Shown here in pieces: positions 1-35,482 of a stretch of 35,482 nt of DNA. Where the stretch lies: contig JAJFUI010000222.1 in NCBI GenBank assembly GCA_021372555.1, forward strand, positions 1 to 35,482, given 5' to 3'. How positions within the stretch are numbered: position 1 is the first letter of the stretch; the number at the start of each line of letters is the position of its first letter. The position numbers were made by a program, and so were the translations under genes. This stretch comes from Planctomycetaceae bacterium. GTDB lineage: Bacteria > Planctomycetota > Planctomycetia > Pirellulales > Thermoguttaceae. The notes under the pieces were generated by a model that worked only from the letters and a program-made list of their open reading frames with translations, ran no database searches and was not told the origin of the DNA.

Positions 1-167
1 CCTCGTAAAGGTCCATGAGTGCGGGGTTATTGTGATAGGGTTTTCGCGCCTGTAGAAAGCGGCGAAGGCAATTAGATCGAGTGTTCAAAACGGACTCCTT
101 CATGTTCTGCTGGGAATTGGAGAATAGGGCGGCGCGCAGAAGACCACCTAGACGAAGACCGGATACG

Positions 168-355
168 TCCGGTCGGTTGTGTCGGGTTTGTCGGGTCGAG
201 TCGGGGCATAATCTTTAGGTCTCCTAAAAACAACTCTTTCGTGAGATTAAAATGATGTGGAGAATAACCCGACAAAGCCGACACCCCGACACAATTCCTT
301 AGACGATTGAAATATAAGGAGTTATGTTGTCGGGTCTACTGTCGGTTCTGTCGGC
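168..355. repeat. GTCGG-rich inverted repeat patch
   Basis: Three clusters of iterated TGTCGG-type words lie at about 168-206, 267-294 (opposite orientation) and 326-355. The first and second can pair: TTGTGTCGGG and TTTGTCGGGT each find a perfect complement, with an 8-nt bulge on one side. An AT-richer stretch of about 70 bases separates the arms. No coding potential is convincing in 1-535. It could be an intergenic repeat family or a transcript hairpin. The function is unknown. Confidence 0.5.
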
Positions 356-535
356 CCCCCGCTCCCGCCGCTGATGAGCATTCCGTTTAACGTCTCTTGC
401 ATTGGCTGTTTGCTATTCACCAACTAGCCAAGGCGTCGGCGTGGAGACCGAGGACAGCAGCGCATCACTTAGCGTCGGGCCAGGTCAGCCAGTAGCTACC
501 TGCCTGTGTCGCAGAAAGCCGGAAGTGCGTTTCCG

Positions 536-1066
536 CTAGTCGGGCCGCTCGGCATCATCCTTCTCGGGCCATTCCTCTCCGAAATTGTCGAGCAAGAACT
601 CCTCGAAGTCGGCGGTCTGCCCGGTATCTTCGATGTCCTGCAATAGCACCTCGACGACGCCGTCGCCACAAAAGTTGAGTAGCACGTCCGCCTGCGTCAG
701 GAGGTCCCAGTCAAGCTTTTCCGAGAAGCTGTAGAAGACCTCCCTGGCTCCACGAGCCGCTGGTGCGCCCATACCGTCAACATGCTTTCCCCCGAGGCAC
801 ACGCTGAATGGGAGAATTGAGGCATTCTCAGGCGGCATCCGTCGTCGGCTACGGCCGATGCCGGTTGCCAGATTAGTCGAATCCGATTCCTCCGGCGTGC
901 CGGCATAGAGAATCTCGTCCTCAAAAGCAATCGTAATGTTCGGCGTGCGTGCGTCCTGGCCCTGACCACTGTCGGTCTCCTCCCCGTGCTGCCGGTTCAT
1001 TGTCTCACGATTCTCCGCATCAATGCGGAACAGACCATCTGTGTTGTAGCTGACTATTGTGTTCAT
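536..1066 (-). CDS. hypothetical protein, 176 aa
   Basis: I do not recognise this protein. The frame opens with ATG preceded by GGAG about nine bases upstream, which supports the start at 1066. The product is acidic, with many Asp and Glu, and lacks a signal peptide or membrane segment. The middle contains a short Arg-rich run (GRSRRRMP, about residues 70-77) and one Cys in LPFSVCLGG. The C-terminal third is a series of acidic, probably helical segments ending in EEWPEKDDAERPD. No catalytic motif is visible. The neighbours are repeat DNA and broken mobile-element remnants, so it may be accessory cargo. It is likely a real gene because of the ribosome binding site and the length of the frame in GC-rich DNA, but the function is unknown. 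Confidence 0.55.
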   Translation of the reverse strand: MNTIVSYNTDGLFRIDAENRETMNRQHGEETDSGQGQDARTPNITIAFEDEILYAGTPEESDSTNLATGIGRSRRRMPPENASILPFSVCLGGKHVDGMGAPAARGAREVFYSFSEKLDWDLLTQADVLLNFCGDGVVEVLLQDIEDTGQTADFEEFLLDNFGEEWPEKDDAERPD

Positions 1067-1391
1067 AGTTCTTGTCTCCGATGTCGTTCGGCCATCGCTG
1101 GTGTGAAAGTCCCTCTATTTAAGACAACGTAGAATCGGGTGAAATCTCCCCCCGCAAACGAATGTTTTTCAACCGACATTTCCAGCGTGGCGTTGATTAG
1201 GCCGACGATACCGGTTGCGCTATTGAAGGCGATCATCTTCGATCACGTCACTATCGCGCCTTCGCCAAAACGCCGCTCGTAGCGGAGTCCCTTCTTCTGT
1301 GTGCCCAGCATGTGCCGACGGTCTTGGGCCGCTTGATCCAAAAACGATCGTCGTGTTGTTGACGTCTATCCCGGCCCCAACGTTCTTGTTT
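1067..1391. other. gene-free stretch upstream of an RT remnant
   Basis: No open frame here is supported. The stretch lies between the divergent hypothetical gene and the reverse-transcriptase fragment. It could contain the promoter of the hypothetical gene or degraded intron RNA, but I could not recognise intron domain V or another defining structure. Confidence 0.4.
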
Positions 1392-1560
1392 TCCAGCTAT
1401 GGCTTTCGACCGGGCCGCAGCGCGCACGACGCATTGCGGCAGGCGTGGAAGTACGTGGTCGAGGGACATCGCCGGATCGTGGACCTGAACTTGCCGAGGC
1501 TCTTCGACCGAGCCAACCACGACATCCTCATGGAAGATCTGGCCGACGGATTGCGGTTGA
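1392..1560 (+). pseudogene. fragment of group II intron reverse transcriptase/maturase
   Basis: The frame reads SYGFRPGRSAHDALRQ, then VEGHRRIVDLNLPRLFDRANHDILM. This matches the RT-2/RT-3 region of group II intron encoded proteins, usually SFGFRPGRSxHDAV followed by VVDLDLEKFFDRVNHD. Only about 55 residues are recognisable. The N-terminal RT blocks, the YADD catalytic motif, the maturase X domain and any endonuclease domain are absent, and the sequence after LADGLRL no longer resembles the family. The FFD of the family is LFD here, and DLDLE has become DLNLP. This is a dead remnant showing that a retroelement once sat here. Confidence 0.8.
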
Positions 1561-1662
1561 GACCGATCTTAGCGCGGCCGGCACTCCTGTTGACCGGACC
1601 AGGGTGGAGTGGAAGGCGCACCTTCCGCCGCGCGACGGGTTTGCGGCCGGCCACCGGAATAG

Positions 1663-1994
1663 TTGGCGCAACGAGGGTTGATCGACCACGAAGGGTCACA
1701 GAACCCGACGATCGACCAGGAGGAATGGAGGCCCACGCTGCGAAAGGCGTGGCTGATCCACTGTGACGGCCATCCCCGGAGAGTCCTCGCGTTGTTTCGA
1801 CGGGACCACTTCATGGTCGGTTCATCAAGTGGTCGCTGACGCACAGTCGGCCTGTCGAGCCGCTGCCTGACACCCAGCCGTTCCGGGTCGGGGTGCTCGC
1901 GACCACGGTCCCAAGGTTCGAGTTGCTGAGGCGCTTGGAGGACGAGAGGGATTCGTTCTATCGCAGCCTTGACAGCCTGTGGGTCGCCGCATGA
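1663..1994 (+). pseudogene. broken coding remnant with preserved C-terminus
   Basis: Two pieces in different frames read as one protein. The first runs through NPTIDQEEWRPTLRKAWLIH and then HPRRVLALFRRDHFM. After a frame change near 1815 the second reads IKWSLTHSRPVEPLPDTQ, FRVGVLATTVPRFELLRR and DERDSFYRSLDSLWVAA, then a stop at 1992-1994. The amino-acid character and the hairpin just after the stop suggest a former gene. I do not recognise the family. A replication- or mobile-element-associated protein is possible given the RT fragment beside it, but that is a guess. Confidence 0.4.
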
Positions 1995-2004
1995 TGGTTG
2001 CCGG

Positions 2005-2038
2005 GAGGGCCGGGGTCAAGGAGACGACCCCGGCCCTC
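2005..2038 (+). terminator. perfect 13-bp hairpin, terminator-like
   Basis: Arms 2005-2017 (GAGGGCCGGGGTC) and 2026-2038 are perfect reverse complements around an 8-nt loop. The hairpin sits 11 bases after the stop codon of the broken remnant. There is no T-run behind it, so it is a stable hairpin in the position of a terminator, not a classical intrinsic terminator. Confidence 0.55.
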
Positions 2039-2527
2039 GGTTGTGCGCCCTGTTGACAGATGAGTTTCCAGTGATCGAATGCAATGGATGCCGCAGCCAT
2101 CTGCCGTCCGTGGTGGCTTGCAGGAATGTCTGACACCTGAGCGTTAGAGGCAGCGTGTGGCTGTCTGCCAGCCCCGCAGATCGCCACCTGAATCATGGAG
2201 GCGTTGTAGATCGTCGAATCCTGCAAACTGCTGGCAGGCGTCTGAGAGCGTCATATGCGATCCGGGACCGATCGGTCTTGACGCGGCGCGCGGTTACACA
2301 CCTGTGGTGAATAATAACAACCGCGGTTGCCGCAAGCGTTGGAAACCGGGGTTTTATTGGAAAACGACGCGGCGATATACGAATCGGCAGCCTATTCCAA
2401 CCTATGCGTGCATGAAGCGTGCAGACGCTTGCATCTCCGCCTCAACGCGGATTCGTGCTCCTCGCCCGCCGGGACGCATCTGCGACGCGACGAAAATCGG
2501 ACAAAGCTAACGGACGCCGGACGACCG
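2039..2527. other. gene-free stretch between remnant and efflux gene
   Basis: Short open frames exist on both strands, but none has a ribosome binding site, recognisable motif or codon pattern that stands out. I see no convincing terminator for the minus-strand efflux gene that ends at 2528, and no tRNA. Confidence 0.4.
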
Positions 2528-4033
2528 TTATCTTGCTGGGAACGTTTCGGGCAACGGACAACCAACGGCCCGTTCGAGTTCGGCTAGGCGTCGATGGTAG
2601 TCGGCGATGGCCTGATAGTACATCTCGCGCTGAGAGTTGAGTTGCCGTTCGGCGTCCAAGAGCCGCAGGAAGTCGAGCGTGCCAGTAGTGTAGTTGGCCT
2701 GGGCCGATTCGAGACTTCGCTGGGCGGCTGGCAGAATCTTTTCCTCGTACAAGTGGACGACTTGGCTGCTCTGGTTGGCTCGACAGCGGCCCGACTGGAC
2801 CTCGTATCGCACTTGATCGAGCAGGTTCTCGTACTCGGCGCGACGCTGGGCGATCCGATTCGATGCTTCACGCACTGCGGCGGAGCGGCGGGAAGAACGG
2901 ATGGGGATATTGATGTCCATGCCTACCGCCGGGCGCATGTTCTCGGGCATGAAGCCATCATACCTACCGACGACGTTCACGTCGGGATAGTATTCCTTGC
3001 ACGCCAAGGCAAGGCTGGCCTCTTCGGTGCGAACCCGCGCCTGGGCGGCGTACAGATCAGGACGCGAGTTGGCAGCCACTTGCTGTAGCGACTCGGCACA
3101 CGGTAACGAATCGGGAACCGACACCTTGGCAGGCGGCGGCGGCAACGGACAATCGGCAGCGCGATGCAGCAGCGTGTTGATTCTGGCAACGGCCACCTGT
3201 TGGTCCCGAGCCAACTCTGTGCGGCGGCTTTCGAGCGTGGCCAACTCGACATCCGCCTGAAGCACGTCCTGTTGCGTCGTTTGGTTGACTTGGTACTTGT
3301 TCCAGGCGATCTCACGGAATTGGGAGACGATCTTGCGCGTCGAAGCGTTGACTTCGGTTTGCCGGGCGGCGAGGTAGTAGTCGTAGAACGCGGTTCGTGC
3401 GACCTCCTCCAGCCGCAGGCGTGTATCGCCAATGTCACCCTTCATCGTGTCGGCCTCGGCGGAAGCGACACTGCCGCGCAAGGCCCGCTTTCCCATCCAC
3501 GGAATCTTCTGCGAGGCTTGCACCATCCAGCCGCCGCCATTGGCCGCGCCGAGGCCGTTGGTTGGCGTAATCATATAGGTGAACATCGGGTCGTCGAGCG
3601 AGACGGCCTGCGGATAGCGTTCCGCTGCCGCTTGCCATGCCGCCGAAACCGCTTGAAGCGATGGGTTGCGAGCCTGAACTGCGGCCACCAGTTGCTCGAC
3701 CGACAACTCGGTCTTGTCACAGAATGAGTCTGTCGGGTCTTCGGGAAGATGCACGGACGATCCAGGGACTGCCGATGAAGGAAACGGAGCCGGCTCCACA
3801 CCGCGCGGCGGCGGCGCGGGCGAAGTGTCGGCAGGTGCTTGATAGGAAGCCGGCGACACTGATTGGATCGGCGGAGAACCAGCCTCGGCGGCAATGGAGG
3901 CGCACGTCTGTGTTGGCTTGACCGCGGCAGCGACGGACGGCGGTCCACTGGAAGCGCGTGGCGATGCACATCCCGCCAGAAGCAGAAGGAGGAAGAGGAT
4001 CGCACTTCGCTCATGCGCCGTGGATCGCAACAT
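2528..4033 (-). CDS. TolC/CusC-class outer membrane efflux lipoprotein
   Basis: This 501-residue protein is the outer-membrane channel of a tripartite metal efflux system. The N-terminus is a lipoprotein signal: hydrophobic stretch 11-20 followed by LLLLAGC, with Cys22 the expected lipidation site. A Pro/Ser-rich linker runs to about residue 105. The rest is the outer membrane efflux protein fold, with two long helical repeats. Typical pieces are AVQARNPSLQAVSAAWQA, QASQKIPWMGKR, NSRPDLYAAQARVRTEEA and the second-repeat end YTTGTLDFLRLLDAERQLN. The ATG at 4033 follows AGGGAG about 12 bases upstream. It is divergent from the CusB/CusA-like pair and is the natural third component of that pump. 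The assignment to the Cus system is by context and family. TolC-class proteins do not reveal their substrate from sequence alone. Confidence 0.88.
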   Translation of the reverse strand: MLRSTAHERSAILFLLLLLAGCASPRASSGPPSVAAAVKPTQTCASIAAEAGSPPIQSVSPASYQAPADTSPAPPPRGVEPAPFPSSAVPGSSVHLPEDPTDSFCDKTELSVEQLVAAVQARNPSLQAVSAAWQAAAERYPQAVSLDDPMFTYMITPTNGLGAANGGGWMVQASQKIPWMGKRALRGSVASAEADTMKGDIGDTRLRLEEVARTAFYDYYLAARQTEVNASTRKIVSQFREIAWNKYQVNQTTQQDVLQADVELATLESRRTELARDQQVAVARINTLLHRAADCPLPPPPAKVSVPDSLPCAESLQQVAANSRPDLYAAQARVRTEEASLALACKEYYPDVNVVGRYDGFMPENMRPAVGMDINIPIRSSRRSAAVREASNRIAQRRAEYENLLDQVRYEVQSGRCRANQSSQVVHLYEEKILPAAQRSLESAQANYTTGTLDFLRLLDAERQLNSQREMYYQAIADYHRRLAELERAVGCPLPETFPAR

Positions 4034-4190
4034 ATTGCTCTCGCTCCCTGGGAACCGACCTTCGAGCGGCGCACCCTATGCCCTTCTGGTTGAATCGTCC
4101 CCTTAGAATCGTAACGTTCAGAATGCCCGCTATTCGCGCCACCGCCGCCGAAATCGAGAAAGACTCGCCAGCTTACCCAGTCTTCCGCAA

Positions 4191-4219
4191 TTGTCTTTCC
4201 GCGCGTGACTCCCTAGTAT
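4191..4219 (+). promoter_or_regulatory. candidate promoter of the CusB/CusA-like operon
   Basis: TTGTCT at 4191-4196 and TAGTAT at 4214-4219 are separated by 17 bases. Each matches the sigma-70 consensus at four of six positions, and the adaptor ATG lies 37 bases after the -10 box. A short imperfect dyad, TCCC with GGGA 11 bases later (4210-4228), overlaps the -10 box and could be a regulator site. The support is weak. Confidence 0.3.
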
Positions 4220-4256
4220 TCCTTGGGACGATGGCTGATGGCCTGGAGGGTACACC

Positions 4257-5621
4257 ATGCCGCAGACACAAATCGGATGGCGGGCGAGCGCGCTCATTCT
4301 GGCTGTGCTGTTGGTTGGGTTAGCGGCCGGCGCTTGGTACACATACAGCCAAGGCTGGTGGGCGTGGCGTGGGGAGCCTGCGAACAGCCCCGCTGCTGCC
4401 TCGACCCTCGCGGGTCAGGGTGGCATGAATATGCCGGGCATGGAGATGGGAGGAGTGGCCCCAGAACAAATGCGCACGCCCTCGAATGTTCCTGGACACG
4501 CCACGGTGATGATCCCTGGCGAGCTTCAGCAGCGGATCGGCGTGCGGATCGGCCGGGTTGAGTATGGTCCGTTGAAGATGCACGTCGACGCGCTCGGGAT
4601 TGTTCAGCCGGCCGAAGATCGGATAGCCCGCGTGAACATCAAAACGGAGGGCTGGGTAGACGAAGTATTCGTCAACTTCGTGGGCCAGCAGGTCCGCAAG
4701 GGCGATCCGTTGCTGTCGATTTACAGCCCGAACTTCTTCTCGACCCAGCAGGAGTTGCTCACCGCGCTAAAGGCGGAGCGAACGCTCGGCGGCGGGCAGC
4801 AATCGCTCTCGCAGGCCGCCCGGCGGCGGCTGGAACTCTGGGACGTGCCGGCCGGCGAGATCGAGCGATTGGAGCAGACAGGGCAGCCGCAAAAGGATTT
4901 GGTCCTCAAGAGTCCCATCGCCGGCACGGTGCTGGAAAGGAACGTGTACGAGAGACAATACGTCACACCAGAGAAGGAACTCTATGTGATTGGCGATCTC
5001 ACCACAGTTTGGGTGCAGGCGGAGGTTTACGAATATGAAATTCCCCACGTCGAACTCGGCCGACCGGCCACGGTAAGCATTCCCTCGCTCCCAGTGCGGC
5101 GGTTCATCGGCAAAGTCGTCTTCATTCAGCCAACCGTGGAGAAAGCCACGCGGACGGTTCGGGTGCGGGTCGAGTTGCCGAATCGAGAAGGAATCTTCAA
5201 GCCGGGCATGTTCGCTCAAACTGCAATCCAACATCCGATGGGCGACGGCTTGCTGGTGCCGACTTCCGCCATCTTGCGGACGGGCGAAAGGGACATCGCC
5301 TATCGGATCGAACCGGGCGATCATTTTGTCCCTGTCGAAGTGAAGCTCGATCCCATCCGATACGGCGACAGCTATCATGTTCTCACAGGATTGAAAGAAG
5401 GAGAGCAGATTGCCGTTTCGGCCAACTTCTTGATCGACTCTGAAAGCCGTATCCGGCTGGGCGGAGGCGGCATGGCCGGAATGCATCACGGCGGGCACGA
5501 AAAACCGCCTCCCGGCAAAAGCCACGTTGACCACGAAAAGAAGGAAGAGCCGGCCAATGAGCATAGGGGGCATGAGGGGAAGAAAATGCCTGGCATGGAC
5601 CACTCGAAGATGAAGCACTAG
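4257..5621 (+). CDS. cusB: CusB-like RND periplasmic adaptor with Met/His-rich ends
   Basis: This 454-residue membrane fusion protein links the RND pump to the outer-membrane channel and in Cus systems also hands over Cu(I)/Ag(I). Residues 9-29 form a single membrane anchor. A Met-rich patch, MNMPGMEM at 57-64, follows; CusB uses N-terminal methionines to bind metal. The family core is clear: a lipoyl-like half with GWVDEVFVNFVGQQVRKGD, then IYSPNFFSTQQELLTA, a short helical hairpin, the second half LKSPIAGTVLERNVYERQYV, and the beta-barrel and membrane-proximal parts through FKPGMFAQTAIQ. The last 53 residues (402-454) are an extra tail with nine His and five Met, ending MPGMDHSKMKH, and probably bind metal. 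GGAGGG seven bases before the ATG fixes the start. The pump gene starts 18 bases after the stop, so the two form an operon. Confidence 0.9.
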   Translation: MPQTQIGWRASALILAVLLVGLAAGAWYTYSQGWWAWRGEPANSPAAASTLAGQGGMNMPGMEMGGVAPEQMRTPSNVPGHATVMIPGELQQRIGVRIGRVEYGPLKMHVDALGIVQPAEDRIARVNIKTEGWVDEVFVNFVGQQVRKGDPLLSIYSPNFFSTQQELLTALKAERTLGGGQQSLSQAARRRLELWDVPAGEIERLEQTGQPQKDLVLKSPIAGTVLERNVYERQYVTPEKELYVIGDLTTVWVQAEVYEYEIPHVELGRPATVSIPSLPVRRFIGKVVFIQPTVEKATRTVRVRVELPNREGIFKPGMFAQTAIQHPMGDGLLVPTSAILRTGERDIAYRIEPGDHFVPVEVKLDPIRYGDSYHVLTGLKEGEQIAVSANFLIDSESRIRLGGGGMAGMHHGGHEKPPPGKSHVDHEKKEEPANEHRGHEGKKMPGMDHSKMKH

Positions 5622-5639
5622 CGCAGCCTGAACCAGACC

Positions 5640-8600
5640 ATGATCGACCGCATCATTGAGTTCAGCGCCCGCAACAAATATCTGGTGATAATCTTCACAC
5701 TGGTGGCCATCGTTGGCGCGTATCATTGGATGCGTCAGGTGCCGCTGGACGCGATTCCCGATCTGTCGGACACGCAGGTCATCATCTACTCGCGCTGGGA
5801 CCGAAGCCCCGACATCATCGAGGACCAGGTTACCTATCCAATCGTTACGGCCATGCTGGGTGCGCCGAAGGTTAAGGCCATCCGTGGCTTCTCGGACTTC
5901 GGCTTCTCCTACGTCTACGTTATCTTCCAGGACGGGACCGATCTGTACTGGGCACGCAGCCGCACGCTGGAGTATCTCTCAAAGATTCTGCCGAGGCTGC
6001 CGGAAGGCGTCCGCACGGAAATGGGACCGGACGCGACGAGCGTCGGATGGGTCTATCAGTACGCTCTGGTGGACAAGAACGGACAGAACGCCAACGATCT
6101 CGCCCAATTGCGGAGTTTTCAAGACTGGAATCTCCGTTACCAACTCCAGTCGGTGCCGGGCGTGGCCGAGGTAGCGTCGGTCGGCGGTTTTCAGAAGCAA
6201 TACCAAGTCAACCTTGATCCGACCAAGCTCTTGGCGTTCAACATTCCGATTTCCACCGTGGTCGAAGCGATTCGCAGTGGCAATAACGACGTAGGCGGGC
6301 GGCTTGTCGAGTTCAGCGGCGCGGAATACATGGTGCGCGGCCGGGGCTATGCGAAGAGCATCGAGGACATTGAAAAGATCGTCGTCGGCACGGACAAGCA
6401 GGGAACGCCCATCCTGGTCAAGAATCTCGGCTTTGTCGCGCTGGGACCAGAAATCCGCCGGGGCATCGCCGATCTCGATGGCGAGGGAGACACGGTGGGC
6501 GGCATCGTCATCATGCGGTTCGGTGAGAACGCTCTGAATGTCATCGACCGGGTAAAGCAGAAATTGGTCGAAATCAAGCCGTCGCTTCCCAAGGGCGTCG
6601 AGATCATCACGACCTACGACCGTTCCGAGTTGATCGAGCGATCCATCGACACACTCAAGGAAGAACTGCTATTGGAAGTGCTCATTGTCAGCTTGGTGAT
6701 CCTAGTCTTCCTCTGGCATTTCCCTTCGGCCATTATCCCGATCTTGACCATTCCCGTGTCGGTCGTCCTAGTGTTCATCCCGCTTTACTTCATGGGGCTG
6801 ACATCGAACATCATGTCGTTGACCGGCATTGCCATTTCCATCGGCGTGTTGGTGGACGGTGCAATTGTCGAGGTGGAGAACGCCTACAAGCGATTGGAAG
6901 AATGGAATCTTGGTGGAAGGCAAGGCGATTTTCACGAAGTCCGCCTGCGGGCGCTCAAAGAGGTTGGCCCCTCGGTCTTCTTTTCGCTTTTGGTGATCGC
7001 CGTGGCGTTCCTGCCGATCTTCGCATTGGAGGATCAGGAAGGCCGGCTCTTCAAGCCGCTGGCCTACACGAAAAACTTCGCAATGGCGATTGCCGCCATT
7101 TTGGCCATCACGCTCGATCCGGCGATTCGGATGCTCTTTACTCGCATGGACCCGTTCACGTTTCGTCCCAAGTGGATCGCAGGGATCGCCAATAGGCTCG
7201 CGGTAGGCCGGTACTATCCCGAAGAAGAGCATCCCATCAGCAAGCAGCTTTTCCGCGTCTACGAGCCGGTGTGCAACTTCGTGCTACGGCACAAGGTCGC
7301 CACTCTGATCGTGGCGCTCGCGCTGGTGCTAACGACCATTCCGGTCTATTTCCAACTAGGCTCGGAGTTCATGCCGCCCTTGTACGAGGGAACGCTGCTC
7401 TACATGCCCACTACCTTGCCGGGCATCTCTGTCGGCGAGGCTCAAAGGCTTTTGCAGACGATGGACAAACAGTTGCGCCAGTTCCCCGAAGTCGAGCGGG
7501 TATTTGGTAAGGCAGGCCGGGCAGAAACCTCAACAGACCCTGCGCCCTTCTCGATGATGGAAACCACCATCGTGCTGAAGCCGACGGACCAGTGGCGAAA
7601 GAAGGAGCGATGGTACGCGAACCTGCCGGAGTTCCTGCAAGTTCCGTTCCGGCACATCTGGCCCGACCGCATCAGCCCCGATGAATTGATCGCGGAAATG
7701 GACCGCGCCATGCAGTTTCCCGGCGTGAGCAACGCCTGGACCATGCCGATCAAGGCCCGCATCGACATGCTCACGACCGGGGTGCGAACGCCGGTGGGCA
7801 TCAAAATTCTGGGGGCTGATGTGAAGGAAATCGAGAAGATCGGCACTCGATTGGAGTCGATCCTTGGTCAAGTGCCCGGCACCCGGAGCGTCTTCGCCGA
7901 GCGCACAGCGGGCGGATACTTCCTAGACTTTACGCTCAAGCGGGATCAATTGGCCCGCTATGGCCTGACGATCAAGGAGGCAGAAATGGTGGTCCAGTCG
8001 GCGATTGGCGGCGAGCCGATTTCAACGACAGTCGAGGGGCGAGAGCGTTACACGATCAACGCCCGCTACGCCCGCGATTACCGCAATGATCTGGCGCAGC
8101 TTCGCCGGGTGCTCGTGCCTACGCCATCTGGCGCACAAATTCCCTTAGCACAACTGGCCGACATCGAAATCGTCGCCGGCCCGGCCATGCTCCGTGACGA
8201 GAACGGAATGCTCGCCGGCTATGTGTACGTGGACCTCACCGGACGCGACGTAGGCAGCTATGTCGAAGATGCCAAGAAGGCCGTCGCGGAGAAAATCGAA
8301 CTGCCGACTGGCTATACCATGACCTGGAGCGGCCAATACGAGAGTATGCAGCGTGTTCGGCAGCGGCTGCAAATCGTCCTGCCCGTGACCCTGTTTCTGA
8401 TCTTCATTCTGCTTTACATGAACACCAAATCAGCGGTCAAGACGTTGATCGTGATGCTGGCGGTGCCCTTTTCTCTGGTCGGGGCGATTTGGTATCTGTG
8501 GTTCCTCGGCTACCACATGTCGATCGCCGTCTGGGTCGGCATGATCGCGCTCATGGGCCTGGACGCCGAAACCGGCGTCTTCATGCTCCTGTTCCTCGAC

Positions 8601-8912
8601 CTTTCCTACAACGACGCGGTGCGCAAAGGCAAGATGAACAGCTATCAAGACCTCCGCGAGGCCATCATCCACGGGGCGGTCAAACGAGTGCGGCCCAAGG
8701 CGATGACGGTCATGGCCGCCATGATGGGTCTGCTGCCCATCATGTGGTCGATGGGCATCGGGGCCGACATGATGAAACGCATCGCCGCCCCGATGGTCGC
8801 CGGATTGGTCACGAGCTTCGCTATGGAGTTGCTGGTCTACCCTGTGATTTACTCGATCTGGAAGGGACGAGGGCAGTGGCGTCGCGCAACGACAGTCAGC
8901 CCACACGCCTGA
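5640..8912 (+). CDS. cusA: CusA-like heavy-metal RND pump, Cu(I)/Ag(I) type
   Basis: This 1090-residue inner-membrane proton-driven pump is of the heavy-metal efflux RND family. It opens with the TM1 region and IPDLSDTQVIIYSRWDRSP, a signature of CusA proteins. The TM4 proton-relay segment reads GVLVDGAIVEVENAYKRLEE, with Asp406 in the position of E. coli CusA Asp405. The three methionines that form the CusA Cu(I)/Ag(I) site are kept: Met589 in LYMPTTLPGIS, Met639 in FSMMETTI and Met710 in RIDMLTTG. The gap between the second and third is longer than in E. coli because of an insert around 650-690. The second membrane half ends with RVRPKAMTVMAAMMGLLPI and MKRIAAPMVAGL. Substrate type is inferred from the Met triad. 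No strong ribosome binding site is visible, so coupling to the adaptor gene is likely. The 3' end overlaps the convergent gene by 17 bases. Confidence 0.93.
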   Translation: MIDRIIEFSARNKYLVIIFTLVAIVGAYHWMRQVPLDAIPDLSDTQVIIYSRWDRSPDIIEDQVTYPIVTAMLGAPKVKAIRGFSDFGFSYVYVIFQDGTDLYWARSRTLEYLSKILPRLPEGVRTEMGPDATSVGWVYQYALVDKNGQNANDLAQLRSFQDWNLRYQLQSVPGVAEVASVGGFQKQYQVNLDPTKLLAFNIPISTVVEAIRSGNNDVGGRLVEFSGAEYMVRGRGYAKSIEDIEKIVVGTDKQGTPILVKNLGFVALGPEIRRGIADLDGEGDTVGGIVIMRFGENALNVIDRVKQKLVEIKPSLPKGVEIITTYDRSELIERSIDTLKEELLLEVLIVSLVILVFLWHFPSAIIPILTIPVSVVLVFIPLYFMGLTSNIMSLTGIAISIGVLVDGAIVEVENAYKRLEEWNLGGRQGDFHEVRLRALKEVGPSVFFSLLVIAVAFLPIFALEDQEGRLFKPLAYTKNFAMAIAAILAITLDPAIRMLFTRMDPFTFRPKWIAGIANRLAVGRYYPEEEHPISKQLFRVYEPVCNFVLRHKVATLIVALALVLTTIPVYFQLGSEFMPPLYEGTLLYMPTTLPGISVGEAQRLLQTMDKQLRQFPEVERVFGKAGRAETSTDPAPFSMMETTIVLKPTDQWRKKERWYANLPEFLQVPFRHIWPDRISPDELIAEMDRAMQFPGVSNAWTMPIKARIDMLTTGVRTPVGIKILGADVKEIEKIGTRLESILGQVPGTRSVFAERTAGGYFLDFTLKRDQLARYGLTIKEAEMVVQSAIGGEPISTTVEGRERYTINARYARDYRNDLAQLRRVLVPTPSGAQIPLAQLADIEIVAGPAMLRDENGMLAGYVYVDLTGRDVGSYVEDAKKAVAEKIELPTGYTMTWSGQYESMQRVRQRLQIVLPVTLFLIFILLYMNTKSAVKTLIVMLAVPFSLVGAIWYLWFLGYHMSIAVWVGMIALMGLDAETGVFMLLFLDLSYNDAVRKGKMNSYQDLREAIIHGAVKRVRPKAMTVMAAMMGLLPIMWSMGIGADMMKRIAAPMVAGLVTSFAMELLVYPVIYSIWKGRGQWRRATTVSPHA

Positions 8913-9828
8913 GCCAGCACTCTCTCCAAAGGTGGTGACAGTCCCTTGGGCAGCAGCGTCGGGCCATGCCGGTGCATGTTGCACCGTCGAGGATTACTGT
9001 GTTCCTGATCTCCCGCAATTCGCCGGACCATTCCACAATGACCCGTTCGATTCGGCGGAGCACTCGGAATTGGCGGTTGCAGAGCAGAGCCATCTCCGGC
9101 GAGAACCCTAGTCCGCGATTTCGACCGGAACGATCAAGGGTCGATTGGATCTCCTTGCGGCTCTTCACCTGCACCGAGTCACCAGCTTTGAGACCGATGC
9201 CGTCATTAGCCGTCCGTTCAGCGTGGCCAACCAGCACGCCTTGCTCTTTCAGTCCGCAGGCACGCCGCAGTTTGTTGGCGATCAAGAGTGTCAACATGCC
9301 GGTCCAATCGCCGAGACCCATTTCTCTAGCGGAGTAGTCGCTGGCGTATTGCCGGAAGTCCCACCAAGGCAAGATGGACCCGCAGTTTATCAGTTCCGTC
9401 GCCTGGCAACGGTATTTGTCATCCTTCCACGTTGGAAGCTGGGCGACTGCGCTCTCGCACGGAAACGCTCCATTGGCTGTCTGTTCGCCAACGGCCACGG
9501 GCCGCAGCCAAGCATCCTTCCAAAACATCAGGCAATTCATCTGACAGCCGCCATGTGACCGACCGTCGCAACGAACCCCTTGCAGGAGAACGGCATTCCT
9601 GAGTCGAACCACGATGTTGTGGTGGTCAAGAAAGGCTTTCTCCGCCCTCCGATGCACCTGGAAGCGGCATCCGCAATGCGGGACCATTTCAGGCATGAAG
9701 GGTAATCCTTCACACCTGCCCGCCGGGTCCAACGTGGCCAGGATGTCCGCGAGCGGCCGAACCTCGACCCAATCGCCTGGTCGAAAATGGACTCTCTGTG
9801 TATTCATGCTTTCGTTGGCCATTGTCAT
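8896..9828 (-). CDS. Cys-rich protein with two copies of one domain
   Basis: Residues 15-112 and 213-309 of this 310-residue protein are copies of the same domain. Both share a GDxVxV start, an I..TLD..GR..GL.F.PEM block, a Cys (52 and 250), an F.V.RR.E segment, RN.V.L.G, and then Cys-X7-Cys-X3-Cys (87/95/99 and 285/293/297), ending W...WLR. Corresponding cysteines sit at identical spacing. The linker contains YRCQATEL and LPWWDFRQY. Similar single-domain hypothetical proteins occur elsewhere, as I recall, near polysaccharide genes, but I know of no assigned function. The conserved cysteines suggest a bound metal or cluster. There is no signal peptide, so it is probably cytoplasmic. Its ATG overlaps the stop of the CzcC-like gene (ATGA), so it is the last gene of the metal operon. 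Confidence 0.8.
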   Translation of the reverse strand: MTMANESMNTQRVHFRPGDWVEVRPLADILATLDPAGRCEGLPFMPEMVPHCGCRFQVHRRAEKAFLDHHNIVVRLRNAVLLQGVRCDGRSHGGCQMNCLMFWKDAWLRPVAVGEQTANGAFPCESAVAQLPTWKDDKYRCQATELINCGSILPWWDFRQYASDYSAREMGLGDWTGMLTLLIANKLRRACGLKEQGVLVGHAERTANDGIGLKAGDSVQVKSRKEIQSTLDRSGRNRGLGFSPEMALLCNRQFRVLRRIERVIVEWSGELREIRNTVILDGATCTGMARRCCPRDCHHLWRECWLRRVG

Positions 9829-11198
9829 TCCGAGCGACCGGCGGCATCGGTTGCTTGGAGACTGCCGCTCAGGAGGTTGCCCTCGATGGCTGTTGCAGCG
9901 GCACGAAGGTCTCGAAGCGCATCCAGATAGACGAGGTTCGTTTGGAAGTAGGTTCGCTGAGCCATCAGGACGAAAAGGTAGTTGTATTCGCCTTGCCGGT
10001 ATCCCTTGTTGGCCAGATCAAGCGATGTCTGAGCGCTCGGCAGGATGTCGCGGCTGTACTTATCCACCTGATAACGAGCAGTCGTGTATTGCTCGAACAC
10101 GGGAGAGAGTCGCTGCTGCAAATCCAACTGGAGTCTCTGGGCTTCGCCTTGGGCCGCTGTCAGGTCGGCCTGAGCCTGTCGGATGTTTCCCTGGTTGCGG
10201 TTGAACAACGGCAGCGGTACGCCCGCCTGAACGGTGGCCCAGGTGAACTTCGTTGAGTTGTCGTATTGGACGGCCGTCTGCAACTCAATGTTTGGCACGC
10301 GCTGGGCGCATTCACGGTCTACGGCAGCCTGAGCACGAGCAACGCCGGCTCGGGCAGCGGCAAGCTGCGGAGTATCGGCCAGAAGCCGGCAGTAGGTTTC
10401 GTCCCAGGTCAACTCGCATAGACCGTCCCGCGCATCGCCCACCAATCGTTGCGGCGGCATGTTGGCCGAGCCGACAACAGCGGCCAGATTGCGCCAGAAG
10501 GCTGCGTGTCGGTTCTTCGCCCGCTGCACGAGCACCCTCGCGGATTCGGCTTCGATATGAGCTTGAAGGGCATCGGCGCGGGCGACTTCCTTGGCCTTCA
10601 TCAGTGATTCGGTCGCCCTGACGCCCTCTTCGCCGACGCGAAGCAGTTGCTCGGTGAGGTCCACCGTGCATTGGGCGATGAGCACGTCGTAGAAGTTGCG
10701 CCGGACATCAGTCAGCACGCGCTGCCGTTGTGTTTGGCACTCCCACTCGGCCCGCTGAATCTCCTGCGCGAAGACGTTCTGGCCGCGACGAAGCTTTCCG
10801 TTAGTGACGATCTCCTGATTGACGAAGGCACCCTGCTGGCCGGCGTGTCCTTCGTTGCCGATTTCCGCCCCGACATAGCCCGCCACCGGATTTGGGTACA
10901 GCCCGGCCTGGACCCAACGTCCCCGCGCGGCCTCAACGCGGGCAGCCGCTTGGGCCAGCGTCGGATTACATCGCAGAGCCATCTCCTCCAACTCGGGCAG
11001 CGCCATGCCCTGTGGCGGCAGTGCCGGAACCTGCTCCGCTGGCGCAATCGGTTGCGGAGCGGGCGGTTCATTGATCGCAACCCTCGCGGTAGCATCTGGA
11101 AACGTCGCAGCGGACTGCTGCTGGGCCTCGACGGCGATAGCCGCACTGAGACCAGCAGTCAACAGGACCGCAATTGCCATCTGTTGGCTAATTCGCAT
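9825..11198 (-). CDS. CzcC-like TolC-family outer membrane protein
   Basis: This is the outer-membrane component of the second metal efflux system, about 457 residues. I prefer the ATG at 11198, which has AAGGA eight bases upstream; an in-frame ATG three codons earlier (11207) is possible. The start yields a cleavable signal peptide, MRISQQMAIAVLLTAGLSAA followed by IAVEA. After a Pro-rich linker comes the outer membrane efflux fold: LEEMALRCNPTLAQAAARVE, YPNPVAGYVGAEIGNEG, NQEIVTNGKLRRGQNVFAQE, and the second repeat with TWDETYCRLLADTPQLAAAR and NKGYRQGEYNYLFVLMAQRT. Unlike the protein at 2528-4033, there is no lipobox. It follows the pump gene by about 105 bases and overlaps the next gene by four. 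Confidence 0.88.
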   Translation of the reverse strand: MRISQQMAIAVLLTAGLSAAIAVEAQQQSAATFPDATARVAINEPPAPQPIAPAEQVPALPPQGMALPELEEMALRCNPTLAQAAARVEAARGRWVQAGLYPNPVAGYVGAEIGNEGHAGQQGAFVNQEIVTNGKLRRGQNVFAQEIQRAEWECQTQRQRVLTDVRRNFYDVLIAQCTVDLTEQLLRVGEEGVRATESLMKAKEVARADALQAHIEAESARVLVQRAKNRHAAFWRNLAAVVGSANMPPQRLVGDARDGLCELTWDETYCRLLADTPQLAAARAGVARAQAAVDRECAQRVPNIELQTAVQYDNSTKFTWATVQAGVPLPLFNRNQGNIRQAQADLTAAQGEAQRLQLDLQQRLSPVFEQYTTARYQVDKYSRDILPSAQTSLDLANKGYRQGEYNYLFVLMAQRTYFQTNLVYLDALRDLRAAATAIEGNLLSGSLQATDAAGRSE

Positions 11199-11303
11199 AG
11201 TACACATCCTTGTGCAAATGGGCTCCGTTGGAACTGGATGCCCGAGACTTTTATGAACATTACAGTGTCTTTGGCCCGAGCCAGAGCCACAGCGTTGTGG
11301 TGG

Positions 11304-14300
11304 CTACGAGTCGAACTCTTCCGCCATTCGCAGCAAATCGGAAGCCCCGGACTCCGCGCCCTTCCTGTTCTCCTGACTGTGCTCGTACACCCTGCGTCCG
11401 AACTTGTAGAACAGTGCCGGCGTAACGATCTGGTCTAGGAGCGTGGAACTGAGCAAGCCGCCAATCACCACCAGCGCGAGAGGATGGAGTATCTCCTTGC
11501 CGGTCTGACCGGCCCCGAGCGCCAGAGGCACCAGACCGATGGTGGCTGTCATGGCCGTCATCAACACGGGTGCCAGACGTTCAAGGCTGCCGCGAATAAT
11601 CATCTGCTCGCCGAACTCTTCCCCTTCGTATTTCATTAGGTGGATGTAGTGCGAGATCATCATAATGCCGTTGCGGCAGACGACGCCCGTGAGCGTAACG
11701 AAACCGACCCAATGAGCCAACGAGAGCGTCGTCGCGCCGACCCATACGCGGGGCAATTGCCACCATGACGCGGCGGCGATCATTTCCGGCTTGGGCCAGT
11801 TCACCAGCAGGAGAATTACGACTGAGCCGATTGCGGCCAGCGGAATGTTGGCCATTACCTGGATGGCGGCACGCCAAGACCCAAGGCACTTGAACAGGAG
11901 GAGCAAGATTCCGGCCGTCGAGAAGCCTCCCAGCACCAAGAGCCGCACGTTGGCTTCCTTCTTGGCCTCGAACTGGCCGCCGTACTCGATCATATAGCCG
12001 TCCTGGAGCTTCGGCAGAATCTTCTCATTGGCAGCCGCTTGGATGTCGCGGACCACACTGGCCAGGTCGCGGCCCGCCGCGTTGCACTGAACCACGATGC
12101 GCCGGCGGATGTTCTCGCGGTTGATCGTGTTGGGGCCTTTGGTCTTCAGGACTTCGGCGACGGTTCCCAACGCCACGCGGGAGCCGTCCGGCGTGCTGAT
12201 GAGCGTTGCCCGGATGGCATTGATGTCATTGCGGGCTGTCTCGTCGAACCAGACCACGAGGTCAAATGTCCGCTGTTGTTCCAGAACTTGCGAGACGGTT
12301 CTGCCCTGAAACGCGGTCTCAAGTGCTTTGGCAATGTCGGCCGGAGCCAGGTTGTATCGCTTGGCAACGTCACGCTTGATCGTAACCCGCACCTGCGGAA
12401 TGTCCACCTGCGGCTCGATTTGCAGGTCCACGACGCCGGGAATCTTGGCCATCATTTCACCGATGTCCTGTGTGCGATCGCGCAGCTCTTCCATGTCACG
12501 ACCGTACAACTTCACGGCAATCTGTGAGCGGATGCCCGACATCATGTGATCGAGGCGGTGAGAAATGGGCTGGCCGATGTTGAACTTCACGCCGGGCACT
12601 TCGCTCAGGATGTCACGGATGTCGGCCAACACGGCGTCACGGGAACGGCCCGTCTTCTCGACGCCGAGGCGGTACAGCCCCGGAACGCCACGAAAAATGG
12701 CCCGGTGAATGCCTGGCAGGGGACGGTCCGGCTGTTTGATGCGAACGTCAATTTCCGAGAAGTTGACGTTCTCGGCGTGCTCGTCGAGTTCCGCCCGGCC
12801 GGTGCGGCGGGAAACCTGTTCCACTTCGGGCACGCCCTTCAATAGTGCCTCCACGCGGTTGGTGATGCGGTTGGATTCCTCCATGCTCACCCCCGGTGGG
12901 CAGATAGCCGCGATCGTAAGTGTGCCCTCGTTGAACTTAGGCAGAAACTCGCCGCCCATCCACAGGATGCTGACCACCGAGGCGCTTACCAACACAGCGA
13001 CGACGAGTAAGACGGCCGTACTGTGCCTCAAGGCAAACTTCAGGGCGTAGGTGTCAATCCATTTCAACCACCGCAACAAAAAGGGGTCGCTGCGGCGTTC
13101 GAGGAACTTGGCTCTGGGCAGTAGGTAAGCGGCCAGCACGGGGGTGACCGTCAACGACACGACCAGCGAGGCCAGCAGCGTGATGAGATAGGCCAAACCG
13201 AGCGGGGCAAACATCCGCCCCTCTAGTCCCGCCAGCGAGAAGAGGGGAAAGACGACCAGGACGACGATCAGCGTCGCGTAGACGATGCTGTTGCGAACCT
13301 CGCAGGAAGCGAGAAAGATGACTTTGATCGGATTGGCCGGCTGCGGACTGTGGCGATTCTCCTTGAGTCGGCGGTAGATGTTCTCGATGTCAACGATCGA
13401 ATCGTCAACCAGTTCGCCGATGGCGACGGCCAAGCCGCCGAGCGTCATGGTGTTGATGGAAATGCCAAAATAGCGAAACAGCAGCGCCGTAATGATGATC
13501 GAGAGCGGGATGGCAGTGAGCGTAATGAGGCTCGTGCGGAAGTTCCAGAGGAACAGGAACAGCACAATAATGACCCAGATGACTCCGTCGCGGATCGACT
13601 CCTCCACGTTGCCGATCGCTGACTCGATAAAGTCGGCCTGCCGGAATATCTTGCTTTCGATTACCACATCGCGCGGGAGTGTGGCTTGGGTCTCCTTCAG
13701 CAGCGTCTCCACTTTCGCGGTGAGTGCGAGCGTGTCCGCGTTGGGCTGCTTCTGGATCGAGAGCATGACGGCCTGGTGACCGTTGATGCTGCCGTCGCCA
13801 CGGCGGACGGGACCGGCGTAACGCACGTCGGCCACCTGCCGAATGGTGATCGGCACGGGATTGCCAGGACGCACGACGGTCTCGCGGATGTCCTCCAGGC
13901 TTTCGGCTCGCCCGACAATGCGGATCAGAGCCTCCTGGTTCTTCGATAGCAAAAACCCGCCGCCGGTGACGATGTTCGACTTCTCAACGGCTCGGGTCAA
14001 TTCGTCGAGGGTGACATCATGTTGAGAAAGCCGTTCTGGCGAAGTGAGAACCTGATATTGCTTCAACTCACCGCCCATGACGGTTACTTGGGCCACGCCG
14101 GCGATTGCCAAAAGTCGCTGACGCAACACCCAGTCGGCAGTTGTACGAAGCTCCATCGGAGTCGTCTCGCCGGTGGATCGCAATCCCACCAGCATGATCT
14201 CTCCCATGATGGAAGTGATCGGGGCCATCACAGGTCGTGCTTCGGGCGGCATTCGCTCGCTGACCAATTGCAGCTTCTCGGCCACAATTTGGCGGTCGAT

Positions 14301-14612
14301 GTAGATGTCTGTTCCCCACTCGAACTCAACCCACACAATCGACAGACCGATGCCCGACGCCGAGCGGACTCGGCGGACGCCGCTGGCCCCGTTCATGGCC
14401 GACTCGATCGGGAACGTCACCAGAGTCTCCACTTCTTCCGGTGCCAGCCCGTGGGCCTCGGCCATCACCGTGACGGTGGGCCGATTCAAGTCGGGGAACA
14501 CGTCGATCGGCAATTGGGCCGTCTGGTAGCCGCCGTAGAGCACCAAGACAAAGGTGGCAGCCAGAACCAGCAGGCGATTCTTCAGGCAGTAGGCGATAAT
14601 GTGGTTGAGCAT
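11304..14612 (-). CDS. heavy-metal RND pump, CzcA/CusA family, second type
   Basis: This 1102-residue inner-membrane pump opens with MLNHIIAYCLKNRLLVLA and LPIDVFPDLNRPTVTVMAEA. The TM4 segment reads AIGELVDDSIVDIENIYRRL, with Asp403, Asp404, Asp408 and Glu410 available for proton relay. Compared with the pump at 5640-8912, the Cus methionine triad is broken. The first position lies in TLTIAAICPPGVS, the second in VNFSEIDVRI, and only the third region has Met (RLDHMMSGIRSQ). The substrate therefore probably differs from Cu(I)/Ag(I), possibly a divalent metal, but this is inference. The second membrane half carries TLTGVVCRNGIMMISHYIHL and APVLMTAMTATIGLVPLALG. It starts 20 bases after the double-adaptor gene without a strong ribosome binding site, consistent with co-translation. 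Confidence 0.92.
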   Translation of the reverse strand: MLNHIIAYCLKNRLLVLAATFVLVLYGGYQTAQLPIDVFPDLNRPTVTVMAEAHGLAPEEVETLVTFPIESAMNGASGVRRVRSASGIGLSIVWVEFEWGTDIYIDRQIVAEKLQLVSERMPPEARPVMAPITSIMGEIMLVGLRSTGETTPMELRTTADWVLRQRLLAIAGVAQVTVMGGELKQYQVLTSPERLSQHDVTLDELTRAVEKSNIVTGGGFLLSKNQEALIRIVGRAESLEDIRETVVRPGNPVPITIRQVADVRYAGPVRRGDGSINGHQAVMLSIQKQPNADTLALTAKVETLLKETQATLPRDVVIESKIFRQADFIESAIGNVEESIRDGVIWVIIVLFLFLWNFRTSLITLTAIPLSIIITALLFRYFGISINTMTLGGLAVAIGELVDDSIVDIENIYRRLKENRHSPQPANPIKVIFLASCEVRNSIVYATLIVVLVVFPLFSLAGLEGRMFAPLGLAYLITLLASLVVSLTVTPVLAAYLLPRAKFLERRSDPFLLRWLKWIDTYALKFALRHSTAVLLVVAVLVSASVVSILWMGGEFLPKFNEGTLTIAAICPPGVSMEESNRITNRVEALLKGVPEVEQVSRRTGRAELDEHAENVNFSEIDVRIKQPDRPLPGIHRAIFRGVPGLYRLGVEKTGRSRDAVLADIRDILSEVPGVKFNIGQPISHRLDHMMSGIRSQIAVKLYGRDMEELRDRTQDIGEMMAKIPGVVDLQIEPQVDIPQVRVTIKRDVAKRYNLAPADIAKALETAFQGRTVSQVLEQQRTFDLVVWFDETARNDINAIRATLISTPDGSRVALGTVAEVLKTKGPNTINRENIRRRIVVQCNAAGRDLASVVRDIQAAANEKILPKLQDGYMIEYGGQFEAKKEANVRLLVLGGFSTAGILLLLFKCLGSWRAAIQVMANIPLAAIGSVVILLLVNWPKPEMIAAASWWQLPRVWVGATTLSLAHWVGFVTLTGVVCRNGIMMISHYIHLMKYEGEEFGEQMIIRGSLERLAPVLMTAMTATIGLVPLALGAGQTGKEILHPLALVVIGGLLSSTLLDQIVTPALFYKFGRRVYEHSQENRKGAESGASDLLRMAEEFDS

Positions 14613-14632
14613 AAGGCACTCTACAGGCGCGA

Positions 14633-16729
14633 TTAGCGGCTGCTGTGGGTCGTAATGGGTAAGACGGCCTGGGTTGCGTCACGTCGCGCTGTTTGCGCCT
14701 CCGAGGCGGTCTCAGTTGATACTGCCAGTTTCGCCAGCATTCCTTCTTTCAGCCGCAGGTCGGGATTATCCACCTCGACCCAAACAGGCAGCACTCGTTC
14801 GGAAGACTCCAAAGTCGGCGCGGTGCGAACGACCTTGCCGGCAATGGTCAGGTCGGGATAAGCCGAAAACGTTACCCTCGCCTCCTGGCCGACATGCACT
14901 CTCGCAGCATCCCGCTCGAAGACATAACCCTTCGCCCACACCTTCGATAGGTCCTGAACCTCAAACAGTTTGTCTTGCGGTTGAACGACCTGACCGGGCA
15001 CGACATGGAAGCCGACGAGCCAGCCGTCTGCCGGAGCGCGGACAGGGACGGTAGTCACGATCGCCGACGCGGCTCCGGGCGTTGTCAAGTCAATCTGCTC
15101 AAGCTGCTGTAGCTGTTCCTGCGCAAGACCGAGGAAGGTCAACTGGTGTTCCAGGCCGGAGGCATTCTGTTGCAGGACTTCGAGATCGCTTTGCAGTTGC
15201 CACACATATCTCTTGGGCTTGCCGTCGAGATCAGTCAATCGCTCCAGCCGCTTGAGCGACTCTTTGGTCCACCGCATTTTCGCGCGCGTTTGCAGCAACT
15301 CCAATTGAAGGTTCTGCAATTGCAGGCTGTCTATTTCTGCGAGCACCTGACCCGCGCGGACCGGCTGGCTGGGATCGACCAGCAGCTTCGAGAGGCGGCC
15401 TTCCAATCGAGAAGCTGCAAACACTTTGCGGTCCGTCGGCAGTTCCACCGTAGCCTGCGCGACAAGGAGTGCGTTGCTGGCCGCATCGGTCTCAACAGTC
15501 TTATTGCCAATCTTGGCAACCGAACCAGTCTTTACGCGAGCTTTGTGTTCGTTGCCCATTAGCGATGCCAGCAGGTAGTTGCCCACCACAACCACACGGT
15601 CGCCTGGGAAAAGGCCATCGAGAATCTCGACTTGATCTTTGCAGTGCAGGCCCAGCTTGACCGGCTGACTAACGTACTTGCCTTCGCCTCGTTCGACGAG
15701 CACGTAGGTCCCCACGCGGGTCTCAATGAGCGCGTCGGAGGGACAGAATACGGCGTCCTTGGCCACTTGGACCTCGATGTCCACTCGGCCAAACATCCCT
15801 GGCCGCAGCAGCCCCTCGCTGTTGTCCATCGCAATGACGACGGCCTGGGTGCGGGACCGCTGGTCCATCTTCAGACGGATATGGTCGATTTGCCCACGAA
15901 AGTTCCGGCCGGGCAATGCCGCCAGACTCGCCGATACCTCTTGGCCTTTGCGCAAGTGGGCCACCTCGGCCTCCAATACCTCGCCGACAATCCACAGAGT
16001 TGACGAGTCAACCACATGATAAAGATGGTCGGTCGTCTGAACGTTCTGGCCAACACGCACGTCAGCGTGAGTGATGGTGCCGCCCATCGGCGAGACAATC
16101 GAAAGATGGCGTACTGGCTGGCCAGATGCGAGGACTTGCCTCAGCACGTCTTCCTTGAGTCCTAAGGCGGCCAGCTTCTGGCGGGCGATTTCCAATCGAG
16201 CGGACGTTTGTGCGAGCGTCAATCTCGCCTCCAAAAGGTTCTTCCCCGCAATCACGCCTTCTTTGTCCAAAATGGTCCGCTGATCGGCGATCCGCTGTGC
16301 CAGCCGAACCTCGGTGGCGGCTTGCAGCATCTCGGATTGGAGCGACTCCAGGTCGGTGCTGGCGACCCGGGCCAACTCCTGGCCCACCGCAACGGTCTCG
16401 CCTGGCCGGACCAATGCCTGTTCAATCTTGCCGGATACCAACGAGGCAATCATCGCCTGCTGTCGCCACGGTAGTTCGACCCGCGCATTGACGCCCACCA
16501 CGCGGCGAAGATTGGTGAGCGCGATCTTGGCGGTCGTCATCCCGATCGCGTCTCGGCCCTTGGCCGAGATCATGATCTGGTCGCCGACAATCCTCACGCC
16601 CTTCGTGGGCAGTGGGGCGTGGTTCTCGTGCGCACGTAGTGCGCCCGATTGAACCACAATCGTCACGGCGGCTATAAAGACCGGGGCCGCCGCGAGGCGG
16701 CACAGTGGGTTGCGTGCGTAGCGAAGCAT
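14633..16729 (-). CDS. fused double RND periplasmic adaptor, 698 aa
   Basis: The start is ATG at 16729: GAGGAA lies about ten bases upstream and it gives MLRYARNPLCRLAAAPVFIA, a signal peptide or membrane anchor. The frame is open further upstream, but that part is Arg/Thr-rich noise in the shadow of the next gene. Two adaptor units follow each other. Unit 1 has a lipoyl half at 85-130, a helical hairpin to about 205, the second lipoyl half SPMGGTITHADVRVGQNV (213-230), a beta-barrel and a membrane-proximal part to about 400. Unit 2 has a lipoyl half RLEGRLSKLLVDPSQPVRAG (441-460), a hairpin at 470-545, APADGWLVGFHVVPGQVV (565-582) and a barrel ending LKEGMLAKLAVS. Normal adaptors are 350-500 residues with one unit. 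It serves the pump gene 20 bases downstream. Confidence 0.88.
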   Translation of the reverse strand: MLRYARNPLCRLAAAPVFIAAVTIVVQSGALRAHENHAPLPTKGVRIVGDQIMISAKGRDAIGMTTAKIALTNLRRVVGVNARVELPWRQQAMIASLVSGKIEQALVRPGETVAVGQELARVASTDLESLQSEMLQAATEVRLAQRIADQRTILDKEGVIAGKNLLEARLTLAQTSARLEIARQKLAALGLKEDVLRQVLASGQPVRHLSIVSPMGGTITHADVRVGQNVQTTDHLYHVVDSSTLWIVGEVLEAEVAHLRKGQEVSASLAALPGRNFRGQIDHIRLKMDQRSRTQAVVIAMDNSEGLLRPGMFGRVDIEVQVAKDAVFCPSDALIETRVGTYVLVERGEGKYVSQPVKLGLHCKDQVEILDGLFPGDRVVVVGNYLLASLMGNEHKARVKTGSVAKIGNKTVETDAASNALLVAQATVELPTDRKVFAASRLEGRLSKLLVDPSQPVRAGQVLAEIDSLQLQNLQLELLQTRAKMRWTKESLKRLERLTDLDGKPKRYVWQLQSDLEVLQQNASGLEHQLTFLGLAQEQLQQLEQIDLTTPGAASAIVTTVPVRAPADGWLVGFHVVPGQVVQPQDKLFEVQDLSKVWAKGYVFERDAARVHVGQEARVTFSAYPDLTIAGKVVRTAPTLESSERVLPVWVEVDNPDLRLKEGMLAKLAVSTETASEAQTARRDATQAVLPITTHSSR

Positions 16730-16760
16730 GGCGATGATTCCTCGTCGGAAAAAGGTCGAT

Positions 16761-17300
16761 CTACTTGGCCGCTGCGGCCGTTTCCAACCGCCCGATACCC
16801 TCATCCACAGCCTTGGCAACGCTCGGGAAGTCGGGGGTCTTCTTGTTGTCGATGTTGTTGTGAACCTTCTCAAATAGTCCACGAAGCTCCTGCGACGTGG
16901 TGTTGACCGTCTCCCATTGCGACTTGGGCACGTTGCTGTCGCGGGCAATCGACGGCAGCCACTTCAACACGATGTCGAGTTCATCCAAAGAACGATGAGC
17001 CAGGCCGGGCGTTTTCGTGGCCGTATCGCGCTCGATCGAGTCGCGGTACGACTTGATCCGGGCGATGGCATCCTTGAAGTCGGCGGGTTTCTTGACATCG
17101 GCCTCCGTGATGGGCACGTCGTGCGCGTCGTGGCTATGAGCGCCACTCCCGTCTCCGTGGTCGTGAACCTTGTCCGCTTGGGCGTGCTCGCCTTCCTTGC
17201 CGGGGGCGCGCTTCGTCGGTTCGTTCTGGCCACATCCGACGAGATAGCACAGGCTGACGGCGATCAGTAGCGCCTTGGTACTTGCGAAACGAACGATCAT
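16761..17300 (-). CDS. His-rich lipoprotein of the metal efflux operon
   Basis: This 179-residue protein has a lipoprotein signal with hydrophobic core ALLIAVSLCYL and box LVGC, so Cys23 should be lipidated. A His-rich stretch follows between residues 39 and 60 with six His (KVHDHGDGSGAHSHDAHD). The rest is charged and helical: DAIARIKSYRDSIERDTATK, then HRSLDELDIVLKWLPSIA and a C-terminal VAKAVDEGIGRLETAAAAK. It has no enzymatic motif that I recognise. The location and His cluster suggest a periplasmic metal buffer or metal-delivery partner for the double adaptor, whose start lies 31 bases downstream. The role is inferred, not shown by family. Confidence 0.75.
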   Translation of the reverse strand: MIVRFASTKALLIAVSLCYLVGCGQNEPTKRAPGKEGEHAQADKVHDHGDGSGAHSHDAHDVPITEADVKKPADFKDAIARIKSYRDSIERDTATKTPGLAHRSLDELDIVLKWLPSIARDSNVPKSQWETVNTTSQELRGLFEKVHNNIDNKKTPDFPSVAKAVDEGIGRLETAAAAK

Positions 17301-17496
17301 GGAACAATCCTTTCGAGAAATGATGGGGCAACACGCTCTGCGCGCAGCTAGGCGTGAGAGAGTACACGTCTACGATGGAACACCGCTGGAAAACGCCCGG
17401 CAAGCCCTTGGCATGCTCAGACGAAAGCGATACGAGCAAGAGAGAGGCTGGGGATCAGCTCAACTGGACCCCAGAGCGCTCGTGGCGAGCACGGTC

Positions 17497-17967
17497 TCAC
17501 AAGAGAGAGGCCGGGGCAATGCCGGCGCAAAGAGAATGCGACTGCTTCGATTCGCAGACGCAACCTGTGGCGACACCAGCTATGGATGTCAGCCCGGAGT
17601 AGTCAACGGTGACACTCTTTGACAAACTACGAACGCCGTTGGTCGCCGAGATAGCAACAATCGTTTCCGATCCGCACGTTGAATACCCGTGCGAACCGGA
17701 CGATTTATCCGGCATGGAGTGATACGCAATTACTCCCAGCAGCGCGACGCACCCGTGGCGATGTGTGCCCGCAACAGACACGAAGACCTCGCCGTCGTGG
17801 CCGCTGTGAGAACCCGAGTGCGAAAGAGTCCCGAGTCTATCGTGTTGGTGGGAGAGATTCCCGCCGCTATGCTCATGCACGTAGGTCGAAGACGCCGCGG
17901 ATGTTGCCGCGAGCATCCAAGCTGCGAGCAGCCATCGAAAAGCGTTCTTGACCGAGGCTTTCGTCAT
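17497..17967 (-). CDS. secreted His-rich protein, first gene of the metal operon
   Basis: I prefer the ATG at 17967 (GGGA about nine bases upstream) over the in-frame ATG at 17985, which has no ribosome binding site. The 156-residue product begins MTKASVKNAFRWLLAAWMLA with a signal peptide likely cut near ATSAASS. Nine His lie between residues 31 and 71 in HEHSGGNLSHQHDRLGTLSH, SGSHSGHDGE and THRHGC. The later half is Ser/Gly/Cys-rich (GSHGYSTCGSE, ATGCVCESKQSHSLC) with five Cys. It resembles small periplasmic metal-binding proteins that accompany Czc/Cnr systems, but I cannot place it in a family. A promoter with an inverted-repeat operator lies directly upstream. Confidence 0.6.
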   Translation of the reverse strand: MTKASVKNAFRWLLAAWMLAATSAASSTYVHEHSGGNLSHQHDRLGTLSHSGSHSGHDGEVFVSVAGTHRHGCVALLGVIAYHSMPDKSSGSHGYSTCGSETIVAISATNGVRSLSKSVTVDYSGLTSIAGVATGCVCESKQSHSLCAGIAPASLL

Positions 17968-18007
17968 CACCGCAGTTCCCGCCATACGTGCAGTTGGTCA
18001 CCTGACC

Positions 18008-18054
18008 GACGATACAATACCGTCCTATTGTATCGTCTGCGTAGGCTGCATCAA
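18008..18054 (-). promoter_or_regulatory. promoter with overlapping 12-bp inverted-repeat operator
   Basis: The arms GACGATACAATA (18008-18019) and TATTGTATCGTC (18026-18037) are perfect reverse complements around a 6-base spacer. On the minus strand TTGATG (18054-18049) and TACAAT (18032-18027), 16 bases apart, make a plausible -35/-10 pair. The -10 box lies inside one arm, and the other arm covers the expected transcription start. The His-rich gene begins about 40 bases further on. This is the geometry of a repressor operator for the metal operon. The regulator is not identifiable here. Confidence 0.6.
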
Positions 18055-18152
18055 TCCAGTCAAGCCTGCGGGTTTTTCTGCCTGGGCGGCCTAGCGGGCG
18101 ATTTGGATCGTTCTTCCACTTTGCAAACCACCCCAATGGGCCGGCCTTCGGT

Positions 18153-19427
18153 CTATTTAACGCGACCGACATCGGGCGCAGCGCGCTCATCCGTTGCATC
18201 GGGCGGTTTCACAGCAGTGAAGTTCCGGTAGAGGAGGAGGTCGTACACGATCTTGAGGCCGCCCGCAAGAAAGAAGGGCGCGCTCAGAAGCGATGGCGTT
18301 CCCAGCAGCAGCCCGGCCAGTAGCGGCGATACCGCAGCGCCGGTCGTCCGAGCCACGCCTGTTACGCCTGCTGCGGCTGATCGCTCGTCCGGCCGAACGA
18401 CCGCCATTGTGTAGGATTGCCGCGTCGGCACGTCCATCTGCGAGATGCTGAAACGCAAGAGCAGCACCGCAATTGCCAGTGGCGCGCTCGGCATGAGCGG
18501 CACCAGGATCAACAATACATTCGATGGCAGATGAGTGAACACCATCGTATTGACCAATCCGAAGCGCGCTGCGAGCGGGGCCGCAACCAGCGATGAAAGG
18601 CCGGCCAACAGATTGGCCCCGAAGAAGATGCCGCCTAGAGTCGCCGGGTTCACGCCAAATCGCAGATGGAACCAGTAGGCGGCGATGCTCTGGATGACAA
18701 AGCCACCGGCGAATGCGTCGAGCGCGAATAGGCTCGACAGCTTCAGCACAATACGCGACGAACGGTTCAGGCCGAAACGCGATTGCAGTGACGGTGCGGC
18801 GGGGCAGTCGCAATCGGAAGAAACTTCAACCGCCGAAGACAGTCGGGTGAAGAATAGCAGAAGCCCGAGTCCAAGAATTGCATATTCGACGATCACGACG
18901 CGATAGGCCGCCAGCGGCGATCCAAAGTGCGATTGTAGCAGACCGACTGCTGCCCCACCGCTTAGCGATCCCAAGGCGGTGGCAAGCGACCCGGCCAAGT
19001 TATACCAGGCAAACACGCCCGTGCGGCGCTCGGCCGGAGTGATTTGGGACAAGGCAGCCTGCTCAACCGACAGGAACGGGCCAACCTCGTTGCCGCTGGG
19101 GCTGATGACGCCGATCGTCGCGGCGACTAGCAGGAGAAAGAAGTTGCCGCTTAGGGCAAAGGCAATGCCCGCCAACGCCATCAAGATGGCACCCACGACA
19201 AGTATTCGGCGACGGCCAAGGCGATCGGCGTGAGTCGTCAGCCACAGAGAGACCGCCGTGTCGCCGACGAGCGTCAGCGTCAACAGCAGGCCGATCTGTA
19301 CGTCGCTAAACCCCAGTTGCGCCAAATAGAGAGCCAGGATGACAGAGAGGCTTCCGTAGGCAAATAGCCGGACACATCGGGTCGCAAACAGAAGTCGAAC
19401 ATTGCGATTCAATATGTGCGATCCCAT
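18153..19427 (-). CDS. MFS transporter of the chromate-type locus
   Basis: This is a 424-residue major facilitator with about 12 hydrophobic segments. The start at 19427 follows the ChrB C-domain stop by one base (TGAGATG) and has GGGAGG about 11 bases upstream; the longer upstream frame is a shadow of that gene. The loop between TM2 and TM3 carries HADRLGRRRILVVGA, the MFS motif A region (usually DRxGRR). TM segments such as GSLSVILALYLAQLGFSDV and FAWYNLAGSLATALGSLSGG are clear. A central loop contains the Cys-rich SSDCDCPAAP. MFS genes accompany ChrB in several chromate loci (ChrK of Arthrobacter FB24 is an MFS protein), so a role in chromate response is plausible. The substrate is not visible from sequence. 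Confidence 0.82.
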   Translation of the reverse strand: MGSHILNRNVRLLFATRCVRLFAYGSLSVILALYLAQLGFSDVQIGLLLTLTLVGDTAVSLWLTTHADRLGRRRILVVGAILMALAGIAFALSGNFFLLLVAATIGVISPSGNEVGPFLSVEQAALSQITPAERRTGVFAWYNLAGSLATALGSLSGGAAVGLLQSHFGSPLAAYRVVIVEYAILGLGLLLFFTRLSSAVEVSSDCDCPAAPSLQSRFGLNRSSRIVLKLSSLFALDAFAGGFVIQSIAAYWFHLRFGVNPATLGGIFFGANLLAGLSSLVAAPLAARFGLVNTMVFTHLPSNVLLILVPLMPSAPLAIAVLLLRFSISQMDVPTRQSYTMAVVRPDERSAAAGVTGVARTTGAAVSPLLAGLLLGTPSLLSAPFFLAGGLKIVYDLLLYRNFTAVKPPDATDERAAPDVGRVK

Positions 19428-19428
19428 C

Positions 19429-19869
19429 TCATTGCGAGCCTCCCGCTTCCTCGGCCGCATCGGCCGCCAGTTGGGCGTAGAGGGCGTCGTAGACCAAGGC
19501 ACCGCGTGTTAAAGCCTGCGCGTCTGTGGAACTGGTCAGTCGGATGCCTCGGCAGATCACGTCAAGGCCGGCGGCAGCAGGTTCCAGCGAGACCTCTTGT
19601 ACCGTGTCCGCCTCGTCGATAATCCTGGCGATCCGCCGCAACACAGGATCATCCAACTTGAACTCAGCGACCAGCGTGTGGAAGGTGCAGTGTCCAGCGT
19701 GATGGGAATAGCGGACGCCCGGAATATCAAACGGTTCCGCGCCTTTCGGAAGTGGCTGCTGCCCGCGAGGCACGAAAAGGAACTGAGCCTTTGCGTCGAT
19801 GGATCGCCGGATGAGCCAGGCCGAACCAATGCGGTCTATCCCGACGTTTTCCCAAGTCACCCATTTCAT
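19429..19869 (-). CDS. ChrB C-terminal domain protein (chromate resistance)
   Basis: This 146-residue protein consists only of the ChrB C-terminal domain. The signature opening MKWVTWENVGIDRIGSAWLI is followed by RRSIDAKAQFLFVPRG, EPFDIPGVRYSHHAGHCTFH and IARIIDEADTV. In full ChrB proteins this domain follows an N-terminal winged-helix-like domain. Here the two halves are separate genes, as known from Arthrobacter FB24. The His pair and Cys in SHHAGHCTFH are candidate ligand residues. In other bacteria ChrB is a chromate-responsive regulator, though the precise work of the isolated C domain is unsettled. Its ATG would overlap the stop of the N-domain gene if the latter's frameshift is repaired, and the MFS gene starts one base after its stop. 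Confidence 0.87.
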   Translation of the reverse strand: MKWVTWENVGIDRIGSAWLIRRSIDAKAQFLFVPRGQQPLPKGAEPFDIPGVRYSHHAGHCTFHTLVAEFKLDDPVLRRIARIIDEADTVQEVSLEPAAAGLDVICRGIRLTSSTDAQALTRGALVYDALYAQLAADAAEEAGGSQ

Positions 19870-19918
19870 CCGTGCGATTTCCTTTCTGCGGCTAGAAGCG
19901 CATCCTGTGTGCGCCGGC

Positions 19919-20299
19919 TCAGTTCCGAGGGAAAGTAGTCTTGCGCCTGCACTTCCCGGTACGTGCGCGACAAGCTGGGTAGGTCGGGTTCTTGCGTTTC
20001 AGGTCAAGAAGGATTTCTCGGTAAGCAGGGTCCGTCTGCTGTTGGAACTGTTGGACGACGGCGTTGTCCTGTCCATTGACTGCGGATTGCGCGTGCCAAA
20101 AGGTCGCTTCCCCACCGATCTCAGCGATCTCACTCACCAGCCATTGGAGTTGTTCCTCTGTCCGGGAATTGGCCGGAAGAACCCACACGGCATCGTGTAA
20201 TAGCAGTGCGCCTAGTTTCTTCAGCTTCCGCCAAACGTAAACCCTCTTGGCAGTGGGCTTACGGGGAATCTTATAGATCAATAACAGCCACCGATTCAC
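19919..20299 (-). CDS. ChrB N-terminal domain protein, frameshifted near its end
   Basis: A GTG at 20299 with GGAGG nine bases upstream starts MNRWLLLIYKIPRKPTAKRV and then YVWRKLKKLGALLLHDAVWV. This is the ChrB N-terminal domain, which resembles the PaaX-type regulator fold. The frame as given runs to 19919 and ends in an unlikely basic tail (PACRARTGKCRRKTTFPRN). In another frame the same DNA reads LPSLSRTYREVQAQDYFP, then SELSRRTQDALLAAERKSHG and a stop at 19866. That is the expected end of the domain and would overlap the ATG of the ChrB C-domain gene as ATGA. One missing base near the GGG at 19986-19988 explains the break. It may be a real mutation or a sequencing slip in a short run. 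The restored product would be 144 residues. Confidence 0.8.
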   Translation of the reverse strand: MNRWLLLIYKIPRKPTAKRVYVWRKLKKLGALLLHDAVWVLPANSRTEEQLQWLVSEIAEIGGEATFWHAQSAVNGQDNAVVQQFQQQTDPAYREILLDLKRKNPTYPACRARTGKCRRKTTFPRN

Positions 20300-20367
20300 C
20301 GGCGTCTCCTCCCGGCGTGCCTGAGAAGTAGCCGCTTGCCCCGTATCGGCAAGGCGCTAGAATGATT

Positions 20368-20409
20368 GTGACCACGGTTACATTATACGACAGTAGGAGG
20401 CCGGGGCAA
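20368..20409 (-). promoter_or_regulatory. promoter and dyad upstream of the ChrB genes
   Basis: On the minus strand a perfect TATAAT (20387-20382) has TTGCCC (20409-20404) 16 bases upstream. Just past the -10 box, over the expected transcription start, lies GTGACC-AC-GGTTAC (20368-20381), a dyad with five of six matching pairs. This could be an operator for the ChrB-type regulator or another factor. The same short region must also serve the divergent DUF1259 gene. Confidence 0.45.
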
Positions 20410-20473
20410 GGTTCTGGGCGGACCAGGCCCAAAGCAGCCGATCCCGAGAACAAGACCAATGGGAGGACCAATC

Positions 20474-21403
20474 ATGCAATGGTCAGGATGTGGCACGGCG
20501 GCGATGGGGTTTCGGATCATGATTGCCGTGTTGAGCCTCTGTTCGACATGCCTTCCCGGTGTCGGGCGTGCGGCACAACTCGATGCTCAGCGCATTGGTC
20601 AAATCGTCGGCGTCAAGGCGACCGCGACCGCCCATGGCGTTGTGCGCGTCGGCTGGGCGCGCGACGACGTGTCGGTGAAAGTCGATGGGTTCGCCATGCA
20701 CCCGTTCATGGGCTTGGGCACATGGGCGGCTTTTCAACCAGCCGGCGATGTGGCGATGGTGATGGGCGATACGGTTCTCTTTGAGGACGAAGTGAATCCG
20801 GCGATCGACGCCGCGCTCGCGGCCGGCATCGAGATTACCGCCCTGCACAACCACTTCTTCTTCGACGAACCACGAGTCTACTTCATGCACATCGGCGGCC
20901 ACGGCCCGCCCGAAGTCTTGGCCTTGGCTGTGAGAAAGGTCTGGGATGCGGCGAAGGAAGTGCGCCGCAGGCAACACGTGCCGGCGAAGGCGTTCTCCGG
21001 CGGCATACCCAGACCTGGGAAGCTCAATACGCAGGCATTGGTGAAGATCGTTGGGGCCAAGGGAGTGGCCGATGGCGGCTTGTTTAAGATCACGATCGGC
21101 CGGACTACCGAAATGCACATGATGCCGTTGGGCGGCAGCATGGGCATTACGACTTGGGCGGCGTTCGCTGGCAGCGACGAGATGGCCATTGTGGATGGAG
21201 ACTTCGCCATGACCGCCCCGGAAGTGTCGGCCGTTCTGAAAGCCCTTCGCAAGACCAGGATTAACGTCGTCGCCCTCCACAATCACATGATGAACGAGCA
21301 GCCACCCATTTACTTCACGCACTTCTGGGGTAAGGGGAAGGCGGCCGACTTGGCCCAGGGCATTCGCGGCGCGTTGGATGCGCAGAAGCGTGCGACTCCA
21401 TAA
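20474..21403 (+). CDS. exported protein with two DUF1259 (LppY/LpqO) domains
   Basis: This 309-residue protein begins at ATG 20474, where GGGAGG lies about eight bases upstream; a frame start at 20459 lacks such a site. An N-terminal hydrophobic stretch (MGFRIMIAVLSLCSTCLPG) is a signal peptide. Two copies of DUF1259 follow. Copy 1 contains GLGTWAAFQPAGDVAMVMGD and ITALHNHFFFDEPRVYFMHI. Copy 2 contains MGITTWAAFAGSDEMAIVDG and VVALHNHMMNEQPPIYFTHF. The repeated ALHNH-(x)n-YF-x-H pattern supplies several His that could bind metal. This is the LppY/LpqO family; ChrL of the Arthrobacter FB24 chromate locus belongs to it. It is divergent from the ChrB genes and probably a periplasmic accessory of chromate resistance. 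The molecular activity is unknown. Confidence 0.87.
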   Translation: MQWSGCGTAAMGFRIMIAVLSLCSTCLPGVGRAAQLDAQRIGQIVGVKATATAHGVVRVGWARDDVSVKVDGFAMHPFMGLGTWAAFQPAGDVAMVMGDTVLFEDEVNPAIDAALAAGIEITALHNHFFFDEPRVYFMHIGGHGPPEVLALAVRKVWDAAKEVRRRQHVPAKAFSGGIPRPGKLNTQALVKIVGAKGVADGGLFKITIGRTTEMHMMPLGGSMGITTWAAFAGSDEMAIVDGDFAMTAPEVSAVLKALRKTRINVVALHNHMMNEQPPIYFTHFWGKGKAADLAQGIRGALDAQKRATP

Positions 21404-21826
21404 GCGATGTGTTCTGCGAGGTGACACGGAATCCATCATCCGGCAAACGCAGTATTCGCTCACAACCCTGATCCGCTAGTTCCCAAAACAGGGAAGCATG
21501 GCCTTCGGTGGCCCCATGACGCGGGGCAATTACGTGCGCCCTTTCGATGGTTGGTGCCTTCGGGTGAGGTTGCCAACCGCGACGGTGGCCCACCCTTGTG
21601 CCCGCGGTAGCGGCTATCGGCAGGTCATTGTCATTCTCATCGACGCGCGTACCGCATCGCGCAGGCAGCCGATGGCCTGATTCGGCAAAGGATTAGCCCG
21701 GCATTGATGGCTCGGCGAAATGGGAGGGTGGCAGACGTGAAACCGCGCTATAATGCCTACCCGGCGGGGGCCTGACGGCACTTGCAGCAAGGGTAAAATG
21801 AGCTAGGATTTACGTACAACTTGATC
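21404..21826. other. gene-free stretch, possible weak promoter at its end
   Basis: No supported gene is present. A TATAAT at 21749-21754 faces right towards the base-paired region, but the best -35 (GTGGCA, 21728-21733) is only 15 bases upstream, so the promoter is weakly supported. I see no terminator with a T-run behind the DUF1259 gene. Confidence 0.35.
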
Positions 21827-22010
21827 TCGGCGCGCGAAAGCGCGCCGAATTGCTGCTTCCAGCAAAACCGCGAACCTGAGTCCTCGGACTCTTGAACAGT
21901 AGAAGCAGCACCCAAACCGCGCTCCAAAACGGAGCGTCGGCCGGGTGCTGTTCTACTGTGCCCCTTCGCGGGGGTTGCTGGAACACGCTTGGTGCGACGC
22001 TCCGTTTTTT
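21827..22010 (+). ncRNA. candidate structured RNA or attenuator ending in a T-run
   Basis: Several nested pairings are directly visible. A 9-bp hairpin with a GAAA loop lies at 21827-21848. The outer stem pairs 21857-21874 with 21965-21983 (9+7 bp, AA/GGG internal loop). Within it are a small hairpin (21878-21891), a long stem of 21896-21913 with 21943-21959 (17 bp, one bulged G), and at its tip CGCTCC/GGAGCG (21920-21936). The 3' side of that tip, as 21926-21939, is also a perfect 14-bp complement of 21995-22008, which runs into TTTTTT. Two mutually exclusive folds, one ending in a terminator-like arm, suggest a leader attenuator for the gene at 22123 or an independent RNA. A palindromic mobile-element end is the alternative. 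It matches no family I know. Confidence 0.5.
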
Positions 22011-22122
22011 CGTTTCTTCATTGCGCGAGGGAAGCAATGCGTCTGCTCCGGCCCTGATGCCACGGCCTTTTCTGCCCCAACCGCACTTAGGCCAGCGGCA
22101 GGCGCGTTTTTGGGAGGGAAAT

Positions 22123-22485
22123 ATGAACGAAGGCTCAATACTCTTAGCCGCTTTTGGAACGTTCGTCGGCTTTCTCGCCGCAGTCTATTTGGCCACGGTT
22201 CTCCGTGGGTGGCTCGACCCGCAATGGGCAGCCGAAATAGATCGCAAGCAAGCCGAGGTAAAACGCGCCAAAGCGGAACGCGATGCCAAGTTGTTTTGTC
22301 CACATTGTCAGAAGTTTGGCCACGTCACCACGGACGCAACGACTGTGAAGAAGGGCATTTCTGGCGGCAAGGCGACAGCAGCCCTTCTGACAGGCGGCGT
22401 TACGATGCTGGCCACCGGCTTGTCGCAGGAGAACACGATGACGCAGGCGACATGCGCGAATTGTGGATCAACGTGGCTGTTTTGA
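22123..22485 (+). CDS. small membrane protein with C-terminal zinc ribbon
   Basis: The ATG at 22123 has GGGAGGG just upstream; the longer frame before it crosses the structured region and is not credible. The 120-residue protein has a membrane segment at about 5-27 (SILLAAFGTFVGFLAAVYLA) and a charged coiled stretch (QAEVKRAKAERDAK, 43-56). Two Cys pairs follow: CPHC at 59-62 and CANC at 111-114, a split zinc-ribbon arrangement. A hydrophobic, Gly-rich segment lies between them (about 83-101) and could be a second membrane pass or a turn. It is probably co-transcribed with the next gene, 16 bases away. The function is unknown. Confidence 0.72.
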   Translation: MNEGSILLAAFGTFVGFLAAVYLATVLRGWLDPQWAAEIDRKQAEVKRAKAERDAKLFCPHCQKFGHVTTDATTVKKGISGGKATAALLTGGVTMLATGLSQENTMTQATCANCGSTWLF

Positions 22486-22501
22486 CTTGGAGGACCACGC
22501 C

Positions 22502-23092
22502 ATGCTGTATCGCATAGTCGGAGAGGAAGTGGCAACTCGCCGCCATGTCGAAATTCCGAATTGGGATGCGCCCGACATTGCAGCGGCGAATCGCTTCGCC
22601 ACGGAAATCGGCGTTGCGGTGTCGAGAATCGAGCCGATGTATGCGCCGCGAACGGTTGTCCAGGAATGCAAAGGCGACGAGCCAGACGCGCTCAGCCCTA
22701 TTACCGTGGCCCCGGATGCCCCACAAAGTGAAACGACACCGACGAGCCGGCCTCCGTCGCTGGCCGCGATTATTGTCGCAATCGTGTGCCTGTTGGCCTC
22801 GATAGCAGTCGTCATCACCGCCATCAACACCTGCATGGAGAGCCGCAACTCGTCACATCCGTCTGAGATGATGACGTGGCCAACCAGCACAGTCGGCACC
22901 TCGGCAATTGACGAGACACTGCCGTCAGAATTGAAGAGGCGAGAAATCTTCCTCAATCTGGTCGCGGTGCAAGATGCCGGCGTCGGCGACGCGGAGGCAT
23001 TCACGCTCATGGCGCGGAAGTACGGCGTCCCCAAAGACGCGCTCTATCGAATTGCGTATGAAGGGGCGGCCAAGGGATGGCCCATGCCCTGA
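22502..23092 (+). CDS. membrane-anchored hypothetical protein, 196 aa
   Basis: GGAGG about eight bases before the ATG at 22502 decides the start. The N-terminal 50 residues (MLYRIVGEEVATRRHVEIPN, then APDIAAANRFATEIGVAVSR) look like a small folded domain that may be cytoplasmic. A Pro/Thr-rich linker leads to one membrane segment at about 87-109 (SLAAIIVAIVCLLASIAVVI). The C-terminal part contains a helical end, FLNLVAVQDAGVGDAEAFTL and ARKYGVPKDALYRIAYEGAA, in a pattern like a short helix-turn-helix-type repeat. I do not recognise a family. A decayed piece similar to its C-terminus lies 200 bases downstream. Confidence 0.62.
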   Translation: MLYRIVGEEVATRRHVEIPNWDAPDIAAANRFATEIGVAVSRIEPMYAPRTVVQECKGDEPDALSPITVAPDAPQSETTPTSRPPSLAAIIVAIVCLLASIAVVITAINTCMESRNSSHPSEMMTWPTSTVGTSAIDETLPSELKRREIFLNLVAVQDAGVGDAEAFTLMARKYGVPKDALYRIAYEGAAKGWPMP

Positions 23093-23297
23093 TCGAAGAC
23101 ATACTTGTAAGCATGGACCCGCGCGAAGATGAGGAGCTACTCACCCAGCAGCGGCTGGCACCGACATCTGGACCGCCCTGGCGGCCACGTCGGACGATGA
23201 ACAGCCGCCCATGTCCGTTCGCCTGACAGTCATCGCCCTCGCGTCCTGTGGGCGGTTATTGGATAGGTTCCTCCTTTGGCACGGGTTCAGCGACCGA

Positions 23298-23390
23298 AAG
23301 GCGCAGACCCTTCTGGCACAAGAGCAGGGCGTTACCAGGGAATGCTATCCAGATCGTTGGTGAAGTGGCGGCCAAAGGATGCCCGAACCG
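23298..23390 (+). pseudogene. relic resembling the C-terminus of the preceding gene
   Basis: The DNA reads KAQTLLAQEQGVTRE in one frame and, after a frame change, AIQIVGEVAAKGCPNR. This parallels EAFTLMARKYGVPKD and ALYRIAYEGAAKGWPMP at the end of the 196-residue protein. GGCGGCCAA(A/G)GGATG is shared at the nucleotide level. This looks like a decayed tandem paralogue. The remainder of 23093-23493 holds no supported gene. Confidence 0.4.
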
Positions 23391-23493
23391 TACGGGAAGA
23401 GGCCATTTCGGCCGAGCTTCTCAATGAGCCCCTGCCACAATAAACGACGCGCAGCCCTCCACTTTGCCTTAATGGTGTGTCAGGGCGAGCCGC

Positions 23494-26400
23494 TCACTTT
23501 TGGCCCATATGTGGCTGCGTAATCGGCACTATGGCATACCGCACACTTGCCCCGCTCTTTGCGGGTTCCTTCTTATAGCTCTCGTAGCATTCGCGCGTTT
23601 CCGCGGTACGAATCACAAACGCGCGATTGTAATTCATGCAGACTCTCCTTAGGAACTCCGCCTGCACTTGCAGCCGACATCCGAACGCCAGCGGTTCGTC
23701 ACAGTAGTCGGAGCTGAACCAACCCTCGCGCCACACTTCGTAGCGAGCGACAGTGTCGGTGGTTTGGCGAATGTCAAAGTTGCTGAACTCCAGGGCGTGG
23801 TCGCCGATTATGTAGGGACATAGGCTCGCCATCGAGTGGAATCCGAAGACTGCGATAGGCGACCTGACGGTGCTAGTAACTGGCCACACCGCGCTCCGGT
23901 CATCTGGGTTGATATGAGTTGCATCCATGATCGCGTGCCGGAATTGATTCCAAGTTAAGCTCTCGTAAGGGTGGCGGGTCACGATCTTATGCTCGAAGCT
24001 GGCGTCTGTCACGTGGATGGCATCCAGATGCTCTGGACGAAACAAGGCAGCGCTGGTTTGTGTCTTGGACTTGTAATCCACATCGTGCGTCCCCGCCTGG
24101 GCCAGTTCCCGATACTCGAACACCGTCACCCATTCGCGTTGAAAGTCTGGCAGTACGGTTCGTTGCTCCCCGGCCTCAAGTTCCCCGATCCATTGGTCCT
24201 CGTCAGTCACGACAAGGGAGGGGATATCCGAGGGCCTCGCAGACGGGCGTCCAGCCAAGTAGAGCGGATCGCTCGGCTGGAGAATGCGCCAGATCACTTC
24301 CACTGTTCGTGGATGTACCCTTGTCTTGCACAGAATCTCATCAAGAACCTCGCCGAGCAAGCGGGTGATCTTGACGTGGAAGCTCGGAATGATCCACTTT
24401 ACAGGCCACCCTTGTGGATGTACATATCCCCTCCAGGCGTCCTTGTACTCCTCGATTTCGTCGTCCAGCGAGCCACCATTTTCTGTAAAGCGACGCTCCA
24501 AATGCCCTGCCATCTGGTCAACATCCAGCGAGAGCACATCGCAGCACCCCTCAAGCTGGCGACGGAAATCATGGAGAGTCGCTTGGTCGAGAAGCTCTCG
24601 GAATTGCAGGGAGGGATCGACCCGAACGATTCCGAACGTCCTGTTTGAGAATAGAGATGAGTAATCGCGGTCAACTTGGGCCAAGGCGTCAGCGACTTCC
24701 TTTGGAGCCTCCATCCCCTGAAAAGCTGCCCGTAACATATCGCGCACGAGCAACTTGACCGTCGCATTCTTCAGCTCAAGCAAGGAAGCGAGTCCCTGCG
24801 CGTTCTGCCTAACGCTCTCCGGCTGACGGTATGCAACCGCGTGTAGAACTTGAAGTAGCCGCGTCTGCTGAAGCCCCTCCGCCTGAAGCACACGCTCGGC
24901 CATGACCTGCATTGCCGCCGAGCGTGCGCAGCATAGCTCGCACAGCGCGCCCATGAGACGCCGCCCCAACTCAATTTCTGGTTCGGCAAGCTGATCTATG
25001 AGGATGCCAACAATCTGCTCATTCTCGTCTCTTTCGCGCGAAACGTACCGCTTTAACCAGTCGAACCAGTCTTCGTTTGGCAGATGCCTGAATAGTTCCT
25101 GGCAATGGATCAGGAAATCGTCGAAAACCTGATCTAGGTCCTCGATCTCGCCAAACACCTCGCATGCCGCTGCCGCAATACACGGTGTGCTCTGGCCGCT
25201 GTAGCTCGCCTCTAATGAATCGCGGATACCTTCAATACACACTCGTCGGGCGGTTCCTTTGTCAAACTTTGCCAGAGCAGCAATACTTGACTCAACAGTC
25301 GCCGTGGATACCGAATCACGAAACGCCTTTTCCAGAAGGGCTGTTCCACAGCTCAGATTCCCCGTTTGGATATAACGCGATCCCAGGCGCGCGAAGTAGG
25401 ACGCTCGTGCATAGACATCCCTTGTCTCGACTAACGTCTCAATCTGTGCCAATTCGTTGTCGGTGCGCGCGTGGTCAATGTGGAATGGCACGGTGGCATC
25501 TAGGATGCGATAATCTGAAACGTGCTCGTTTTGCGAGCGCAGCTTATCAAGTGTCTCGATCATAGCGCCGACCGATTGCTTACATAGCTCAATCACCTGG
25601 TTCTCGGCCACTGCAACGCCATCCAGATATGTCGGCTTCCGATCAATGCCACTGAGCCAGCCTTCTTGGGCGCTCTCCGGCTGCGGCTTTGCCCGCGGCA
25701 AGGCCCCGGCCTTCATGTCCTCCGGCCAAATCGCCGGATTCATTGAAGTAGCGACGTAGTGCGCCAGCCGTTCAGACCACGGAACGCTACTACCAGTGTT
25801 GCTCGAAGCAACTGCCTGAAGCCCGAGAATATGCTGCCGGCATTTGTGGGACTCGTTTGGGTGCAACAACGAGGCCAGTGCCCAGAGGTACTCGGGATCG
25901 CCGCCATTGCAGGAGAGAATATAGGTCTTGGCACACTCATTGGCTTGCCAGCGCCCAAACCGTTCGTAATAGAAGCGAAGCAAGTCCAATCCGGCTGGCC
26001 TGTCGGCGTCCAGCACAACGGGAAAGGACTCCTGCGGAAAGTTCTGAGTCTCCCTGCCATCGCTTACGCTCGGCATCCACTTAATCAGTTCGAGGATCGC
26101 CGCACTTCGCGCAAGAGCTTTTTCCGGTCTGTGTCTATTCACGCGCCGGAGAACGTCGGCGAGATTCAGCAAGGTCGTGTCCTTGCTGTAACCATACGAC
26201 AATGTCCCGTTCACTCCTTCTTGAAGCCACTGTTCTGCGTCGTCGCGGAAGCCACATCGGGCCGTAATGGCGCTCAGCTCAAGAAAGTGGCCCCCTCGTG
26301 ATCCGCCCTTGAGCTTCGACGCCTTAGCGTAGGATTCGGCGCAGCTCACGAGGACGGGCCGGAGGTTATGGCGTATCGCCGCGACCTGCGTCAGCCCCCG

Positions 26401-29400
26401 CCAGATGGGAAACTCGAACGAATAGTCATTTACTTGCTCGTTGATGCCATAGTGCGTTGTCCAGATGAACGAATGGCGGAGATCAACAAGAGCTTTAACC
26501 CATTCCTCAACTCGCTCCGGGCATCGCTCCGCGACAACTTCGCTCGCCCATCGTAGCGAATCGGGAAGGATGAATCGGACTGCATCCAGCGCATCTGGTG
26601 TCCGTTCGTAGGGCACATGACTGGCGGTCTTCAACCTTTCGAGCGATTGAATTGCGGTGTCGAACCAATCAATGCTATCATTCGTTCGGTGTGCGCCCAG
26701 CAGTTGTCCGATGTGCAGTAGGTGACCAAGCGTGGCAGCCCAGACAGAGTTGTCGCCCCGCAAGCGTGTGTGAAGCAGTCGGGCCAGATCGCCGTCGCGC
26801 GTGTATCCAAGAATCACGCTCCAATACGCAAACTCCTTGGTCCGATGCTGCAAATCCGCTCGAAGATCGTGGTCGCTTACGGTCTCTTTCGGCATCGAGA
26901 ACTGTCCGGCAACCTGTTGCACGAGTGCGACGGGCATTTGTGCCATCGTTGCAAGAAAGGCAAGCTCGATGTTTCTATCGTCTGGAAAACGCTGAACGTA
27001 AGCGTCTATCTCCCCCGCGAGCATACTGAGTGGCTTGTGCTCGGATACTGCTCGGATGAGGTAGTATCTGATTGCCTTGTTGGAAAATGGTTGCTCAAGA
27101 CGTTTTACCCGCTGCCAAAAGCGTTCCGGCTTGCTCGAAACCACGCCGTTGAGATAAGCCTCCAAGTGGGGCGCGTACTCAGGCTCGAAGCCCGGCGGCT
27201 CAAGGATGTCAGGGCCGAAAGTCTGACCCGCAAGCCATCGCATGGCCCTAGCAAACCTCGTCGGAAAGATGCCGGCACAGTGTGCCAAGACAACCGTGCC
27301 ATCCTTACCGAGAGCATCCGGCTCTTCTCGGCTGTTGAGCACGTCCCGAAACAACGCTTCGGCAAGGGAATCTTTGTCGAGTCCCTTTAGCCAGAGAACG
27401 ATCTGTGAAGCATAACCACGCGATACCACTAGCCCTTGGCTGTTCTCTTCGTAGAACTCCGCCACAACGTCGTCCACTCGCCCCAAGTGCAAGAGTGTTT
27501 CGGCGCGCGTCAACCACGGAAACTGATATTCGAGCCGTTCGTTAGTCCGGTGACGCAGGGAACCAAGCCTGCTGAGTTCAACGATATCGCCTTCCGCGGC
27601 AGCGGTGTCAATGGCGCACTTGATCGCTTCTTCGATCGTATCGGAGTACCGGTTATGAAGAAGTGCCTGATCGACGAATTCGCGATTGACGTGGGACAGC
27701 ACGTACTTGTGCTCTTTCGCCTCAGCGGCATACGTTAGCGCATGTTTGTACCAGCGTGGGGAACGTTCCTCTTGCTTGAGGCGGTTCGAGATCGCGGCAA
27801 CGATCTCCGGCCTTACACCGAGGTCCATGTGAGCCAGCACAAATACTCGGAAGCTATTGTGGAAGATTCTGATCAACCCTTGCTGATCCCTGAGCAAGTG
27901 CCTGACTTGGCGGTACGCCTCGTCAAACTCTCCTCGGCTAGGGACTCCCCGCTGGAAGTCGTATAGCTCTTCGTTATGCACGCGAAAGCGTAGCGACGCC
28001 AATACACAACTGAGATACTTTGCGTGGCCTCGCCCTTCGGCATCGAAGGCGTTCCATAGCATCTCGTAGTACTGCCGAATGTCGCCGTCAACAGTGGACG
28101 GCAATGAGTGAACAACATCCTCGGCGTGCTCGACGGCGGCCATGAGTTCGGCGATATACCGCAAATACAAGGGTAACCCGGCGCTTTTCTCCTGCACTTG
28201 TTGAATCGCAGAATCGGAAAGCACCAGTTGGCAGCGAGTCCGAAGGTATAGTTCGGTCTCCCGCGTGGAGAACAAAGGCATCTGAATGTGGTGCTGCTCT
28301 CGTCCGTGTTGAAGGGCGAGCGGTGTCCATCGGCGCAATTCCTGGGTGCCAACTACAAAGACAACGCCAGCGGGCACCTGAGCAGGAAGTGCCTGAAGGA
28401 CATCGTTGAGCACCGTGTCATCGCGTTCGGCGTGGTCCAATCCATCAACGAAAACGACCAGCTTCTTGCCTTCTGACTGGCAATGCGTGCCAAGACGTTC
28501 CAGGGACGACAGGAAGTGGGTCTCGCCCATGTCGAATCGTCGGTTCAGAACATCCGAGAAAGAAGAATACAGCAGGTCCAAGAGATTGGCGCGAAGACTC
28601 TGGGCTTCGAGCCGAAGCCGTTGCTGGTTGTCGTCAATTCGCACGAAACAATAGTATCGCACGACGTGGTATTGATCGGAACGATCAAGAGCATCGAAGT
28701 ATTTTGTCAGGGCGGTCGATTTGCCGCTCCCAGGTGGCCCGGTAACCACAATGTAATCGCTATCTACGGTGGCCAGCATTTGGTTGAGTTGGTCGCCCAG
28801 CGTCGGCGGCTCGACAAATCGCTGATCCTCGACGGTGAACCGCTGTGATAGCAGAAACCGGGATTGGGATTCTCGGAGGATCGAGTCAAGCAGGTTAAAT
28901 GTAATTGGGGCGTGCAATTCGATTGCATGTCGCTCGACCAAACTCTTCAACTCGGCGAAGACTTGCCGATCCGAAATGCCCAGTTCATGGTCCAGCAGCA
29001 CTGCCTGGATGTGGTGTTCCAATTCTTTCCAGGAAAGATGACCAACATCGAAATGAAAGCTGGCGAGGAAGTGCAAGAACTCCGGCGCGGTAAGCGAGGC
29101 CGCATCCTTCAAGGCTTGTCTGTAGCGCGCTTTATCCTTGCGATAACGGCCCTGCTGGAACTTGTCATCGAAGTGGCCATCGGCATCGACTACTTGAGCC
29201 AAGTCCGAATCGAAGTTGCGATTGGTCCGAAGATGAACTGCGATCGGCACACCTGGATTGGAGCCTACTATGCGTTTCCAACTTGCGGCAAATCTGCCAA
29301 TGAAAACGTTGGCCTTCTCGTCGAGGAAGTCGTCGCCACTATATGTTGCATGAGGATCGACGGCGTGCTTGACCTGATACGCATCTACTCGTTGCGGCTG

Positions 29401-29562
29401 GTGAACAACGATATCGTCCAGGTTTCCCGCCTTCTCATATTCGATGAAAAGCTCGAAGGGCGCACGCTCGATGTAAAGCTCAAGGGCGAGGCGTAGAGCC
29501 GTGAGGTCCTGATACTCATCACCCTTCCGGCGAGAGCTTCCCGTTTTCGTTTTGTCCTTCAT
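23494..29562 (-). CDS. Avs-like STAND ATPase with N-terminal Cap4-like nuclease
   Basis: This 2022-residue protein has three regions. (1) Residues about 10-235 look like a Cap4/DUF4297-type dsDNA nuclease: RRKGDEYQDLTALRLALELY, FELFIEYEKAGNLDDIVV and DAYQVKH, a PD-(D/E)xK-like set with Glu16, Asp49/Asp50, Gln63 and Lys65. (2) About 250-560 is a STAND P-loop ATPase, with Walker A GPPGSGKST (275-283), Walker B LVVFVDGLDH (368-377) and the sensor-like VVFVVGTQELRRW. (3) About 560-2022 is a long, mostly helical region typical of sensor arms, with a distinct C-terminal part containing VARYEVWREGWFSSDYCDEP and LQVQAEFLRRVCMNYNRAFV. Known antiviral STAND (Avs) proteins combine an N-terminal effector, STAND core and helical sensor that recognises phage proteins. 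The start lies 18 bases after the hsdR stop, and GGAGG directly abuts that stop. Confidence 0.82.
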   Translation of the reverse strand: MKDKTKTGSSRRKGDEYQDLTALRLALELYIERAPFELFIEYEKAGNLDDIVVHQPQRVDAYQVKHAVDPHATYSGDDFLDEKANVFIGRFAASWKRIVGSNPGVPIAVHLRTNRNFDSDLAQVVDADGHFDDKFQQGRYRKDKARYRQALKDAASLTAPEFLHFLASFHFDVGHLSWKELEHHIQAVLLDHELGISDRQVFAELKSLVERHAIELHAPITFNLLDSILRESQSRFLLSQRFTVEDQRFVEPPTLGDQLNQMLATVDSDYIVVTGPPGSGKSTALTKYFDALDRSDQYHVVRYYCFVRIDDNQQRLRLEAQSLRANLLDLLYSSFSDVLNRRFDMGETHFLSSLERLGTHCQSEGKKLVVFVDGLDHAERDDTVLNDVLQALPAQVPAGVVFVVGTQELRRWTPLALQHGREQHHIQMPLFSTRETELYLRTRCQLVLSDSAIQQVQEKSAGLPLYLRYIAELMAAVEHAEDVVHSLPSTVDGDIRQYYEMLWNAFDAEGRGHAKYLSCVLASLRFRVHNEELYDFQRGVPSRGEFDEAYRQVRHLLRDQQGLIRIFHNSFRVFVLAHMDLGVRPEIVAAISNRLKQEERSPRWYKHALTYAAEAKEHKYVLSHVNREFVDQALLHNRYSDTIEEAIKCAIDTAAAEGDIVELSRLGSLRHRTNERLEYQFPWLTRAETLLHLGRVDDVVAEFYEENSQGLVVSRGYASQIVLWLKGLDKDSLAEALFRDVLNSREEPDALGKDGTVVLAHCAGIFPTRFARAMRWLAGQTFGPDILEPPGFEPEYAPHLEAYLNGVVSSKPERFWQRVKRLEQPFSNKAIRYYLIRAVSEHKPLSMLAGEIDAYVQRFPDDRNIELAFLATMAQMPVALVQQVAGQFSMPKETVSDHDLRADLQHRTKEFAYWSVILGYTRDGDLARLLHTRLRGDNSVWAATLGHLLHIGQLLGAHRTNDSIDWFDTAIQSLERLKTASHVPYERTPDALDAVRFILPDSLRWASEVVAERCPERVEEWVKALVDLRHSFIWTTHYGINEQVNDYSFEFPIWRGLTQVAAIRHNLRPVLVSCAESYAKASKLKGGSRGGHFLELSAITARCGFRDDAEQWLQEGVNGTLSYGYSKDTTLLNLADVLRRVNRHRPEKALARSAAILELIKWMPSVSDGRETQNFPQESFPVVLDADRPAGLDLLRFYYERFGRWQANECAKTYILSCNGGDPEYLWALASLLHPNESHKCRQHILGLQAVASSNTGSSVPWSERLAHYVATSMNPAIWPEDMKAGALPRAKPQPESAQEGWLSGIDRKPTYLDGVAVAENQVIELCKQSVGAMIETLDKLRSQNEHVSDYRILDATVPFHIDHARTDNELAQIETLVETRDVYARASYFARLGSRYIQTGNLSCGTALLEKAFRDSVSTATVESSIAALAKFDKGTARRVCIEGIRDSLEASYSGQSTPCIAAAACEVFGEIEDLDQVFDDFLIHCQELFRHLPNEDWFDWLKRYVSRERDENEQIVGILIDQLAEPEIELGRRLMGALCELCCARSAAMQVMAERVLQAEGLQQTRLLQVLHAVAYRQPESVRQNAQGLASLLELKNATVKLLVRDMLRAAFQGMEAPKEVADALAQVDRDYSSLFSNRTFGIVRVDPSLQFRELLDQATLHDFRRQLEGCCDVLSLDVDQMAGHLERRFTENGGSLDDEIEEYKDAWRGYVHPQGWPVKWIIPSFHVKITRLLGEVLDEILCKTRVHPRTVEVIWRILQPSDPLYLAGRPSARPSDIPSLVVTDEDQWIGELEAGEQRTVLPDFQREWVTVFEYRELAQAGTHDVDYKSKTQTSAALFRPEHLDAIHVTDASFEHKIVTRHPYESLTWNQFRHAIMDATHINPDDRSAVWPVTSTVRSPIAVFGFHSMASLCPYIIGDHALEFSNFDIRQTTDTVARYEVWREGWFSSDYCDEPLAFGCRLQVQAEFLRRVCMNYNRAFVIRTAETRECYESYKKEPAKSGASVRYAIVPITQPHMGQK

Positions 29563-29580
29563 GGAACGAATCTATCCTCC

Positions 29581-32658
<3,078 letters not shown>

Positions 32659-32725
32659 CTCGGTATTCACCTCTTGTCGTCATTTTCCATTGCGATTACT
32701 CATCACGAAGTCTGCTCCCATCCGT

Positions 32726-33898
32726 TCAATGTTGTGGACACCATTTGCCATCCTTGTTGTAGTTGGAACTTCCCGTCAATCCTGCCGACTGCCATACGGT
32801 ATCAAAGATCGGCCGCAAAATTGTCGCTGCCTCATCGTTGAGGTCTTCGATGACAATCTCGGGCAGGAGAAGCAGGTCTCGGTCTATGACCGGCACGCGA
32901 TTTCGGAAGGAGTATCTCGGCCCAAGAATCATTGTGAACCCCTTCACGCCGACCATAGACAACATCGCGATGACGGGCGGTTCAATTGACAGTTCCCTCA
33001 GTAGCTTCACATAGGCGTCGGTCACACGGATCAGTTCCTCTTCGTATGCGATTGATGGAATGCCAGGCTTGTTTCCGATCAACGTAACACCATCAACTGA
33101 CTCTATGACTCCAGACCGGAAGAGTTGGGTGTAGGCGTAGCATGGGCCGCCGTTCCCTTGATGTTGGTAGGTTACACAGCCATCGAGATTCATCCTCCGA
33201 TCAAAGCCAAGTGCGCCCATAGCAGGAAGCCGGGCGAAGTTGTGTGACACCGATACTACATCGACTGTCGTCGGCTTGCTGAAGCTGGAAACCGGCAGCA
33301 GATGAAGGATCATCTTGGCCCCGGAATCCATTGGTAGAGGCGTCTCGCCGGCCACGATTTTGGACAAGCGGCTGTCCCTGAACCGCCGGATGCGCTCGGG
33401 AATCGCCTCCGCCATAAGGAATGCCGCGCGAATCTCGGTCACGTCCATTTGGTACTTGCCCGCGCTGTTCCTCGTGTGGAACCGCGAGGTGCCCTTGAAC
33501 GTGACCATGTGGGGCGATGTCCAACTCTGCGGAATCCGAACGAGCAGCACCGGTCCCTGCGGGAATCCGCCCACGCCCTTGATTCGGACCCCTGGGATGC
33601 GCGGGTCGAGTCCCGTTTGGATCATGCTGTCGAGTCGCTGGATTTCGGCATCGGCATTGGCGATCTCCAGGCCGGGAATCGCGCTCGGTATGCCCTTCTG
33701 GGCATCCAACCCGTAGAGCAAGTCGCCACCAGCCGCGTTCGCGAAGGAGGAGATGTCGGCCAGACACTCCTTCTTGTCCTGGTCCGTGTTGCCCGGCAGC
33801 GTCCGCTTGTATTCTATAGTCCGACCCTCGGGCACGCCGGTAGCCAGCAGGGCGTCGATGTCGGCTTTCGTGATGTCGTCAAACTGCTTTGGGATCAT
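32726..33898 (-). CDS. Schlafen/AlbA_2-type putative nucleic-acid-binding protein
   Basis: This protein is 390 residues from ATG 33898; a TTG two codons earlier is possible. The N-terminal domain (about 25-150) is AlbA_2-like (Schlafen group): EGRTIEYKRTLP, then DKKECLADISSFANAAGGDL and LYGL, followed by the beta-rich part VLLVRIPQSWTSPHMV and FHTRNSAGKYQMDVTEIR. AlbA_2 proteins bind nucleic acids, and some Schlafen relatives cut tRNA. The Glu-rich active site of nuclease Schlafens is not evident to me. The C-terminal half is not recognised, but contains AKMILHLLPVSSFSKP and ends with basic and Trp residues. It starts two bases after the preceding gene's stop with no clear ribosome binding site, so translation is probably coupled. 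It sits between a HEPN gene and hsdR, as such genes often do in type I loci. Confidence 0.75.
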   Translation of the reverse strand: MIPKQFDDITKADIDALLATGVPEGRTIEYKRTLPGNTDQDKKECLADISSFANAAGGDLLYGLDAQKGIPSAIPGLEIANADAEIQRLDSMIQTGLDPRIPGVRIKGVGGFPQGPVLLVRIPQSWTSPHMVTFKGTSRFHTRNSAGKYQMDVTEIRAAFLMAEAIPERIRRFRDSRLSKIVAGETPLPMDSGAKMILHLLPVSSFSKPTTVDVVSVSHNFARLPAMGALGFDRRMNLDGCVTYQHQGNGGPCYAYTQLFRSGVIESVDGVTLIGNKPGIPSIAYEEELIRVTDAYVKLLRELSIEPPVIAMLSMVGVKGFTMILGPRYSFRNRVPVIDRDLLLLPEIVIEDLNDEAATILRPIFDTVWQSAGLTGSSNYNKDGKWCPQH

Positions 33899-33900
33899 GG

Positions 33901-34875
33901 TCAAGAGACAACGAGCCGTTCTTGATGTGTGTCGAACAGGAAGACAGCAAGCGTCGTCGCCGCGCCCACCGCGAGGCGAGCGTGACGAGCGGTAAGACCC
34001 TTCACTTTACCATCCTTGCCGTGTCCGGTTCCGTACAAGTTCCGAAGTTCGGCGAGGTTCTGTGTTATGGTGGCGAGATTGCCCAAAAGCGACTTGATCG
34101 ACCTTGCACCTTTGTGTGCATCAGTAATGCCATCAGGAACAAGGCTCAGTTCTTCGAGGGCACGCCGCACGAGTGGTAAGACATCCGGCTTATCGGTAAC
34201 AGGCTTGCTTCGCGCAGCGAGAATCGTATGGCAACACGTTTCGACCAGTTCTTTTGCTGTTCCAATGGCAAGGTCCGGGTCGCTGTCAAGTGCGGTGGTC
34301 ATTCGATTGATTTGCTGATGAATGTAGTCTGCATCCGCGAATTGAACGACGGACTTGGCCACATTTGCCGTATATTGAGAGGACGCAAGCCGTTGGGGGC
34401 CGTAGATCGGTCGCCCCGAGATTGTGGACTGCTCTACAAGTACCCATCCATCGAACGTGAGTAGCTCATTGAGAGCGACTACAATCTTCGCAGCTTGCTC
34501 ACGGTCGGGACGCACTGCTGGATGCACCATTTCAGCTAAGAAGTTCAGATAGACTGCATCAAAACCATCTGCAAGCTGAAATCGGCCGTCATTGAAGACC
34601 CATTGGTCGTCCCAGTCGTAATTGTTGACTCGATGTTGCCAAATGTCACCCTCCGCATTCTCAAAACGGTGATCGGTCGATGGCATGGATGACAAGTCAT
34701 ACAGCCGATTGAGAAACTCAGTTTCCTCAAGGTCTCCGCACCAAGAAATGGATTCGCGCACGAGCATTCGTCGTATGTCACGTCGGGTAACGTCGGTGAT
34801 CGAGTTCGCGGTCGTTGACCGCCCGGTCTCGGCTTTGTCTCGCCGATTAGGGGCCAGTGTGCTTTCCTGTGTCAT
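33901..34875 (-). CDS. abortive-infection protein with AbiJ-type N-domain and Abi_C HEPN
   Basis: This protein is 324 residues from ATG 34875; a longer frame start at 34929 overlaps the upstream gene and lacks support. The ATG overlaps the upstream stop as ATGA, with GGAGAGAG just before it. Residues 25-160 resemble the AbiJ N-terminal domain 3: ITDVTRRDIRRML, AVYLNFLAEMVHPAVRPD, and LLTFDGWVLVEQSTISGRPI. The C-terminal domain (about 200-315) is Abi_C, a HEPN fold, with the signature AELRNLYGTGHGK at 276-287: Arg278, Asn279 and His285 form the RNase-type R-N-x(n)-H motif. Such proteins are thought to act as toxin-like RNases during phage infection. Here the gene lies inside a type I restriction operon, suggesting a back-up that acts if restriction fails. 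That role is inference. Confidence 0.82.
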   Translation of the reverse strand: MTQESTLAPNRRDKAETGRSTTANSITDVTRRDIRRMLVRESISWCGDLEETEFLNRLYDLSSMPSTDHRFENAEGDIWQHRVNNYDWDDQWVFNDGRFQLADGFDAVYLNFLAEMVHPAVRPDREQAAKIVVALNELLTFDGWVLVEQSTISGRPIYGPQRLASSQYTANVAKSVVQFADADYIHQQINRMTTALDSDPDLAIGTAKELVETCCHTILAARSKPVTDKPDVLPLVRRALEELSLVPDGITDAHKGARSIKSLLGNLATITQNLAELRNLYGTGHGKDGKVKGLTARHARLAVGAATTLAVFLFDTHQERLVVS

Positions 34876-35482
34876 GGTGTTCTCTCTCCACTCAACGAGG
34901 CAATGCCGGCTTTTAGCACTTGCAGACAAATCTGTGCTGTGTGTCGGTCGGGAGCAAACCGAGAACTCATTTGCTGATATGGATGGATGTAATTGCGGAA
35001 GTCCCGAAGGGCGTGGCTGAACTTCTTCACATCGACCTTCAAATAACCGAGTTCACAGGCAACGTCGATGAATTGTGCTAGCGACCATTCGGGAAAAGGG
35101 CGAACCTTGCCAGTGTCGTCTTTGGGGCTTGCTGCGGCCAAATTAAACGCCTTGGGATTTGCAAGGGCTGTTCCAAGCAAGAGACCTTCCAAGATGCTCC
35201 CGCACATGAAGATCGAAGACAGAGGGGCATTTGAATGGAGGCAGCGTGCAGCTTCCTGGTAACGGGCATCGAGGATTGGAATCAATTTCGCATCAATGGG
35301 AATGCTGCTCAAGGAGACATTGCCGTAGTCCCGCTGCAAAAACTGGTCTTCGGTGTCCTGGCCAACATCTTGGTTACCGCATAGCCGCGAGGCTATCTTG
35401 CGGCAGTGCCCGGCCCTTGCTTTCTCGGCATCGGTGGCATTCGGGTGTTGGTATGCCCAAATGTCGATCAATTCACCAAGAG
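34872..35482 (-). CDS. HEPN-like protein, 5' end beyond the window
   Basis: The frame stays open to the right edge. The first possible in-window start is TTG at 35471 without a good ribosome binding site, and the residues before it (LGE) fit the same protein, so the true start is probably outside. At least 199 residues are seen. A helix FMCGSILEGLLLGTAL is followed by SLAQFIDVACELGYL and then FSHALRDFRNYIHPYQQ. The last has the R-D-x-R-N-Y-I-H form of HEPN domains that act as RNases or dimer partners, and the order helix, spacer, RN-IHP matches HEPN/DUF4145-like proteins found in restriction loci. Its stop overlaps the start of the AbiJ-type gene by four bases, so it is the first visible gene of the defence operon. 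Confidence 0.6.
   Translation of the reverse strand, partial: LGELIDIWAYQHPNATDAEKARAGHCRKIASRLCGNQDVGQDTEDQFLQRDYGNVSLSSIPIDAKLIPILDARYQEAARCLHSNAPLSSIFMCGSILEGLLLGTALANPKAFNLAAASPKDDTGKVRPFPEWSLAQFIDVACELGYLKVDVKKFSHALRDFRNYIHPYQQMSSRFAPDRHTAQICLQVLKAGIASLSGERTP

Follow-up and report, generated by a model that had tools for sequence, protein, structure and literature searches.

A structured RNA family, mainly of Planctomycetota, with two conserved competing folds and a candidate role in transcription attenuation

The locus and its predicted structure

The window analysed here is the whole stretch of 35,482 nucleotides from a Planctomycetaceae bacterium (GenBank assembly GCA_021372555.1, contig JAJFUI010000222.1). 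Its plus strand carries a strongly folding segment at 21820-22015, with promoter-like sequences before it and a run of six T near its end, and two open reading frames follow on the same strand. The first of these was described in the initial annotation as a zinc-ribbon gene; the two CxxC pairs that are the sole basis of this name are indeed there, whereas a Pfam scan of the 120-aa protein gives no family at E<=0.01. Further away, an ORF at 1299-1766 on the plus strand (YGFRPGRSAHDALRQ...) resembles, by eye, part of a group II intron reverse transcriptase, and 23494-34929 on the minus strand is occupied by a run of defence-type genes. The features are listed below; P1 to P4 and the competing helices were placed via the family alignment, and the names N and T refer to two alternative folds of the same RNA.

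21772-21799, plus strand: promoter-like CTGACG-16-TAAAAT, a consensus match only (consensus scan, 1 site against a shuffle mean of 0.1)
21782-21809, plus strand: promoter-like TTGCAG-16-TAGGAT, a consensus match only, found by eye
21816-21824, plus strand: conserved 5' segment ACAACTTGA (family form ACAATTTGA), outside all counted helices
21827-21835 with 21840-21848, plus strand: P0, a 5' hairpin of 9 bp (family consensus GACGC..GCGTC)
21853-21865 with 21975-21986, plus strand: P1 of fold N, whose 5' arm is segment s1
21853-21859 with 21902-21908, plus strand: P1' of fold T, pairing s1 with s4
21868-21874 with 21965-21971, plus strand: P2, whose 5' arm is segment s2
21878-21882 with 21887-21891, plus strand: P2a hairpin
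21897-21911 with 21945-21958, plus strand: P3, whose 5' arm is segment s4, with bulged G21905
21920-21925 (A) with 21931-21936 (B), plus strand: P4, the apical hairpin
21931-21939 (B) with 21995-22003 (A'), plus strand: B:A', a terminator-like helix competing with P4
21961-21974, plus strand: P2', a local hairpin competing with P2
22005-22010, plus strand: U tract of six T, read from the sequence
22123-22485, plus strand: first downstream gene, an ORF of 120 aa with an N-terminal membrane segment (hydropathy) and two CxxC pairs
22502-23092 (scanned as 22499-23089), plus strand: second ORF downstream, encoding 196 aa, without a Pfam family at E<=0.01
within 23494-34929, minus strand: NACHT/AAA protein of 2022 aa, weakly matching a Cap4 nuclease
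within 23494-34929, minus strand: type I restriction R subunit
within 23494-34929, minus strand: Schlafen AlbA_2 protein
within 23494-34929, minus strand: AbiJ-like abortive-infection protein

The predicted folding energy of 21820-22015 is -102.8 kcal/mol as opposed to a mean of -69.0 (sd 4.7) for dinucleotide shuffles, i.e. z is -7.2 and none of 200 shuffles is as low; the minus strand of the same segment gives a folding z of -7.7. The nested stems noted in the initial annotation, which had proposed computational folding as a check, are thus borne out, and their positions could be mapped via the family alignment. The perfect 14-bp complement between 21926-21939 and 21995-22008, running into six T, is likewise present in the sequence.

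Comparison with known families supports the description of the RNA as uncharacterised. Rfam 15 has no match at gathering threshold in the window, the three sub-threshold matches found in 21400-22500 at E<=10 reach no more than 17.9 bits where the cut-off is 60, and none of the five Rfam matches at 18 loci with other copies lies at the position of the RNA. A paper describing the RNA was not found in the open PubMed Central literature. The family is apparently uncatalogued, a claim of novelty limited to Rfam 15 and the literature searched.

Covariation in two competing folds

Fold N, which consists of P1, P2, P2a, P3 and P4, is paired in 96.3% of 5091 cells of an alignment of 106 copies (A5, made with MAFFT and built without structure; the four weakest copies, L129, L131, L132 and L046:3969, are omitted). 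Changes on both sides occur in 39 of its 49 pairs, a number reached by none of 500 shuffles nor by any slid version. The helices of fold T (P1', P2' and B:A') are paired in 97.7% of 2118 cells, 15 of their 20 pairs are changed on both sides, and this again was reached by 0 of 500 shuffles. The two sets compete for the same strands, P1 and P3 with P1', P2 with P2', and P4 with B:A'. Since kinship among sequences inflates covariation counts, we placed the changes on a FastTree phylogeny by parsimony and counted compensatory events falling on the same branch, with slid partners as the control (0.2 to 5.3 same-branch events). Paired cells and tree events over the 106 copies are 97.3% and 7 in P0, 94.6% and 99 in P1, 99.0% and 33 in P2, 96.8% and 28 in P2a, 94.8% and 93 in P3, and 98.6% and 14 in P4. 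The competing helices give 99.5% and 15 events in B:A' (0.7 with slid partners), 99.3% and 12 in P2' (0.8), and 94.6% and 9 in P1' (1.7). A, B and A' are mutually dependent, so the signal of B:A' is partly shared with P4. The covariation at homologous loci that had been suggested as a check on the stems is strong.

The strongest argument for fold T comes from pairs that exist solely in the alternative fold. Alignment columns 64 and 133, the latter being the bulged G and the former its partner in P1', are both unpaired in N and form a standard pair in every one of the 106 copies; the tree shows 4 compensatory events there and 0 broken. Pair 187-260 of B:A', which lies outside P4, has 5 events and 1 broken, and the P2' pairs 217-230, 218-229 and 219-228 have 3, 2 and 4 events with 3, 0 and 0 broken, respectively. 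The bulged G had initially been taken as a break in a pairing that is otherwise maintained. The bulge in P3 is real; its reading as a damaged or tolerated pair did not stand, because G21905 can pair with the 5' arm in the alternative fold in every copy, so that its unpaired state in N is explained by the second fold, within P1'. By this comparative evidence, evolution has preserved both folds, the nested N and the competing T.

The molecule under selection can be told from the wobble pairs. In fold N read on the plus strand, 34 copies contain 144 G.U cells and 17 A.C cells, and this excess indicates that selection acts on the plus-strand RNA; a single-stranded DNA structure and a minus-strand RNA were rejected on the same asymmetry. 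With covariation beyond chance and relatedness and with G.U prevailing over A.C on the plus strand, the comparison of copies makes it almost certain that we are dealing with a real structured RNA family.

Several neighbouring elements were also considered. The U tract is well kept, at least 6 T being found within 11 bases after A' in 98 of 106 copies, and a frequent TTGCGCC after the T-run (L048, L050, L037, L049 and others) might base-pair with the GGCGC in A'. P5, a candidate terminator hairpin formed locally (21980-21985 with 21998-22003), was rejected as it shows 4 compensatory versus 56 broken events. A true pseudoknot of P2 and P2' was set aside by reasoning only, because the linking loop would hold zero bases. 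At the 5' end, alignment columns 20-23 of the ACAATTTGA segment are conserved in 91-99% of the 106 copies. An in-frame NTG (ATG, GTG or TTG) occurs within five codons of this segment in 58 of 105 anchored copies, the other frames giving 25 and 9; a conserved mini-ORF ending in ACAATTTGA was nevertheless rejected, CTG being the commonest preceding codon and the window having no such ORF by eye.

Energy predictions favour fold N. Predicted stability is greater for N than for T in 91 of the 106 copies, the median gap being 11 kcal/mol, and 15 copies favour T; in the window copy the predicted difference is 6.8 kcal/mol in favour of N. The unconstrained minimum lies within 3 kcal/mol of constrained N in just 29 of 106 copies, and energy models of such size are too rough to decide the sign of the preference. 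In the predicted folding of the growing window transcript P1' appears at 106-138 nt and is supplanted by P3, P2 and P1 before A' is synthesised, and B:A' is never reached, so fold T needs help. Read literally, this model would make read-through the default, and termination would require some factor. The loop of B:A' is about 55 bases, which is long for an intrinsic terminator, and no classical intrinsic terminator (a GC-rich hairpin with a loop of 3-8 bases, then a T-run) was found in 21650-22150; both points count against simple intrinsic termination.

Distribution and genomic setting of the family

When 197 genomes (that of the window and relatives) were searched at the DNA level, 29 yielded matches, several of which are short. 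A covariance model (R1), built from 34 aligned full-length copies out of the fetched loci, found a copy at E<=1e-4 in at least 29 of 392 genomes across the phylum, scoring being limited to 6 candidates in each. Thirteen selected genomes were given a second look with a larger number of candidates; 9 of them carry 1 to 7 copies and 4 carry none. A pattern scan of named genomes gave 63 matches. Together with 2 viral ones, most of these were confirmed by the model, nearly all are labelled Planctomycetota, and the complete genome of the cultured strain Pan216, which has three copies, is among those with confirmed copies. No convincing proteobacterial copy was found among the 63 pattern hits checked with the covariance model. 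Single copies occur on short contigs of metagenome-assembled genomes labelled Verrucomicrobiales and Methanoregulaceae, possibly as a result of mis-binning. The RNA family is thus found mainly in Planctomycetota, where it is patchy, with 1-7 copies per genome having it.

As to how the set of copies was assembled, 36 of 56 model-checked pattern and viral matches were added; the others were 15 already in the set, the cut copy L153, the second weak match in L154, the weak matches L152 and L164, and one reverse partial match. Two of an earlier set of 77 matches were reverse-strand partial matches and were dropped, and one duplicate, L102, was removed from the set used for downstream genes.

The initial annotation had named many copies with terminal repeats elsewhere in the genome, as expected of a mobile element, as one observation that would speak against a structured RNA. 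In the window's genome BLAST finds a single full copy and the covariance model one strong copy, the model adding one weak match (E 0.03), so the RNA is not a multicopy mobile repeat there, as a MITE-like repeat with many copies per genome would be. At E<=1e-5 the window copy has no match among 50,697 phage records and 72,556 plasmid records; one copy of the family sits on a 94-kb IMG/VR contig. Some copies seem to be located at the start of integrative elements, the order tRNA gene, integrase-like gene (by eye), RNA being shared by L044 (66-138) and L047 (6731-6804). Two copies of genome G491, L101 and L102, lie within a repeat of about 8.4 kb (90.6% identical) with a conjugation-type ATPase by eye. 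At L046, two copies of the new RNA stand in tandem, and about 2.4 kb downstream of them there is a match to the Rfam int-alpA RNA (1539-1609).

The gene calls around the copies are crude longest-ORF calls, with 59 of the 110 RNA copies overlapping a long ORF. The nearest downstream gene is on the same strand in 79 copies, on the opposite strand in 9 and absent in 22 (n=110), while the corresponding numbers for the nearest upstream gene are 56, 43 and 11. For 109 of the 110 copies an ORF of 40 aa or more could be selected within 260 bases, the remaining copy being at a contig edge; it is the orientation control, not this distance-selected count, that carries the positional argument. The end of the RNA model lies a median of 54 bases from the chosen start codon, at most 30 bases in 25 of 109 copies and about 10 bases or less in some. 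When six copies of genome G469 are compared, they have in common the promoter-like region, the RNA and about 46-68 bases beyond, after which the genes are unrelated in most pairs. Copy pairs of G513 and G130 are likewise homologous up to about the start codon and continue into unrelated genes, and in G058 and G491 the leader is duplicated along with its gene.

Membrane or secreted proteins and GYF_2 domains are over-represented among the products of the first genes. Among first genes of at least 150 aa, 47 of 66 encode a membrane segment, compared with 192 of 695 other ORFs at the same loci (homologous genes retained). Pfam detects 119 families in the 109 first-gene proteins, the most frequent being GYF_2 (9 of 109). 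In six complete or nearly complete genomes there are 50 GYF_2 matches, an estimated 1 per thousand genes or so, and by coordinate comparison 3 of the 14 RNA copies in these genomes directly precede one. A shared function of the downstream genes was not found by Pfam in the 109 proteins, and PADLOC gave scattered defence-like matches among the 109 first genes, at most 3 of 109 for any family listed. Copies at L034, L048, L050, L064 and L065 precede a recurring protein of 60-68 aa of the type DRDKLIGQYEWLRRMMHHLDMQTEQID. One membrane segment and two CxxC pairs are predicted from the sequence of the window's own first gene, which fits the membrane-protein theme.

A possible two-state leader and its alternatives

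The family is very probably a cis element. Two mutually exclusive helices, P4 and B:A', share strand B, and the second of them stands before a U tract. This is the arrangement of an attenuator, as the initial annotation had suggested, and a cis-acting two-state leader that works by transcription attenuation (terminator/antiterminator) is the best supported of the readings that we infer; from the sequence data we put its probability at about 0.65. Transcription would start just upstream of the RNA, and P1' would form as the polymerase moves and would then be displaced by P3. In state N, P4 would sequester B, A' would be left without a partner, and the polymerase would read into the gene. A factor favouring the P1'/P2' side, whether ligand, protein or altered polymerase speed, would leave B free for A', and the GC-rich helix B:A' directly before the U-run would stop transcription (state T). 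Transcription, termination and ligand are what we infer. The genes so controlled would be accessory ones, with membrane, secreted and GYF_2-domain proteins over-represented, and they are so diverse, given 119 Pfam families in 109 proteins, that no common input is evident.

The promoter-like sequence before the RNA, the U tract after it and the compact, strongly folded, in several genomes multicopy molecule could be those of a stand-alone, trans-acting small RNA of about 200 nt that carries a promoter and a terminator of its own, the downstream gene being merely a neighbour read by leakage. We regard this as unlikely because downstream genes are co-oriented (79 versus 9) and upstream genes unbiased, because start codons within 30 bases of the RNA end leave no space for a second promoter in the 25 copies concerned, and because the 3' end has no terminator hairpin in fold N. 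It is also quite improbable that N is the sole functional fold, with P1' as a conserved folding intermediate guiding co-transcriptional folding and B:A' as a constitutive terminator or a late, unregulated rearrangement. Such a role for P1' agrees with its predicted transient appearance in the window's nascent RNA, gone once P3 forms, and with the greater predicted stability of N in most copies; however, it leaves unexplained the compensatory upkeep of P2' and of the B:A' pairs outside P4, as well as the match of A' to B in 99.5% of cells.

A DNA-level explanation, i.e. a mobile element or a recombination site such as a miniature transposon or an attC-like cassette site, would account for the patchy distribution (at least 29 of 392 phylum genomes, with 4 of 13 lacking it in the second look), for the integrase-like genes seen by eye close to copies at 4 of the clustered loci, for the copy on the IMG/VR contig and for the two G491 copies inside the 8.4-kb repeat. 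It appears very unlikely to us, since the preponderance of G.U over A.C is the mark of RNA pairing, the window's genome has one full copy, and the within-genome homology takes in the promoter-like region and ends near start codons. The least credible option is a switch acting on translation start or mRNA processing rather than on termination: some start codons do lie within about 10 bases of the RNA-model end, but the distance to the start varies whereas the U tract is kept directly after A'.

It is useful to compare the proposed attenuator with known leaders. Classical attenuators such as T-box leaders and the pT181 repC leader are terminator/antiterminator leaders with an A:B versus B:A' architecture. 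The likeness is that an upstream A pairs with the 5' arm B of the terminator-like helix and that A' is a near copy of A. They differ in that the new RNA has no identified tRNA-binding or antisense element, that its P1, P2 and P4 each have a conserved counterpart in T, and that the genes controlled are mutually unrelated. With riboswitches the new RNA has in common a conserved folded leader, a built-in alternative ending in a U tract and several genes per genome, whereas it has no known ligand or pathway common to the genes and few strictly conserved unpaired bases. Rhodopirellula-1 (PMC2864571, Weinberg et al. 2010) is tabulated as a candidate motif of Proteobacteria and Planctomycetes and a probable cis element of uncertain RNA status, in a table giving no Rfam accession. 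Set beside that table row alone, the new family is similar as a planctomycete candidate and probable cis element, and differs in that Rhodopirellula-1 is listed for Proteobacteria while the hits checked here include no convincing proteobacterial copy; judged by the table description, Rhodopirellula-1 is possible prior art.

On a more speculative note, the sequences might represent a new class of sensor RNA in Planctomycetota, a riboswitch or a protein-gated RNA in which bistability extends beyond an expression platform to essentially the whole molecule, a portable promoter plus switch that places unrelated accessory genes under one signal. We offer this as a tentative idea; many of the controlled genes would then encode membrane proteins that carry GYF_2 or zinc-ribbon domains. 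The case for alternative folds commonly rests on a single sequence together with energy models. In this family, evolutionary evidence over 106 copies backs both folds, pairs that belong to one fold only among them, which makes the switch hypothesis testable mutation by mutation. The family would define a regulon made up largely of proteins of unknown function, and for a phylum in which little is known about gene control it may offer a regulatory handle.
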